The position numbers and the translations under genes were made by a program. Positions 1-64,000 of a stretch of 64,000 nucleotides of DNA are shown here, piece after piece. The stretch is from NCBI GenBank assembly GCA_021787665.1, contig JAJYLN010000001.1, forward strand, positions 1 through 64,000, given 5' to 3'. The notes under the pieces were generated by a model. That model made no database searches, had not been told where the DNA came from, and saw only the letters and a list, made by a program, of their open reading frames with translations. The number at the start of each line of letters is the position of its first letter. The stretch's first letter is position 1. This DNA comes from a bacterium. GTDB taxonomy: Bacteria; JAMCPX01.

Positions 1-138
1 AGATGTACCTTGATATCGTATTTCGTGTGCGTCCCTGTACGATATTGTCGCATGCAACCACATTAGCACATTCTTCTCTTCGCCTAAAGGCGAGGGATTT
101 CAACCATCCCCGAAGAGGACATTAAACGGTGATGCGTC

Positions 139-2610
139 CTATAGCACGATGTTCAGCAGCCTGTTCTTCACGAGCACCAGCTTCTTTACCTGCCTCCCTC
201 TTATGTAGGAAGCTATCCGCTCGTCTCCGGACGCAGCGGCGAGGACGGCGCTCTCATCGCTGCCCTCCGGCATACGCACCTGCCCCCTGAGCTTGCCGTT
301 CACCTGGATCACGATGGCCACCGTGTTATCGTGCAGGAGCTCTTCCTTGTACACAGGCCATTTCTGGCGCAGCATGGGCCCATTGCCGAGCTCCCTGTTG
401 ATCTGCTCGGTTATGTGGGGAGCGAACGGATTGAGCAGGACCAGGAGCGTCTCCAGGGACTCCCTGAGGGCCGGCATCTGTCCATCCCCGATGCCCTTCT
501 CGTCCGCCTCGTACAGGCTGTTCAGCATCTCCATCAGCGCGCTCACGCAGGTATTGAAGTGGAACCTGTCCCCTATGTCGTCCGTCACCCTCCGTATGGT
601 CCGGTGCGTCACCCTCCTGATGGCCATCGACTTTTCATCGTCCCCCGCGTCCGAGGTCCTGACCGTTTTGAGCTTGTCGATGTACTTGTACGCGAACCTC
701 CACAACCTGTCCAGAAACCGGCGCGCGCCTTCGACGCCCTTGTCCGACCATTCGAGGTCCTTCTCGGGCGGTGCCGCAAACAGGATAAACAGCCGTGCCG
801 TATCTGCGCCGTACCTGCCGATGATATGCTCCGGATCCACGATGTTACCCAGGGACTTGCTCATCTTTGCGCCGTCCTTTATGACCATGCCCTGGGTCAG
901 GAGGTTCGTGAACGGCTCGTCGTACATCACGTACCCCAGGTCCCTCAGGACCTTGGTTATAAATCTCGCGTACAGTAGATGGAGAATCGCATGCTCGATG
1001 CCCCCGATGTACTGGTCCACGGGCATCCAGTAGGCGAGTGCGTCCTTGTCGAACGGTCCGCCCGTTTTCCCGGGGGAGGTATACTTCTCGAAGTACCACG
1101 ATGATTCCATGAAGGTGTCCATCGTGTCGGTCTCCCTCTTTGCCGGACCACCACACTTTGGACAGACCGTATCCACGAATCCCTTGTTCCTCGCGAGTGG
1201 CGATTCCCCCTCGCCGGTAATGCTCACGTCCATGGGCAGCTCTACCGGAAGCTGATCGAGGGGCACCGACTGTATGCCGCACCTCTCACAATAGACCATC
1301 GGGATAGGGGCGCCCCAGTACCTCTGCCTCGATATGCCCCAGTCCCGCAGCTTGTAGTTCACTTTCGAATCACCCCTGTGCTCCCGTACCACCTTTTCGA
1401 TAACAAGCTTCTTCCCCATCTCGCTGTCGGTGCCGGTAAACTCCGCTGAGTTGACCATCTTGCCCGGGCCTTCGTAAGCCTGATCCATGGTCTTGGGATC
1501 CGGTGGTGCACTGCCCTCGGGCTGTATCACGACCCTGATGTCCAGGCCGTATTTCTTTGCGAACTCGAAGTCGCGCTGGTCATGGGCCGGTACGGCCATG
1601 ATGGCGCCGGTGCCGTACTCCATCAGGACAAAGTTCGCTATGTATATCGGTATCCGTCCCCCGGTAAACGGGCTTATCGCATACCTGCCGGTGAACACGC
1701 CTTCCTTCTCTCCAATCTCTATCTCCCTTGCCTTCGTACCGCCCCTTCGCACTTTATCGATGAAGGCCTCTGCTGCGGCCCGATAGGGTGCCGCTATGAT
1801 CTTGCCGAGGAGCGGATGCTCCGGCGCAATGCTCATGAACGTAATGCCATAGACCGTGTCCGGCCTCGTGGTAAAGATGCGGAGGTCCTCGTCCATGCCT
1901 TCGATTTTGAACATGATCTCGCAACCCTCGCTCTTGCCGATCCAGTTCTTCTGCATGGTCAGGACCCTCTCCGGCCAGCCAGGGAGCCGGTCACAGCCCT
2001 TCAGGAGATCCTCCGCGTACGCCGTAATCTTCAGGAACCACTGTTCCTTCTCGTCGATAACGACGTCCGTGGAGCAGCGCCAGCACCTGCCTTCGATGAC
2101 CTGCTCGTTGGCGAGTACGGTTTTACAGCGGGGACACCAGTTCACCGGCGACTTTGCACGGTACGCGATGCCCCTCTCGTACATCTCGATAAAGAACTTT
2201 TGTTCCCACCGGTAATACTGCGGCACCGAGGTATTGACCTCCCGGTCCCAGTCGTAAGACAGACCGAGCCTCTTGAGCTGGGACTTCATGTTGGCTATAT
2301 TGCTCTCTACCCAGTCCCTCGGGTGCGTCCTGTGCGATATCGCTGCATTCTCCGCAGGCATGCCGAAGGCATCCCAGCCCATCGGGTGCATGACGTTCCT
2401 GCCCGTCATCCTGAGATAGCGCGCAACGACATCGCCGATGGTGTAGTTCCTGACGTGACCCATGTGTATCCTGCCGGAGGGATACGGGAACATCTCGAGC
2501 AGGTAGAACTTCTTTCGTGTGCTGTCCTCCTCTGCAGCGAACGCCCTGCCCTCTTCCCAAGTTTTCTGCCATTCCTGCTCTATCCGTTCCGGATCATATC
2601 TCTCTTCCAT
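139..2610 (-). CDS. leuS: Leucine--tRNA ligase
   Basis: Cytoplasmic class I aminoacyl-tRNA synthetase that charges tRNA-Leu with leucine. The 823-residue product has the usual bacterial LeuRS length. The HIGH-type motif is HMGH at residues 49-52, just after the FPYPSG element. The KMSKS motif (followed by LGN) lies near residue 580. Zinc-ribbon cysteine pairs (CPRC/CWRC near 160-180 and a second set near 440-490) and the editing-domain signature TTRPDTVYG are visible. The C-terminal VNGKLRGQV element is typical of bacterial LeuRS. The ATG is preceded by a good ribosome site, AGGTGG, at about 5 nt. Downstream, toward the window start, lies a short untranslated stretch with a small hairpin. Confidence 0.98.
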
Positions 2611-2748
2611 CTGTCCACCTTCGTATAAAGTTCTGTCCCTCTGAACACCTGTCGCAATCCTCGCTATCTCAAAAAAGGTTTTGGCGGATCATACCCTCAA
2701 AAATGTAGTTTTGCAATTTCGCGGACAACGAGATAAACGTACGATGGA

Positions 2749-5658
2749 TCACATCTCTGCAAAGGTGTCGCGCACCTTGTCCATGTGGATCCTGAACTGC
2801 TCGGTCAGTCTCCCTTCTTCCGCTGCGTTCCTGATACCGATAGCGACATACGCCGTGCGCATGGATACACCGTACACCCGCGAGATCTGGATGGTCTTGA
2901 TCGTGGCCCACCTGAGGATGAATTTAAAGGCGAACCCGTACACCTTCTCATCGATCTGCCTGCGGTCCGCGGTCATTGCATCGGGATGAAAAGAGAGCAT
3001 AAGGTTGTGCACGATCCGGTGGACGAACCCCGCGTTGTAGATCTTTCGGTATCCGAACTGCAGGATAAGCCCGTTGAGCCATTCGAGGTACGAGGCGAGC
3101 ACGCCGCCCGAATTGGCAAGTATATCCGGGAACGACACCCTGCCCATGTCCTCCAGTATCTCTTCAGCCTCGGATGAGATCGGACCGTTCGCTCCCTGAA
3201 GGAGGTAGTCAGCCTCAAACATGCGGACAAACACATGCCTGTTGTCCGGCTCCTCATTGTTCGTGATCACCTCTTCGAGCGCCGCCGGTGCCACGACATC
3301 GACCATCGCCGTCAACGGGCGGACCTTGTCCGCCGGAAAGAACTCCGATCCGCCCATGAGAGCGCGCGGGACGTCCGCAAGCCTCGCTGTACCCTTGTCG
3401 CAGATCCCGCACAGCTCCGGGATACGCTGGATGCCGCGCTCGTTGACAAGGGTGCCGCTCACGTCCGACACCATCCTGATCCTGACGCCGATCTCATCGA
3501 GGACTCGTGCGAGTGAAGCGCCCACCTTGCCGAATCCCTGGATTGAAAAAGTTAGCATCTTTATCCGTTGGTGTGCTGAGGCAGAGAACGTACCGTCCTG
3601 CTTGATCGCCTCGGCAATCTTCGTGTCATCGGACCAGAGTTCCGGGTCGTTGAAGCTCTGGAAATTCTGCTGAGTCGCAAGCACCTCGACCAGTCCCTTC
3701 CCGGTCGCTCCAGCCCTGAGTGCAAGGCCTACAGCGCCTGGCTTCCCTGTGATCGAAGGGGAGCTGTACGCACGCACGAGAGCTCTGTCTGCAGCCAGCC
3801 GTTTCATGTCATCGGTATTCGCGGTATTGATGCCGAAATGCCCTTTCACGATGTTTGTTTCATGCGTGCCATCGTTGCCCCTCCGTACAATCGATCGTAC
3901 ATCCCTGAAGAGGTCGTCCGTGATCCTTTCGAATATGATCCCGATCTCCTCTCCTCCGATGCCCACATCGCCGGCCGGCACGTCAGAAAGCGGGCCTACG
4001 CCGGCTTCCCGGTACAGGAAATCCGCATAAGCCTCAAGTACATTCTTCCGAACTGCGGTCCTTTTTTCCTCCTCGGCACCGGCAAGGCGGATGTCACCGA
4101 GGATTCCTCCCTTTCCGATAGTATAGAAAGGGATGCCGAGACCGAGAGTCTTGAAAAGCATGTTCGTCGAGAGTGCTCCCTCCCCGGAAAAGGTGACATG
4201 TTCTTTGTCCGCCCTGATGCCTCCCTTGCCTATGCCGATGCCGTTCAGCCGGATGAACAGGTATTTCTCTCCGGTGAGCGGCTCGCTGTAGTCCCGATAA
4301 TAAATGTTGCGAAAGCGTATGAGTCTGATGATCTCTTCGTCCGTAAGGGAACGCGAGGGCCTGTCTTTCTCCCTTTCCAGAGGCACCGTCGCGGCGGAGA
4401 AGATATGCATGAGCGTCGACCAGTAATAGTCATTCTTCATGTCGTGCGTCGGGTTAAGAAGATAATGGCGGATAAGGCCGAACGCCCTCCTGCGGACCTC
4501 CTCGTTCGGCTCGTTCAGGAGGAGAACGAGCGGGATGAGGTATTCCTTCTGCTTGTTGCGCTGCATGACCCCGATCAGATCGAGCTTCTCGTAGTCCTTG
4601 GAGACGCTGATCTGGTCGAGGATAGTCTTGATCTGTCCTACCGAAATCGGCGAGGACTTGAGAAGAAGACACCGCGTATAAAGTTCGTTTTTCATGTACT
4701 CCTCGAGCTCATGGGTCAGGTATTCACTGTCCGCATAGGTTGAAATAACGATGAATTTCCTACCACTTAGCGAGAATGACTCGAAATATTGTCTGGTATG
4801 CGCGATCCCCCTGCGAGTAAATATCTTGTTGATGGTGCCGAAGTTAGCCTGGAACTTCTCGCGGGATATCCAGAGCATGATATTCTTCTCCGCACGCTTT
4901 CCGCTTCCACCGGACACCGGGTGCACGTAGATGTACATATCCTCGCCTCGACTCAGCAGGTCAAGGAATGCCCTGTAGGAAGAAAAGTAATGACTTATCG
5001 ACCGCAGCATTTCTTCCCTATCTATCGATTCCGCGAAACCCGCAGGCGCCGAAAGGACAAAGGAACGCACTTCCTCGTCCGTGAAAGCCATGGCGTCGGA
5101 ACGGAGGGCCCCCGCTACCAGCGTACACGCTTTTTCTATGACCGCAGGTGCTACCGCGTCTTCCTGTTGCTCCTTAAGGATGTACAGACGCCTGATGTCC
5201 CGGCGCCTGACATTGTTAAGGCTGAAAGACAAAAATCGGTACGATATGCCGGGATTACGCTTCATGGTTTCCTGGATGAGCCGGATAGTCTTCTCAATAA
5301 GGCCATTGGTCTCTGAGATCAGGAAAAGATGACGATTGTTTATAAATCCGCGGACATCGATCGTTGCGTACTCACCGCCTGCGCCGGTAGCTTCTGTTCC
5401 CTGATAACGATTGTGCTCGGCAAGGAAGGCGATCTCCTCGGTTGCCAGGGATGCGAGGCGGAACCCTCCCATCCGCACATCGACGAGCAAGGAATGGAGC
5501 TCGTGCAGGATGGCCTCGCCGGACAACTCAGAGTGAAGGGCAAGGAAGTCATACAGCCCCCTCACCTCTCCATAGGAAAAGGCGGGCGACTCGATATCCC
5601 TGAGCCAGCCCCGTATCGTCGCCTCAATGGCGTCGTACCCTTCCCGCATATGCCTCAC
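2749..5658 (-). CDS. Large NAD-type glutamate dehydrogenase (long form)
   Basis: Oxidative deamination of glutamate to 2-oxoglutarate and ammonium is the likely reaction. The C-terminal half carries the Glu/Leu/Phe/Val dehydrogenase fold: two glycine/lysine-rich segments GKGGIRAD (about residue 483) and GKGGILGD (about 522), a Rossmann segment FGKVGASLARVL (about 710), and the signature PDILANSGGV (about 846). The protein has 969 residues, about twice the classic hexameric enzymes and shorter than the roughly 1,600-residue GdhB class. The first 400 or so residues form an extension without a recognisable catalytic motif, probably regulatory. The modelled start is GTG; an ATG three codons downstream, with GAGG just before it, is an alternative. 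A TAAAAT -10-like element lies just upstream. Confidence 0.88.
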   Translation of the reverse strand: MRHMREGYDAIEATIRGWLRDIESPAFSYGEVRGLYDFLALHSELSGEAILHELHSLLVDVRMGGFRLASLATEEIAFLAEHNRYQGTEATGAGGEYATIDVRGFINNRHLFLISETNGLIEKTIRLIQETMKRNPGISYRFLSFSLNNVRRRDIRRLYILKEQQEDAVAPAVIEKACTLVAGALRSDAMAFTDEEVRSFVLSAPAGFAESIDREEMLRSISHYFSSYRAFLDLLSRGEDMYIYVHPVSGGSGKRAEKNIMLWISREKFQANFGTINKIFTRRGIAHTRQYFESFSLSGRKFIVISTYADSEYLTHELEEYMKNELYTRCLLLKSSPISVGQIKTILDQISVSKDYEKLDLIGVMQRNKQKEYLIPLVLLLNEPNEEVRRRAFGLIRHYLLNPTHDMKNDYYWSTLMHIFSAATVPLEREKDRPSRSLTDEEIIRLIRFRNIYYRDYSEPLTGEKYLFIRLNGIGIGKGGIRADKEHVTFSGEGALSTNMLFKTLGLGIPFYTIGKGGILGDIRLAGAEEEKRTAVRKNVLEAYADFLYREAGVGPLSDVPAGDVGIGGEEIGIIFERITDDLFRDVRSIVRRGNDGTHETNIVKGHFGINTANTDDMKRLAADRALVRAYSSPSITGKPGAVGLALRAGATGKGLVEVLATQQNFQSFNDPELWSDDTKIAEAIKQDGTFSASAHQRIKMLTFSIQGFGKVGASLARVLDEIGVRIRMVSDVSGTLVNERGIQRIPELCGICDKGTARLADVPRALMGGSEFFPADKVRPLTAMVDVVAPAALEEVITNNEEPDNRHVFVRMFEADYLLQGANGPISSEAEEILEDMGRVSFPDILANSGGVLASYLEWLNGLILQFGYRKIYNAGFVHRIVHNLMLSFHPDAMTADRRQIDEKVYGFAFKFILRWATIKTIQISRVYGVSMRTAYVAIGIRNAAEEGRLTEQFRIHMDKVRDTFAEM

Positions 5659-5736
5659 ATGAAGACGATCGTTCCTATTTTAAAACGATGTTTTCAATCT
5701 TCATGTGCTTCATCCCTTTGTTCCTCATAGAAGTTC

Positions 5737-6435
5737 TTAGCCTGGTCTGTTCGCACTAAGCAGATCCTGGATCTTTTGCTGGACATGCTCGGAAATCCAC
5801 ATGCCATGTCCCGGACACAAGGTCTTAAACGGCAATGCGCCGATCTTTGCGATGGAGCGCCACGCCTGTTCTGTATCATTCGTAAAGAATTTGTTCGGTC
5901 CCGTAAGTTTATTACCCCTGTTGTTTATGGCGTCGCCGCAAAATAGGGTATCATCTTTCGCATCAAGAATGGACATGGAACCGGGGGTATGCCCCGGAGT
6001 ATGAATGATTTCGAGATCCTCGAAGCCCGCTATCCTGGAATTTTCGTCCAGCGGTCGCGGGTCCCGGGGAGAGGTAAACTTGAAGAAATGACCGGATATG
6101 AACGTGGCGATTTTTCCTAAAAAATACGGTGGCTCAGGGGGCTGGGTTTTACCGAGCAGTATATCGAAGTCGTCTTTATGGATATACATGCCGGCAGACG
6201 ACTTTTCCGTGAGTGCAGCACAAGAGCCGGCGTGGTCCGGGTGGGCGTGGGTAATGACGATGGCTTTTATATCGGACGGCTTGATATTGATGCTGCCGAG
6301 CTCCCTGATAATGCCATCTGCCTTGCCGGGTGTTGCCGTGTCAATAATCAGGACTCCACTGTCCCGCACGATGGCGTAGGCATTTACGAATGTTCCTGAC
6401 TCCAGCAGATATAGAGTGTCCTTTACCCGTTTCAT
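5737..6435 (-). CDS. MBL-fold metallo-hydrolase
   Basis: Metallo-beta-lactamase-fold hydrolase of about 232 residues, probably a cytoplasmic glyoxalase II-like or thioesterase-type enzyme binding two metal ions. The metal motif HAHPDH is at residues 63-68. Later ligands are in TPGHTPGS, FCGDAI and the final PGHG. The substrate cannot be told from sequence. I chose the ATG at 6435 rather than an in-frame TTG 12 codons upstream, because that TTG is part of a TTGACG -35 box that, with TACGAT 17 bp away, forms a promoter ending 7 nt before the ATG. There is no Shine-Dalgarno sequence at this ATG, so a leaderless mRNA is likely. The divergent neighbour is a decayed HD-GYP gene. Confidence 0.85.
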   Translation of the reverse strand: MKRVKDTLYLLESGTFVNAYAIVRDSGVLIIDTATPGKADGIIRELGSINIKPSDIKAIVITHAHPDHAGSCAALTEKSSAGMYIHKDDFDILLGKTQPPEPPYFLGKIATFISGHFFKFTSPRDPRPLDENSRIAGFEDLEIIHTPGHTPGSMSILDAKDDTLFCGDAINNRGNKLTGPNKFFTNDTEQAWRSIAKIGALPFKTLCPGHGMWISEHVQQKIQDLLSANRPG

Positions 6436-6442
6436 GAGATCT

Positions 6443-6471
6443 ATCGTAAGGCAAAACCGAAGGTCCGTCAA
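6443..6471 (-). promoter_or_regulatory. Promoter of the MBL hydrolase gene
   Basis: On the minus strand TTGACG (-35) is separated by exactly 17 bp from TACGAT (-10). Only 7 nt separate the -10 box from the ATG, so transcription should start at or next to the start codon. Confidence 0.6.
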
Positions 6472-6495
6472 TACGTATCCTCAGTTCCTCAATAA

Positions 6496-7217
6496 GTGGA
6501 TAACATCAATGGTACAAAAGCCAGCACGGCAGGAGTCGAATCCGATAGATCTGCAGACATCACAGAAAGAAAAAGGAACGAAGATGCATTACGCAAAAGG
6601 AACCAGGAACTCCACCTGTTACAGGCAGACTTCGAAGACCTGCTGGTGGGGACCATCATGGCCCTGTCAAACGCGCTTGATGTGAAATCAAAGTGGATAT
6701 CAGGACATTCCAAGAGGGTCACAAAGTATACGCCTGCAATCGGAAAAGAAATAGGCCTCGATGCTGGGTCATTGAGGAATCTTGAGATAGCGGCGCTGCT
6801 CCATGATAGTGGGAAAATAGAAACGTATGCCGATCTCCTCGACAAGAAAAAAAGCCTTACAGTCGAGGAGATGAACTTGGTGAGGCGTCACCCCTTAAGG
6901 GGTGCAGAAATACTATCTCCCCTACGGCAGCTCAAGAGCATTATTCCTGCCATAGAACACCATCACGTGCGCTATGACGGCTCTGGCTATCCCGACGGCT
7001 TAAAGGGGGGGAGAACATACCATGACATGCAAGGATTCTTGCGGTTGCTGATTCTGTTGATGCAATGTCATCGGACAGGCCTTACAGGAACGGCATGCAA
7101 AAGAGTGAAATCATCGCTGCGTTGAACAGAGAAGCCGGCAGACCGTTCGATCCGAAAATCGTAACTATCTTTTTAAGCATATATGCGGCACCCGTGCGTC
7201 GGGTCTCCGCCGCTTAA
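6496..7217 (+). pseudogene. Decayed PAS/HD-GYP phosphodiesterase gene
   Basis: Remnant of a sensor with a PAS tail (DITERKR) and an HD-GYP domain of the cyclic-di-GMP phosphodiesterase type. HDSGK, RRHPLRGAEIL and YDGSGYPDGLKG are readable in the first frame. At a run of seven G residues near 7005-7011 the frame breaks. The rest of the domain (ARILAVADSVDAM, SSDRPYRNGM, AGRPFDP) continues in another frame, but only after an in-frame TGA at about 7023. The GYP-motif glutamate of HHE is also changed: the text reads HHHV, consistent with a GAG to GTG change. The PAS portion is cut off at the 5' end, 24 nt or so from the divergent MBL gene. Frameshift, stop and active-site change together argue for genuine decay rather than one sequencing error. 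Confidence 0.8.
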
Positions 7218-7335
7218 AGTCCTGTACTGGTCAACGAACCTATAAGCGTATTCGCTGGGCATTCATTTTCAGTAGCATACATGGAGAGAAAGACAGGTCT
7301 GTAAATACACACGCAGGAAGTAAGAGACACTTCAT

Positions 7336-7360
7336 AAAAAAGCCCCATGTTCATGGGGCT
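7336..7360 (-). terminator. Rho-independent terminator of the 45-codon gene
   Basis: On the minus strand AGCCCCATG, a 2-nt loop and CATGGGGCT form a 9-bp stem followed by a run of six T. It lies about 68 nt after the stop codon of the small secreted peptide gene. Confidence 0.8.
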
Positions 7361-7427
7361 CCATAGAAACGAGTTTTCACGATTTCAACTACATCAGAGA
7401 AAGAAAAATTCGCCTTCTTCACTTGTT

Positions 7428-7565
7428 CTATTTCCGTCTGGATACACTGGTCTGTGTTGATTTCGAACCAGCCTTCTTGTGCGACACCTTTTGCTGCGCC
7501 ATTGAAACTGATACTACGCCCAGTGCAAGGCCAAGTGCCACGACTATCGCCATAAGCTTCTTCAT
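7428..7565 (-). CDS. Small secreted basic peptide, 45 aa
   Basis: Unrecognised family. The peptide begins MKKLMAIVVALGLALG and has a textbook Sec signal peptide with probable cleavage after SMA (residue 23). This leaves a mature chain of about 22 residues rich in K, S, T, Q and R and lacking acidic residues. The ribosome site AAAGGAGGTGA is one of the strongest in the window and sits at good spacing from the ATG. A rho-independent terminator follows, and an AT-rich tract precedes the gene. A 74-codon overlapping frame exists here but has no ribosome site and no sensible N-terminus, so I reject it. Location: periplasm or exterior. Function unknown. Confidence 0.7.
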   Translation of the reverse strand: MKKLMAIVVALGLALGVVSVSMAQQKVSHKKAGSKSTQTSVSRRK

Positions 7566-7929
7566 TGTTTCTCACCTCCTTTACTTAAGCATATACGGAA
7601 GAATTTATACCTTTGGTATTAAATATTTCTTAAATTAAAATTAAATGTTCTTAATCTGGAAATGTGTAGCACAGATTCTTTCTAAACGCATCTTTCTGGT
7701 TAAGGGAATAGGAAAGATTCTTGATGAAACATAAGAAATGAAAGATTTGCACCCTCTATGCGCCATTAAAATTGTTCATAGGGGAAATAATCCGCATGTG
7801 ATTCGACATACTATAACGCCTGCTTGAGGTCCTACGTGAGTACCCGCATGACTTCATGGAGCTGCTCCTCGTGATCACGAGAGGTAAACGCGGGCAGGAG
7901 TAAGAATGACTAACCCTTTGAAAACGAAA
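7566..7929. other. Intergenic region, AT-rich, no gene
   Basis: The first 120 nt are very AT-rich and read as the upstream region of the minus-strand 45-codon gene, with a TATAAA-like -10. A short open frame on the plus strand (7817-7903, ending TRGKRGQE) looks protein-like but has no start or ribosome site and may be a gene remnant. Nothing else is supported. Confidence 0.5.
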
Positions 7930-8002
<73 letters not shown>

Positions 8003-8010
8003 ACAACGCG

Positions 8011-8040
8011 GTATTATGAAGAAATCGTTACGATAGTCAA
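8011..8040 (-). promoter_or_regulatory. Promoter of tRNA-Phe
   Basis: Minus-strand TTGACT (-35) is followed after 16 bp by CATAAT, or after 18 bp by TAATAC, ending about 10 nt before the mature tRNA 5' end. Confidence 0.6.
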
Positions 8041-8066
8041 GTATTTGTGAGAACCATCAGTCGGGA

Positions 8067-9134
8067 TTAGCGGGGCAGCTCTTGCTCGATCCGGTAATGA
8101 CCGTGCCATTCCCGGAGGCTCGCCCTGACCGGACTCGCGCTATAGTCTATCAGTGCGTAAGTCAACTTCGTATGGCGGCCGGGATTATCTATCCCCATAT
8201 TCACGATCTCCGTCCAGGTGCCGGTGTTTATGTACTGCTTGCCGTGGATGTCAACCTGCATGGCGATGTGTGAATGTCCGAAGATCACGATCCGGTAGTT
8301 CGTGTGTCTCAGTATCGAGGCGGCCGTCTCCGTCAGCGAGCTCAGCTTCAACGATTCCATGATGCGATCGAGCGTCAGGCGGAACTTCCTTCTCACGCTG
8401 GAGTCCGGGTGGAACCTGTTTTTGAGATAGAACCATGCCATCATGATGACTATCCGGAGCGTCTTGGTCGTCTCAAAAAAGAACCCCCACCGCAGGTACT
8501 TCCTCAGCGGCCTTATCCTGTCCAGATACGGGGTTACTTTTTTTCTGGGGTATATGAACGTCATGACGAAATAGCTGCCCCAGGGTATGTCCAGTATCGT
8601 ACCGTTCGTCTTCGGAGACCTGTGTATGGAGTCCCGCGGTGAAAAGCTATTCAGGATATCGTAGTTATTGCCGTGCTCTATGTAGATGTCGTCGAAAGAC
8701 TTGGAACGACTGTAGAAATCGATACGGGGCGATACCACGTCCTTCAAGAACCTCTCTACCCTGCCCCACAGAAGTCCCTGATCGTGGTTGCCGACGATGA
8801 CGCTGACGTGGTGGTTCAGTGCGTACAGAAACTGCTGCAGTGTCTCAAAAAATAGCCTGTGACCTTTCACGACCCTCTGCAGCATGAGGAGGCTGTCATG
8901 CTCCGTGATCGTGATACCGTCCTTCAGGATGTCCGGCTGAAGTAAGTTCACGAAGTCTCCGGCTATGATGAGCTCGACGTCATAGCCGTCGTACCTCCCG
9001 CTCGTGTAGTACTCCAGCATTTCGACGAAGCTCTCATCGAAGAAGAAGTCCTCGTACGGGTTCTTGATACCCTCGGACGTGAACCTGCCGCTCCCCAGGT
9101 GTAGATCGCTCACGATGAGCTTTATGGCCTCCAT
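8067..9134 (-). CDS. Metallophosphoesterase (calcineurin-like)
   Basis: Binuclear-metal phosphoesterase of about 355 residues. Motifs in order: SDLHLG (residues 8-13), GDFVN (about 55), GNHD (about 113) and GHSH (about 285), followed by NTGTW. These are the five metal-ligand blocks of the calcineurin-like/LpxH-related superfamily. The substrate is not determinable; a lipid or nucleotide-sugar diphosphate is possible given the LpxH resemblance. The start chosen is ATG-GAG (MEAIKLIVSD), 23 nt after the upstream FAD oxidoreductase gene. A longer frame starting inside that gene would add 19 unconserved basic residues. Last gene of a seven-gene minus-strand run. Confidence 0.85.
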   Translation of the reverse strand: MEAIKLIVSDLHLGSGRFTSEGIKNPYEDFFFDESFVEMLEYYTSGRYDGYDVELIIAGDFVNLLQPDILKDGITITEHDSLLMLQRVVKGHRLFFETLQQFLYALNHHVSVIVGNHDQGLLWGRVERFLKDVVSPRIDFYSRSKSFDDIYIEHGNNYDILNSFSPRDSIHRSPKTNGTILDIPWGSYFVMTFIYPRKKVTPYLDRIRPLRKYLRWGFFFETTKTLRIVIMMAWFYLKNRFHPDSSVRRKFRLTLDRIMESLKLSSLTETAASILRHTNYRIVIFGHSHIAMQVDIHGKQYINTGTWTEIVNMGIDNPGRHTKLTYALIDYSASPVRASLREWHGHYRIEQELPR

Positions 9135-9157
9135 AGTCCCTTTCCCGCGGTACCTGC

Positions 9158-10456
9158 TCAGACCGTACCGCCGGTAATCTTTTCGTAGCACCCGATACTC
9201 GACTCGTGGGCTATGTCCCCGCCGGCGCCGGCCGCTGCCGTCGTATCTCCCACGAGGTAGAGGTTGTCGATCCCGTCTATCACATAGCCCAGTCTCTTCT
9301 CCTGTAACTGGTTTATGTTCAACTCAACGCCGTCTACCGTGTCCATGTACAGCACGCGCTTGAACAGCGTGTCCCCCTTGAGCGCCGGGAACACGCGCTC
9401 CAATCTGCTCTCCAGTCTCTGCTGATAGCCGATCACCTTGTCCTTTTGTTTCATCTCCTCATTGTGGATCGGGCAGAACCACGTCAGGAGTGACTTCCCG
9501 GCCGGGGCCATAGACGGTGCTATGTTCGATACGACGCATCCGAAGCTGATCGGGTCTTCGAAGTATATGAGTCCGTCGATGCCGGAGACGCTGCCTTGTA
9601 CGGCATAGTCGACTGCTATACCGGACGTCGGCACGAGGCCAAGCGCAGACCTGAGCCTCTCGCTCTTCAAGGCACCGACATCGAGTAGATGTCCTATCTC
9701 CTGCGATGGGACATCGACGATCACGTTATTGGCGCGGATCGTTCCGCTCTTTGTCCTAACGCCGGTGGCCTTTCCACCCTCGATGACCACTTCGTCGACC
9801 CGCGTGCCCGTTGTTATTTCCCCGTTCTGCTTGATCGTATCGACCAGGGGGCCGATGATGTCGTTCTGCCACCCGTGCAGCGGATACTCGACAGAAACTC
9901 CTGTCTTCAGCACCGCATCGACGTTCTCCACGAAGGCCCTGGCCGACGCGATGGACGTCATGGAGCACACGAGCATGGAAGCGCTGACCAGCCTGAAATA
10001 CCGCTTCAACCCGCCCTCGATACCCTCGCCCTGCATCCAGTCCTCCACGGTGTACCGGTCGAGGCCGCGATAGCCGCCTGCCCTGAGCTTGACCATGACC
10101 TTCAGCGCCTTCAGCCGTTCGGAGAAGGTGAACAGCTTGCTCTTCAGGAAACCGGCAGGTCCCGTGGGGAACAGGATAAACCTGTCGTCCTTGTCAACAA
10201 GGTAAGCCGTTCCGGGTGACACGAATTCTATCGGCTTGCCGACATGCCGCAATACCCTGGCCACCGCGCTCTTTCTTCCGAACCGAACGAGGTGGATGCC
10301 GTTGTCCAGTATGAAGCCGTCCTTCGAATGGACGAACGACCTTCCGCCCACGCGCTCTGACTGCTCGAACAGCATAATACGATGGCCGTCGTGCGACAGC
10401 ATCGCACCGAGCTCGAGCCCTGCTATCCCGCCGCCGACAACTATAAAGTCATACAC
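9158..10456 (-). CDS. FAD-dependent amine-oxidase/phytoene-desaturase-like oxidoreductase
   Basis: Flavoprotein of 432 residues. The N-terminal dinucleotide-binding motif is VVGGGIAGLELGAML (about residues 6-20), followed by the acidic strand end LFEQSERVGGRS. The C-terminal FAD signature is YLVGDTTAAAGAGGD (about 405-420). This pattern fits the NAD(P)-binding Rossmann / phytoene desaturase / protoporphyrinogen oxidase superfamily, but no substrate-specific element is recognisable. It lies 30 nt after the CorC-type gene and 23 nt before the phosphoesterase gene, so it is probably cotranscribed with both. A role in tetrapyrrole or isoprenoid metabolism is possible but unsupported by neighbours. 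Confidence 0.8.
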   Translation of the reverse strand: MYDFIVVGGGIAGLELGAMLSHDGHRIMLFEQSERVGGRSFVHSKDGFILDNGIHLVRFGRKSAVARVLRHVGKPIEFVSPGTAYLVDKDDRFILFPTGPAGFLKSKLFTFSERLKALKVMVKLRAGGYRGLDRYTVEDWMQGEGIEGGLKRYFRLVSASMLVCSMTSIASARAFVENVDAVLKTGVSVEYPLHGWQNDIIGPLVDTIKQNGEITTGTRVDEVVIEGGKATGVRTKSGTIRANNVIVDVPSQEIGHLLDVGALKSERLRSALGLVPTSGIAVDYAVQGSVSGIDGLIYFEDPISFGCVVSNIAPSMAPAGKSLLTWFCPIHNEEMKQKDKVIGYQQRLESRLERVFPALKGDTLFKRVLYMDTVDGVELNINQLQEKRLGYVIDGIDNLYLVGDTTAAAGAGGDIAHESSIGCYEKITGGTV

Positions 10457-10486
10457 GATCCCTCCTCTCCTCCTGCGCCTCGGGGA

Positions 10487-11812
10487 CTACTCCCTGTCCG
10501 CTGCCTCAAGGGCCCTCTCGCCCTTCTTGGTAATCCTCAGCTTCTCCAGCCGCCTGCCCTTCGTCTTCATGATGAATACCTTTACCTGCTCGTCCTCGTA
10601 GACCTCACCGATGGACGGATAATGTCCCATGCCCCCGGTAACAAACCCGCCGATCGTGCTGACCTTCGAGTCATCCAGGCTCACGCCGAGTGCCTCGTTG
10701 ACGTCGGCTATATTCACGTTCCCGAGCACGACGATGCCCTCCGGCACACGCTGTATAGGCTCCTCTTCCTGCTGGTCATACTCGTCCCGTATCTCGCCAA
10801 CTATCTCTTCGAGTATGTCCTCCATGGTGACGATGCCGGAGACCCCCCCGTACTCGTCGGAGACGACCGCCAAATGGCTGTCCTTCTTCCTGAACTCCTT
10901 GATGGCGTCATCGAGCCTCATGGTATCCGGTATAAAGTGGGCTATCCTCATGATGTTCGGGATCTGTTTGCCCTTGGTTCGTGCATCGATAAGGTCCTTG
11001 ATGTGCACAATACCTACGACGTGATCCATGTCCCTCTCGTACACGGGCATCCTCGAGTAGCCGGACTCTATCATCTTGTCCAGCGCATCGCCCACAGGGG
11101 TTTCCTTCTCGATCGCCGCGACATCGACCCGGGGCGTCATGATCTCCTTGATCATGGTGTTGCTGAACTCCAGCACGGAGTAGATCAGCTTCCTCTCGTC
11201 CGGCTCGACGACGCCCTTCTTCGTACCCTCGTCTATGATAGCCCGTATCTCGTCCTCAGTAACGATGGACAATTCACCGCTGAGATTGATGCGGAAAAGC
11301 CTCCCCACCAACTGCACCGATATGATGAGAAGCCTGACGAGCGGGTAAAGCGCCTTCAGGGTCAGGTTTATCACCGGAGCAGTTACCGCGGCGATCCTCT
11401 CCGGGTACTCGACGGCCAGAGCCTTCGGAAAGAGCTCGCCGAGAATCAGGAACAGGTACGACAAGATCATCGTTACCAGCAATATGGAGATTATCTGCCA
11501 GTGGTACACGCTGAAGAACCCCAGATGGGAGAACAGATACCTCGAAAGGGGCTCCGCGTACCATTGCGCCGCGATTGCGGACGACAGAAACCCCACGATC
11601 GTGACCATGATCTGGATGGTCGAAAACAGGCTTCTGGTGTCCTTTAGCAGAGCGGAGACACTGTCCCAAACCCGGTTCTTTCCCTTCTCCTTCTTGAGGC
11701 CCCTGGCACGTACCGTAATTATCGCTATCTCTGCGGCGGCAAAAAAGGCGTTTACGAAGATCAGCAGGGCAAGAAAGATCAGTCTCGACATGATAGAGCC
11801 GGAAAACCCCAT
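10487..11812 (-). CDS. CNNM/CorC-HlyC family membrane protein with CBS domains
   Basis: Inner-membrane protein of 441 residues. An N-terminal CNNM (DUF21) region contains hydrophobic helices and the conserved GELFPKALA segment (residues about 8-190). A pair of CBS domains follows (about 215-340; MTPRVDV, YSRMPVYE, VVSDEYGGVSGIVTMEDILEEIVG), then a CorC_HlyC C-terminal domain (GFVTGGMGHYPSIGE). Family members are linked to divalent-cation export and resistance (CorB/CorC, often labelled hemolysin C), and adenine nucleotide binding by the CBS pair is expected. It sits 39 nt after the mutase gene, in the same minus-strand run. Confidence 0.9.
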   Translation of the reverse strand: MGFSGSIMSRLIFLALLIFVNAFFAAAEIAIITVRARGLKKEKGKNRVWDSVSALLKDTRSLFSTIQIMVTIVGFLSSAIAAQWYAEPLSRYLFSHLGFFSVYHWQIISILLVTMILSYLFLILGELFPKALAVEYPERIAAVTAPVINLTLKALYPLVRLLIISVQLVGRLFRINLSGELSIVTEDEIRAIIDEGTKKGVVEPDERKLIYSVLEFSNTMIKEIMTPRVDVAAIEKETPVGDALDKMIESGYSRMPVYERDMDHVVGIVHIKDLIDARTKGKQIPNIMRIAHFIPDTMRLDDAIKEFRKKDSHLAVVSDEYGGVSGIVTMEDILEEIVGEIRDEYDQQEEEPIQRVPEGIVVLGNVNIADVNEALGVSLDDSKVSTIGGFVTGGMGHYPSIGEVYEDEQVKVFIMKTKGRRLEKLRITKKGERALEAADRE

Positions 11813-11851
11813 GGTCTTATCTTAACCGATACAGGCACTTTGTCAACATAC

Positions 11852-13486
11852 CTAAAATAGCGCCGGATCCCGGTACTCGCCGAATATGCCTCTCATGACG
11901 TCCATGATCTCCCCGATGGACGCGTACGCTTTTACCGCCTCGATCACGGGCGGCACAAGGTTGTCCTTGCCCCGTGCGGCAGCATCCACCCCGTCCAACG
12001 CCGCCCTGACGCTGCCGTTGTCGCGCTCTCTCTTTATGGTCCTGGTCTTCTCCGCCTGCCTCTGCTCGACCTCCGGCGAGATGACCAGCGTGGGTATGGT
12101 GCCCTTCTCCTCCATCGTATAACGGTTTACCCCGACGATGACCTTCTGTGCGCTCTCCACCTGTCTCTGGAACCGGTAAGCCGCGTCCGCTATTTCCATC
12201 TGAGGATAGCCTTTTTCTATGGCGGGTATAATGCCGCCCATCCGATCGATCCTGTCTATATACGCCCATGCGTCCTTCTCCATCTCGTCCGTAAGAACCT
12301 CGATAAAGTACGAGCCTCCGAGCGGGTCGATGACATGAGCGACCCCGCTCTCCTCAGCGATGATCTGCTGGGTACGTAGCGCAACGGTAGCGGCCTGCTC
12401 GGTGGGCAGCGCGAGTGTCTCGTCCATCGAGTTCGTGTGGAGCGATTGGGTCCCTCCCAGAACCGCCGCAAGGGCCTGCATGGTGACCCTGACGACATTG
12501 TTCATGGGCTGCTGTGCCACGAGGCTGCAGCCCGCTGTCTGCGTATGGAACCTCAGTCTCAGGGACTCCTCCTTCCGTGCATGGAACCGCTCCTTCATGA
12601 TCCGGGCCCACAGCCTTCTCGATGCCCTGAATTTCGCTATTTCCTCGAAGAAGTCGTTGTGTGCATCGAAGAAGAACGAGAGCCTCGGAGCAAACACGTC
12701 CACATCCAGCCCTCGCTCCATGCCGGCCTTCACGTACTCGATCCCGTCGGCGAGCGTGAAGGCGAGCTCCTGAACCGCGGTGGAGCCGGCTTCCCTTATA
12801 TGGTACCCGCTGATGCTTATCGTGTTCCATCGGGGCACATGCTTTGCGCAATACTCGAATATGTCCGTAATGATGCGCATGGACGGCTTGGGCGGGTATA
12901 TCCACGACTTCTGGGCAATGTATTCCTTGAGGATATCGTTCTGGATCGTGCCGCTGATCACGTCCTGGCCCACGCCCTGCTTCTCTGCTACCGCAATGTA
13001 CATCGCGAGCAGGACTATCGCGGGCGCATTGATGGTCATGGACGTCGTTATCTGATCGAGCGGTATGCCGTCGAAGAGCGTCTCCATATCTTTCAGGGTA
13101 TCTATCGCAACGCCGCACTTGCCGACCTCGCCAGCAGCCCTCGGATGGTCAGAATCGTATCCCATGAGGGTAGGCATGTGGAACGCAACGGAGAGTCCGG
13201 TCTGCCCGTGGGCGAGCAAGTACTTGTAGCGGAGGTTCGTCTCCTCGGCGGTACCGAACCCTGAGAACTGGCGCATGGTCCAGAGCCTGCCCCGGTACAT
13301 CGTCTCATAGACGCCGCGGGTGAAGGGGTATTCCCCGGGCATGCCGAGCCTACTATCGTAGTCGAATCCCTCGATGTCCCTGGGCGTGTAGACGGGCTCG
13401 ACCTCCCGATCGGATATCGTGGAATACCGCTTGAGCCTCGTACCCGCAAATCTTGTCTTGTCGGCCGTACTATTTTTCGATGCCAT
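11852..13486 (-). CDS. Acyl-CoA mutase large subunit (methylmalonyl-CoA mutase family)
   Basis: Adenosylcobalamin-dependent carbon-skeleton mutase, catalytic TIM-barrel subunit (544 residues). It lacks the C-terminal B12-binding domain, so a separate small subunit encoded elsewhere is required. Motifs [33 protein letters not shown] and [14 protein letters not shown] are clear. Residue 74, in [13 protein letters not shown], is Phe. Classic methylmalonyl-CoA mutase has Tyr at the aligned position (TIRQYAGF), and isobutyryl-CoA mutase has Phe. The substrate (methylmalonyl-, isobutyryl- or another branched acyl-CoA) is therefore open. The start overlaps the end of cobO by 17 nt, coupling the enzyme to its cofactor-making partner. 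Confidence 0.9.
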
Positions 13487-13997
13487 CTCTTGCCTGCACT
13501 CCTTTACTATAATAGTGTTTGATCTCCCTCATTTCAGTAACGAGGTCGGCCAGTTCCAGGATCTCTTTCTTCGCATACCTGCCCGTTATAATCAGCTCGG
13601 TGCACTCGGGCTTCCGACGCACCAGCCCGACCGCTTCCTCCACCGTAATAAGGCCGAAATCCACAGCCACGTTGAGCTCATCGAGCACCACGATATCGTA
13701 CGCGTCCCCGGAGAAAGCCTCATCCGCCGCTGCGATTCCCTGGTGCGCCATCCGTATGTCTTCAGCCGAGGGACTGCCCCTCTTTATGAAATGAGGACCC
13801 CCGGCCTGAACGATCTTCAGGTAGGGATCGAGCAACTTCTGCGCCTTCAGTTCCCCATAATCTATCTTGCCCTTCATGAACTGTATCACGATGGTCTTGT
13901 ACCCGTGCCCGGCTGCCCTCAGTGCGAGGCCCAGCGATGCGGTAGTCTTGCCCTTGCCGTCGCCCGTATATACCTGGATCAGTCCACGTCCCTGCAT
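13470..13997 (-). CDS. cobO: ATP:corrinoid adenosyltransferase (CobO/BtuR type)
   Basis: Transfers the adenosyl group of ATP to cob(I)alamin, making the adenosylcobalamin needed by the mutase encoded immediately downstream. The product has 175 residues. The P-loop GDGKGKTT is at 12-19, and VLDELNVAV (about residues 90-100) and the IITGR segment match the CobA/CobO family. The mutase gene starts within its last codons (17-nt overlap), a strong sign of translational coupling. A compact hairpin separates it from pepA upstream. Confidence 0.95.
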
Positions 13998-14024
13998 AGG
14001 TGTTTCTGAAGAACCTGCGTTACC

Positions 14025-14041
14025 CCTCTTCGAGGAAGAGG
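14025..14041 (-). other. Short hairpin between pepA and cobO
   Basis: CCTCTTC / GAAGAGG with a 3-nt loop, directly after the pepA stop codon. It has no T-run, so it is more likely an attenuating or mRNA-stabilising hairpin than a terminator. Confidence 0.35.
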
Positions 14042-15517
14042 TCAGCGGCGCAGCCCCTCGAAGAACTCTGTCAGGAGCCTGACCCCGGCGCCGGTAGCGC
14101 CCTTCCTGAAATAAGGCTTCGGCTTGTCGAGGTAGGCCGTGCCGGCAATATCGATGTGCGCCCAGGTTGCGTCATGGACGAACTCCTTTAGAAATATGCC
14201 GCCCTGGATCGTACCGGCCCAGCGGGATCCTGCGTTCTTTATGTCTGCGACATCGCTCTTCAGCAAGTCCTTATACTCGTCCCACAGGGGCAGCCTCCAT
14301 AGCCGGTCGCCGCTGTCCTCGCCCGCATCGATCAGCGCGCCCACGAGGCCGTCGTCCGTACCCATGATACCGCTCGCCTCGCTTCCGAGTGCCACCACGC
14401 ACGCGCCTGTCAACGTAGCGAGGTCGATCACTGCCTCCGGCGTATAGGTGCTGACCGCATAGGCAAGCGCGTCTGCGAGGATCATTCTCCCCTCGGCATC
14501 GGTCGAAATGATCTCCACTGTCTTGCCGGACAGTGTCCTGACGACGTCGCCGGGCTTCTGCGCCCTGCCCCCGGGCATATTTTCGGTCAGGGGCATGATG
14601 CCCACGATATTCACGGGCATGCCGAGCCGGGCCGCAAGAATCGTCGTCATCGCGACCGCCGCAGCGCCGGCCATGTCGAACTTCATGTCCTCCATGCCGC
14701 TGCTCGGCTTTATGGATATGCCGCCGCTGTCGAATGTGATCCCCTTGCCAACGATAGCGTACTTCCCGGGCCCCTTCGCACCGCTGTACTCGAGCACGAG
14801 GACCTTCGGCGGCTCATGGCTGCCGCGTGCGACCCCGAGGAATGCGCCCCAGCCCATCCTCTCCAGCACCGTCTTCTCGAGGACTCTGACCTTCAGGCCC
14901 TCCTTCCTTGCCCTGGCACTCACCGTATCGGTGAATATGGACGGCGTCATCATGTTGCTCGGCGCATCCGCGAGCCGGCGCGCCTCGTTGGTTGCCTCTG
15001 CGATGAGCCGTGCACGATCGATGAGCCCCTGCGGTACCCTGGCGCCGCCAGGGCAGTATACCCAGAGCGAGTCGTCGTTGCCGCCGAACCCGTCCCGCGG
15101 GCCGTCACGATCGGACGTCTTGAGCTCGTTATAGTTATAGATGCCGAGCACCGCCCCCTGAACCAGTGCGCCGACCGCCCTGTCTACGGTGACACCGGGC
15201 GTAGCGGGCATCAGTATGGCGACGTCCCTGGCAGACACGGCATCTGCCTCCTTTGCAGCATGGGCACCGAAACTCCTGAACGACTCCTGCGTCAGCTTTT
15301 TCGCTTCACCGAGCTTTATGAACGAGTACCATGTCCCCTGCTCGCTTAAGAACCTGACTGTCCCGTTCCTCGCCTCCTTGAGTTGTGGTCCGATTTTTTT
15401 TACCATGGCGTGGTCCAGGACCTTTTCCAGGGCCCGGACATCGTCCTTGAAATACCCATACACCCTGAGGCTTGCCCTAATCGTCGTATCGTCACCCGTG
15501 CCTGAAAGTACCTTCAT
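14042..15517 (-). CDS. pepA: Leucyl aminopeptidase (M17, PepA family)
   Basis: Cytoplasmic two-metal M17 aminopeptidase removing N-terminal residues from peptides. The product has 491 residues, normal for the family. The first metal-binding segment is VGKGITFDSGGISIKP, with the catalytic and metal-binding Lys and Asp. The family signature reads STDAEGRMILADALAY (about residue 337; the usual form is NTDAEGR, so the first Asn is Ser here). The N-terminal macro-like domain precedes it. It starts 27 nt after the LSm-like gene and precedes cobO by 44 nt, so the three are probably cotranscribed from the palindrome-containing promoter upstream. Confidence 0.95.
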   Translation of the reverse strand: MKVLSGTGDDTTIRASLRVYGYFKDDVRALEKVLDHAMVKKIGPQLKEARNGTVRFLSEQGTWYSFIKLGEAKKLTQESFRSFGAHAAKEADAVSARDVAILMPATPGVTVDRAVGALVQGAVLGIYNYNELKTSDRDGPRDGFGGNDDSLWVYCPGGARVPQGLIDRARLIAEATNEARRLADAPSNMMTPSIFTDTVSARARKEGLKVRVLEKTVLERMGWGAFLGVARGSHEPPKVLVLEYSGAKGPGKYAIVGKGITFDSGGISIKPSSGMEDMKFDMAGAAAVAMTTILAARLGMPVNIVGIMPLTENMPGGRAQKPGDVVRTLSGKTVEIISTDAEGRMILADALAYAVSTYTPEAVIDLATLTGACVVALGSEASGIMGTDDGLVGALIDAGEDSGDRLWRLPLWDEYKDLLKSDVADIKNAGSRWAGTIQGGIFLKEFVHDATWAHIDIAGTAYLDKPKPYFRKGATGAGVRLLTEFFEGLRR

Positions 15518-15544
15518 GTACCGTTGTCCTCCTTTCCTGTTGAC

Positions 15545-15766
15545 CTATCCGTTCTTATAAAACGACGGATCAACATATCTCTTTTCGAATGACTGCGTGC
15601 CGGTCCCCTCGATCCTGCTGATGGACGACATCATGATCTCGAGCCAGCCGGAAGCTGTGAGTAGACTCACCGCCCTATCGGAAGCATCCTTCAACACGCC
15701 GCGGTATACGATACCGTTCGCCGTCACCTCCACGTCTTTTCCTATGAGTTCTCTCAATGGTTTCAT
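15545..15766 (-). CDS. Small LSm-like hypothetical protein, 73 aa
   Basis: A short soluble protein with one Sm-fold-like segment: KDVEVTANGIVYRGVLKDAS, then a hydrophobic strand and WLEIMMSSISRI. The glycine and beta-strand spacing resembles the LSm/Hfq-like folds found in small conserved proteins of deltaproteobacteria and Nitrospirota. Neither RNA binding nor any other role can be shown from sequence. It has a good ribosome site (AGGAG, 4 nt from the ATG). It is the first gene of the run leading to pepA, and its promoter spacer holds a perfect 18-bp palindrome. Confidence 0.7.
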   Translation of the reverse strand: MKPLRELIGKDVEVTANGIVYRGVLKDASDRAVSLLTASGWLEIMMSSISRIEGTGTQSFEKRYVDPSFYKNG

Positions 15767-15784
15767 ACGCTCCTGACCCGTGAC

Positions 15785-15813
15785 ATTATCATGAATATAT
15801 TCATGAAAAGCAA
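15785..15813 (-). promoter_or_regulatory. Promoter with palindromic operator in the spacer
   Basis: Minus-strand TTGCTT (-35) and GATAAT (-10) are separated by exactly 17 bp. TCATGAATATATTCATGA (15789-15806), an 18-bp perfect palindrome, fills the spacer and enters the -10 box. A dimeric regulator bound here would block or twist the promoter. It drives the LSm-like/pepA/cobO/mutase run. Confidence 0.6.
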
Positions 15814-15881
15814 GCTATTGATACGGGAACTGCGCTGACACGATCGGAAGCGCTGACCTTGCGACCGGAGAAGATTTGTCT

Positions 15882-16823
15882 TTATTTTGATCCCGCGAAG
15901 TAGTCGACCGTTTTCCTTAATCCCTCATCGAAGCCTACCAGCACCCGGTAGCCGAGATACTGCTGTGCGCCTGCGATGTCCGCATGGGAATACCTCACGT
16001 CGCCCCGCTTCGGGGGCAGGTACTGCTGGTTCGCCTTCTTCTCCATGATCCCTTCGAGCTTGCGCAGCAGCTCGTTCAGGGAAAATCTCCCTCCGCATGC
16101 CACGTTGAAAAGCATGCCGTTGACACCTCTGCTGTAGCACGCACTGATGTTCGCCTGTATGACGTTCTCGATATAGGTGAAGTCCCTGGACTGCTCCCCG
16201 TCACCGTTCACCAGGGGACTCTCCCCCCTGAGCATCGCGGTGATGAACCTCGGTATAACCGCGGCGTACGTCGCATGGGGGTCCTGCCGTGGTCCGAAGA
16301 TATTGAAGTACCTCAGGCTCACCGTCTCCAGGCCGTAGGCGCCGGAAAAGACCTTGCAGTAATGCTCTCCGGCAAGCTTGCTCACCGCGTAGGGCGACAG
16401 GGGCGACGGGATCATGTCCTCCTTCTTGGGCAGCACCGGCGTATCGCCGTACGCTGACGAACTCGCCGCATAGACGACCCTCTTTATCCGGGCCTCCCGG
16501 GATGCGACCAGCACGTTGAGCGTTCCGCCCACATTGACCTCGTTCGAAGTCAGGGGGTCGTCCAGGGACCTCGGTACCGAAGGGATGGCGGCCTCGTGCA
16601 AAACGAAGTCTATGCCCTTGCATGCGCTCCTTACCACGTCGACATCCCTTATATCGCCTTCCACGAACTCGAAGTTTCCGGATTGTGCTGCCCTGCTGAG
16701 GTTTTCCTTCTTCCCGGTAAAGAAGTTATCCATCACCCTCACGAAATGACCTTCCTCGAGTAGTCGGTCCGCGATGTTCGATCCAATAAAGCCTGCGCCT
16801 CCGGTAATAAGGAACCTGTCCAT
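15882..16823 (-). CDS. NAD-dependent UDP-sugar 4-epimerase (WbpP/GalE-like)
   Basis: Extended short-chain dehydrogenase/reductase of 313 residues. The NAD motif is GGAGFIGSN (residues 8-16). The catalytic pair lies in SPYAVSK (Tyr near 145), preceded by the AASSSAYGD serine segment. The closest named activities are UDP-glucose or UDP-N-acetylglucosamine 4-epimerase. The directly upstream UDP-HexNAc dehydrogenase gene (7-nt gap) suggests the pair interconverts UDP-GlcNAc/GalNAc and their uronic acids for a surface polysaccharide. Last gene of the five-gene polysaccharide-precursor run. Confidence 0.88.
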   Translation of the reverse strand: MDRFLITGGAGFIGSNIADRLLEEGHFVRVMDNFFTGKKENLSRAAQSGNFEFVEGDIRDVDVVRSACKGIDFVLHEAAIPSVPRSLDDPLTSNEVNVGGTLNVLVASREARIKRVVYAASSSAYGDTPVLPKKEDMIPSPLSPYAVSKLAGEHYCKVFSGAYGLETVSLRYFNIFGPRQDPHATYAAVIPRFITAMLRGESPLVNGDGEQSRDFTYIENVIQANISACYSRGVNGMLFNVACGGRFSLNELLRKLEGIMEKKANQQYLPPKRGDVRYSHADIAGAQQYLGYRVLVGFDEGLRKTVDYFAGSK

Positions 16824-16830
16824 GGTCGCT

Positions 16831-18144
16831 CTACAGCCTTACTATCTTCCCGCTCTTGATGTTCTTCGTTGCATTCTTCGTATCGAAGACGCGCCTGGAG
16901 TGCCTCACGATCCACTCGTAACTGTACACGGCATGATCAGTCAGAATCAGGGTACAGTCCGATGACGCGAGGGCCTTCCTGCTCAGTTTTGTAGATTTTA
17001 TATGCAGACCATTCTCATTGATGGCAGCTATGTACGGGTCGTTATACAGCACCCTGCCTCCCCTGCGTAGTATCTCCTCGATAACTGTTATGGCGGAAGA
17101 CTCTCTCGAGTCGTTGACGTCCTTCTTGTAGGCGACACCCACGATGAAGATCCTGCTGTCCTTGATGCTCTTGACATCATTGTTCAGGATCTCGGCGAGA
17201 CGATTGACGACATAGTACGGCATCTCGTTGTTGATATCGGTCGCGAGCTCGATGAACCTCGCCCTGTAGTTGAATACCTTCATCCTCCATGTCAGGTACA
17301 CGGGGTCTATCGGTATGCAGTGTCCCCCTATACCGGGGCCGGGATAGAACGGGACATAGCCGTAGGGCTTCGTCTTCGCAGCGTCTATGACCTCCCAAAC
17401 GTCGATGCCGAGCTTGTTGCATATGATGGCCATCTCGTTCACCAGCCCGATGTTGATGCTTCTGAAGGTGTTCTCGAGGAGCTTTACCATCTCTGCGGTA
17501 TCCGACGATGACACCCGAATCACGTCCTTGACGATTTGCCTGAAGAGCAGTATGGCGAGGTCCCCGGAAAGCTCGGTCACCCCACCAACTACCTTGGGAA
17601 TATTGGCAAGCTTGTAAATCCTGTTGGCCGGGTCTATCCTCTCGGGCGAAAACGCCACAAAAAAGTCCCTGTCGATCACAAAGCCGCTGTCGGAAACGGT
17701 CGCTGCCACGTACTCCCTCGTCGTGCCGGGGTACGTGGTACTGGTCAGGACGAGGAGCTTCGGCTTCCGTATCTTCGCCTTGATGCTCCTGACCGCGGAC
17801 GTGATAAAGAAGAGGTCCGGGTCCCTCGACTTGCCCAGAGGGGTCGGGACACAGATATCGATGACATCTGCATCGTCGATGCCGTCGTACGAGCTCGTGT
17901 AGGATATCGCGCCGGAGCCGTTGATCTCCCTGAGCTCCTCGTGCCCTATGTCCATTATGTACGACTCTCCGCTGCGCAGTGCCTCAACCTTTTTCTCATT
18001 CGAGTCTATGCCGGTGACTCTGAAGCCGTTCCTCGCGAATTCCATTGCATACGGCAGACCTACATAGCCGAGCCCAACGATGGATATTCTCGCTTCTTTG
18101 TTCAGGATCCTGTTTCTTAAAAGATTAAAGTTCGGGTTTTTCAT
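16831..18144 (-). CDS. UDP-N-acetylhexosamine 6-dehydrogenase (WbpA/WecC type)
   Basis: NAD-dependent four-electron oxidation of a UDP-N-acetylhexosamine to the uronic acid. The product has 437 residues. The N-terminal Rossmann motif is VGLGYVGLPYA (about 23-33). The catalytic cysteine is in GPGIGGHCIPIDP (about residue 274). The C-terminal UDP-binding domain has FIVGVAYKKDVNDSRESSA. The KKDVNDSRES type is characteristic of the WbpA/TviB/WecC group rather than UDP-glucose dehydrogenase. Its neighbours are mannose-1-P guanylyltransferase (30 nt upstream) and the epimerase (7 nt downstream). Confidence 0.92.
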   Translation of the reverse strand: MKNPNFNLLRNRILNKEARISIVGLGYVGLPYAMEFARNGFRVTGIDSNEKKVEALRSGESYIMDIGHEELREINGSGAISYTSSYDGIDDADVIDICVPTPLGKSRDPDLFFITSAVRSIKAKIRKPKLLVLTSTTYPGTTREYVAATVSDSGFVIDRDFFVAFSPERIDPANRIYKLANIPKVVGGVTELSGDLAILLFRQIVKDVIRVSSSDTAEMVKLLENTFRSINIGLVNEMAIICNKLGIDVWEVIDAAKTKPYGYVPFYPGPGIGGHCIPIDPVYLTWRMKVFNYRARFIELATDINNEMPYYVVNRLAEILNNDVKSIKDSRIFIVGVAYKKDVNDSRESSAITVIEEILRRGGRVLYNDPYIAAINENGLHIKSTKLSRKALASSDCTLILTDHAVYSYEWIVRHSRRVFDTKNATKNIKSGKIVRL

Positions 18145-18174
18145 TATGGTCCGGCCGGCACGCTTGCGGAGCCG

Positions 18175-19263
18175 TCACAGATATTCCTTCAATCCGTCCG
18201 TCCTCAGTTTGTCGACGAGGGCCGCTATCGCGCTGTCGTTGTCCTTCTTCGTTATCAGTACCCTGCCCTCCGAGACGATGACCATGATATCGTGGACGTC
18301 GGCCGTCACTACGAGGCCCTCTTCGCTGATGACGAGTGTATTGGTGCTGTTCAGGTCGAAACCTGTCCCGATCCTCTGGTTACCGCTTGCGTCTCCGGGC
18401 ACCATGATGTTCGCTATCTGCTCGAAGCTGCCAAGGTCCGCCCATCCCGTGTCCATCTCCATGACGGCCACATTGTCGAGCTTCTCTATGATGCCCTTGT
18501 CGATAGACACGTCACGAAGCTTCGTGTACTCCTCTTTTATCTTCTTCCTCTCGTACGGACCTTTCATTTGCTGCTGGATCGTATCGAGAGCGGAGGCAAG
18601 CTCCGGCAGATGCTTTCCTATCGCCTGGATCATCGTGGCGGCCCTGAAGACGAAAATGCCCGCGTTCCATAGGTAGCCGTCAGAAACAAATTGCTCGGCG
18701 CGATCTTTCGATGGCTTCTCTGTAAACCTGGCCACCCTGTAGACATCGCGCACCTCCCCCTGGTCATCCGGACCGGGCAGGGCCTCGCCTTTTGCAATGT
18801 AGCCGTAGTTGGTCGACGGCCCGCCTGGCCTCACACCGAAGACAACGACGACGTCGGAACTGCTGCATACCCGGACCGCCCTTCGCAGGAGCTGCGTGAA
18901 CCGTTCCTCATCCTGAACATAGTGGTCCGCGGGGGTAACAATCACAACGGCGTCCTTCTGCTTGGCAAGTATATGGATGCAGGCGAGCCCTATGGCTGCC
19001 GCAGTGTTCCTGCTGACAGGCTCGGACAATACATTCTCCACGGGCACTTCCCTGACAGCTCCGTACAGGGGTGCGAAGAGCTCCTCGTTCGTGACGAGTA
19101 TCGTGTTCCCGTGTTCGACGACCTGCTCGAGCCTCCGCAATGCCTGACGTATGAGCGGGAGTCCTTTCGGAACCGCCAGTGCTGGCTTGGGCCTTGCCGC
19201 TCTCGAAAGAGGCCACAGCCGCTTGCCTTGCCCGCCCGCGATTATGACACCGTACACATTCAA
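18175..19263 (-). CDS. Mannose-1-phosphate guanylyltransferase
   Basis: Makes GDP-mannose from GTP and mannose 1-phosphate. The N-terminal nucleotidyltransferase signature is IIAGGQGKRLWPLSR (about 7-21), followed by PKPALAV. Later conserved blocks VTPADHYV, FTEKPS, YLWNAGIF and DTGWADLGS are all present. The 362-residue protein contains only the transferase. The mannose-6-phosphate isomerase-type cupin, fused in many ManC proteins, is a separate gene here and overlaps the start of this one by 4 nt. GDP-mannose probably feeds the same surface glycan as the UDP-sugar genes downstream. Confidence 0.92.
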   Translation of the reverse strand: MNVYGVIIAGGQGKRLWPLSRAARPKPALAVPKGLPLIRQALRRLEQVVEHGNTILVTNEELFAPLYGAVREVPVENVLSEPVSRNTAAAIGLACIHILAKQKDAVVIVTPADHYVQDEERFTQLLRRAVRVCSSSDVVVVFGVRPGGPSTNYGYIAKGEALPGPDDQGEVRDVYRVARFTEKPSKDRAEQFVSDGYLWNAGIFVFRAATMIQAIGKHLPELASALDTIQQQMKGPYERKKIKEEYTKLRDVSIDKGIIEKLDNVAVMEMDTGWADLGSFEQIANIMVPGDASGNQRIGTGFDLNSTNTLVISEEGLVVTADVHDIMVIVSEGRVLITKKDNDSAIAALVDKLRTDGLKEYL

Positions 19264-19607
19264 CCGGTTCTCCCGTAGTCGTCCTCGATTCTTACCACGT
19301 CATCCATGTGCGGGGTCGAGACTTCGTAGATGTAGGAGTCCTCCAGGGCGTTGATCCTGTGCTTCGTCCCGGGGTGAATCCGTATGCTGGAGCCTGTTTT
19401 TAATTCCACCTTCGTATCGACGGGTGCGTCCGGAAACTCAAGCGTTACCCTGCCGCTGCCCAGAAACATCGTCTCGTCTTTTTGCCGGTGCATTTGCAGA
19501 CTCGACCGCGTGCCCGCCTTCAGAAACAGGACTTTGCCGATATAGAGCTCGGTTTCTGCCCATACGAGCTCGTAGCCCCATGGCTTGTCGATCCTCCGTA
19601 CCGTCAT
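19260..19607 (-). CDS. Cupin, mannose-6-phosphate isomerase type II-like
   Basis: Single-domain cupin of 115 residues matching the C-terminal half of bifunctional ManC/AlgA. It opens with RIDKPWGYE, typical of phosphomannose isomerase cupins. Metal-binding elements are in KAGTRSSLQMHRQKDE and IHPGTKHRI. It probably interconverts fructose 6-phosphate and mannose 6-phosphate or assists the adjacent guanylyltransferase. It overlaps both neighbours by 4 nt (LysM gene upstream, guanylyltransferase downstream), so translation is coupled. Confidence 0.85.
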   Translation of the reverse strand: MTVRRIDKPWGYELVWAETELYIGKVLFLKAGTRSSLQMHRQKDETMFLGSGRVTLEFPDAPVDTKVELKTGSSIRIHPGTKHRINALEDSYIYEVSTPHMDDVVRIEDDYGRTG

Positions 19608-20761
19608 ATGATGCCGGAGGCCGTGTCTGCGAGTATCCTGTCACCTCTTTCTATCTCTCTTACGCTCTTCGTGATGATTGCTACGGAGGTATCACCGTGG
19701 ACGCTGATGACGAGGAGCTTTCCCAGCACCTCTTTGGGCAAGTGGAGGGTCCTGCCGGTGGCCGGGTCTTCGACAGGCTTTCGGTCCCTGTAGATCACGA
19801 ATGTATTGCCTACCTGTACGCCACTGTTGCTCCCCCTATCTATGTATACGACGTTGTTCTCGCCCAGGATCCGCTGATCCGTCTTCCCGCAGACGACATA
19901 CCCCTTGATGGGGTCCGAGGCCAACTTCATATCTATGGTCTTCGTGCCCGGCTCGTAAGAAGCAAGCCTGTCGTGTATCCGTACCTGCTCATAGGACGAA
20001 ACGATCTCGGCGGTGGACACGCGCGCCCCGACCTCCGTGACCTTCAATACTCCCATGATCTTTATCCGGTAACCGAGGAAGTCGTCGGATTCCGGGTCAT
20101 AGATCTTTTTGTCCTTCTTATAGATCGAAAACTGGTCGCCTTTCTTTACACCAGCGTTTGAGCCGAGATTTATGAATACGATATCATGCTCGCCGAATAT
20201 CGTCCTGCCGCGCGTTTGGGCAGCGATAATCTCTCCGGCAGCGGCCAGCTTCTCTTTGGCCAGGAAACCCGACGAGCCTAAGGAAGGATAGACGTAGGTG
20301 TTCGCAGCGACACTCGCGAACTGGATCCCATACGGGGTTGCTGTTTGTATGGAAGGTGGGGCCTGTTCTTCAGGCTGCTCCTCTGCCTCGACCGTAGGGG
20401 TCGTTATACCCTGCTCCGACATCTGTGCAGCCTCCTCGGCTGGCTGTGCCGCGGAAGAAGTCATTGGTACCGCTGCTGCCATTCCTGTCAGTGGTACGCC
20501 GACGGACGAGGGAAGAAGTGTTATCTGCTCGCCCGGATAGATGAGGTGGGGATTGGTTATGTATTTGTTCTGCTCCCACAGCTTGGGCCAAAGCCACGGG
20601 TTTGCATTGAAACGTACGGCTATGCTCCAGAGCGTATCGCCCTGCTTGATGACATACACCGTCGCGTCCTTGCTGGAGTCCGTCATGCCGTATACCGATG
20701 ACATGACCATCATTGCCCCGCAGATGAGACCGGCGAACGTTCGAGCTTTTATTCTCTTCAT
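19604..20761 (-). CDS. Exported LysM-domain protein
   Basis: A 385-residue envelope protein. The signal peptide is roughly residues 1-25 (MKRIKARTF start, hydrophobic core GAMMVMSSVYG). A single LysM peptidoglycan-binding domain follows at about 34-80 (YVIKQGDTLWSIAVRFNANP, then HLIYPGEQI). A low-complexity Ala/Glu/Pro/Gln linker leads into two similar beta-rich repeats (NLGSNAGVKKGDQFSIYKK and DRGSNSGVQVGNTFVIYRD), each with the same hinge. The family is common in deltaproteobacteria as an uncharacterised LysM protein. It heads the polysaccharide-precursor run behind a strong ribosome site (GAGGAGGG) and overlaps the cupin by 4 nt, so a cell-wall or glycan-export role is an inference. Confidence 0.85.
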   Translation of the reverse strand: MKRIKARTFAGLICGAMMVMSSVYGMTDSSKDATVYVIKQGDTLWSIAVRFNANPWLWPKLWEQNKYITNPHLIYPGEQITLLPSSVGVPLTGMAAAVPMTSSAAQPAEEAAQMSEQGITTPTVEAEEQPEEQAPPSIQTATPYGIQFASVAANTYVYPSLGSSGFLAKEKLAAAGEIIAAQTRGRTIFGEHDIVFINLGSNAGVKKGDQFSIYKKDKKIYDPESDDFLGYRIKIMGVLKVTEVGARVSTAEIVSSYEQVRIHDRLASYEPGTKTIDMKLASDPIKGYVVCGKTDQRILGENNVVYIDRGSNSGVQVGNTFVIYRDRKPVEDPATGRTLHLPKEVLGKLLVISVHGDTSVAIITKSVREIERGDRILADTASGII

Positions 20762-20999
20762 AACCCTCCTCGTTTTTTTCCACGTATATCAGGTGTGGTT
20801 CAGCTAGTCAACTGTCTCTCTGCCGTTTCCTGCAGCCTCCTGTCCTTATCTTTACTACGGTCTGGGACTCTATCGAGCGATCACTATCGCCCTTTTCACC
20901 ACCCATGATCGGCTTATGCCTGCGGGCGGAAAATATCGGCTGTTTTCCTTCAGGAAGAGTGATCCAAGGAGGAATAGGGGCGGAATATTCATGCCATGC

Positions 21000-22655
21000 T
21001 CAATAGAATATCGTACTGCAGGTCAGTGTCGTGGCGCCGATAGCACCGTCGACACACTGACAGAATACCTTTTGGCTATTGGCACCCTGCGAGCAATAGT
21101 TCGAGAGCGCCGGGGGCGACAGCGGGTCCTGCGCGACGATGGACACGAGGTCCGGCAGGGGCACGTCCGTGCCGAGGGTATCGTTTATCGTCTGGATAAA
21201 TACGCTCGCAAGAACCGCGTAGCCCGCATTGGTGAGGTGGATATCATCGAGGCTGTAGAAGCCACCCAGATGCTTCATCTTCAGTTTCACGCCATTACTG
21301 AGGACGTACTGCGGGAATCCTTCCGCATCGAACGAGGTGCCCTGCCCGGCCAGCGTTGTCTTCCCTGCCGCCAGGTCGGCGAAATGCACGATATGCACGT
21401 TCCTGTACGGGGCGACCACGCTTGCGAACTCGCTGTTGAATTTGTCGATGCTCCTGTCCATGGGCACGAATGACTCGCATGCGCGATACGCGCAGGTGCC
21501 GGCCGTGAATGTAGCCGCACAATTGTCTACGGGCGATGCGGCCTGATCGATCTGTCGGATCGGGACGTCGTAGAAGGTCATGCCGCAGGGCGTCAGGTCT
21601 TCCAGTGCTGTCTGCTGGAAGCTTGGGATGTCGAATGCGTGGGGGACATCGGCGAGGAACACCTGTGCGCCGGTCGATGCGAGCGCCGAAACAGCCTGGG
21701 TGAGGTAGAGCACAAAATCGCTGTACGGCGTAACATAGCCTGTCACGAGGTCATTGCCGTACAAGTCGGTGCTCACGATAATCGTAGGGTGCAGTTCCTT
21801 CGCCATAACGATCTCAGGCTTGATATCCTTGGTCTCGGAGAAGCTGTTGTCATACGGCGCAAACAAAAAGTTGCTGAGGGGTATCGCGATTGATGCATAC
21901 AGGGTCTTCGACGCAGGACCGAGCACCTCATCCTCTATCTCGGCACCGGGGATAGCTATGTTGTAGGGCTTTACGGTGGGATCCTCGAAGAACGGAGGCA
22001 TATCGGTTATCGTAAAGAGCGCACCCGCAATGGCTGCAAGGCTTATCTGGAACACGCCGTTCGTATTGAGGCCCTCGAGTCCCTCCTCCGGCGGCAGGCC
22101 GGGCATCTTGATCAACGGTATGGGGAAATACGCGCCGGCCTGTCTCGCTATCCATGTCGCGGGCCCGTTGAGCTGTGCGTCCTCGTTGTAGCTGTCGGAC
22201 TGGAAGCCGGCGGTATAGCTCGCCCCCATTGCTACGAAGGTCTTGAAAGCGCTGCTTACCGGCGGCCGATAGGTGTATGCATTCGCCAGGTAAGCGCATG
22301 CTCTCAGGCTGTTCACGACGACGAGCGGGCAGGCCCCGGGCGTTGGGCTTCCTGCGGTAGTAAAACTCATGGATACCGAGTCGGCCGATAGCGAAGTGAC
22401 AGAGACACCGCGTGCCTTATTGCCGAGATAGACTGCCGGGTCTGCACCCGGATCGAAATCCTTCAGTACGGCAGTCACCTGCTGGTCACCGAATTCAGGG
22501 CCTGTGGCCGGCGTTATGCTGACGAGCCGCGCGGTAGAGGTGAAGCTGGAACACAAAGCGGCGTACGCGTTCTGTGAAGGGTTGTTGCTGCTGCAGCCGC
22601 ACAAGGCAGCGACGCTTGTAAGGAATACACCTATACCGTATCGGTTCATGCCCAT
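21000..22655 (-). CDS. Lipoprotein with IPT/TIG-like domain and SGNH hydrolase domain
   Basis: Exported 551-residue protein. The N-terminus has a hydrophobic stretch and a lipobox-like ALCGC, so an outer-membrane lipoprotein is likely. Residues about 40-130 resemble an IPT/TIG immunoglobulin-like domain (ITPATGPEFGDQQVTAVL). The rest is an SGNH/GDSL esterase-like domain: block I reads FVAMGASYTAG (GAS instead of GDS; the Ser is retained), block III carries Asn in DLYGNDLVTGY, and block V has DDIHLTNAGY with Asp and His. All catalytic residues are therefore present. Substrate unknown. About 240 nt separate it from the LysM gene, so it is probably its own unit. Confidence 0.82.
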   Translation of the reverse strand: MGMNRYGIGVFLTSVAALCGCSSNNPSQNAYAALCSSFTSTARLVSITPATGPEFGDQQVTAVLKDFDPGADPAVYLGNKARGVSVTSLSADSVSMSFTTAGSPTPGACPLVVVNSLRACAYLANAYTYRPPVSSAFKTFVAMGASYTAGFQSDSYNEDAQLNGPATWIARQAGAYFPIPLIKMPGLPPEEGLEGLNTNGVFQISLAAIAGALFTITDMPPFFEDPTVKPYNIAIPGAEIEDEVLGPASKTLYASIAIPLSNFLFAPYDNSFSETKDIKPEIVMAKELHPTIIVSTDLYGNDLVTGYVTPYSDFVLYLTQAVSALASTGAQVFLADVPHAFDIPSFQQTALEDLTPCGMTFYDVPIRQIDQAASPVDNCAATFTAGTCAYRACESFVPMDRSIDKFNSEFASVVAPYRNVHIVHFADLAAGKTTLAGQGTSFDAEGFPQYVLSNGVKLKMKHLGGFYSLDDIHLTNAGYAVLASVFIQTINDTLGTDVPLPDLVSIVAQDPLSPPALSNYCSQGANSQKVFCQCVDGAIGATTLTCSTIFY

Positions 22656-22722
22656 GACTGCAACCCGCCTGTACCCTTCCTTCCTACAGACGTCTTACCA
22701 TGTCAACGGATTTCTCCGTGAG

Positions 22723-22751
22723 ATGACGATTGAATATTTTCGAGATATACT
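22723..22751 (+). promoter_or_regulatory. Promoter of pabB
   Basis: ATGACG (-35, 4 of 6 matches) and TATACT (-10) are 17 bp apart. The -10 box ends 6 nt before the pabB ATG, and no Shine-Dalgarno sequence fits between, which implies a leaderless message. Confidence 0.5.
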
Positions 22752-22757
22752 GTTACC

Positions 22758-23735
22758 ATGACGGATATGATCAGCGAGATGAATGATTACGGCAGGAGGC
22801 GCATACCGTTCCTGTTCATCATAGATGCCGACGTGCGATCGCCGCGCTGTATTCCGCTCTCCTGCGTCGACGATACCGCGATCCTGTACGCTATAGACGG
22901 CTTGACCAACAGCCGCACAGCGGGCGGTCCGTCTCCGGCCTGCGACGACGATATCGTCCTCCGCAGGCACCCGGTCCCCTACACGGTTTACCGGCAGGCG
23001 TTCGATAAGGCCATTGCGCATCTCGGCGCGGGTAATACCTATCTCCTCAACCTCACGTTCCCCACTCGGATCGATATCAATATCTCGTTGAGGGACCTGT
23101 TCTTCCGGAGCAGCGCACGATACAAGCTGTGGCTCAGGGACTCCTTTGTGGTTTTCTCCCCGGAGTCCTTCGTAAAGATACACGACCACATCATCGCTGC
23201 GTTCCCCATGAAGGGGACCATAGACGCCTCGGTAGAGGAAGCGGAAAGCATGATCCTCAGAGACGAAAAAGAGCATGCCGAACATGTAACGATCGTCGAT
23301 CTTCTCCGCAACGACCTGAGCAGGATAGCGAGACACGTAACGGTCAAAAGGTTCCGGTACATTGAAAAGATCAGGACCAACCGTAAAGACCTTCTGCAGG
23401 TCAGCTCCGAGATCACCGGAGAACTGGACGAGGACTACAACGAGAGGATAGGAGACATCATATTCTCCCTGCTGCCGGCAGGGTCCGTGACCGGTGCGCC
23501 GAAGAAAAAGACCATGGAGATTATCAGAAACATAGAGCCATACCCCCGGGGGTTCTACACGGGCATCTTCGGCTGTTTCGACGGCCGTAGCATGGACAGC
23601 GCCGTCATGATACGGTTCATCGAGAAGGACAGCGGCGGCTACGCGTACAGGAGCGGCGGCGGCATAACGATATACAGCGATCCCCGAAAGGAATACCGGG
23701 AGCTCATCGATAAAGTGTATGTGCCAATTGTTTGA
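22758..23735 (+). CDS. pabB: Aminodeoxychorismate synthase component I (short form)
   Basis: Chorismate-binding enzyme that converts chorismate to 4-amino-4-deoxychorismate for folate synthesis. The PMKGT motif lies near residue 150, GSVTGAPK near 243, and the EIIRNIEPYPRGFYTGIFG block follows. At 325 residues it lacks the N-terminal regulatory domain of typical PabB (about 450 aa), as in the short PabB forms often paired with PabC. The ammonia-supplying PabA is not encoded nearby. The lyase gene pabC starts within its last codons (17-nt overlap). The ATG has no ribosome site but sits 6 nt after a -10 box. Confidence 0.93.
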   Translation: MTDMISEMNDYGRRRIPFLFIIDADVRSPRCIPLSCVDDTAILYAIDGLTNSRTAGGPSPACDDDIVLRRHPVPYTVYRQAFDKAIAHLGAGNTYLLNLTFPTRIDINISLRDLFFRSSARYKLWLRDSFVVFSPESFVKIHDHIIAAFPMKGTIDASVEEAESMILRDEKEHAEHVTIVDLLRNDLSRIARHVTVKRFRYIEKIRTNRKDLLQVSSEITGELDEDYNERIGDIIFSLLPAGSVTGAPKKKTMEIIRNIEPYPRGFYTGIFGCFDGRSMDSAVMIRFIEKDSGGYAYRSGGGITIYSDPRKEYRELIDKVYVPIV

Positions 23736-24330
23736 GACGATCAAGATCCTCGACGGATCGCTCTGCAACATCGGTCTCCACAACGACCGGTTAAACCGCT
23801 CGCGCAGGGACGTGTTCGGCTGTACGGACGCTATAGACCTCCGGGACTTTATCGAGGTTCCGCACGACTGCACGAGCGGGGTCGTGAAGTGCAGAGTCGT
23901 CTATGCAAGGGTCATTGATACGATAGGGTTCGAGCGGTACCGAAAGAGGGACCTCCACACCCTGCGACTCCTCGACGACGATGACATCGGGTATGCCTGC
24001 AAGTACTGCGACCGCTCTGCCATCGACAGGCTGCTGGCACGGCGGGACGGCTGCGACGATATCATCATCGTAAAGGGCGGCACGATGACCGACTCTTCTT
24101 TTTCCAACCTTGTGTTCGACGACGGGACACGTCTGCTGACGCCTGCCTCGCCCCTTCTGAAAGGAACCAAGCGGGAACAGTTGCTGTCTGAAGGCATGAT
24201 CATCCAGGAAGAGCTACGGGTGACTGACATGGAACTCTTCAGGTCGGTACACCTTATCAATGCCATGCTCGACCTGAACGAGTGTACTATCTGCGTGGAG
24301 AACATCTTTAAGCAGGCCCTGTCTCGATAA
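23719..24330 (+). CDS. pabC: Aminodeoxychorismate lyase-like class IV aminotransferase
   Basis: PLP enzyme of the branched-chain-aminotransferase/4-amino-4-deoxychorismate lyase fold, releasing pyruvate to form p-aminobenzoate. The opening FETIKILDGSLCNIGLHNDR is typical. The probable PLP lysine is in YACKYCDR (about residue 95), and the cofactor phosphate loop is in TMTDSSFSNLVF. At 203 residues it is shorter than canonical PabC (about 270), but both termini of the fold look present. The overlap with pabB supports the lyase assignment over a general aminotransferase. Confidence 0.85.
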   Translation: MCQLFETIKILDGSLCNIGLHNDRLNRSRRDVFGCTDAIDLRDFIEVPHDCTSGVVKCRVVYARVIDTIGFERYRKRDLHTLRLLDDDDIGYACKYCDRSAIDRLLARRDGCDDIIIVKGGTMTDSSFSNLVFDDGTRLLTPASPLLKGTKREQLLSEGMIIQEELRVTDMELFRSVHLINAMLDLNECTICVENIFKQALSR

Positions 24331-24384
24331 AGCTACAGGGGAATACAGAGATAAAATCGAGGCTCCACCCTTCTACCGACCGCG

Positions 24385-25791
24385 TCAGGAGAAGAGATTA
24401 TAGATGCCCTTGAAAATGTCGATGGGCCTGATGGTACGTATCTCGAACAGGTGCCTGTAGATCATCGACGGCCTGACGTAAAACTCCCTGTTCGCCCTCC
24501 GCTGCATCGTGAGAAGCTCATGCGCACCCATCTTTCCGGGGAAGTACACGAGCTCGTCCGGATCAGGATTGAAGGTCGAGAAGTTGTCCCAGTCCTTCCT
24601 GTTCCACGTACCGCTTGTTACCAGACGGTCGTAGATCTCTGTGCCGGGGTACGGTATCAATATCGCGAACTTTGCAAAATCGAGGGGTAAGCTCTTGGCG
24701 AACTCTACGGTCTGTCTCGCCAGCTCCACCGTCTCACCGGGCAATCCGAGCATGAAAAGGCCTATCGTTTCGAGCCCGGCCCGGTGCGCGCTGCCCACGC
24801 CGGCACGCACCTCGTCCAACGTGTAGTTCTTGTTGACGTTGTGGAGGAGCTGCTCGACCCCGGACTCTATGCCGAAGATGAGCCTCCTGCACCCCGCCTC
24901 CTTCAGGAGCCCTGCCATCTCGTCGTCTACGATGTCCACACGCGTCTCCGTTGTCCATATCACCTTCCTGTTCACGCCACGCGCGATCATCGAGTTGCAG
25001 AAGTCCCTGCAGTGCTGCTTGCTCAGGGGGAAGATAGCGTCGACGAAGCCTATTTGGCGTACCCGGAACCTGTCGATAAGGTAATCGAACTCCTCGATGA
25101 CCTTCGATACCGATCTCTTCCGGTAGGCCTCTTTTTTGTACGTGATACCGCAGAAGCTGCAGTTGAAGGGACAGCCCCGGGAAGAAAGCATCGTGAGGAT
25201 GGGCTTCTCTATGTCCGCGAAGGGTAGAAGGCCGTATCTGTCAACCGGGAACAGGTGCCACGCAGGGTATGGGAGCACGTCGAGATCCATGAGCAGTGGT
25301 CTGTCATCGGTGCGCACGATCTCGCCGCCGATCTTCAGCGAGATGCCCCTTATACGCTCGGCCGGGGTGTCGCCAGCGTAGGCATCCACGAGATCTGCCA
25401 TGGTGTACTCTCCCTCGCCGTGCACTACCGCATCGGCGTTACCGGCAGCGAGTATGTCCCGGGCGAAATAGCTCGCATGGATGTTCCCCCATACGATCCG
25501 AACCAAAGGGTGGCGCTTTCGTATCCCCATAGAGATCGCCTCGCACCGCGTAGCCGATGGGGTCAGGCACGACAGCCCCACGACGTCCGGGCGCCAGTCA
25601 TCCACGACCGCCATGATGCCGTCTATACCGGCCCTGAAGGCGAAGTCGTCGATGATCTTCACCGCGTGCCCACGCTCCTCCAGCACTGCAGCGATGTACG
25701 CGATGCCGATGCACGGCATCGGCTCGAGCAGGTTTTTGAATTTCCCGAATTTTGCGAAGTTTATGGACGGGTTTACAAGAAGAACCTTCAT
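24385..25791 (-). CDS. B12-binding domain radical SAM protein
   Basis: A 468-residue enzyme. The N-terminal cobalamin-binding-like domain (about 1-150) begins KVLLVNPSINFAKFG. The radical SAM core has its 4Fe-4S motif CPFNCSFC at about residues 207-214. A C-terminal region of the kind seen in methyltransferases acting on unactivated carbons or phosphinates (class B) follows. The substrate is unknown; hopanoid/lipid or natural-product methylation are family precedents. It runs convergently with pabC and divergently from the lipoprotein hydrolase operon. The promoter ends 7 nt before the ATG, and there is no ribosome site. Confidence 0.88.
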   Translation of the reverse strand: MKVLLVNPSINFAKFGKFKNLLEPMPCIGIAYIAAVLEERGHAVKIIDDFAFRAGIDGIMAVVDDWRPDVVGLSCLTPSATRCEAISMGIRKRHPLVRIVWGNIHASYFARDILAAGNADAVVHGEGEYTMADLVDAYAGDTPAERIRGISLKIGGEIVRTDDRPLLMDLDVLPYPAWHLFPVDRYGLLPFADIEKPILTMLSSRGCPFNCSFCGITYKKEAYRKRSVSKVIEEFDYLIDRFRVRQIGFVDAIFPLSKQHCRDFCNSMIARGVNRKVIWTTETRVDIVDDEMAGLLKEAGCRRLIFGIESGVEQLLHNVNKNYTLDEVRAGVGSAHRAGLETIGLFMLGLPGETVELARQTVEFAKSLPLDFAKFAILIPYPGTEIYDRLVTSGTWNRKDWDNFSTFNPDPDELVYFPGKMGAHELLTMQRRANREFYVRPSMIYRHLFEIRTIRPIDIFKGIYNLFS

Positions 25792-25798
25792 CGTAACG

Positions 25799-25826
25799 AC
25801 TATACAATCAAAAAAACAATTGTCAA
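25799..25826 (-). promoter_or_regulatory. Promoter of the radical SAM gene
   Basis: Minus-strand TTGACA (perfect -35) and TATAGT (-10) are 16 bp apart, and CGTTACG (7 nt) then leads into the ATG. Transcription should begin at or within 1-2 nt of the start codon. Confidence 0.65.
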
Positions 25827-25888
25827 ATGTGCTGCTTGTATTGTATTGTTCCGATGGTTGTGGCTATACAACCACGTAGGAGGGCTGT

Positions 25889-27649
25889 ATGAAGGAGAGA
25901 AGGCTTATCCCGGTGCGAGACCGTGCGTTGTGCAGAAAGGACAGGAGAAGAGGTCCGGCGCCCATTCCAAAAAGGAGCGGGGCCAGAAGGACGGGCTTTC
26001 TGATAGGGCTCATCGCGGCAACTGGCATAGTACCGCTCATCATGGCATCATGTTCGAGCAGCACGACAACGGGACCGAATCCGGTGACCGTGGAGAACTA
26101 TCATATCAATACGGGCTACCGTGTGCCGCCGAACCCGGTCTTGAATACCTCCACGCCTTCCCAGTACGACTATGCTGTATTCACGAGGTATTATGAGAAG
26201 CCCGAGCCAAAGCAGATACGGGCGGTTCTCGTTCTGATACCGGGTTTCTACGGCGGAGCCGGGGGCTTCGACAAGATGGCGAAGACCATCGTACAGATGA
26301 GCGGCGGCCAGATCGAGGTCTGGGCCGTGGACAGGAGGTCCGTGATGATCGATGACCTCACCGGCCTGCAGGAGGCGATGCGTGAACGCAATCCCTCAAT
26401 CGCCTTCGATTATTACTTCAGCGGCGCAACGATCGATGGTAAGACCTACGCCGGTCCACCAACGTCCTCGAGCCTGTCGTACATGTCCGAGTGGGGGCTC
26501 GACATGACGATGAAAGACCTCAACACGATCATTTCGCTGATCCCCCAGCCATACCGGAAGACCAATGTTTTTCTCGGAGGACATTCGCTCGGCTCCTGGC
26601 TCGTTCAGGACTACGCCGCCTACGACTTCGACGGCAATCCGTCCACGCTTTCGGACGCCGGGTATAACCAGATCGCCGGCATTATCCAGCTCGACGGGGG
26701 CGGAACAGGTCTGTTTCCATCATTAACTGAGGCCCAGTATCTGTCCGGTACGACCGGTAACAGCATCACGCTGTCCGGACTGTCGTTCAGCTTCCCCGGC
26801 ATAGACCAGTTGCGGCAAACCCCGGCAGATGTGATCCCTGCTGGCGTGATCGCAGGTCTGGGACCCGAGATAATCAAGGTCTTCACCTTCATACAGATAG
26901 AGGGGATCTATGCTGAGCTGGATCCGAACGCACTGTCGCCACTGCTCCAGAACAGCGATTTCCAGTTGATCGCCACCCTGCTGCTCGGCAACATCCAGCT
27001 CAAGGCGACGAACGAGGCGATGCTCGGGTTTACGATGGACAGGCACTTCGACCCCATCGGGCTCATGACCGGTACGCTCGGTATAGCGAACGGCCCCCTG
27101 GCTCCGTTCCCGAGTGCCATATCACCTGGTGAGACCATGTCTCAGCCCACGGATCACGGCTCGATGGTCTACACATGGAACAGCGATGGGCATATCACGA
27201 ACATCAAGGACGTCGAAGCGGCACTCTCCAATACCTACACGACCATCACGGAGTGGTACTTCCCGATGCGACTGGCCATCGACGCGATGGCTTTCGGGGA
27301 CTCGTACGCGGTCGGCACGACGGACTGGCAATGGGACGAGGGGCTCCATGTCACCCATACGTCGCAGATGGACGCTCCGGTGCTCGTCTTTGGAGGTGAG
27401 AGCGGACTGGAGCAAACGGACACGGTCTTTTACAAGTATCGGGATTTATTGCCCCCGGCACGAGGCTGTGCCGGTCAGCCGAGGTCTGCCTGCGGTTTCG
27501 ATATACACATGATGCCCAACTACACGCATATGGACATCCTGCTCTCGGATCCCGCTGTGGCGCCTGACGGGGTGGATGCCACGATCTACCGGTGGATCAT
27601 AGCGCATACTGTCTCGGCCACCAGCATGCCTGCGCCGGTGCTCCCTTGA
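25889..27649 (+). CDS. Lipoprotein alpha/beta hydrolase, large
   Basis: A 586-residue exported protein. The start is fixed by a strong ribosome site, AGGAGGG, 5 nt before the ATG. This gives an unusually long, arginine-rich n-region (about 35 residues) before the hydrophobic core and the lipobox IMASC (Cys55). The mature part has an alpha/beta-hydrolase core: oxyanion-hole region LVLIPGFYGGAG (about 114-125) and nucleophile elbow GGHSLG (Ser233). A late acid (about 485) and the MPNYTHMDIL histidine (about 550) complete a plausible triad. The substrate is unknown; an esterase or lipase of the outer membrane is a guess. First gene of a five-gene operon; its TGA overlaps the TTG start of the next gene. 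Confidence 0.8.
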   Translation: MKERRLIPVRDRALCRKDRRRGPAPIPKRSGARRTGFLIGLIAATGIVPLIMASCSSSTTTGPNPVTVENYHINTGYRVPPNPVLNTSTPSQYDYAVFTRYYEKPEPKQIRAVLVLIPGFYGGAGGFDKMAKTIVQMSGGQIEVWAVDRRSVMIDDLTGLQEAMRERNPSIAFDYYFSGATIDGKTYAGPPTSSSLSYMSEWGLDMTMKDLNTIISLIPQPYRKTNVFLGGHSLGSWLVQDYAAYDFDGNPSTLSDAGYNQIAGIIQLDGGGTGLFPSLTEAQYLSGTTGNSITLSGLSFSFPGIDQLRQTPADVIPAGVIAGLGPEIIKVFTFIQIEGIYAELDPNALSPLLQNSDFQLIATLLLGNIQLKATNEAMLGFTMDRHFDPIGLMTGTLGIANGPLAPFPSAISPGETMSQPTDHGSMVYTWNSDGHITNIKDVEAALSNTYTTITEWYFPMRLAIDAMAFGDSYAVGTTDWQWDEGLHVTHTSQMDAPVLVFGGESGLEQTDTVFYKYRDLLPPARGCAGQPRSACGFDIHMMPNYTHMDILLSDPAVAPDGVDATIYRWIIAHTVSATSMPAPVLP

Positions 27650-28557
27650 GAACAAGGATCGTCGGCATACTCGTGTGCGCCGCTGTTGGTTTACTCGCAG
27701 CGGATGTCCATGCCCAGCTCGGGGCGATAGGAGGCATAGCCTCGATCCAAGGTCAGAAGCAGACGACCTTTCCGCTGTTCACGCTCACGGCAAAATCGGG
27801 CAAGGCGAACATCCTCGATACAGGCGTCTACCTCTACTATGCACAGGCGGACCGGTACATGGGGAAGGACATCTACACGGTCTTTTCCGGCAATCCCAGG
27901 GAGAGGCTCGTGTATAAAATATTCAACGTGAGCTACAACCTGACATCCGACATGAACCTCTCTCTGAGCATACCGTACGTGAGCTACGACTGGGGCCAGA
28001 TTATTACGGACTCGACCTTCGGCATCGTGCGGAGCGGTGGCGGCCTGAGCAACCCGGCGGTACGGTTCATGTACCAGTTCCTCCGCTCCCCCATGCTCGC
28101 AGTGTATGGTACCGTATACCTGCCTACAGGGTTCCTGCAGGTCGGCTCCGAGGGAACCGACCTTGAGGCCGATGTCGCGTACACCGATGACCTTGGCATC
28201 GTTCAGTGGGACTCCAACGTCGGGTACCGGCTCACGGGCAAACAGCCGTCGACCAATGTAAAACCGAACGATATCATCATCGCGAATACGGCATTCAGCA
28301 TTCCCTTTGGCCTGTTGTTATCCGGCTTCTTCGAGATCAACGTCATGAACGAAGGACAGCTCACCGACCTGAATTTCGGAGGGAGCAAGCAGTCCTATAC
28401 GGTACAGCAGTGGAAGGTGGACCTTGTCCCGGGCATACGGCTCAGCGTAACACCGAGTCTCTTCCTGACCGTAGCGATGAAATACTCGGCATACAATACA
28501 TTCCAGCTCGGGTACCACTACATCTACACCATGGGTCTCGACTACCTCGTATTATGA
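27646..28557 (+). CDS. Putative outer-membrane beta-barrel protein
   Basis: About 303 residues starting from a TTG that shares bases with the TGA of the upstream hydrolase gene. From this start the N-terminus is a clean signal peptide (RTRIVGILVCAAVGLLAADVHA, given here in part), cut near residue 24. Upstream ATG alternatives would put non-signal sequence in front. The mature part is rich in alternating polar/hydrophobic strands, aromatic girdles and Gly (YVSYDWGQII, GTVYLPTGFLQ, LTVAMKYSAYN), with a C-terminal strand ending in Leu. This is consistent with a transporter-like or phenol-degradation-meta-pathway-like barrel. Function unknown. It overlaps the cyclase start by 4 nt (ATGA). Confidence 0.7.
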   Translation: MRTRIVGILVCAAVGLLAADVHAQLGAIGGIASIQGQKQTTFPLFTLTAKSGKANILDTGVYLYYAQADRYMGKDIYTVFSGNPRERLVYKIFNVSYNLTSDMNLSLSIPYVSYDWGQIITDSTFGIVRSGGGLSNPAVRFMYQFLRSPMLAVYGTVYLPTGFLQVGSEGTDLEADVAYTDDLGIVQWDSNVGYRLTGKQPSTNVKPNDIIIANTAFSIPFGLLLSGFFEINVMNEGQLTDLNFGGSKQSYTVQQWKVDLVPGIRLSVTPSLFLTVAMKYSAYNTFQLGYHYIYTMGLDYLVL

Positions 28558-29975
28558 AAAGGGAGATCTTCCTCAGCCTCAAGGTTAAGCTCGGACTGCT
28601 CGTTGCAGCGATCGTGCTGGCGATCATGGCCATCGTGACTTATACCTCGGTAATACGGCAGGAACGGGCCATGAAATATGAAATGCGCTCGAAGGCCATA
28701 AACATGGCACAGATAACAGGTGCACTCGCGCTGCTGGGCGGCAACGCTGCCGACCCATGGGCGTTCGCGAAGCAATTCCTCAAGTTCGCTCCCCAGCTCG
28801 ACGACAATATCCTCTACATCGTGATCCTGAACCAGAGCGGCGGTATCATCGACACGGAGATCAATATACCGCTGCTGAACGAGATAACCGGCAAGGACAG
28901 CGAGACCTTCGTGAAGGGCATCCCGGACATTATACGGGCGAGGGTCGCGGGCTCCGGGCAGCAGCCCGCTGACCAGGCCTTCATGAGCAGGCTCGGCCAC
29001 CTCCTGCCCATCGATGTCGTCCTGAAGCCGGGGAATACCCTGATAGGGACCATGTGTATAGGATATTCGCTGTACAGGTTCGATGTGGCCATGGACCGTG
29101 CGCGCATGATAACACTGCTCGTGACGCTGACCTTTACCATCGTCGGTCTCCTTGCGTCGTTCGGCCTTTCACTGAATATCACGAAGCCCATCTCCCGGAT
29201 AGTCGACGCCATGAGGCACGTCCAGCAGGGCGACCTCGACCAGCACGTGACGGTAAAGACGAGGGACGAGATGCAGTTGCTTGCCGCTAACTTCAACTTC
29301 ATGGTCGACGGGCTGAAAGAGAGGGAACATATTAAGCAGACCTTCAAGCGGTACGTGTCAGAGCTCGTTGCCGAGCACCTGATTAAGGAACGGGAGGTCT
29401 CGATCACCGGCGAGCGAAAGATAGCGACCATCCTGTTCCAGGACATCAGGGGCTTCACGTCCATGTCGGAACAGATGTCACCTGAGGAGGTCGTGAGTAT
29501 ATTGAAGGAGTACTTCACCGCCATGGTAGACGTGATCTTCGCGTACGAAGGCACGCTGGATAAGTACATCGGCGATGCCATCATGGCCGTGTTCGGCACC
29601 CCATACGCCCACGAAGACGACCCCCTGAGGGCCGTCAAGACCGCGATAGACATGCAGAAGGCGCTCACGGCACTCAACCAGAAGTGGGAGCAGGAAGGCA
29701 AAGGGCGCCGGCTCGCGGTCGGGTGCGGGATTGCGACAGGCCCGGTTGTCGCCGGGAGCATGGGGTCCGAGAAAAGACTCGAGTATACCGTTATAGGGGA
29801 TACGGTTAACCTTGCCTCGAGAATAGAAGGATTGACAAAAGGCGGGCAGATATTGATATGTGATCGTACCTACAGCGCCGTGCAAGATACCGTTGCCATA
29901 AAGCCGCTCGATAAGGTATATGTAAAGGGAAAGAAAGAACCACAGCAAATTTATGAAGTTTTGTATGCACTATAA
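28554..29975 (+). CDS. Membrane-bound class III adenylate/guanylate cyclase with HAMP
   Basis: A 473-residue signalling enzyme of the inner membrane. TM1 is at about residues 10-32 (LGLLVAAIVLAIMAIVTY), a periplasmic sensor region of about 150 residues follows, TM2 is near 185-208, then HAMP (NITKPISRIVDAM) and a class III cyclase domain from about 285. Catalytic-domain landmarks: ATILFQDIRGFT with the first metal Asp, DKYIGDAIMAVFG with the second, and EYTVIGDTVNLASRIE for purine and transition-state contacts. The YIGD/TVIGDTVN pattern is usual for adenylate cyclases. The ATG overlaps the barrel gene's stop. A cAMP signal could be read by the Crp-like protein elsewhere in the window, but no link is shown. 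Confidence 0.92.
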   Translation: MKREIFLSLKVKLGLLVAAIVLAIMAIVTYTSVIRQERAMKYEMRSKAINMAQITGALALLGGNAADPWAFAKQFLKFAPQLDDNILYIVILNQSGGIIDTEINIPLLNEITGKDSETFVKGIPDIIRARVAGSGQQPADQAFMSRLGHLLPIDVVLKPGNTLIGTMCIGYSLYRFDVAMDRARMITLLVTLTFTIVGLLASFGLSLNITKPISRIVDAMRHVQQGDLDQHVTVKTRDEMQLLAANFNFMVDGLKEREHIKQTFKRYVSELVAEHLIKEREVSITGERKIATILFQDIRGFTSMSEQMSPEEVVSILKEYFTAMVDVIFAYEGTLDKYIGDAIMAVFGTPYAHEDDPLRAVKTAIDMQKALTALNQKWEQEGKGRRLAVGCGIATGPVVAGSMGSEKRLEYTVIGDTVNLASRIEGLTKGGQILICDRTYSAVQDTVAIKPLDKVYVKGKKEPQQIYEVLYAL

Positions 29976-30663
29976 AAGGCTTGTACGGATAGCTATGGTC
30001 ATTGCCGTCTCTGCTCTACTGATGCTGCCGGCATGCTCCAGAAAAAAGAGCGAGCAAGAAATCACGATTACGCTGAAGACGGAGGGCATTGCCCCGTCTC
30101 AGCCCGTCGTTGTCGAGCCGGCCGCCCCGGCAAAGCCGGCACGCGCGGCCAGGCACGAGACAGAGGCCGCGAACCGGGCACGGGAGAAGAGACAGGGACG
30201 GGTCGCCCAACAACAAGCACGGACACCGCTAACAGGCGGGGCCGTGGAGAAGATGACTCAGGTCGCTGTCATTGTGCCTCCCGCCTCAAGGGTGCCTTCG
30301 CAGGAAACCATCGCAAAACAGCAGATAATAGCCATCATCAAAAGGCAGAAGCAGGCGATGGTTACCAAAAACGTAGCGCTGGCACTCCAGGACATCGCGG
30401 GCAGTCAGGGCCAGAACAGGCAGGCCCTGGAGGACTACTTCAGCAGGTACGACAAGATACACGTGGACTTCTCGAACATCTCCATCAGCGTCATGGGTGG
30501 CACGGCAATAGCCGTGATGGATCAGAGAACGTCCATCGTTACCAAGAGCGTCATCCCCCAGACGATAACGGAACTGACCAAGGTACAGTGGACGTTCGTC
30601 AACGAGGACAACAGGTGGTATATCAGCGGTACACAGATCCTGTCCAAGCTGAAAGGCAAATAA
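29953..30663 (+). CDS. Lipoprotein with NTF2-like C-terminal domain
   Basis: A 236-residue exported protein. The signal is followed by lipobox MLPAC (Cys28). A low-complexity Ala/Arg/Pro/Glu linker covers about residues 45-95. The C-terminal 115 residues look like an NTF2/SnoaL-type ligand-binding fold of the kind used for sensing or scaffolding (IIAIIKRQKQAM, later VQWTFVNEDNRWYISG). No catalytic motif is visible. The start lies inside the cyclase gene (23-nt overlap); a second ATG four codons on is equally possible. It is in operon with the cyclase and barrel genes. Confidence 0.7.
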   Translation: MKFCMHYKRLVRIAMVIAVSALLMLPACSRKKSEQEITITLKTEGIAPSQPVVVEPAAPAKPARAARHETEAANRAREKRQGRVAQQQARTPLTGGAVEKMTQVAVIVPPASRVPSQETIAKQQIIAIIKRQKQAMVTKNVALALQDIAGSQGQNRQALEDYFSRYDKIHVDFSNISISVMGGTAIAVMDQRTSIVTKSVIPQTITELTKVQWTFVNEDNRWYISGTQILSKLKGK

Positions 30664-30692
30664 GAAAATCTCAAGAAATTCCGGAGGTACGT

Positions 30693-31439
30693 ATGAAGAA
30701 AATGGTTACACTGTTCCTGGTATCGCTCGCAGTCCTTTCCGTGAAGGGACATGCGGCGACCGGTGCCCCACTCACCGGCAATGAGGTATTGAAGAAGATC
30801 GACGACCAGCAGCTCACGAAAGACAAGACCAGTGTCGCGGTCATGAAGCTCATCGACAGCAGCGGCACGACGACCGAGCGCACGCTGAAGATGTACACGA
30901 AGGGGTCCAACTATCACCTCATAAAGTTCCTTGCGCCCGCCAATATAAAGGGCACCGGGTTCCTGTCCAGGAGCACCGACAATATGTGGGTCTACCTGCC
31001 CGCGCTCGGCAGAGTACGGAGGATCGTGGGACAGACTTCGCACGGCAGCTTCATGGGCTCGGATTTTAACTATAAGGACCTGAGCTCGGAGGGAATCGCG
31101 AAGGACTTTACGGCGACCGTCGATAGCTTCAAGAACGGGGAGTATAAACTGTCGCTCAGGCCAAAATCAGCGGACTCGCCGTACAGCAAGCTGAAGATAT
31201 GGGTCAAGGACGATACGTTCGTGCCCCTGAGGATAGCGTTCTACGATCCGGAGGGCAAGCTGCTCAAGATCCTGCTGAACACCGAGATAAAGAAGATAGG
31301 CGACAAGTGGTTCCCCATGACGATGACGATGACGAACGTACAGGAGAACCACAAGACAGAGATCACGGTCAAGGAGCTGAAGATCGACACCGGTCTGAAA
31401 AACAGCCTGTTCACCGAGCGGACGCTGAAAGAGGAGTAG
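30693..31439 (+). CDS. LolA-like outer-membrane lipoprotein-sorting family protein
   Basis: Periplasmic protein of 248 residues. The ATG is preceded by GGAGG at 7 nt, and the signal peptide is MKKMVTLFLVSLAVLSVKGHA. The mature part matches the LolA-like family: HLIKFLAPANIKGTGFLS, DNMWVYLPALGRVRRI, GSFMGSDFNYKDL, WVKDDTFVPLRIAFYDPEG and WFPMTMTMTNVQ. Members bind lipid-like ligands in a half-barrel and are often encoded near RND/MMPL exporters, none of which is present here. In this operon it accompanies a lipoprotein hydrolase and a barrel, which suggests handling of an outer-membrane lipid. Last gene of the operon; it meets an opposing M20 gene after 7 nt. Confidence 0.88.
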   Translation: MKKMVTLFLVSLAVLSVKGHAATGAPLTGNEVLKKIDDQQLTKDKTSVAVMKLIDSSGTTTERTLKMYTKGSNYHLIKFLAPANIKGTGFLSRSTDNMWVYLPALGRVRRIVGQTSHGSFMGSDFNYKDLSSEGIAKDFTATVDSFKNGEYKLSLRPKSADSPYSKLKIWVKDDTFVPLRIAFYDPEGKLLKILLNTEIKKIGDKWFPMTMTMTNVQENHKTEITVKELKIDTGLKNSLFTERTLKEE

Positions 31440-31446
31440 TCAGACC

Positions 31447-32637
31447 TTACCGCAGGGTAGGCGGGTTGTGTGTATGCCGTATCTGCCGTAGCAGGACAGG
31501 TGAGTCGATCAGCCGATAGCCCGTGATTGCAAGGGTAGCTGCACCTTCCGCGATGGCCTTGTCCGCCGTGCCGGACACCGCAAGCCTTCTGAAGCCGGAC
31601 GTGTGGACGTGTACCGCCGCCCCACGCCCCGCGTGGGAACCTCCGATAGGGGTATAGGCGTGTAGGGTGGGCAGGACATACGAGAGCTGTCCTATGTCCG
31701 AGGAGCCGATGCCGGCGTAGGGGCTTGCGTCGGACTGTTCGAGCCGCAGCGATCCGAGGACCCCGGCATAAAGCTCACTCAGTCTCTGGTTCACGTAGAA
31801 GGGGTACTGGGTATGGCCTTCCTCCGATATCTTCACCCTTGTCCCGGTGGCCTCTGCTGCTCCGTTGACAGCGTCCCTTACCCACCTCATGAGCTCATCG
31901 AGTTCTCCGAGGCTGATGGCCCTGATAAAGTAATACGCCTCTGCAAAATCCGGTATGATATTCGGGGCGGTGCCGCCGTGTGTTATGATCCCGTTTGCCC
32001 GCATGAAGGGCCTGAAAGAAGAACGTCTCGCATTGATGTTGTGAATCGCGAGCATGAGAGCAGACAGCGCGTCCCTGCCCTCTTCCGGGTACGACGCTGC
32101 GTGCGATGCCCTGCCCCGGAACCGTATTCTGATCTTTCTCAGGGCGAGCATGTACCGAAAGGCCATGCGCTTCGTAGATGCATGACTCATCATCGCCACG
32201 TCGAAGCGACTGAAGACACCGTGCGCTATCAGTACAGGCTTGCCGTACCCTATCTCCTCTGCGGGCGTCCCGACAACGGCTATCCGTGCCCTTGCAGGGG
32301 CAAGAACCCTGGCAAGGGCAACAGCAGCGCCTATGCTCATAGTACCGTTGACATTGTGTCCGCATGCATGGCCTATGTCAGGCAGTGCGTCCATCTCCGC
32401 CACATAGGCTATCGCAGGGTGCGCTGCTTTCCCGAAGGTCGCGACAAAAGAGGTCTTCAGGCCGGCCACGCCCTTCTCTATGGCGAAGCCGTGCTTCTTG
32501 AGGAACCCGCACATGACCTCCTGTGTCCTGTACTCCTCGAGTGCGGTCTCCGCATGGGTGGAGATGTCGTGGGATAACTCGACAAGCGAGGGTACCATAC
32601 GCTTGATAATCCGCTTGATATCTGTGGTTGACGCCAT
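31447..32637 (-). CDS. M20-family amidohydrolase/peptidase
   Basis: A 396-residue zinc amidohydrolase of the AbgB/IAA-amino-acid-hydrolase/carboxypeptidase group. Metal-site motifs: DIGHACGHNVNG (about 80-92), GTPAEEIGYGKP and the later HGGTAPNIIP. The start ASTTDIKRIIKRM is preferred because it begins 1 nt after the stop of pyrK; a longer frame would lie inside pyrK. Substrates in this family are N-acyl or N-aroyl amino acids and peptides. Cotranscription with pyrK is clear from the spacing, but the metabolic link is not. Confidence 0.88.
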   Translation of the reverse strand: MASTTDIKRIIKRMVPSLVELSHDISTHAETALEEYRTQEVMCGFLKKHGFAIEKGVAGLKTSFVATFGKAAHPAIAYVAEMDALPDIGHACGHNVNGTMSIGAAVALARVLAPARARIAVVGTPAEEIGYGKPVLIAHGVFSRFDVAMMSHASTKRMAFRYMLALRKIRIRFRGRASHAASYPEEGRDALSALMLAIHNINARRSSFRPFMRANGIITHGGTAPNIIPDFAEAYYFIRAISLGELDELMRWVRDAVNGAAEATGTRVKISEEGHTQYPFYVNQRLSELYAGVLGSLRLEQSDASPYAGIGSSDIGQLSYVLPTLHAYTPIGGSHAGRGAAVHVHTSGFRRLAVSGTADKAIAEGAATLAITGYRLIDSPVLLRQIRHTHNPPTLR

Positions 32638-32638
32638 G

Positions 32639-33403
32639 TCAGCAGACACCAGGAAGCACGATATCTCTCGCATTGAAGACAGGCCCGTCACGGCAGACCC
32701 TTCTCGTGTTCCCTGCTCCATCAATGATCGTGCAGCCCAGACAGACACCGAAGCCACACGCCATTCTCGCCTCGATTGAGACGTAACATTCGATCGTATG
32801 CCTCAAAGACAGGTCCGCGACCGCAGCAAGCATGGGCAGGGGTCCGCAGGCGAAGACGGCTTTTTTACCCTTGATCCTCTTGGCCAGGACATCCGTCAGC
32901 CGACCGTAGTGGCCCCTTGAGCCATCGTCGGTCGATATGATGGGGTCGTAAGGCCTCAGGAGATCGGACAGGACAAGCTCTGCTTCTGTCCTCGCTCCAT
33001 ACAGAAGCTCGTAAGCGATGCCTCGCTCGTGCAGTCTTTGAACGAGCGAGAAGACAGATGCGATACCGGCACCGCCGGCCACAATGATCGTACCATGCCT
33101 GGCGGCGCCGGGAAAACCGTTGCCGAACGGCCCGGTCAAAAGAACCTTCCTGCCGTACCGAAAGCCCCTGACGGCCCTCGTTCCCTTTCCAACGACCTTA
33201 ATGAGGAACCGGTACACACCCTCGTGCGCATCGAGTATGCTGAACGGTCGTAAAAGGAGAGGGTCGTAGCCTTCGGACAGCCGGACCATCATGAATTGAC
33301 CAGGACTGAACCGGGGTATGCTCTCTACCCACACGGAGAGCAGCACGTAGTTCTGCCCGAGCATATCCACCGCTACGACGGCACCGCTGTGTATCAAGAT
33401 CAT
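32639..33403 (-). CDS. pyrK: Dihydroorotate dehydrogenase electron-transfer subunit (PyrK type)
   Basis: Iron-sulfur flavoprotein of about 254 residues. The FAD-binding beta barrel has LLRPFSILD, the NAD-binding Rossmann segment is IIVAGGAGIASVFSLVQ, and the C-terminal 2Fe-2S site is CGFGVCLGC ... VCRDGPVF, the PyrK arrangement. PyrK normally pairs with PyrD, and pyrD usually lies next to it. Here the next gene is an M20 amidohydrolase, so the partner is elsewhere or this is a related electron-transfer subunit. The start is an ATG with AAGGA 5 nt upstream; a GTG five codons earlier is the alternative. Confidence 0.85.
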   Translation of the reverse strand: MILIHSGAVVAVDMLGQNYVLLSVWVESIPRFSPGQFMMVRLSEGYDPLLLRPFSILDAHEGVYRFLIKVVGKGTRAVRGFRYGRKVLLTGPFGNGFPGAARHGTIIVAGGAGIASVFSLVQRLHERGIAYELLYGARTEAELVLSDLLRPYDPIISTDDGSRGHYGRLTDVLAKRIKGKKAVFACGPLPMLAAVADLSLRHTIECYVSIEARMACGFGVCLGCTIIDGAGNTRRVCRDGPVFNARDIVLPGVC

Positions 33404-33503
33404 ACTATCCTTCAGCACAAGACCTACATCCTCACCGCCTGTACCCTACCATAACCACTGCCTTCCAGGCAAACGGTCAACGGAAAAACTTTTCTCATCG
33501 AAC

Positions 33504-33548
33504 AAAATATTATTTCACACAAAATATTATTTCAAAAATATTATTTCA
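33504..33548. repeat. Triple 14-bp AT-rich repeat
   Basis: AAAATATTATTTCA occurs three times (33504-33517, 33521-33534, 33535-33548). Copies 1 and 2 are separated by CAC, and copies 2 and 3 abut. The array ends 2 nt before a perfect TTGACA. It could be an UP-element or the binding array of a regulator. Confidence 0.75.
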
Positions 33549-33550
33549 TC

Positions 33551-33577
33551 TTGACAAATCTATGTTTCTTATATAAA
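33551..33577 (+). promoter_or_regulatory. Candidate promoter after the AT repeats
   Basis: TTGACA (33551-33556) and TATAAA (33572-33577) are 15 bp apart, directly after the triple repeat. No convincing reading frame follows for 200 nt. The downstream 33600-33757 stretch holds several small hairpins (TGTCTTC/GAAGACA at 33655-33669, and a TCGGGTCC/GGGCC-CGA stem at 33732-33756). A small RNA or long leader is possible. Confidence 0.4.
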
Positions 33578-33752
33578 AAGAAAATAATGAGCATAGGTAA
33601 TCCCGAAATAAGAGGATATGATTATCACTACGGGGGCCAAGAAGTATAGTATGGTGTCTTCAGAAGACATTGAAGATAGTCACTCAAGCAACCGTCTGTC
33701 TTTGCACGGTCAATTTTCCCTGCATTTCTATTCGGGTCCTTCGCGTAGGGCC

Positions 33753-33781
33753 ACGACATTTGTAAACCAATCTGATATACT
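33753..33781 (+). promoter_or_regulatory. Extended -10 promoter of the 16-codon gene
   Basis: ACGACA (weak -35), 17 bp, then TATACT (33776-33781) preceded by TG at the extended -10 position. It predicts a leader of about 20 nt before the lysine-rich ORF. Confidence 0.5.
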
Positions 33782-33808
33782 ATAAAAACCAAAGGGGGGT
33801 GAAGTATA

Positions 33809-33859
33809 ATGGCTACAAAGAAGAAGGCGAAAAAAGCAGCAAAGAAGAAGAAGAAATAA
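33809..33859 (+). CDS. Lysine-rich 16-residue peptide
   Basis: The ORF encodes MATKKKAKKAAKKKKK, 11 lysines in 16 residues, resembling the tail of histone H1-like or polylysine DNA-binding proteins. Three independent signals support expression: an extended -10 promoter, a strong purine-rich ribosome site AAAGGGGGGTGA, and a 13-bp stem rho-independent terminator 31 nt after the stop. The TAA stop is clean, and no longer frame can be joined. A strongly basic peptide this short could bind nucleic acid or membrane. Alternatively the ORF could be a leader peptide, but no gene follows on this strand before the terminator. Function unknown. Confidence 0.6.
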   Translation: MATKKKAKKAAKKKKK

Positions 33860-33890
33860 ACTTACGTCTTGGAATATAACCACCTGCTTA

Positions 33891-33931
33891 GGGCTGAATT
33901 CCGCTTTCAACGGAATTCAGCCCCTTTTTTT
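33891..33931 (+). terminator. Rho-independent terminator
   Basis: GGGCTGAATTCCG / CGGAATTCAGCCC (13-bp perfect stem, 7-nt loop), then C and seven T. It ends the transcript of the lysine-rich peptide. The remaining 170 nt up to the acyl-CoA ligase stop are AT-rich with nothing recognisable. Confidence 0.88.
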
Positions 33932-34098
33932 CTTCTCAGAAGATTGAATTGGACCTATTATAATAAGATAAAATTACATCTGTCAATGTTTTTGTATAAG
34001 GCACAAAACACTTTATTTGCAGATGTTATACATCGATACCGTAGATTGTATCTCGCTAAATATGATAACTACCTTACAAATAAATACTATTATCTAAA

Positions 34099-35883
34099 TC
34101 AATCCTTGTCATACAATGCGTCGAGAGCTTCCTTGAAGTGCTCTATCACCTTGTTCTTTTTTACCTTCATAGTAGGTGTAAGCTCGCCTGACTCTATTGA
34201 GAATTCATGGTCAGATATGACAAACTTCTTTATCGTCTCGAAGGATGCTAGTTTTTCATTGAGCCGATCTACTTTCTGTTTTATGAGCTCATAAACCTGC
34301 TTGTCCCCGGTAAGCGCCTTGTAGCTCTTGAAGATTATGCGCTTCTGTTTCGCCCACGCCGTGATCTCCTGCTCGTTGAGCACGAGGACGGCTGTGAGAT
34401 ATTTCATATTGTCCCCGCACGCCACGCACTGTGCTATGAAGGGGTCTGTTGTAAACAGGTTTTCTATGTTCTGGGGCGTTATGTTCTTTCCCCCGGCCGT
34501 TATGATCAGATCTTTTTTCCTGCCCGTGATCCTGACAAAGCCGTCTTTGTCTATGTCGCCGATATCACCGGAATGGAGCCAACCGACCTCATCGATCATC
34601 GCCGGCGTGCCATCGGGCTTCTTATAATAACCCTTGAAAACGGCAGGGCCCTTCATGAGGATCTCGCCATCACCAGCTATCTTTACCTGCATACTCGGCA
34701 GGGGCTTGCCCACGTAGCCTATCTTGAAGTTCCCCTCATAGCTTATGATCGCCGGTGCGAAGGTCTCCGTCATGCCGTAACCCTCGTATATGGGAATGCC
34801 GAGCGCGTTGAAGAACTCTATGATCGCGGGCGCAAGCGGGGCAGCAGCAGTGATACCTATCCGCAGTCTTCCGCCAAGCTTCTGGCTCAGCTTATTGAAG
34901 ACCAGCGCCTTCGCAACGGTGTATCTTATCCTCAGGCCTGCCGGGATCGGCTTCTTTGCGAGCCGGTATGGCAGGGACGCCTTCCCGATGTTCAATGCCC
35001 AGACGAACAAGGCCTTTTTGATCCGCGGTCCGCTCTCAATCTCGCTCATGATCCGTGCATAGATCTTCTCGTATACTCTCGGCACTCCCGGGAGAATCGT
35101 CGGTCTTACCTCCAAGATGTTTTGGGCGACCGTATCGAGGCTCTCGGCATAGGCGTATATCATGTGCACGTATATGGCGCCGAACTGGTTTATCCTCTCG
35201 TACGCGTGTGCCAGGGGCAGATAGGCGAGCGTTATGTCGCCCGGAACATTGAATGTCAGGGAAAGGAGGTCCTTCAAATTCGCGATAATGTTCCTGTGGA
35301 GTATCTCTGCACCCTTGGGAGGCCCGGTAGTTCCGGAGGTGTAGATGATGGTAGCGGTGTCGTCCATCGCAATGCTGTCCATCCGCCTCTTCACCTCGTC
35401 CGGGGCAGGATTGTCATCGCCGAGCTTCTCGATCTGCCTCAAAGTAAAGATCTTGTCGTCGGTCACGGGCACATCCTCGAAGACGATTATCGCTATGATC
35501 CCAGGCAGGTCCTTGATCACCTTCTGTACGCGGTCCCGTGCAGCCCCGTTTTCGACAAAGACGGCCCTCGAGTCTGAGTTGTTCAGGATGAACGCGACAT
35601 CGTGCTCGAGCAGGGACGGGTATATGGTTACAGTGATCCCTCTCAGGGAGAGAATAGCGAGGTCCGCAAGCGTCCATTCGACCCGTGTGGAGCTCATGAT
35701 CGCGACCTTATCTCCCGCATGTATGCCGAGCTTGATTAAGCCGGACGCGATCCTCTCGGCCCTGTCCCAGAACCATGCGGCCGATTTGGTTACGTACACG
35801 CCGTTTTCTTTGAACATCAATGCAGGATCATCAGGTGCAGTCTTTGCCCTGTTATAAAGGCTTTGAGCAATATTTTCGTCCAT
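34099..35883 (-). CDS. Long-chain acyl-CoA synthetase (AMP-binding)
   Basis: ANL-superfamily ligase of 594 residues activating fatty acids to acyl-CoA via acyl-AMP. The P-loop-like motif is IIYTSGTTGPPKG (about residue 175), then YLPLAHAYER, YGMTETFAP, HSGDIGDIDKDGF and ITAGGKNITPQ (with the hinge). These match the FAA1/FadD-like bacterial long-chain group with a C-terminal domain ending near PTMKVKKNKVI. The start MDENIAQSLY is chosen because AGGGAGACC precedes its ATG at proper spacing; a frame nine codons longer is less likely. It is monocistronic between the AT-rich gap and the divergent tetrapyrrole operon. Confidence 0.94.
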   Translation of the reverse strand: MDENIAQSLYNRAKTAPDDPALMFKENGVYVTKSAAWFWDRAERIASGLIKLGIHAGDKVAIMSSTRVEWTLADLAILSLRGITVTIYPSLLEHDVAFILNNSDSRAVFVENGAARDRVQKVIKDLPGIIAIIVFEDVPVTDDKIFTLRQIEKLGDDNPAPDEVKRRMDSIAMDDTATIIYTSGTTGPPKGAEILHRNIIANLKDLLSLTFNVPGDITLAYLPLAHAYERINQFGAIYVHMIYAYAESLDTVAQNILEVRPTILPGVPRVYEKIYARIMSEIESGPRIKKALFVWALNIGKASLPYRLAKKPIPAGLRIRYTVAKALVFNKLSQKLGGRLRIGITAAAPLAPAIIEFFNALGIPIYEGYGMTETFAPAIISYEGNFKIGYVGKPLPSMQVKIAGDGEILMKGPAVFKGYYKKPDGTPAMIDEVGWLHSGDIGDIDKDGFVRITGRKKDLIITAGGKNITPQNIENLFTTDPFIAQCVACGDNMKYLTAVLVLNEQEITAWAKQKRIIFKSYKALTGDKQVYELIKQKVDRLNEKLASFETIKKFVISDHEFSIESGELTPTMKVKKNKVIEHFKEALDALYDKD

Positions 35884-36059
35884 ACGGTCTCCCTTTTTTT
35901 GCCCCACCATAGCACAACCACTTCCGAAAGTATATTTCGCCTTATAGGATATACGGCTCCAGCATGCCGCCCGAATCGATGGTGCACCGCCCCTCCTGCC
36001 GTTTGTGCTTGCATTCGGTCATGACCTTTGCTATGATGACTCGTTGTGAGAGGTTGTTT

Positions 36060-36653
36060 GTGAGTATGCGTAAAGTTTTTACGACAGTGCTTCTGTGTCT
36101 GCTCATGGCCGCCGGCGCGCATGCCGACGAGGTCATACTGTCCTCGGAAAACCTCGATTTCGCAGAGCCGCTAAACGTCCTGTCGGACCCCTCCAACACG
36201 CTGCAGATAGACTACGATTTCGACCTGTACCACAAATGGCTGTGCATGGACATACGGGGCAGGACAGCACAGCAGTCGGACAGCGAGTCTGCACCTGTCA
36301 ACGTGTCGGGGGGGGTAGCATACGATAGGCTCACCGTCCTGCCGTCCATAGACACAGGCATCAAGATCAGGCTGTTCAACACGTACCACGTGGAACCGTA
36401 CGTCTTCTCGCTCCTCAACGTTACCATGATAAATTCGTCCCTGACGTACCAGGGCAACCAGACGAGCACCAATATCTACGCTGTCGGGTTCAGGACCGGG
36501 ATCGGCAGCAATATATTGTTCCAGTCACACCTTCCCAGCTTACTGCTGAATACGGACATGGGCTACCAGTATCTGCCGGTTACGACGAACAGCACCGGCA
36601 CCCTCGCCATGAACGGCATATTTGTCAGTATGGGATTCGGGATCAGCTTTTGA
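36060..36653 (+). CDS. Exported hypothetical protein, probable small beta-barrel
   Basis: Unrecognised, about 197 residues. The signal peptide MRKVFTTVLLCLLMAAGAHA is followed by beta-rich sequence with alternating aromatic and polar residues (DYDFDLYHKW, FNTYHVEPYVFSLLNV) and a last strand ending FVSMGFGISF. The terminal Phe is typical of outer-membrane barrels. The GTG start is preferred because GAGAGG lies 6 nt upstream; the ATG two codons later would be 12 nt away. Its stop overlaps the TTG of the siroheme-synthase-like gene (TTGA), so it is the first gene of the tetrapyrrole operon. Confidence 0.65.
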   Translation: MSMRKVFTTVLLCLLMAAGAHADEVILSSENLDFAEPLNVLSDPSNTLQIDYDFDLYHKWLCMDIRGRTAQQSDSESAPVNVSGGVAYDRLTVLPSIDTGIKIRLFNTYHVEPYVFSLLNVTMINSSLTYQGNQTSTNIYAVGFRTGIGSNILFQSHLPSLLLNTDMGYQYLPVTTNSTGTLAMNGIFVSMGFGISF

Positions 36654-37306
36654 GCAGGTATTATCCGATCTTCCTGGACATGCGGGGAAGAAAATGTCTG
36701 GTCGTAGGGGGCGGGAGTGTTGCGTATCGGAAAGCCGTGCAGTTGCTACGGTCCGGGGCAAGGGTCAGGGTAGTGGCACCATCTCTGAGCAGCACCCTCA
36801 GGAAGCTTGGCAGGCGGGACAGTATCGATCTCAGAGAGAGGACGTACCGGCCATCGGACATCAGCGGGAGTGAGCTCGTATTCGCAGCCACGGATGACAG
36901 CTCTGTAAACCGGCAGATACGTCGTGATGCGAGGTCGAGTCACGCACTGGTGAACGTCGTCGATGCGTCGGACAAGGGCGACTTTATCATGCCTGCAATC
37001 ATCAAAAAAAACAGGATAACGATAGCGGTCTCAACGGACGGGACTGCATCCTACGCCGCTGTTCTGATAAAGGAAAGAATTGAAAAGCTGATGAGCCCCG
37101 GGTATATGAAACTCATGGATGCCGTGATACGGGTCAGGAGCAGGCTGATGAGGATAAAAAAGAGCGGCGTGAACATCGATATCGGGCACGAGTTGAAGCG
37201 GCTCTCTCTGGGGAGGCTGTCCAGAGACATACGCAGGCACGATACAGCGTCAACCCGGCGGTACTCGGAAGACTTCATCGCATCGTGCGTACGCCGGGGG
37301 AAGTAA
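36650..37306 (+). CDS. Precorrin-2 dehydrogenase/sirohydrochlorin ferrochelatase-like (CysG-N type)
   Basis: NAD-dependent dehydrogenation of precorrin-2 to sirohydrochlorin, feeding siroheme, heme d1 or alternative heme synthesis. The product has 218 residues. The Rossmann motif VVGGGSVAYRKAVQLL is near residues 15-30, and later blocks VFAATDDSSVNRQI, VNVVDASDKGDFIMPA and ISTDGTASYAAVLIKE match the Met8/CysG N-terminal family (the serine of the last block reads VSTDG). It starts with TTG, overlapping the upstream gene by 4 nt. It lies 1 nt before ccsA and upstream of hemA/hemC/cobA-hemD. Confidence 0.92.
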   Translation: MSRYYPIFLDMRGRKCLVVGGGSVAYRKAVQLLRSGARVRVVAPSLSSTLRKLGRRDSIDLRERTYRPSDISGSELVFAATDDSSVNRQIRRDARSSHALVNVVDASDKGDFIMPAIIKKNRITIAVSTDGTASYAAVLIKERIEKLMSPGYMKLMDAVIRVRSRLMRIKKSGVNIDIGHELKRLSLGRLSRDIRRHDTASTRRYSEDFIASCVRRGK

Positions 37307-37307
37307 T

Positions 37308-38111
37308 ATGCTGACACTGACGGTTCTCCTCTATATAGGTGCGATGGGCACGAGCATCGGGTACGCCTTTTACCGGGACAGAAAGCTCGAGGCGGCCAGT
37401 CATATAACCCTTATCGCTGCAGGCATACTCCATACCGGGCTCCTGCTCATGCTGTACCGCCGTACAGATCTATTCCCCGTCTTTTCCATGAAGGAGGCAG
37501 CATTCATGTTTGCATGGGCGATTGCCATCGGCGCCATACTGGTGTCCTCGATTTTCAAAGGGACCACGCCGATCATTGGCTTTGCAACGCCCCTCGTGCT
37601 CCTCCTGATCGCCGCTTCCCTCCTGCTGAGGGGAAGCGCACCGGAGATAAGCCCGCTATTCAATACCGATATATTCCCGGTGCATGTGGTGCTCTCCTTA
37701 ACGTCCTACGGCCTCTTTGCCCTGTCGTTTGTCTCTTCGGTCATGTATGTGTTTCAGGAGACCTCGCTGAAACACAGGCGCGTCGAACGGATCACGCAGT
37801 GGCTGCCCTCCCTCTTTATCCTCGACGATCTCGGATACAAGACGCTGACGATAGGCCTCCCGCTCCTGACCCTCGGCATAATCACCGGCGCCTTGTGGGC
37901 CGACAGGGAATTCGGGAGCTACTGGAACTGGGACCCGAAGGAGACATGGTCGCTCATCATATGGCTTGCCTATGTCTTTATCTTGCACGGACGTATCAGC
38001 CTCGGATGGAGAGGAAAGAAGTTCGCGTGGGGATCCATCTTCTGTTTTGTACTCGTCGTGTTCGCCTTCATCGGGGTCAACTTCCTGTTCAAAGGCTACC
38101 ACAACTTTTAG
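37308..38111 (+). CDS. Cytochrome c assembly protein CcsA/HemX family
   Basis: Polytopic inner-membrane protein of 267 residues with about eight hydrophobic helices. The tryptophan-rich heme-handling motif is present as FGSYWNWDPKETWSLI (about residues 202-218), flanked by His-containing helices. Family members (CcsA/ResC/CcmC-like) bind or move heme for cytochrome c maturation or, as HemX, modulate HemA levels. Its place directly upstream of hemA (3-nt gap) is the classic hemX position, so either role is possible. The nine-heme cytochrome in this window needs such a system. Confidence 0.88.
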   Translation: MLTLTVLLYIGAMGTSIGYAFYRDRKLEAASHITLIAAGILHTGLLLMLYRRTDLFPVFSMKEAAFMFAWAIAIGAILVSSIFKGTTPIIGFATPLVLLLIAASLLLRGSAPEISPLFNTDIFPVHVVLSLTSYGLFALSFVSSVMYVFQETSLKHRRVERITQWLPSLFILDDLGYKTLTIGLPLLTLGIITGALWADREFGSYWNWDPKETWSLIIWLAYVFILHGRISLGWRGKKFAWGSIFCFVLVVFAFIGVNFLFKGYHNF

Positions 38112-38114
38112 TCT

Positions 38115-39374
38115 ATGAAGCTCATCGTCGTAGGCTTAAACCATAAGACGGCGCCGGTCGAGCTGAGGGAGAAGATCAGCCTCACGGATAACGAGATCCC
38201 GGCCGTCCTCAGAACAGTCATGTCTTCCCCCTCGATAGCGGAGTGCATCGTCCTGTCGACATGCAACCGTATCGAGTTCTATACGGTATGCGAGGACCAG
38301 GAGAAAACGGTCGATGCGATAGCAACGATCATGGCCAGGGATAGCGGTATCGAGAAAGATGCCCTTCCCCGGTATCTCTACGTCCATGCGGACAGGGACG
38401 CTGTGACCCACGCGTTCCGGGTAGCGAGCAGCCTCGATTCCATGATTATCGGAGAGGCACAGATACTCGGACAGATCAAGAACGCCTACCGGATGGCATC
38501 TCACAACTCCACGACGGGCCCGATACTGAACAGGCTCATGCACCGGGCTTTCGGCGTGGCCAAGAAGGTAAGGACGTTCACCCCCATCGGGCTGTACACG
38601 GTCTCGGTAAGCTCGGTCGCCGTTGAACTCGCGAAGAAGATCTTCGGCAGGCTTTCGGGCAAGGCCGTGATGCTCATGGGCGCAGGCGAGATGGCCGAGG
38701 ATGCCGCGAAGTACCTGAAGGACGCCGGTGCATCGAGGCTGATCGTGCTGAGCAGGACCTTCGGTCATGCAGCGGAGCTCGCGGAGAGGCTCAGGGGCAG
38801 TGCCGTCGAGTTCGACAGGCTGTACGACCAGCTTATGGACGTGGACATCGTGGTGTGTTCCACGTCAGCAGACCACTACCTGATAACCAGCGACCGGATG
38901 GCGAAGATCATCATGGCACGGCAGCATCGGCCCCTGTTCTTCATCGATATATCGGTACCGAGGAACATAGAGCCCTCGATATCCTCCCTGGAGAGCGTGT
39001 TCCTGTTCGACATAGACGACCTGAACGGGGTCACCAGCAAAAACATGAAGGAGCGGGAGAAGGCCGCCAACGAAGCGGAGCAGTTCATCGAGGAAGAGAC
39101 AAGCAGGTTCGTCAACTGGCTCGGTGAGCTCTCCCTGGTGCCCACGATTGTCTCGCTGAGGGAGAAATTCGAGGCCATACGGCAAGAGGAGCTGAAGGAG
39201 GCAATCACCAAGCTCGCGGCGCCTACAAAGAAGGACATCGATATCCTCGACGGCCTGTCGAGGGGCATCGTCAACAAGATACTACACGGGCCCATTACAG
39301 AGATAAAGAGCGTACACAGGAGGGGCGAGGCCCTGAAGGATATCACGCTGTTAAGGAAGATATTCAGAATATGA
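38115..39374 (+). CDS. hemA: Glutamyl-tRNA reductase
   Basis: First committed step of C5-pathway tetrapyrrole synthesis: reduces glutamyl-tRNA to glutamate-1-semialdehyde with NADPH. The product has 419 residues. The N-terminal GLNHKTAPVELREK block and the catalytic cysteine in STCNRIEFY (about residue 50) are present. EAQILGQIKNAY, a Rossmann segment LMGAGEMAEDAAKYL and the C-terminal dimerisation helix follow. Its stop overlaps the hemC start by 4 nt. Confidence 0.97.
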   Translation: MKLIVVGLNHKTAPVELREKISLTDNEIPAVLRTVMSSPSIAECIVLSTCNRIEFYTVCEDQEKTVDAIATIMARDSGIEKDALPRYLYVHADRDAVTHAFRVASSLDSMIIGEAQILGQIKNAYRMASHNSTTGPILNRLMHRAFGVAKKVRTFTPIGLYTVSVSSVAVELAKKIFGRLSGKAVMLMGAGEMAEDAAKYLKDAGASRLIVLSRTFGHAAELAERLRGSAVEFDRLYDQLMDVDIVVCSTSADHYLITSDRMAKIIMARQHRPLFFIDISVPRNIEPSISSLESVFLFDIDDLNGVTSKNMKEREKAANEAEQFIEEETSRFVNWLGELSLVPTIVSLREKFEAIRQEELKEAITKLAAPTKKDIDILDGLSRGIVNKILHGPITEIKSVHRRGEALKDITLLRKIFRI

Positions 39375-40276
39375 AGATACGGATAGGCACACGAGGCAGC
39401 AAGCTCGCGCTGTGGCAAGCGAACTATATACGCTCTTTGCTCGGCAAGATATCGTCTGCCCTCGAGACAGAGGTCATCATCATAAAGACTACCGGTGACG
39501 CCATTCAGAACGTGTCCCTGACACAGATGGGCGGCAAGGGGTTGTTCGTCAAAGAGATAGAGAGCGCCCTGCTGTCCGGAGACATAGACATAGCCGTGCA
39601 CAGTATGAAGGACATGCCCGCGCAGATACCGGTCGGACTCTCGATAGCGGCGACGCCGGCCGCTGAGGAGCCCTGGGATGTCATGGTCTTCAACAGGAAA
39701 ACGACGCTAACGGACCTGAAGGCAGGTGCTGTGATCGGCACGACGAGCCTGCGGAGGATCGTGCAGCTCAGGAGGACAAAACCGGGCCTGAGATTCGAGA
39801 TGCTGAGGGGCAACATCGACACGAGAATACGAAAACTCGAGGCCGGTAGCTACGATGCCATCGTGATTGCGTATGCGGGAATGAACAGGCTCGGGATACG
39901 TCCGGCATTCGTTGAAAGACTCGATATCATACCGTCCGCAGGCCAGGGCATCATAGCCGTGGAGTCGCACGAGAACAGCGCTGCACTGCGGTCTGTCCTC
40001 GTGGGACTGAACCACGGGCCTACTTTTTCCCGTGCCGCCGCGGAGAGGGGATTCGTAACGCGCCTCGGCGCCGACTGTCAGGTTCCGGCCGGTGCCCATG
40101 CCGCCGTGACCGGGAATAGTATCGAGATCACCGGGTTCGTCGCCGATCCGCAGGGCAGCGCCTTTTTTCAGGATAGGGTGATCGGATCGACGGCCAGCGC
40201 CTACGGAACCGGGGTACAGCTCGCAGAGAGGCTGCTGAAGGCCGGCGCATCAGAAATAGTGGGCATGCAGGCATGA
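39371..40276 (+). CDS. hemC: Hydroxymethylbilane synthase (porphobilinogen deaminase)
   Basis: Polymerises four porphobilinogen units into hydroxymethylbilane. The product is 301 residues. The N-terminus IGTRGSKLALWQA is diagnostic. VHSMKDMP carries conserved Ser and Asp, and the dipyrromethane-cofactor cysteine lies in GADCQVPAGAHA (about residue 235). 4-nt overlaps with hemA and with cobA-hemD indicate translational coupling. Confidence 0.97.
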   Translation: MKIRIGTRGSKLALWQANYIRSLLGKISSALETEVIIIKTTGDAIQNVSLTQMGGKGLFVKEIESALLSGDIDIAVHSMKDMPAQIPVGLSIAATPAAEEPWDVMVFNRKTTLTDLKAGAVIGTTSLRRIVQLRRTKPGLRFEMLRGNIDTRIRKLEAGSYDAIVIAYAGMNRLGIRPAFVERLDIIPSAGQGIIAVESHENSAALRSVLVGLNHGPTFSRAAAERGFVTRLGADCQVPAGAHAAVTGNSIEITGFVADPQGSAFFQDRVIGSTASAYGTGVQLAERLLKAGASEIVGMQA

Positions 40277-41778
40277 GCAGAGGTAAGGTGTCCATAGCGG
40301 GTGCCGGCCCCGGCGACCCCGAGCTCTTGACGCTCAAGATCGTCAATCGGATAAGGGCCGCTGACGTCATCGTGTACGACCACCTCATCAACAGGGACGT
40401 CCTGGGGTACGCGAAGAAGTCAGCCGAGTTGATCTATGCAGGCAAGATGGCCGGCGAGCACCTGAAGCCCCAAGGCGAGATCAACGCCATCCTGATAGAG
40501 AAAGCCCGGGCCGGGCTCAGCGTGCTGAGGCTCAAAGGCGGCGACCCCTTCCTCTTCGGGAGGGGCGGCGAAGAAGCCCTCGCACTTGCCGGGGAAGGCA
40601 TTGATTTCGAGATCATCCCGGGGGTATCATCCATCAATGCCGTTCCCCTGTATGCCGGCATTCCGCTTACACACCGCGGTCTTTCGTCATCCGTGGCCGT
40701 CATAACCGGCCATAGAAACACGGAGCACGGTATCGACGAGCATAACTGGGAAGCCATCGCTCAGATCGATACGATCATCGTGCTGATGGGCGTTGCGCAG
40801 ATACGGCAGATTGCCCGGAAGCTCGTGGACAACGGCAGGGACATCGATGATACGGTGGGAATCATACACGGGGGCACCACGCCGATGCAGTCCACGTCCG
40901 TGTGCACTCTGAAGGACATCATCGGGAAGGACCACAGACCTTTCACCACACCGGCGCTTATCGTCATCGGTAAGGTGGTCGGTCTGCACGAGCGGTTGAA
41001 CTGGTTCGAGCACCTGTCGCTGTTCGGCAGGAAAGCGCTCGTGACCAGGGCGGAGAAGGACAGCGGAGCCTTGAAGCACTCTCTGGAGCTACTCGGCGCC
41101 TTTGTCATCGAGCAGCCGACCATCGAGATCACGGCCCCGGACGACTATGCCCCGCTCGACGCAGCCATAAGCAGACTCGGCTCGTACGACATGATTATTT
41201 TCACGAGCGCAAACGCAGTAAGAAGGTTCGTGGACAGGCTCTGGTCGTCCGGCAGGGACATACGGTCCATGGGCGCGGCACGGATACTCGCAATCGGCCC
41301 GAAAACCGCCCAGGCAATAGAAGACCTGAAGATACGGGTGAACCAGATACCGGACGAGTTCAGGGCCGAAGGGCTCGTGGATATGCTCAAGGGCACCGTC
41401 CAGGGGAAGCGGGTGCTGATACCGAGGGCAGCTGATGCACGTGCTGTATTGATAGACGGCCTGAGGAGGATGGGCGCAGACGTCCACGTCGTTCCCGTGT
41501 ATAAGACGATCCGGGCGGAGATTGATCGGGAGATGCTACCTTACATCAAGGAAGGCGTGGACATCGCCGTCTTCACGAGTTCCTCCACGGTAAAAAACTT
41601 CTTCGAGATGTTCGGCGAGAACGCACACACCATACTCGAGCGTGCAGACATCGCGTGCATCGGCCCCATAACGGCAAAGACGGCCAAGGACATGGGGCTC
41701 ACGGTAACCATACAGCCTCACCCCTATACTATCGAGGCGCTGGTCGAGGAGATCGCGCTGTTCTACAGCAACAAATAA
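40273..41778 (+). CDS. Fused uroporphyrinogen-III C-methyltransferase / uroporphyrinogen-III synthase
   Basis: Two enzymes in one 501-residue chain. Residues 1 to about 250 are the SAM-dependent methyltransferase SUMT/CobA making precorrin-2: VSIAGAGPGDPELLTLK, then LKGGDPFLFGRGGEE and the GVSSINAVPLYAGIPLTHR block. Residues about 255-500 are HemD, cyclising hydroxymethylbilane: KALVTRAEKDS, IFTSANAVRRF, VFTSSSTVKNF. This fusion order is well known in Gram-positive and deltaproteobacterial operons. Together with the precorrin-2 dehydrogenase gene, it commits flux toward siroheme or cobalamin as well as heme. Confidence 0.95.
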   Translation: MSRGKVSIAGAGPGDPELLTLKIVNRIRAADVIVYDHLINRDVLGYAKKSAELIYAGKMAGEHLKPQGEINAILIEKARAGLSVLRLKGGDPFLFGRGGEEALALAGEGIDFEIIPGVSSINAVPLYAGIPLTHRGLSSSVAVITGHRNTEHGIDEHNWEAIAQIDTIIVLMGVAQIRQIARKLVDNGRDIDDTVGIIHGGTTPMQSTSVCTLKDIIGKDHRPFTTPALIVIGKVVGLHERLNWFEHLSLFGRKALVTRAEKDSGALKHSLELLGAFVIEQPTIEITAPDDYAPLDAAISRLGSYDMIIFTSANAVRRFVDRLWSSGRDIRSMGAARILAIGPKTAQAIEDLKIRVNQIPDEFRAEGLVDMLKGTVQGKRVLIPRAADARAVLIDGLRRMGADVHVVPVYKTIRAEIDREMLPYIKEGVDIAVFTSSSTVKNFFEMFGENAHTILERADIACIGPITAKTAKDMGLTVTIQPHPYTIEALVEEIALFYSNK

Positions 41779-41807
41779 GGAAACCTCGGTCGCTATAGCG
41801 TGGCCGG

Positions 41808-43019
41808 CTACCGTAAGTGGAGGAGCTTTTTCACGGCATCCGGGAAAAAGTACGCAAGTATGGCCTGGGCACCCAAGTAGGAGCCCTTGATGGTCCATTT
41901 CATGCCGTTCACGACAACGGCCGCAACGGCGATCCTCGGGGCATCCACCGGCGCGATGCCGACGAACCACTCATAGTCGCCATCCGGATCGGTACCGTGT
42001 ATGGAGCCCGTCTTTCCTGCCACGCTTATGTCTGCAAGTATGTATCGCCCCCGGTGAAAAAAGGCCTTCCTCGATGTACCCTTCACAATCGTCATCCTCA
42101 TCATACTGATAAGCTCCCGTGCCGTCTGCGGAGCTATCATCCTGGTATAGCCCTGCCGGGAGCCGCCGAATCCTTCGTACGGTACGCACATCCTACCTCC
42201 GTCGGCAATCGCCTGTACTATCAGCGCCGCATGAAAGGGACTCAGGGTAATGTCCGGGTTCAGCCCGGCGCCCGTCTGCGCAATATCCACAGCATTATCG
42301 TCCACCGTGGCACGGCTCCTCATGATAAAGGCTGGCCCGATATCCCTGTTGAAGTAAAATCTGTCGAAGTACTTTTGAAGACTGCTTTTGCCGATCTTGT
42401 AGAGAGCGAGTTTTCCGAACACGGGGTTGTTGGACTTCGCGAGCGCCATCGAAAAGGTGATGCGCTTCCTGCCATCGTTGTATCCATCCGTCAGCGCACG
42501 TATGCTCTGGCTCGCGTTCCTGGAATCATACGCGAACGAAGCATACGAGGGGATGTGGTGCATTTCGATCGCGGCAGAAGCGGTCACGAGCTTGATCAGG
42601 GAAGCAGCCGGGTAGACATCGAAGGCGGAGAAGCCTGCCCCCTTGTTGACGATTGCTATCGGCTTGCATGTCCTTACATCGATCGCCACGACAGATCCGT
42701 ACCGAACCTCGTACCGGTCCATCATACGCTTTATCCATCTGGCTACGAGGTTCTTCTGCAGCCCTTCTCCGTAAGGGGGTGATATCAGGTTTGTCCCGAC
42801 CGTAGCCGGAGAAATGCCCGATGCTGCCGTCACACCACGTGCGGGGTGCCTCACTACTGCTGTGGCATGTCCGCGAACGCCGCCCGTGTGGTGAACAACG
42901 ACAGAGAGGACAAAGCCGAGAACGGCTATTGCAGAGATGAGCAGGTAAGGCAGGTAAGCATGCCGAAACCGCTTCCTCAATGATCTGAGATGGTTCTTCT
43001 GATACGAGCGCCAGTTCAT
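41808..43019 (-). CDS. Stand-alone penicillin-binding transpeptidase-domain protein
   Basis: Membrane-anchored 403-residue protein: basic N-terminus, one TM helix at about residues 24-43, then a linker and a transpeptidase domain. Active-site motifs are ASLIK (SxxK, about residue 140), SNN (SxN, about 195) and KTG in AGKTGSIHG (about 336). It lacks the long dimerisation/pedestal domain of class B PBPs, so it is about 200 residues shorter than FtsI or PBP2. Possible roles are a DD-transpeptidase accessory or penicillin-recognising sensor-like enzyme. Its ATG overlaps the stop of the upstream nucleotidyltransferase gene by one base (TAATG). Confidence 0.85.
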   Translation of the reverse strand: MNWRSYQKNHLRSLRKRFRHAYLPYLLISAIAVLGFVLSVVVHHTGGVRGHATAVVRHPARGVTAASGISPATVGTNLISPPYGEGLQKNLVARWIKRMMDRYEVRYGSVVAIDVRTCKPIAIVNKGAGFSAFDVYPAASLIKLVTASAAIEMHHIPSYASFAYDSRNASQSIRALTDGYNDGRKRITFSMALAKSNNPVFGKLALYKIGKSSLQKYFDRFYFNRDIGPAFIMRSRATVDDNAVDIAQTGAGLNPDITLSPFHAALIVQAIADGGRMCVPYEGFGGSRQGYTRMIAPQTARELISMMRMTIVKGTSRKAFFHRGRYILADISVAGKTGSIHGTDPDGDYEWFVGIAPVDAPRIAVAAVVVNGMKWTIKGSYLGAQAILAYFFPDAVKKLLHLR

Positions 43020-44089
43020 TATAGGCTGATGTACGGCAGCAAAAGATCGCTGTTCGTGATGATATACGCCAAGAGCCTCGATCTGTCGGTATAACGCCGC
43101 ATGACACTGCTGATACTCGACGGGGAGGGATCGCTGCTGACCGCATCCAGCAGCATCATGGTATCGATGATCGTCGTGCGCAGTTCTTTTGTCATGCCAA
43201 AATACCCAACCTGGTTCGAGGCCTCGTCCTGCGTACCATGGACGAACAGGGCTGCCAGTAGCAGCAGACGCCTGTTCTCCGGTGTCAATGATTTTGTGCT
43301 CATGATTTTTTCGTACCGACGTTCAATGTCCTCCAGGGTCGTACGATCCGGGACGATGTCTGCAAGAGCACCAAGATCGTATGCCCTCTTTATAAACATA
43401 AACGGGCTCACCTCTGCAAGATATAGATTGATCTCCTTGATGCGTCTCTGACCGCTTATCGTCTTCAGCGCGCTGTCTGATACCGCGTCTCTCAGGGTCT
43501 TCAACGTCTGTGCCTCGATCTGGAAGCCCAGTCTCACCTCGAACCGTATCGCCCTGTAGATGCGCGTCGGATCATCGACGAAGCTCTTGGGGTGCAGGGA
43601 CCTCACGACCGACGACACGATATCACGTCGACCGTTGAAGGGGTCCACGAGTTCGGTAAGGTCTGACCCGTCGAGCTTCAATGCCATTGCATTTATGGTA
43701 AAGTCCCTCCTTGCCAGGTCCCGGCGGATGTCCGGCGCTGCTTCGACGCGGGGCAGCGCGCCGGGTCGATCGTACACTTCCGTCCTCATGGTTGCGACGT
43801 CGATGTGCCTCTGCCCGGGTACTGCGACGACCGCGGTCAGTCTCTCCTTGTACACGGTCAGAGTGCTACCCTTTATCCGGTCCGCAAGGAGGTCCGCAAA
43901 CTTGATGCCGTCGCCTCTCACGGCTATATCAAGGTCTATACTGTCCCTCCCGAGAATAAGGTCCCTCACCGGGCCGCCGACCAGATAGAGGTCCTCGCTG
44001 AGTTCGTCAGCGGTGTCCTCAATGACAGAGATGTATCCCCGTGTCACCGTATCGAGCTTTTTCAACATGTCAGATATAGGGACTTCCAT
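43019..44089 (-). CDS. tRNA nucleotidyltransferase / poly(A) polymerase family protein
   Basis: Class II nucleotidyltransferase of 356 residues. The head domain has LVGGPVRDLILG and the metal-binding DSIDLDIAV (about residues 33-55), followed by RRDFTINAMAL and DPTRIYRAIRFEVRLGF. It is shorter than the long CCA-adding/HD forms and resembles CCA- or A-adding enzymes of the CinA/PcnB-like bacterial family. Which tail it adds cannot be read from sequence. The start MEVPISDML follows GGTGGA at 7 nt, and a TTGCAA/TATACT promoter (16-bp spacer) lies about 30 nt further up. A longer frame upstream has no signals and is rejected. Confidence 0.85.
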   Translation of the reverse strand: MEVPISDMLKKLDTVTRGYISVIEDTADELSEDLYLVGGPVRDLILGRDSIDLDIAVRGDGIKFADLLADRIKGSTLTVYKERLTAVVAVPGQRHIDVATMRTEVYDRPGALPRVEAAPDIRRDLARRDFTINAMALKLDGSDLTELVDPFNGRRDIVSSVVRSLHPKSFVDDPTRIYRAIRFEVRLGFQIEAQTLKTLRDAVSDSALKTISGQRRIKEINLYLAEVSPFMFIKRAYDLGALADIVPDRTTLEDIERRYEKIMSTKSLTPENRRLLLLAALFVHGTQDEASNQVGYFGMTKELRTTIIDTMMLLDAVSSDPSPSSISSVMRRYTDRSRLLAYIITNSDLLLPYISL

Positions 44090-44164
44090 GGCACATTCCA
44101 CCGCTAGCAACGGCTCGTATAGTATACAGCATCTTACCGCTTTTGCAAGACGCCGTGAGCGCGG

Positions 44165-44193
44165 TTGACATTCACACGATCGTGTTATTAAAT
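44165..44193 (+). promoter_or_regulatory. Promoter with palindromic spacer, Crp/Fnr-type gene
   Basis: TTGACA (44165-44170) and TTAAAT (44188-44193) are exactly 17 bp apart. The spacer contains the perfect 12-bp palindrome ACACGATCGTGT (44174-44185), a likely autoregulatory site. The -10 ends 5 nt before the ATG, so the mRNA is probably leaderless. Confidence 0.6.
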
Positions 44194-44198
44194 GCGGT

Positions 44199-44876
44199 AT
44201 GATCGCATTCGAGATAAAGAAGATCGGCATATTTTCCGAGCTGACCGAGGACGAGATCGGCAAAATCTCGGCGTACGTCAGGGAACAGCATGTGGACAAA
44301 GGCGTTGAGCTGTTCCATCAGGACGAGCCGGGCGATGCAATGTATTTTATTCTCAAAGGTGGTGTCAGAATATACCTCTATTCCCTGGCAGGGAGAGAAC
44401 TGACCCTTGCCGTCCTGAAGTCCGGACAGTTCTTCGGCGAGATGTCCTTGCTCGACGGCATGCCGCGCTCCGCAAACGCCATGACCATCGAGGAGACCGA
44501 CTTCATCGTCCTCAAAAGGAATGACTTCTTAAACGTCCTCCATGCCTCCCCCCTCATAGCGATAAAGATCCTGAAGGACATGAGTGTGCGAGTCAGAGAA
44601 GCAGACGCGATGATAGAGGACTTCGCCCTGCTCAACGTCTATGACAGGCTCATTAAGTACATGGAGAAGCTCATCAAGACCGACGGCAGGAAAGAGGATT
44701 ATTATACGGTCATACCGCACAACATCAGGAGGCAGGACGTCGCGAGCGCGATAGGAACGACCAGGGAGACGGTGTCAAGGGCGCTGTCCTCGTGGCAGAG
44801 GAAAGGGTACATCAGGCTACTGCCGAAAAAGGTGATCGTCTACAGGGACTCGATGCTGCGCAGGCTGAAACCGTAG
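44199..44876 (+). CDS. Crp/Fnr family transcriptional regulator
   Basis: A 225-residue regulator. The N-terminal cyclic-nucleotide-binding beta-roll runs from about 10 to 120 (FSELTEDEIGKISAYV, GDAMYFILKGGVRIYL, FFGEMSLLDGMPRSANAM). The dimer helix is at about 125-150. The C-terminal winged helix-turn-helix has RRQDVASAIGTTRETVSRALSSW, whose TRETVSR recognition helix is the family standard. No N-terminal cysteine cluster is present, so an FNR-type iron-sulfur sensor is unlikely. The GEMSLLDGMPRSA segment fits a cNMP-binding pocket, although the second Arg/Ser arrangement cannot prove cAMP binding. It lies divergently from the nucleotidyltransferase gene and 28 nt upstream of rsmG. Confidence 0.93.
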   Translation: MIAFEIKKIGIFSELTEDEIGKISAYVREQHVDKGVELFHQDEPGDAMYFILKGGVRIYLYSLAGRELTLAVLKSGQFFGEMSLLDGMPRSANAMTIEETDFIVLKRNDFLNVLHASPLIAIKILKDMSVRVREADAMIEDFALLNVYDRLIKYMEKLIKTDGRKEDYYTVIPHNIRRQDVASAIGTTRETVSRALSSWQRKGYIRLLPKKVIVYRDSMLRRLKP

Positions 44877-44904
44877 CCCCGACTACAAGGAGAATCCGTA
44901 CGTC

Positions 44905-45540
44905 ATGATGCCAGAGCACAAGGATCTCCTCCGGAACTATCTCGGCGACCATCACATAAGGGACATCGACGTCTGCCTCGACGCGTTCGAGAACCTCATC
45001 AAAGAGCTCATGCGGTGGAACCATGCCATCAACCTCACGGCCATCCGCGACGAGCACGGCATCGTGGTGAGGCACTTCATAGACTCGCTGACACCGCTGA
45101 GGTTCATAGGGGACCGGGACTTCATACTCGACATAGGCAGCGGGGCCGGGTTTCCGGGCATACCCATCAAGCTCGCGAAGCCTTCGGTACGCCTGGTAAT
45201 GCTTGACGCACGGTCAAAAAAGGTAAACTTTATCAACAGTATGATAAACCTCCTGAAGCTCACCGACACGGCAGCGCTGCACCAGAGGGCTGAAGCCAGG
45301 GATTTTCAGGCACTCATGGCCGGGAGCTTCGACGTGGTCATATCGAGGGCAGCGTTCCCGTTACCTGAACTCGCCTCGCTGTCTCTTCCGTATCTGAAAA
45401 AAGGTGGGAGGCTGATCGCCATGCAATCGAAAAAGGCGGAAGGCACGGCTGTCCGCGGAGATCTTCAAAAGATCGACGAGTTTGCCACCGATCTGCCCGA
45501 CGGCTCGTTCAGAAGAATTATGATCTTCAAGAAAGGATAG
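44905..45540 (+). CDS. rsmG: 16S rRNA (guanine527-N7)-methyltransferase
   Basis: SAM-dependent methyltransferase modifying G527 of 16S rRNA. The product has 211 residues. The SAM motif is DIGSGAGFPGIPIKLAKP (about residues 72-89), preceded by NLTAIRDEHGIVVRHFIDSL, both characteristic of RsmG/GidB. The VVISRAAFPLPEL block follows. It is usually encoded near gyr/mnm/parAB; here it lies between the Crp-like regulator and queD (3-nt gap). Confidence 0.95.
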   Translation: MMPEHKDLLRNYLGDHHIRDIDVCLDAFENLIKELMRWNHAINLTAIRDEHGIVVRHFIDSLTPLRFIGDRDFILDIGSGAGFPGIPIKLAKPSVRLVMLDARSKKVNFINSMINLLKLTDTAALHQRAEARDFQALMAGSFDVVISRAAFPLPELASLSLPYLKKGGRLIAMQSKKAEGTAVRGDLQKIDEFATDLPDGSFRRIMIFKKG

Positions 45541-45543
45541 GAC

Positions 45544-45912
45544 ATGTACGAATTAGGCATAACAAGAAGGTTTTCGGCGGCCCACAGACTGGTCAGCTAT
45601 GAGGGCAGGTGCGAGGCACTTCATGGGCACAACTACAGGGTCGAGGTCGTCGTGCAGGGGGACACGCTCGTCAACGGCCTGCTGATTGATTTCAAGCTAC
45701 TCAAGCAGAAGGTCGACGAGGTCATAAAATCGTTGGACCATGTTTACCTGAACGACCTGGAACCATTCAAGAAATCGGAGCCTTCCGCGGAAAACATAGC
45801 AGCGTACATTTATACCGGGGTCGTGCGCCAGCTCGGCGATGCGGTGCGTATACGACAGGTCAAGGTGTGGGAAGCGGACGATACGTGGGCACTCTACAGG
45901 ACAGAAGAATGA
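45544..45912 (+). CDS. queD: 6-carboxy-5,6,7,8-tetrahydropterin synthase / PTPS family
   Basis: A 122-residue zinc enzyme of the T-fold. Zinc and catalytic residues lie in FSAAHRL and CEALHGHNY (Cys near 28 and the HGH pair). QueD converts dihydroneopterin triphosphate to 6-carboxytetrahydropterin for queuosine; related members make sepiapterin or 6-hydroxymethyl-dihydropterin. The directly overlapping folE2 (4 nt) supplies the substrate, which supports the pterin assignment. queC/queE are not in the window, so the queuosine versus folate branch is unresolved. Confidence 0.9.
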   Translation: MYELGITRRFSAAHRLVSYEGRCEALHGHNYRVEVVVQGDTLVNGLLIDFKLLKQKVDEVIKSLDHVYLNDLEPFKKSEPSAENIAAYIYTGVVRQLGDAVRIRQVKVWEADDTWALYRTEE

Positions 45913-46709
45913 GCGCGAAGCATACGAGGCCCCGGAGGGCTATCAGGGACGTCCAGAGCAGCTTCGACAGCAGGGGTATCGGCATAGACAAGGTCGGCAT
46001 AAAGAACATACGCTATCCTATCGTGGTGCTCGACAGGTCTAACACCATCCAGCATACCATCGCTAGTATCAACATGTACGTGGATCTGCCCAAGCAGTTC
46101 AAGGGCACCCACATGAGCAGGTTCGTCGAGATCCTGAACGAGTACAGGGGCAACATAAGCATACGGGACTATCCCGGCATACTCGAGAAGATGCGGGAGC
46201 GGTTCAACGCCCGCTCGGCACACCTCGAGATCGAGTTCCCCTACTTCATAGAGAAAAAATCCCCGGTAACGCATGCCCGCAGTCTCATGGAATACACCTG
46301 CACATTCATCGGAATAAGGAACGGCACGGGAACGGACTTCGTGCTCATCATCAGGGTACCCGTACTCACCCTGTGTCCCTGCTCCAAGGAGATCAGCAAA
46401 TACGGCGCGCATAACCAGAGGAGCTTCGTTACCGTCCATCTTCGTTTCAAGGGGCTGGTATGGATAGAAGAGATCGTGACCTTAGTCGAGGCCTCTGCCT
46501 CGGGCCAGTTGTACTCCCTGCTCAAAAGACCGGATGAAAAGTACGTGACCGAGTTCGCCTACGATAACCCGATGTTCGTGGAGGATGTCGTGCGGGAGGT
46601 AGCCCGCAAGCTCAAGAAGAACGACAGGATCGTGAGCTTCTCGGTGGAGGCCGAGAACCTCGAGTCCATCCACAACCACAATGTCTATGCATACGTGGAG
46701 TCGCGGTAG
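45909..46709 (+). CDS. folE2: GTP cyclohydrolase FolE2 (type IB)
   Basis: Converts GTP to 7,8-dihydroneopterin triphosphate, the first step of folate and queuosine pterin synthesis, in a zinc-independent, metal-flexible enzyme. The product has about 266 residues from MSAKHTRPRR; this ATG overlaps the queD stop. Family blocks DVQSSFDSRGIGIDKVG, SHARSLMEY (here THARSLMEY), VPVLTLCPCSKEIS with the active-site cysteine pair and YSLLKRPDEKYVTEFAYDNP are all present. Confidence 0.95.
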   Translation: MSAKHTRPRRAIRDVQSSFDSRGIGIDKVGIKNIRYPIVVLDRSNTIQHTIASINMYVDLPKQFKGTHMSRFVEILNEYRGNISIRDYPGILEKMRERFNARSAHLEIEFPYFIEKKSPVTHARSLMEYTCTFIGIRNGTGTDFVLIIRVPVLTLCPCSKEISKYGAHNQRSFVTVHLRFKGLVWIEEIVTLVEASASGQLYSLLKRPDEKYVTEFAYDNPMFVEDVVREVARKLKKNDRIVSFSVEAENLESIHNHNVYAYVESR

Positions 46710-46753
46710 GCACCGATAAATCCAACACGGCGGATTATTTCCCGTTCAGATAT

Positions 46754-49272
<2,519 letters not shown>

Positions 49273-49692
49273 CTATCCCTTTTTCTCGATGGATATATAG
49301 CTTCTGACGAACTCGGCAATCTTTTCTTTTGTCTTCTCGTCGTTTATCGCTACGAGCTTATCCAGAATGGTCCATTCCGGCGTGTCCGGTCGTATCACAT
49401 AGCCGTTAAACACAAAGCTGTGATTGACATTCTTGCCACTCCGGTACGAAGGACCGCGTAACAGCCAGTCCACCGTTACATTACCCATGTCCGCTATCTT
49501 CGCGAGTGTATTGAGTGAAGGGGTGATCTGATCGGTCTCGTACACGCTCACGGCATCCTGAGACTTATTCAGCAACTCGCCGAACGCTGTCTGTGTTCTG
49601 TCGCCCCTAATCAGCCGTATCCTTTGTCCCATGGTGAGCTTCTCCGGATCCGTCTGCTTTAGCTTCTCTGTTACCTCTTTACTTGTTCTCAT
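49273..49692 (-). CDS. XRE-type helix-turn-helix protein
   Basis: A 139-residue probable transcription factor. A cro/CI-type HTH spans about residues 20-80 (GQRIRLIRGDRTQTAFGELLNKSQDAVSVYE), followed by VTVDWLLRG, common in XRE proteins. The C-terminal 60 residues are helical and uncharacterised. It has a strong ribosome site (GGGAGGAG, 2-3 nt inside the PilZ gene end), overlaps the PilZ gene by 14 nt and precedes gyrB by 9 nt. This placement suggests it could influence gyrB expression or respond to supercoiling or phase, but there is no direct evidence. Confidence 0.8.
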   Translation of the reverse strand: MRTSKEVTEKLKQTDPEKLTMGQRIRLIRGDRTQTAFGELLNKSQDAVSVYETDQITPSLNTLAKIADMGNVTVDWLLRGPSYRSGKNVNHSFVFNGYVIRPDTPEWTILDKLVAINDEKTKEKIAEFVRSYISIEKKG

Positions 49693-50032
49693 ACTCCTCC
49701 CTTGTATTCATTAAGCCGCTCTTCAGGTCGGCCTCGTTTATAGCATCCACATCGACAAACTCTATTCCCATCCCGGCGTAGACCTTCCGGCCTGCGTCCT
49801 CCTCCTTACTGTGCCAGACTACCTTTCCCTTCAATTTAAACTTCCTTCTCACACCCGGGAGGAAAAAATCAAGAAAAACGAGATTGCCAACCGGTGAAAG
49901 CCTGTCGGCTTCCAGAAACATGCCTCCCCGGCTTATGTCCCTCGTATACCCAACCTCTATGTCGCTACCATCGAGGAAGTCAATCATCACGTTAATCCTG
50001 CGCCTGTAAAACCTTCTCCGTTCCATGACCAC
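49679..50032 (-). CDS. PilZ-domain protein (cyclic-di-GMP receptor candidate)
   Basis: A 117-residue single PilZ domain. Both cyclic-di-GMP-binding elements are visible: an arginine-rich N-terminal RRRFYRRRINVMIDF and TRDISRGGMF (D/NxSxxG). It is therefore likely able to bind the messenger. The modelled start is GTG; an ATG lies two codons further. A near-consensus promoter ends 9 nt before the GTG, and there is no ribosome site. First gene of the PilZ-XRE-gyrB-membrane-peptide unit. Confidence 0.88.
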   Translation of the reverse strand: MVMERRRFYRRRINVMIDFLDGSDIEVGYTRDISRGGMFLEADRLSPVGNLVFLDFFLPGVRRKFKLKGKVVWHSKEEDAGRKVYAGMGIEFVDVDAINEADLKSGLMNTREEYENK

Positions 50033-50041
50033 TCGTAGAAA

Positions 50042-50070
50042 ATTATAATAAGGAATAACGCAATAGTCAA
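50042..50070 (-). promoter_or_regulatory. Promoter of the PilZ-XRE-gyrB unit
   Basis: Minus-strand TTGACT and TATAAT are separated by exactly 17 bp, the best consensus promoter in the window. Its -10 ends 9 nt before the GTG start, giving a 5' leader of only a few nucleotides. Confidence 0.75.
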
Positions 50071-50122
50071 ATAGCCAAAAACAGTACTCTTTTTAAGTTT
50101 TTTGACCATGCGTCAGGGAGAC

Positions 50123-50191
50123 TTGACAGGGTATAAATGAATTGTTATTCTTTTGCATGAAGCATGGTTCATAATATGAACGAGTGCTCAT
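50123..50191 (+). promoter_or_regulatory. Promoter and TetR-type operator of the efflux operon
   Basis: TTGACA (50123-50128), 17 bp, TATTCT (50146-50151). About 20 nt after the predicted start lies ATGAACGAGTGCTCAT (50176-50191), close to the TGAAC-N-GTTCA inverted repeats bound by many AcrR/TetR proteins. The operator is downstream of +1, consistent with repression by the TetR gene that follows. A second -10-like TATAAA lies just before that gene. Confidence 0.5.
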
Positions 50192-50319
50192 TGCAAGGCG
50201 GTCCAGAGCATTTGCATGGTCGTTACCGACGATGGACGGCGCTGTTTTCAGCCTCAGGAAGATCGACACTGCAGAAACAGCGTGAATATCGAAGAGACGT
50301 TACGATATAAAAAGGCAGC

Positions 50320-50937
50320 ATGAAATTAACGAGAAGGGAAAGAGAAAAGCTCAGGAAGAACCAGGAGATCATCGAGGCATCGATAAAGGTCTTCTCGGAG
50401 AAAGGCTTCTACGGAGCAACCATGCACGACATCGCAGAGGTGGTCGAAATGGGGGTCGGGACTCTCTATCAATACTTCAAGAGCAAGGACGACCTCTACT
50501 ACAATGCGATCCTCTATAAACTCAACGAGTTCCATGATTTCTATGGAGCGAGACTCAGGGAAGGGCAGAATTTCATCGACAGCATATCCGATGTGATAGC
50601 TGCTTGGATCGAATACTTCAGCAAGAACAATGACTTCTTCGCCATCGTGTTCTCGGAATGGCTCAATGTGAAGAAGTCCTTCGCGAGGAAATTAAAGAAG
50701 CGTCTGACAAATGAGTTCACGGAAAAGTACAACGAGATAGTCAGACTTATACAGAAAGGGAAAGGATCGGGCGAGATAAGCGGTGATGTCAGTACCGAAG
50801 TCCTGAGCTCCATGATATTCGGAACCATACAGCACATGATCCATAAGGGTGCAATGGAAAAAGAGGCGATCGCGCCAGCTCTTGTTGCAGAAAGCATCAT
50901 AACGATCCTATCATCCGGGATAGTAATCAGGAAATGA
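50320..50937 (+). CDS. TetR/AcrR family transcriptional repressor
   Basis: A 205-residue regulator. The N-terminal HTH lies in ASIKVFSEKGFYGATMHDIAE (given in part), then MGVGTLYQYFKSKDDLY, the family signature, at about residues 20-65. The C-terminal ligand-binding region is helical with TetR_C-like spacing. Its stop overlaps the TolC-type gene's ATG by 4 nt, so it is cotranscribed with the pump it presumably represses. A candidate operator lies 130 nt upstream. The inducer is unknown. Confidence 0.93.
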   Translation: MKLTRREREKLRKNQEIIEASIKVFSEKGFYGATMHDIAEVVEMGVGTLYQYFKSKDDLYYNAILYKLNEFHDFYGARLREGQNFIDSISDVIAAWIEYFSKNNDFFAIVFSEWLNVKKSFARKLKKRLTNEFTEKYNEIVRLIQKGKGSGEISGDVSTEVLSSMIFGTIQHMIHKGAMEKEAIAPALVAESIITILSSGIVIRK

Positions 50938-52274
50938 GGATATACATGAAAACAAAGATTCTATCGTTGGCCCTGTTGTTGCTGACGCTGGGACTTCCTT
51001 CCGGCTCCCGTGCGTGCGAGACACTGAGCCTTAATGAAGCCGTCCGGCTGGCGGTGGCAAATAATAAGGATATAAAGCAGGCGCGGGAAGGTAAGAATGC
51101 GGCACACGCCCGGCTCATGGAGGCGATGGCTGGATTCATGCCGAGTATCACCGGATCGGCGCAGTACATATTCACCCATCAGGTGCCCATGATCCCCATA
51201 CCCGCCAACTCGTTCGGGCCAAACTTCCCGCCCAGCGAGCTGAATGTGAGGCTCGATACGACCTTCGAATATGCCGCAGGATTCAATGCCGTGTTGCCCT
51301 TGTTCTCCGGGGGTATGGTGTGGCACAACTACGCGGCCTCGAAACACCTGTACGAGTCTGCTTCCGAGACAGAACAGGCGGAAAGACAGAACATCATATA
51401 CCAGGTCAAGAAGGCCTTCTACGGCCTGCTCCTTGCAAAGGAATCTGTCGACGTCCTTCAGCATTCCAGGGATCTTGCGGCGGAGCACTTCAGGGTCACC
51501 AGGGAAAGGTACCACGCGGGCGAGGCCTCGGAACTCGACATGCTCAACGCCAAAGTGAGCCTGTCCAATCTGGATCCACAGCTTATAGCTACCCGCAACA
51601 ATGTGAAAATAGCCGAACTCGCCCTAAAAAACGTGATCGGCGTCGAGTTTACCGATACGCTCTGTGCAAAATCAGACGTCGTGCTGCCGTCGTTTTCCAA
51701 CGATCTCCATTACTACCAGGCCCAGGCAGAACAGAACAACTATCAACTAAAGATATTGAGCAGGCAGCTTTCCGCAGCCGGAGATTATAAAAAGGTATCC
51801 GTGGGCAGATTCCTGCCCACCCTCGCAATCACCGGCAATTATGACTGGCTGAGCAACGCCTTTTCGGGCGCCTGGCAGGACATATACCAGGCAGCGCTCG
51901 TACTGGAGATCCCCTTGTTCAACGGGGGAGCCGATGTGGGCAGGATGAAGGAAGCGTCCTCGAACTATTACAGGCTTGTGTTTGCACGGTCCGAGGCGAA
52001 AGATACGATACGGATCTCGACCGAGGCCGCATACTCGAACGCGCTGGTATCGGAGAAAGAGATCAAGTCCGCTCAGAATGCACTGGATACGGCCCAGACG
52101 GCCGAGACCATAGCGGAAGAGCAATACAGGACAGGTATGGCCACGAACCTCGACGTCCTCAACGCAAACCTCGGCCTCATAGAGGCAGAGATGAACTACA
52201 TAAAGGCAAAATACAGCTACCTTCTTGCCATAGCCGATCTGGAAAGAATCATAGGGTCGGCCTCTGCAGAGTAG
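50934..52274 (+). CDS. TolC-family outer-membrane channel protein
   Basis: Outer-membrane efflux protein of 446 residues. The signal peptide ends near SRA (residue 27), then LSLNEAVRLAVANNKDIKQAREG, the standard first TolC repeat. Two repeated coiled-coil/beta segments follow, with the second beginning near AQAEQNNYQLKILSRQL and containing VLEIPLFNGGADVGRMKEA. It forms the exit duct for the HlyD/EmrB-type pump encoded downstream. An internal ATG four codons on is an alternative start. Confidence 0.93.
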   Translation: MRIYMKTKILSLALLLLTLGLPSGSRACETLSLNEAVRLAVANNKDIKQAREGKNAAHARLMEAMAGFMPSITGSAQYIFTHQVPMIPIPANSFGPNFPPSELNVRLDTTFEYAAGFNAVLPLFSGGMVWHNYAASKHLYESASETEQAERQNIIYQVKKAFYGLLLAKESVDVLQHSRDLAAEHFRVTRERYHAGEASELDMLNAKVSLSNLDPQLIATRNNVKIAELALKNVIGVEFTDTLCAKSDVVLPSFSNDLHYYQAQAEQNNYQLKILSRQLSAAGDYKKVSVGRFLPTLAITGNYDWLSNAFSGAWQDIYQAALVLEIPLFNGGADVGRMKEASSNYYRLVFARSEAKDTIRISTEAAYSNALVSEKEIKSAQNALDTAQTAETIAEEQYRTGMATNLDVLNANLGLIEAEMNYIKAKYSYLLAIADLERIIGSASAE

Positions 52275-52352
52275 TCCAGACACCCCCAACAGAAGACGGA
52301 CACAGACGATCGAACAGGAAGTAATCCCCGATAAGGAGAAAGGAAAACAACC

Positions 52353-53315
52353 ATGGAAGAAACGGAAAGGCCACATGCGGGCAAGGGTAAGAAGAAGCCA
52401 CTGAGCCAGCCGAGGGTGTTCGTCCCCCTGATACTGGTGACACTCGGGCTGATCTTCGGACTTGTATGGTGGAGGTACTGGGCAAACTTCGTTTATACGG
52501 AGGACGCTCAGGTGGATGCACACCTCCTGATAATCAGCTCGCCCCTGCCGGCGTACATAGCGCAACTCTACGTGGACGAAGGGAACGATGTCACGAAGGG
52601 ACAGCCGCTCGCGACGGTAATCCTCTCGAACATTGTCACGGAAAAAGACCTGAAATCCGCGCACGCCAATGCAAACACCCAGTATGAGCGGGCGAAGAAC
52701 GCGGTCGACGTGCTTACCGCACAGCTGCTCGATGCAAAGAGGAACGAGCAGCGGCTCGAACGCGTGTACAGGAAGGGCGGCACAAGCGAGCAGGGCCTGC
52801 TCGACGCAAAGACTCGTTACGAGGTGCTGAAATCTGAGTATAACACCGCACAGGCCACGCTGGGTTTCGCAAAGACCATTCTCGACGCTACACGGAGCAG
52901 GCTCGCGGGCATCGTGCTGAAGAGCCCCATCAACGGGAGGGTCTCTCAGAGATACGCAAACTTAGGCCAGAACATGGCCCCCGGGGAACCGATCTTCGGG
53001 CTCGTGGACCTCAAGGATGTGTGGATAGAGGCCAACGTCAAGGAGACGCACGTCGGCACGGTGAGGCCGGGACAAAAGGTCGATATCGACGTCGACACCT
53101 ATCCCGGCGTATCGTTCACCGGGACCGTGCTGCATGTGGAGTCGGCCACCATAGGAGCCTACTCGGTCATTCCGTCTGAGAATCCTTCCGGCACGTTCAT
53201 CAAGATCGTTCAGCGCGTACCTGTCAAGATAGTGGTCGATACCATGGGCTATACGCTCAGGCCAGGTATGTCCGTCGAGGTGAAGATCCACACAAGAAAG
53301 TTTTCATGGCTGTAA
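52353..53315 (+). CDS. EmrA/HlyD-type membrane fusion protein
   Basis: Periplasmic adaptor of 320 residues. One N-terminal TM helix (FVPLILVTLGLIFGLVWW, about 28-46), then YTEDAQVDAHLLIIS, the EmrA-type lipoyl half-motif. A coiled-coil hairpin (about 85-190) and the second lipoyl half IVLKSPINGRVSQR follow. The beta-barrel region VNVKETHVGTVRPGQ (here ANVKETHVG) closes the domain. It connects the EmrB-like pump to the TolC-like channel. The pump gene starts 10 nt before its end. Confidence 0.93.
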   Translation: MEETERPHAGKGKKKPLSQPRVFVPLILVTLGLIFGLVWWRYWANFVYTEDAQVDAHLLIISSPLPAYIAQLYVDEGNDVTKGQPLATVILSNIVTEKDLKSAHANANTQYERAKNAVDVLTAQLLDAKRNEQRLERVYRKGGTSEQGLLDAKTRYEVLKSEYNTAQATLGFAKTILDATRSRLAGIVLKSPINGRVSQRYANLGQNMAPGEPIFGLVDLKDVWIEANVKETHVGTVRPGQKVDIDVDTYPGVSFTGTVLHVESATIGAYSVIPSENPSGTFIKIVQRVPVKIVVDTMGYTLRPGMSVEVKIHTRKFSWL

Positions 53316-54889
53316 GCGGCAGCAGCAGCGACAACAAGTCCTACAAGTGGTGGGTCCTTGCGATTGTCATGGTGGGCAGCTTCATGGGGGTGCTCGACAA
53401 CTCTGTCGTGAACGTCGCCCTGCCCCACTTCATGGTCGCGTTCGGGGCTAACACGGAAGAAGTCGAATGGGTCGTTACGGCGTACATGCTTGCGTTTGCC
53501 ATCCTCATGCCGTTGGCCGTTTGGCTGAGGAATCTCCTCGGTCTCAAAGTCGCGTTCCTGCTCGAGCTCGCATTCTTCGTGATCGGATCGTTCCTGTGCA
53601 GCCTCTCGTGGAGCCTCGATTCTCTGATTGTGTTCAGACTCATCCAGGCGGTCGGCGCCGGCGATATCATGCCTACGGGCATGACTATGATTTCCGAGGT
53701 CTTCCCTAAACAAGAGCGCGGCTTCGCGCTCGGCATGTGGGGCATGGGCATAACGGTCGCTCCGGCAATAGGACCGACACTGGGCGGCTATCTGCTCGAC
53801 CATGTGAGCTGGCACGCACTCTTCTACATCAACATCCCGATAGGGGTACTTGCATTCTTCTGGGGCCTGAGCATCCTGAAGCCGGCAAAAGGCGACATCA
53901 ACGTCATGAAGAGCTTTGACTTTATAGGATTTATCACCTTCGGCTTGTTCCTCGGCACGCTGCTCGTGGCACTGACCAAGGGCGAAGAAAAAGGCTGGTC
54001 GTCCGGTTATATACTAAACTTGTTTGCGGTATCGTACTTCTCGTTCTGGCTTTTTATCATCACGGAGTTCACGGTCAAAAAGCCCATCATAGACCTGTCC
54101 ATATTCAAGAACTATAATTTTATCCTCCTCAATATTCTCGGTATCATGCGGTCCATAGCCCTGTTCGGTACCGTCTTCTTGCTCCCGTTGTTCTTCCAGA
54201 ACCTGATGGGCTACTCCGCTACCATGACCGGGATACTCCTGATACCGCAGGCAGTCATGGTCTCCGTCGGCATGCCTTTGGCGGGAAAGATTACCGACAG
54301 GGTGGGCCCCAAGCCGCCGCTCATTTTCGGGATCATAGTGACGGCCATATCCCTGTTCTACTTCCACTCCCTGTCCCTCCTTTCCAATTATGCCTTCATT
54401 GCGACCGGGCTGATGATGCGGGGCTTTGGCATAAGCTTCATCATGGCGCCGGTTACGAGTGCGGCAATCAACTGCCTGAAACCCGAAGAGATCAACCTGG
54501 GTTCCGGTATGTTGAACGTCATCATGCAGACCGGCGGGACCTTCGGCATAGCCATGCTCGGTACGGTCCTCGACATCAGGACGGACTTCTATATGTCTAC
54601 CTTTACGGGCCATTTCCTCCCCAACCTTCCCGTGACCAGGACCCTGTTCCACAGAATGACAGAGTTCGCTCTCATGAAAGGTGCCAGCTTTCATAACGCC
54701 GCGATAGCCGGCAGAGGCGGCTTCATGGCGTACCTCGGTCAATGGGCTATGGTGAGTGCGTTTGATGATGCTTTTCTGATTACCGGGATAATCGTGCTCC
54801 TGGGCATCATCCCGGCGCTCCTGTTCAGGAATGTCATCTACCGGGAAAGGAAGCCCTCCAAAGAAGACATCGAGATCATGGAACTGTAG
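53306..54889 (+). CDS. EmrB/QacA (DHA2) family MFS drug transporter
   Basis: Proton-coupled multidrug exporter of 527 residues with 14 predicted membrane helices. The DHA2 signature in TM1, GVLDNSVVNVALPHFM (about 28-43), and motif C in TM5 (GMGITVAPAIGPTLGGYL) are clear. Together with the TolC-like and HlyD-like proteins it forms a tripartite pump spanning both membranes. Substrates are unknown. The start lies inside the last codons of the adaptor gene. Confidence 0.94.
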   Translation: MAVSGSSSDNKSYKWWVLAIVMVGSFMGVLDNSVVNVALPHFMVAFGANTEEVEWVVTAYMLAFAILMPLAVWLRNLLGLKVAFLLELAFFVIGSFLCSLSWSLDSLIVFRLIQAVGAGDIMPTGMTMISEVFPKQERGFALGMWGMGITVAPAIGPTLGGYLLDHVSWHALFYINIPIGVLAFFWGLSILKPAKGDINVMKSFDFIGFITFGLFLGTLLVALTKGEEKGWSSGYILNLFAVSYFSFWLFIITEFTVKKPIIDLSIFKNYNFILLNILGIMRSIALFGTVFLLPLFFQNLMGYSATMTGILLIPQAVMVSVGMPLAGKITDRVGPKPPLIFGIIVTAISLFYFHSLSLLSNYAFIATGLMMRGFGISFIMAPVTSAAINCLKPEEINLGSGMLNVIMQTGGTFGIAMLGTVLDIRTDFYMSTFTGHFLPNLPVTRTLFHRMTEFALMKGASFHNAAIAGRGGFMAYLGQWAMVSAFDDAFLITGIIVLLGIIPALLFRNVIYRERKPSKEDIEIMEL

Positions 54890-54943
54890 CTCCCGTCTCA
54901 CCCCGTCTTTTAACGTCCATTCCCTGTTTATGACAAAAACTGC

Positions 54944-54984
54944 ATGATAGGGATCATACAACTTCGTGTCAGGATGCCTTATCT
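54944..54984 (+). promoter_or_regulatory. FNR-like box and -10 upstream of hemerythrin
   Basis: ATGATAGGGATCAT (54944-54957) has perfect 5-bp inverted arms around 4 bp and matches FNR consensus TTGATN4ATCAA at 8 of 10 arm positions. A TTATCT -10 at 54979-54984 places the predicted start near 54991, putting the box centre at about -41, the class II activation distance. An FNR/DNR-type regulator, oxygen- or NO-responsive, is the likely binder. Confidence 0.5.
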
Positions 54985-55005
54985 TAAGGAGAAAAGGAGG
55001 ACACC

Positions 55006-55554
55006 ATGGATGCTACATCTATATTGACGCATGAGCATAGGATAATAGAGAGGATGCTCGGCGTGCTCTCGAATTACAGCGCAAAGATCGAGCAGGGAAA
55101 GAAAGTAGATCCGACCAGGCTGAGGGACTGCGTTGACTTTATACGGACATTCGCCGACACGTGCCACCACGCCAAAGAAGAGGGAGTGTTGTTCTCGGAG
55201 ATGGAGACACACAACATGCCGCGCAACGGCGGGCCGGTGGGCGTTATGCTGGCCGAGCACGAGATGGGAAGGAACTTTGTGAAGGGCATGGCGAGCGCCA
55301 TCGACGGGTACGAGCGAGGCGACGCCGGCGCCGGAAGGGAATTCGTGAAGAACGCACGGGGATACACAAGCCTTCTCAGCCAGCACATCAACAAGGAAGA
55401 CACTATCCTCTATCCCATGGCAGAAGACATGCTCTCCGGCATGGACCACGAGCTTGTCGAGAGATTCGAGGGAGTCGAGAAAAAGCTCGGCACAAACGTC
55501 CACGAGCGGTACGAGCGGATGGTGGAGCAACTCGAAAAAGACAGCAGGGCGTAG
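55006..55554 (+). CDS. Hemerythrin-like cation-binding domain protein
   Basis: A 182-residue four-helix-bundle protein with the HHE-type iron ligand set: ILTHEHRII (His9/His11), CHHAKEEGVLF, LAEHEMGRNF and QHINKEDTILYPMAE. It lacks a signal peptide, so it is cytoplasmic. Di-iron hemerythrins bind O2 or NO, or handle iron and oxidative stress. The strong ribosome site AAAGGAGG lies 6 nt before the ATG. The FNR-like class II promoter and the neighbouring multiheme cytochrome support a redox/oxygen-defence role. Confidence 0.9.
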   Translation: MDATSILTHEHRIIERMLGVLSNYSAKIEQGKKVDPTRLRDCVDFIRTFADTCHHAKEEGVLFSEMETHNMPRNGGPVGVMLAEHEMGRNFVKGMASAIDGYERGDAGAGREFVKNARGYTSLLSQHINKEDTILYPMAEDMLSGMDHELVERFEGVEKKLGTNVHERYERMVEQLEKDSRA

Positions 55555-55578
55555 GCAACCACGCCCCTATCGACCGTC

Positions 55579-58005
55579 TTACTGACGGATGGTCGCACCC
55601 GGCACGTTTACACCGGCCGTGAGGTCATAGAAGGCCTTTTGCAGCAGTATGACGTCGAACGCCGTGTTGTGGATGCCATAGCTCCCCTCGTTGTCGACCA
55701 TGTACCAGTTGTAGACAGCGTCCCTCTCCTGCGTAGTCGCCGTGGGCCATACCGCGAAGGTCGTTCCCGTCAATGAAACATACGGGACCGATCCCACCCT
55801 GGTACTCGGTATCGTGATCGTCCATGACAACGCGGCCCCGTTGATGTCCGTCGTACTGACGGTACAGGGCTGACCCGCGCCCGTCGTTATAGCGCACGCG
55901 AGCACGCTCAGGAGTCCGTGGACCTGGTCCTGAACCCCCTCCTGGGCGCCGGTGGGGTCTCCGTCCCAGTTCGCAGTCGGATACAGTGGATCTATCGTAT
56001 CGAAGCCGTACACGGCGATGCTGCCCGCATGGCAGGTATCGCACACGGCGACATGATCGTTGCCGGCCGCGTCTGTCATCATGAAGGTATGTTCCCCGGT
56101 CGTGTCGTAGCCTGGCTGCCCCGGGGCCGGCGTCTGTGCCATATGACAGGTCACACAGAGGTTCGTAAGGTCCCCGGCCCCTGCATGATATGAGTTTTCA
56201 GTTATAGACGATGCGTACGGCCCGGCGCCGGCAAGGGTAAAGCCCTGGCCCTGGGCGAACACCTCCGCAGTCGTATATCTCGGCTCGCTTCCGCTGTTCG
56301 CGGCCGCATCCGGACTTGCGTTACGATCCGTGTGACATTTCATGCAGAGGGCGCCCTCGCCTACGTTCGCCATCATAAAGGAGCCCCCGGCAACCGCGAC
56401 GCCGGCATACACCCGCAACGAGTAGGGATTCGCGCCGCTATGGGGGTCGTGGCATGCAACACAGTTAACGGGCTGCTCATTGGATGTTATAAACGGTACC
56501 ACGCCGTTCCCTTCCATGTTCGTATCGACGATATCAAGCGACCAATGACACGCCCTGCAGGACGTATACCGGGACGGCGAGAGATCGCGGCCCCCGGGCG
56601 ATACAGATTCGGCATGGGGAGAGTTGAGCCACTGTGTATACTCCGGGTTGAAAGGCGCATTATCATGGCATTGCGCACACACGCTCGTATCGAATGAATA
56701 CGAGCCTGTGTGCGTTGACCCCGGACCGTGGCACGACTCGCAACCGACGTTTGCCATTGCCTGCAGGCCTGACGGCAGCTCCTGATAGGATACCGGCAGG
56801 GTCAGTTCCCACCCGAGGTCACGCGCTATATCATCGAACCCCCCGTTGTTCGCGCTCTGCGTCCTGTCGAAGCCCGTGGTATGGCATTGCAGGCAGCCAT
56901 CGTCCACCGTATAGGAAGACCCCAGTACGTCGAAGGCTCCTGCGTGCCCGGTCGTCTTATAGCCCGTCGTAACGTCCGTCATCATGCTGCCATCGTGGCA
57001 GACCTCGCAGTCCGCAGCGCCGACAAAGCTGTTCGCCGTCACGGTGAACACCTCGTTCACGGTACCACCCCCGGTGCCGGCCTCGAGGTTGATGATATAG
57101 TCCCCGCTCATGTCCGGCACAAACGACGGAGTCTGTGATGAAGGAAAGTCGAATACGGCTGCAGAGTCCGGGGGGGTCGACACGAAGGTCCACAGGTACG
57201 AAGTGATAGCGCTACCGGAGGACGTATGAAGCCCACCGTTCAGGTAAACCACGGAACCCGCAGGCACATTTGCCCGCTCCGTGGCCTCATTGGAGAACAG
57301 GTACCCTGCCTCGTTCGTTATCACGGGCTTTGGCTGGGCGGAGGTCACTGAAACACTCGCGGAGTCCGAAAACCCGTTCGCTGTGGCATAGACCACGAAC
57401 GTGTACGAGCCGGTCTGTGACGGCGAGATACCGAGCAAACCGAAGCGGTCGGGTACACTGACCAGTTGGTCTATCGGCAGGGTCGTAAATGACGGGGTAG
57501 CTGTCGTGTCGGACATCATCGCAACCGCCGGCCCTGCAACCTGTACCCACTGATAGGCAATCGGTGCATTGTCGTATGAAGAGCTCGCCCGTGCCGAGAG
57601 CGCCACTGGAGCGCCATAGCCTACGCTGAACTGGTCACTGCCAGCGTTCGCGATGATTATCGATTTCGCCGGGTACCTGCTCAGATAAAGGTCGAGTCCG
57701 CTGACGCCGGACGCTGTGACGAGGACGAAGTCCGTTGTCTGGGAGATGTAGCCGGATGCCTGGGAGGTAAGCTTATAGCTCCCGATGGGCAGGGACGGCA
57801 GGGCGAAGCCCCCGTCGGCCCCTGTCGTCGCGGAAATCCCGAGGGGAGCAGTCGTTACGATTGCCGATGGTATCGGCGTCCCCGTTCCGAGGACCAGGAC
57901 ATGGCCTGCAAGGGACGCGGATGAGGCCCCCGGATTGCCCTTTTCGCAACCGTACCCTACCACAAGGGTAGCTACAGCAAAAAACAACATAAAGTTTTTC
58001 ATCAT
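55579..58005 (-). CDS. Nine-heme c-type cytochrome with carboxypeptidase-regulatory-like and PKD-like domains
   Basis: Exported 808-residue protein, with signal GYGC near residue 20 that may be a lipobox. Residues about 30-110 resemble a carboxypeptidase-regulatory-like domain (AGHVLVLGTGTPIPSAIVTT). About 115-320 resemble PKD/beta-sandwich domains (IANAGSDQFSVGYGAPVAL). Nine CXXCH heme sites follow between about residues 331 and 657: CEVCH, CLQCH, CESCH, CAQCH, CRACH, CVACH, CMKCH, CVTCH, CDTCH. Additional histidines near the motifs can serve as distal ligands. It is probably an outer-surface or periplasmic electron carrier needing the CcsA-type system encoded at 37 kb. A TATAAT -10 lies 28 nt upstream, with a GAGGAAGG ribosome site. 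Confidence 0.9.
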   Translation of the reverse strand: MMKNFMLFFAVATLVVGYGCEKGNPGASSASLAGHVLVLGTGTPIPSAIVTTAPLGISATTGADGGFALPSLPIGSYKLTSQASGYISQTTDFVLVTASGVSGLDLYLSRYPAKSIIIANAGSDQFSVGYGAPVALSARASSSYDNAPIAYQWVQVAGPAVAMMSDTTATPSFTTLPIDQLVSVPDRFGLLGISPSQTGSYTFVVYATANGFSDSASVSVTSAQPKPVITNEAGYLFSNEATERANVPAGSVVYLNGGLHTSSGSAITSYLWTFVSTPPDSAAVFDFPSSQTPSFVPDMSGDYIINLEAGTGGGTVNEVFTVTANSFVGAADCEVCHDGSMMTDVTTGYKTTGHAGAFDVLGSSYTVDDGCLQCHTTGFDRTQSANNGGFDDIARDLGWELTLPVSYQELPSGLQAMANVGCESCHGPGSTHTGSYSFDTSVCAQCHDNAPFNPEYTQWLNSPHAESVSPGGRDLSPSRYTSCRACHWSLDIVDTNMEGNGVVPFITSNEQPVNCVACHDPHSGANPYSLRVYAGVAVAGGSFMMANVGEGALCMKCHTDRNASPDAAANSGSEPRYTTAEVFAQGQGFTLAGAGPYASSITENSYHAGAGDLTNLCVTCHMAQTPAPGQPGYDTTGEHTFMMTDAAGNDHVAVCDTCHAGSIAVYGFDTIDPLYPTANWDGDPTGAQEGVQDQVHGLLSVLACAITTGAGQPCTVSTTDINGAALSWTITIPSTRVGSVPYVSLTGTTFAVWPTATTQERDAVYNWYMVDNEGSYGIHNTAFDVILLQKAFYDLTAGVNVPGATIRQ

Positions 58006-58186
58006 TATACCCTTCCTCAGTTCATGTCACTTTATTATAGACAATACTAACTTTTACGTTTTGTCAACACGGGGCCTTATGACAGATTGGATTGCATTTT
58101 CAACGCGGGTGGCATATTGCTATGCTATCGATGGAGTGGGAGCATGATCATGATACACGACAACAGAAATCATCCGGGAGGGCTGC

Positions 58187-59185
58187 ATGCCTGAACTGAG
58201 AAAAGACCCGATCCTGGGCAGGTGGATCATCATATCTACGGAGCGGTCAAAGAGACCTTCCGACTTCAATGACAAGCACGCGGAAAAATCCGAGAACGGC
58301 TTTTGTCCCTTCGATTACGGCAACGAGGACAAGACACCGCACGAGATCCTCGCCATACGGAAGAACGGGAGCCTGCCGGACAAGCCGGGCTGGTCGCTGC
58401 GCGTGGTACCGAACAAGTTCCCGGCACTCAAGATCGAGGGCGACCTGAACAGGGAAGGCAACGGCATGTATGATAAGATGGGCGGTATAGGGGCACACGA
58501 GGTGATCATCGAGACCAGCGAGCACAACAGGATCATGTCGTCGTTCTCCCTCCAGACGATGAAGGAGGTGCTGTGGACGTACCGGGAACGGATCCGGGAT
58601 TTGAAGCGGGACAGGAGGTTCAAGTATATTCTGATCTTCAAGAACCACGGCGCTGCTGCTGGCGCGTCCCTCGAGCATACGCACTCGCAGCTTATAGCTC
58701 TGCCTATCGTGCCCATTACCGTGGAGGAAGAGCTCCACGGTGCGAAGGACTACTACGAGTACAAGGAGCGGTGCATATTCTGCGATATGATACGGCAGGA
58801 GATAACTGAGAAGGAGAGGCTGGTGACCCAGAACGTGGACTTCATCGCCTTCACGCCGTACGCCTCGAGGTTTCCATTCGAAACGTGGCTCCTCCCAAGA
58901 AGGCACTTCTCCCACTATGAGACAGCATCCGATGATATGCTCGAGAGCCTCGCAAACCTGTTCCTCGAGGTGATAGGCAAGCTCGACAAGGCGCTGGATT
59001 ACCCGTCGTTCAACTTCATCCTTCATACCTCCCCGCTCACCCTGGACCAGATCGACTATTACCACTGGCACTTCGAGATTATCCCCGTCCTCACGAAGGT
59101 TGCAGGCTTCGAATGGGGGACCGGGTTCTTCATCAATCCGACCTCGCCGGAAGAGGCCGCAGCCTACCTGAGAGAGGTATCGTGA
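58187..59185 (+). CDS. galT: Galactose-1-phosphate uridylyltransferase
   Basis: HIT-superfamily enzyme of 332 residues exchanging UMP between UDP-glucose and galactose 1-phosphate. N-terminal LRKDPILGRWIIISTERSKR, the zinc-site segment CPFDYGNED, the GASLEHTHSQLIALP catalytic HxHxQ block (about 160-175) and CIFCDMIRQE are present. ATP adenylyltransferase-like relatives are an alternative, but the zinc cysteines and the neighbouring glycogen synthase gene favour GalT. Ribosome site GGGAGGG. The glgA GTG overlaps its stop (GTGA). Confidence 0.93.
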   Translation: MPELRKDPILGRWIIISTERSKRPSDFNDKHAEKSENGFCPFDYGNEDKTPHEILAIRKNGSLPDKPGWSLRVVPNKFPALKIEGDLNREGNGMYDKMGGIGAHEVIIETSEHNRIMSSFSLQTMKEVLWTYRERIRDLKRDRRFKYILIFKNHGAAAGASLEHTHSQLIALPIVPITVEEELHGAKDYYEYKERCIFCDMIRQEITEKERLVTQNVDFIAFTPYASRFPFETWLLPRRHFSHYETASDDMLESLANLFLEVIGKLDKALDYPSFNFILHTSPLTLDQIDYYHWHFEIIPVLTKVAGFEWGTGFFINPTSPEEAAAYLREVS

Positions 59186-60651
59186 TCATCGTCCATGCGG
59201 GCCCGGAGGTCGTCCCGTTCTCGAAGACGGGCGGCCTCGCCGACGTCCTCGGTTCACTCCCGCTCTCGCTTGCGGACCGGGGTAACGAGGTCATCATCGT
59301 ATCGCCGCTCTATCGGTCTGTGATGGCCAGGAAGCCGTTGAAGCTGGACACGTCACTCAGCGTACCGCTGGGAGACAGGACGCTGCCAGGCGATGTTTAT
59401 TGGATCAAGATCAACGAGCATACGAAGGCCTACTTCATCGCGAACGACGCCCTGTTCCTGAGGGACGGGCTTTACGTGGATCCCGGCGGCGTGGACTATA
59501 AGGACAATGCCGCACGTTTCATATTCTTCTCGAGGGCCGTACCGGAGCTGCTGGGAAAGCTGGGTATCGTGCCGGACGTCGTGCACAGCCACGACTGGCA
59601 GTCCGGACTCGTACCGGTCTACCTGAAGACGCTGTACCGTGACCGCTTCAGGGGCGTCGCATGCGTGTTTACCATCCACAACATAGGCTACCAGGGGACG
59701 TTCTGGCACCTCGACATGCCGTTGACCGGTCTCGGGTGGGAGTATTTCACCAAGGAATACCTCGAATTCTACGGAAAGATCAGCCTGCTCAAGGCCGGTA
59801 TCGTGTTTGCGGATGCCGTAACGACCGTAAGCCCGACCTACAGCAGGGAGATACTCACGCCGGAGTTCGGGTACGGTATGGAAGGGGTGCTGCGTAGCAG
59901 GGAGCCGGACCTGTACGGCATTCTCAACGGCGTTGACTACGACCAGTGGGCCCCGGAGCACGATAGGTTCATTCCGCACCCGTACGGAGCAGACGAGATC
60001 GACCTGAAACACGACAATAAGATAACCCTGAACAGGATGTTCGGCCTGGACAACAGCAGCACACCGATCATCGGCATGATAACCAGGCTCACCCAGCAAA
60101 AGGGCATAGACCTTGTCGAAGGCGCAATCGGCAGAATGGTGGCCATGGGACTCAAGCTCGTCCTGCTGGGGAGCGGGGACAGGGCATACGAGGACAGAAT
60201 ACGGAACATCGCGGCCAGGTACAAGGGGAGGGTCGGCGCGAAGATAGGCTTCGATAACAGCCTCGCACACCTCATAGAGGCCGGAGCGGACATGTTCCTC
60301 ATGCCGTCCCTGTATGAGCCGTGCGGACTCAACCAGATGTACAGCCTGAGGTACGGGACTGTACCCGTGGTACGGGCAACCGGCGGTCTGAACGACACGA
60401 TTACCGAATACGATCCGTCGCACGAGACGGGTAATGGGTTTAAGTTCAGTGACCAGAGCGCCGATAGTATGCTGCTGGCACTGAAAAGGGCCGTCGACAC
60501 CTATACCGACAGGCAGAGGTGGCAGAGGCTCTCCCGGGCTTGCATGTCCTATGATTTCTCATGGCACAGGAGCTCGCAGGACTACGAACTCCTGTACCGG
60601 GCTTATGGAACGCGGTCCTACCTGCATGGAGATCGCGGCAAACCTGCTTGA
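59182..60651 (+). CDS. glgA: Glycogen (starch) synthase, GT5
   Basis: ADP-glucose-dependent elongation of glycogen. The product is 489 residues from a GTG that overlaps galT (GAGAGG 5 nt upstream). KTGGLADV, the ADP-glucose-binding motif, is at residues 15-22. DVVHSHDWQSGLVPVYL, YGILNGVDYDQW, IGMITRLTQQKG and EPCGLNQMYSLRYGT complete the two Rossmann lobes. The C-terminal tail after YELLYRAYG is short and unlike most GlgA tails. It lies against an Rhs remnant, so the last dozen codons may have been altered by that insertion. Confidence 0.95.
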   Translation: MIIVHAGPEVVPFSKTGGLADVLGSLPLSLADRGNEVIIVSPLYRSVMARKPLKLDTSLSVPLGDRTLPGDVYWIKINEHTKAYFIANDALFLRDGLYVDPGGVDYKDNAARFIFFSRAVPELLGKLGIVPDVVHSHDWQSGLVPVYLKTLYRDRFRGVACVFTIHNIGYQGTFWHLDMPLTGLGWEYFTKEYLEFYGKISLLKAGIVFADAVTTVSPTYSREILTPEFGYGMEGVLRSREPDLYGILNGVDYDQWAPEHDRFIPHPYGADEIDLKHDNKITLNRMFGLDNSSTPIIGMITRLTQQKGIDLVEGAIGRMVAMGLKLVLLGSGDRAYEDRIRNIAARYKGRVGAKIGFDNSLAHLIEAGADMFLMPSLYEPCGLNQMYSLRYGTVPVVRATGGLNDTITEYDPSHETGNGFKFSDQSADSMLLALKRAVDTYTDRQRWQRLSRACMSYDFSWHRSSQDYELLYRAYGTRSYLHGDRGKPA

Positions 60652-60654
60652 GAA

Positions 60655-60941
60655 ATCCCTATCGCCGGGTAGTAATAGCGGTTCATGTTGTAGTACAGGC
60701 CGCTCTCGGCATCTGCTTACATGCCGGGGAATCTCAGGTTGTTGGTGATGGTGGCTGTGCTTATGGTCGCCTGGCCGAAGGGATCATAAGAAGCTTGCCA
60801 CACCACATTCTGGTTCTGGTCGGTCATCTCTGTCGGAGTTCCGAGATGGTCGAGGTGGTAATAGTACACCTGCTCATTGGAAATCTGTGCATGGGTAAAA
60901 CTGGCTTCCATGAAGCTTATTGTTAGCACAGTACCTAACAT
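60655..60941 (-). pseudogene. Rhs/YD-repeat C-terminal fragment, broken
   Basis: The minus-strand frame reads YYYHLDHLGTPTEMTDQNQN, then VVWQASYDPFGQ and NNLRFPGM, then TAA, and continues in the same frame as ADAESGLYYNMNRYYYPAIG. This is the hyperconserved core-end motif of Rhs proteins, normally FPGQxxDxETGLxYNxxRYYDPxxGRY. Only about 95 codons remain, with an in-frame stop and no toxin tip or repeats. The upstream end has a signal-like run (MLGTVLTISFMEA). It sits between glgA and an ABC exporter, next to a G/C-rich inverted repeat. Confidence 0.8.
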
Positions 60942-60954
60942 AATGATAGCAAGG

Positions 60955-61000
60955 AAATCCCCCTTCCTCCTTTGACAAGAGGGGAAGGAAGGGGGGATTT
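60955..61000. repeat. Imperfect inverted repeat (REP-like hairpin)
   Basis: AAATCCCCCTTCC and its near-complement GGAAGGGGGGATTT flank a 20-nt centre. C/T-rich inverted repeats of this type occur as dispersed intergenic elements in deltaproteobacterial and Nitrospirota genomes. Only one copy is seen here, beside the Rhs fragment. Confidence 0.65.
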
Positions 61001-61062
61001 ATCCGGGGAGCGTTCTCCTCTGCCTATTGCCTTTTCCCCTAATACTTGATTAGCTTGTACCC

Positions 61063-61809
61063 GTGATCAGGATCGAATCAGTGACAAAGATGTTTACCGC
61101 CTTCAGGGCCGTGGACAGCGTCAGCCTCGAGATAAAGGATGGGGAGCTGTTTGCACTGCTCGGTCCCAACGGTGCCGGCAAGACGACCCTGATGAAGATG
61201 ATCGTAGGACTGCTGAACCCGACAGCCGGCAATGTCTTCATCGACGGGCACAGCATCCTGAGAGAGCCCGTGGCAGCGAAGAGGCTGATGGGCTATATCC
61301 CTGACAGGCCGTTTTTGTACGAGAAGCTGACGGGTCTGGAGTACCTGCTGTTCGTCGCAAACATGTATCACCTCGACGGAAATACCGTCGAGAAGCGGGC
61401 TCACGAGCTCATTGATTTCTTCTCGCTCGGGAGCTTCGAGCACGAGCTCATCGAGGGTTATTCTCACGGCATGAAGCAGCGGCTCGTGTTCGCCTCGGCC
61501 ATGATTCATAGTCCCCAGTACTTGATAGTGGATGAGCCCATGGTGGGACTCGATCCCAGGGGCATAACGCTGCTGAAGGCCATCTTCCGCGGCATGAAGA
61601 AAAAGGGGCGAACCATCCTCATGTCTACCCACGACCTCCCTGTCGCGGAGGAGATGTCCGACCGGGTAGGCATCATAGACGGGGGCAGGATCATTGCTCT
61701 CGGCACACCGCAGGAGCTGAGGGAGCAGGCCGGCATACGGGGAGGCACGCTCGAGAACGTGTTCCTGAAACTCACGCACGAGAATATCATCGAGGAGCTG
61801 GACCTATGA
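61063..61809 (+). CDS. ABC transporter ATP-binding protein
   Basis: A 248-residue ATPase of the ABC-2/CcmA-like export class. Walker A GPNGAGKTT (about 33-41), a degenerate signature YSHGMKQR (about 131; usual form LSxGxxxR), Walker B YLIVDEPMVGLDPRG and the switch STHDLPVAEEM. The start is GTG with no clear ribosome site; the first ATG would remove the first beta strand. Its stop overlaps the permease ATG by 4 nt. Substrate unknown. Confidence 0.9.
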   Translation: MIRIESVTKMFTAFRAVDSVSLEIKDGELFALLGPNGAGKTTLMKMIVGLLNPTAGNVFIDGHSILREPVAAKRLMGYIPDRPFLYEKLTGLEYLLFVANMYHLDGNTVEKRAHELIDFFSLGSFEHELIEGYSHGMKQRLVFASAMIHSPQYLIVDEPMVGLDPRGITLLKAIFRGMKKKGRTILMSTHDLPVAEEMSDRVGIIDGGRIIALGTPQELREQAGIRGGTLENVFLKLTHENIIEELDL

Positions 61810-63494
61810 CCGGGCTGCTGGGTCCTTCCTTTCTGTCCCTGAAAAGGACTCTCTCATGGGGAAACAGAAGGAACCGCCTGAAGATCGCCGGTATCGCACT
61901 CATGGCGATGGGCTTTTTCATCGGGGAATACATCTTCTTTGCCAGGATACTCGTTTACTTTTCGAGTACGGAGCTCATTGGCAGGCTCCTGATTGGGAAG
62001 ATGCTCTCCATGGCAGACTTCATCTTCTTCGCGATGCTCGTGTTCAGCAATATCATCACCTCCCTGTCGACCTACTACATGTCTGACGACATCACGCTGA
62101 TGCTCAGTGCACCGGTCACGCTCGAGCAGTTCTTCTACGCCCGACTGATGCAGACCATTACCAAGAGCTCCTGGATGGTACTGTTGTTTGGCATGCCCAT
62201 CTATCTTGCCTACGGGACCGTACTCGGCGGTGGTATCGGCTACTACGTCATTATGCTTACCGGCATCGTCGCCTTCATCTTCACGGCATCTGCGGCTGGC
62301 ATCCTGTTCACCATCGTATCTGCGTACATCTTGCCCGCACGGCGCTTCAGGGAGCTGATGCTCTTTCTTTCCATCCTGTTTTTCATCGCGGTGTATGTGG
62401 GCTTCAGGATGATGAGGCCGGAGCGATTCCTGGATCCGCAGAGGTTCGCGAACGTCATGGGCTACCTTTCGACGCTCAGGTCGTCCCAGTCCATTCTCCT
62501 CCCGAGCACATGGCTGAGCTCATCGCTGATGTCGGCGATCTACCGCGCCTACGCACCGTCGCTCAGAGACCTGTTTCCGCTCGTCTCGACGGCGTTAGGG
62601 CTCGTTTCCGCCGGCGTGTTCGCCACCTACCTCCTCTACCGGCCGGGCCTTACGAAGGCGCAGGAGTCGAAGAACGCACGGTTCAGCGACAAGGGCGTGA
62701 TACACAGAATTACGGACGCTCTGAAGAGGAAGGAGACCCTGTTCGCGAACGCCGTGGTAAGGAAAGACATGCTGAGCTTCTTCAGGGACACCACGCAGTG
62801 GTCACAGCTCCTGCTGATCGGCGCACTCATCCTCGTGTACGTCTACAACTTCACGGCTCTGCCGCTCAAGGAGATACCCCTGCCCACGATCTACCTGAAG
62901 AACGCCGTAGCCTTCTTCAACCTTGGACTCGCGGCGTTCGTCATAACAGCGATATCCGCTCGATTTGCGTTTCCAGCCGTGAGCCTCGAGGGCCGGGCGA
63001 TGTGGCTCATCAAAGTATCGCCCAACGACCTCGCCGAACTGATCCGGGCTAAGATAGCCTATAACCTTTTGCCCCTCGTGATCATCGCCGCTGCGCTCGT
63101 GTTCTTTACCAACCGCGTACTCGGCGTATTCCCCTATATCATGTGGCTCTCCCTCTTTACGATCGTGCTGCTCACGGCGTCCATCACGAATTTTGGCGTC
63201 AGCTTCGGCACTATCTACCCCAGGTACCATTACGAAAACGTCGCCGAGATAGCGATGGGCTTCGGCGGGCTCGTGTTCATGATAACGAGCCTCGTTGCCA
63301 CCGGCGTCGTACTGCTCGTCCAAGCCGTACCGACCTACACTGTCATGAAGGCGCTCGCGTTCGGATCCAGTCTGACGTTCTACGACTATATCTGGGTCAT
63401 CATCTTGTATTTATTGTCCGTTTCTGTTATCATATACCCTGCACTATACGTACGGGACAGGGCTCTGGACGCCATAAAACGAACGGAAGGATAA
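61806..63494 (+). CDS. ABC transporter permease, ABC-2-like
   Basis: A 562-residue integral membrane protein with about 12 hydrophobic helices. Paired N- and C-terminal halves give the look of two fused ABC-2 half-permeases. It is cotranscribed with its ATPase (4-nt overlap). Large soluble loops near 290-330 carry basic residues. No substrate motif is visible; exporters of this type move drugs, lipids or peptides. Confidence 0.85.
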   Translation: MTGLLGPSFLSLKRTLSWGNRRNRLKIAGIALMAMGFFIGEYIFFARILVYFSSTELIGRLLIGKMLSMADFIFFAMLVFSNIITSLSTYYMSDDITLMLSAPVTLEQFFYARLMQTITKSSWMVLLFGMPIYLAYGTVLGGGIGYYVIMLTGIVAFIFTASAAGILFTIVSAYILPARRFRELMLFLSILFFIAVYVGFRMMRPERFLDPQRFANVMGYLSTLRSSQSILLPSTWLSSSLMSAIYRAYAPSLRDLFPLVSTALGLVSAGVFATYLLYRPGLTKAQESKNARFSDKGVIHRITDALKRKETLFANAVVRKDMLSFFRDTTQWSQLLLIGALILVYVYNFTALPLKEIPLPTIYLKNAVAFFNLGLAAFVITAISARFAFPAVSLEGRAMWLIKVSPNDLAELIRAKIAYNLLPLVIIAAALVFFTNRVLGVFPYIMWLSLFTIVLLTASITNFGVSFGTIYPRYHYENVAEIAMGFGGLVFMITSLVATGVVLLVQAVPTYTVMKALAFGSSLTFYDYIWVIILYLLSVSVIIYPALYVRDRALDAIKRTEG

Positions 63495-63498
63495 CGAT

Positions 63499-64000
63499 AT
63501 GAAAAAAACCATGGTCAGCGAACTGAAGGATGGCATGATAGTCGACAGCACTTTTCTCATCAAGTCAAAGACCTACGGAACGGGCAAGACCGGTAAAGAC
63601 TATCTGACCCTCATCGTGGGCGACAAATCCGGGGATATGGATGCCCGGGTATGGGACCATGCCAAAGATATAGACTCGATGATCGACGTGAGCAACATCG
63701 TCCAGATACGGGGCAGGGTGAACAACTACAAGGGAAAGCTGCAGATCTCCATAGATGAAATACGGTGGATAGACAAGACCGCGGTCGAGATGGCTGACTA
63801 TCTGATGACCGCTGCCCGGCCAGCGGACGAGATGCTCAACGAGCTCAAGATGTTGATGACGACCGTCGGAGACGAGTACCTGAAAGCGCTCGTGGACCTT
63901 TTCTTTGCAGATGAGCAGCTCGTGGCCGCGTTCAAGACGGCGAGCGCAGCGAAGTCCATCCATCACGCATACAGCGGCGGGCTGCTCGAGCATACGCTCA
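63499..64000 (+). CDS. YhaM-like 3'-5' exoribonuclease (HD domain), partial
   Basis: The gene runs off the window end; 167 codons are visible. The N-terminal OB-fold (GTGKTGKDYLTLIVGDKSGD, then VVNIVQIRGRVNNYKGKLQIS-like text) is followed by a helical linker. The start of an HD domain, SIHHAYSGGLLEHTL, contains the first metal histidines. OB plus HD in this order is the YhaM/CBF1 family of exoribonucleases. It begins 4 nt after the permease stop. Confidence 0.85.
   Translation, partial: MKKTMVSELKDGMIVDSTFLIKSKTYGTGKTGKDYLTLIVGDKSGDMDARVWDHAKDIDSMIDVSNIVQIRGRVNNYKGKLQISIDEIRWIDKTAVEMADYLMTAARPADEMLNELKMLMTTVGDEYLKALVDLFFADEQLVAAFKTASAAKSIHHAYSGGLLEHTL

Follow-up and report, generated by a model that had tools for sequence, protein, structure and literature searches.

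A probable 16-codon lysine-rich micro-gene with its own expression signals, conserved within one bacterial phylum and matched by pattern in others

Within the 64-kb stretch of bacterial DNA analysed here (the window), an open reading frame of only 16 codons is preceded by a strong ribosome binding site and followed by an intrinsic terminator. This arrangement raises the question of whether so short and monotonous a reading frame can be a gene, where its transcription would begin and what its product could do. An earlier note had proposed a dedicated transcription unit for a lysine-rich peptide, and the reading frame, the ribosome site and the 13-bp stem terminator that it described are all present at their positions (Table 1). 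The predicted peptide contains 11 lysines and 3 alanines among its 16 residues, the remainder being threonine and methionine. No other reading frame of 10-25 codons in the window reaches 60% lysine, and none of this kind arose in 300 order-3 Markov simulations of the window. Furthermore, the 450-nt region around it has a G+C content of 37%, compared with 56% for the window. A chance reading frame is rejected by the simulations (0/300) together with the third-position-biased variation described below, and AT-rich composition alone as its source is excluded by conservation. We consider it very probable (roughly 0.9) that the cassette is a genuine translated micro-gene.

Table 1. Features at and around the lysine-rich micro-ORF of the window.
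Feature	Position	Strand	Conservation or basis
Likely true promoter: block CATCTTGACAAA (33547-33558), TTGACA (33551-33556), N15, TATAAA (33572-33577)	33547-33577	+	block invariant in 6/6
Putative short upstream ORF MSIGNPEIRGYDYHYGGQEV, possibly leaderless	33587-33649	+	start 9 nt after -10, 6/6 genomes
Extended -10 of the earlier note, TGATATACT, probably no promoter	33773-33781	+	lost in G001, not conserved elsewhere
Ribosome binding site GGGGGGTGA	33794-33802	+	read directly from sequence
Lysine-rich micro-ORF MATKKKAKKAAKKKKK	33809-33859 (ATG 33809 to TAA 33859)	+	6/9 phylum genomes, single copy each
Intrinsic terminator: 13-bp stem, 7-nt loop, then T run	stem 33891-33923, element 33891-33931	+	
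Antisense promoter TTGACA-N18-TATAAT, 12/12 sigma-70 consensus, pointing into the cassette	33986-33957	-	

The window's phylum is represented by nine genomes of a single family. The cassette DNA, used as a query, matched strongly in five of the other eight genomes, so that six of nine carry it when the window is included, always as one copy. All peptides fit MA[AT]KKKAKK[AT][AT]KKKK(K), and each is accompanied by a ribosome site and a terminator. The earlier note had suggested weighing codon against nucleotide conservation, and change proved to be concentrated at third positions, with 3, 0 and 11 variable sites at codon positions 1, 2 and 3 (P = 0.0007 against equal positions). Phylum members with a visible terminator all have the peptide; a terminator kept after loss of the peptide, which the note had held to count against its proposal, is not seen among them. 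Within the six genomes, the terminator stem GGCTGAA..TTCAGCC is confined to the cassette, and its inner pairs vary on both sides in relatives while the stem is kept. No copy was seen in two of the nine genomes (G002 and G005). In G001, which belongs to the same genus as the window, the cassette pattern is missing because the contig that carries the orthologous electron-transfer gene ends exactly at the ribosome site. More specifically, this contig (G001:C71) starts with CTCACCCCCCATTT, which on the other strand reads as a ribosome site GGGGGGTGAG that aligns with that of the window, and the GGTGA of the ribosome site is kept across phylum members, this contig end included.

The cassette keeps its identity across differing gene contexts. 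Its neighbours in the window are genes for a dihydroorotate-dehydrogenase-B-type electron-transfer subunit and an AMP-binding enzyme, while in genus g3 two other genes flank it and in G004 a neighbour resembles a transporter encoded elsewhere in the window; peptide and terminator are kept in 6/6 genomes despite these differences between genera. Gene context also bears on the idea of a lysine-codon attenuator, in which a leader peptide and terminator would detect charged tRNA-Lys and regulate the gene that follows. Attenuator leader peptides of the trpL and hisL type place a run of codons for a single amino acid before a terminator, as the micro-gene does, and in the betaproteobacterial family described below the unit lies 3' of a diaminopimelate-decarboxylase-type gene. 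Such attenuators, however, regulate a co-oriented downstream gene, which the micro-gene lacks. In the window, the gene that follows is encoded on the other strand, the lysA-type gene of the betaproteobacterial family is upstream of the unit rather than downstream, and the genes downstream of 65 loci are oriented + in 31 cases and - in 34. This random orientation largely refutes control of a downstream gene, and we regard an attenuator as very improbable.

The dedicated transcription unit proposed earlier holds up, whereas its promoter and its extent have to be redrawn. The extended -10 element TGATATACT, to which transcription had been assigned, has 9/12 matches and is paired with a poor -35 (ACGACA); G001 has CTCTATACG in its place, a conserved equivalent is lacking elsewhere, and the assignment is probably wrong. 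The block CATCTTGACAAA, in turn, shows no variation among the six genomes that have upstream sequence, lies 216-261 nt 5' of the lysine-rich ORF, and is followed after 15-16 nt by a -10-like hexamer that varies (TATAAA, GTTAAT, GTTATT or GGTAAT). This conserved promoter, about 250 nt 5' of the micro-ORF, is likely the true one, and because of its position the unit would measure about 345 nt rather than the 180 nt given before. An ATG stands exactly 9 nt after the -10 in the same six genomes, a position that possibly fits a leaderless start, and opens putative ORFs of 13-20 codons, most of which have N-x-E-I-[KR]-G in common. The bulk of the leader is not conserved within the window's phylum, unlike the peptide. 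Just 5' of the conserved promoter, the window contains three near-tandem copies of AAAATATTATTTC (33504-33549), which are absent from the counterpart in G001. The earlier note had overlooked the upstream promoter with its short ORF, and likewise the antisense promoter and the occurrence of similar units in other phyla, both described below.

TTGACA is combined with five or more -10 matches at only three sites in the window, two of which flank the micro-gene unit. The second of these flanking sites is the convergent antisense promoter, whose TTGACA is kept in 6/6 phylum cassettes (10-12 of 12 matches, +139 to +153 from the ATG), including one at a non-syntenic locus. Convergent antisense overlap is a known layout of type I toxin-antitoxin systems, in which the toxins are usually hydrophobic membrane peptides (PMC6563280). 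A small ORF, its own terminator and, in the window's phylum, a convergent antisense promoter are shared with these systems, and retention of that promoter even where neighbours differ would suit a unit in which the free peptide is harmful and its mRNA is silenced by antisense RNA. Several observations speak against such a unit: the lysine peptide has no hydrophobic stretch, the cassette is single copy and has no match in viral contigs, the antisense promoter is not seen in the cassettes of the other clades, and no terminator for a putative antisense RNA was found near the unit. We therefore consider a type I-like system improbable.

To see how far the micro-gene extends, a strict codon pattern was applied to a collection of one genome per species and matched 70 loci. 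Most of these are stand-alone units, in which a strong ribosome site precedes an ORF encoding 13-19 residues; a terminator-like hairpin after the stop is likewise present in most. According to the record titles, they come from Alpha-, Beta-, Gamma- and Deltaproteobacteria, Acidobacteria, Omnitrophota, Elusimicrobia, Nitrospirae and others. Titles of metagenome bins are fallible, as illustrated by L084, which is titled Chitinophaga, yet has a unit of the betaproteobacterial type and a genome that falls in the betaproteobacterial family. At three loci (L094, L116 and L120) no ribosome site can be made out clearly, and these matches could be due to chance. The strict pattern prescribes the peptide, so that similarity between phyla is a product of the search itself; such matches do not demonstrate common descent, and convergence in a two-letter sequence is possible. 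Weak matches of the cassette DNA in other phyla (L008-L030) appear to be mostly low-complexity chance. A mobile or phage-borne element was rejected on the basis that no match was found in viral contigs, and none in plasmids searched with the window's cassette and with one alphaproteobacterial cassette.

Searches with leader DNA are free of the bias that the strict pattern brings. In the betaproteobacterial family, where the query consisted of leader DNA apart from two start-codon bases, 14 loci in 14 genomes were found (query included), and all 14 encode the peptide; length changes are whole codons, and the terminator is identical in kind throughout. These loci came from a family-level search, and an order-wide search with the same leader returned nothing outside the query genome. 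The alphaproteobacterial family gave 14 loci in 13 genomes, again including the query and again all encoding the peptide, with variants such as MAAKKKAKKKGKKKK and MAAKKKAKKKTAKKKKK. Taken together, the coding constraint and this unbiased retention show that the peptide is under selection.

The genome-wide scans were pattern-based only. In 12 genomes checked with a relaxed pattern, it occurred once in ten, not at all in one and three times in one, the last including a second, longer lysine-rich ORF at two contig ends. Among 389 genomes a relaxed pattern gave 3 matches, a single one of which is an in-frame lysine-rich ORF (MAEKKAVKKKK); this version demanded GGAG no more than 10 nt from the ATG and misses the window's own unit too. 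With 3 matches in 389 genomes, the unit is sporadic rather than universal.

The transcripts of other clades bring in the possibility of a dual-function small RNA, in which the transcript would be the main regulator and the lysine ORF a secondary product or a translation-dependent switch. The betaproteobacterial leader (L140-L153) shows compensatory changes (CATCG/CGATG, in several forms) within a set of nested helices, as well as a hairpin capped by GAAA. The deltaproteobacterial units (L076, L078, L090, L091, L104, L110, L113 and L118) have promoters with 11-12 of 12 consensus matches, invariant long-range complements GCCTGAG..CTCAGGC that enclose the ORF, and a covarying hairpin. Because these transcripts are structured, the mRNA itself may act in several clades, and the structured leaders suggest that the RNA may be no less important than the peptide. 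The window's own leader of about 220 nt, with its conserved start, would also be in keeping with a regulatory transcript. The glutamine-II ('downstream-peptide') riboswitch motif places a structured leader in front of a very short ORF, and the betaproteobacterial family resembles it in this respect; the motif belongs to different clades, and no Rfam 15 family was found at any cassette scanned at the gathering threshold, the two hits being tRNAs elsewhere in the loci. A known RNA family was rejected on this result. What weighs against a primarily regulatory RNA, besides the lack of an Rfam family, is that in the window's phylum the leader is mostly unconserved while the peptide is conserved, and we regard this reading as rather unlikely.

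Our preferred reading is that the peptide itself is the selected product. From the sequence we infer a transcript of about 345 nt that would start near 33585 and end at the terminator at about 33931, and whose translation would yield a lysine/alanine(/threonine) peptide of 15-16 residues with very high positive charge. Most likely, the peptide would act as a small, diffusible polycation and attach to nucleic acid, be it RNA, ribosomes or DNA; the long leader would set its level, to which in the window's phylum an antisense transcript made from the convergent promoter may perhaps contribute. Electrostatic attraction to nucleic acid is the simplest activity, because 11 of the 16 residues are lysine and the others are only alanine, threonine and methionine; as the function of the peptide, we hold such a mechanism tentatively, at slightly below even odds. 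The histone H1-like or polycation role put forward in the earlier note is chemically reasonable. Bacterial histone H1-like proteins (chlamydial Hc1/Hc2 and Bordetella BpH1) are lysine/alanine-rich and repetitive, and share with the micro-gene peptide a basic composition of the AKK type and the absence of an evident fold; they are, however, long proteins of roughly 100-200 residues, whereas here the complete gene has 16 codons (13-19 residues across loci). Several points weigh against this reading: a peptide of 16 residues may be degraded quickly, the distribution is patchy, with the absence from G002 and G005 as well as the sparse matches among the 389 genomes, the beta- and deltaproteobacterial leaders are structured, and the likeness between phyla stems from the search pattern.

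Another reading is a ribosome-associated microprotein, for which the actinobacterial ribosomal protein bL37 offers a comparison. This very short basic protein of 24 residues, likewise encoded by a small ORF, is partly helical, occupies an rRNA pocket near H89 and came to light solely as additional density in cryo-EM maps (PMC5876184). The single copy of the micro-gene and its strong ribosome site would agree with such a role. In contrast to bL37, the window's peptide comes from a different phylum and consists of K, A and T (with S, V, P and G in relatives), leaving no arginine, histidine or aromatic residue for specific rRNA contacts, and the micro-gene is patchily distributed. A bL37-like protein is accordingly a poor candidate, and the rivals that remain can be ordered with the dual-function RNA first, the type I toxin-antitoxin-like unit second and the ribosome-associated microprotein third.

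Short basic proteins and dual-function small RNAs are known kinds. A recurring gene of 13-19 residues of lysine and alanine with its own unit appears to be undescribed, as no such micro-gene is mentioned in the open-access papers searched. It would belong with the shortest conserved protein genes known to stand alone, under the length limits that gene callers usually apply, and its product, built almost entirely of one amino acid, recurs in many phyla. Should the peptide be abundant, it could be of consequence for the chemistry of the nucleoid or of RNA in many uncultured bacteria. A broader proposal would unite these loci as a widespread, unannotated class of single-copy bacterial micro-genes, in which a lysine/alanine peptide of about 16 residues and its structured or antisense-controlled RNA form a peptide-RNA regulatory unit in Proteobacteria, Acidobacteria, Omnitrophota and at least one further phylum; we offer it as speculation that is more probably wrong than right by a wide measure.

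Low-complexity micro-ORFs of this kind constitute a practical blind spot, as they elude profile searches and assemblies break there more often than expected: five of the 70 cassettes lie less than 100 nt from a contig end, compared with 0.92 expected (P = 0.0025). Contigs end at or near the lysine-rich ORF in L069, L077, L102, L103 and L106, and also in G001:C71. In a Methylomirabilota bin (L117), an apparent second copy of the ORF with the same ribosome site follows downstream of the match (3724-3765, minus strand), consistent with a tandem duplication. Finally, G001 contains a different lysine-rich micro-ORF, MACKTKPCKAKNTKKKKK (L017:1464-1520), directly 5' of a tRNA-like sequence with the anticodon GTT, as read by eye.
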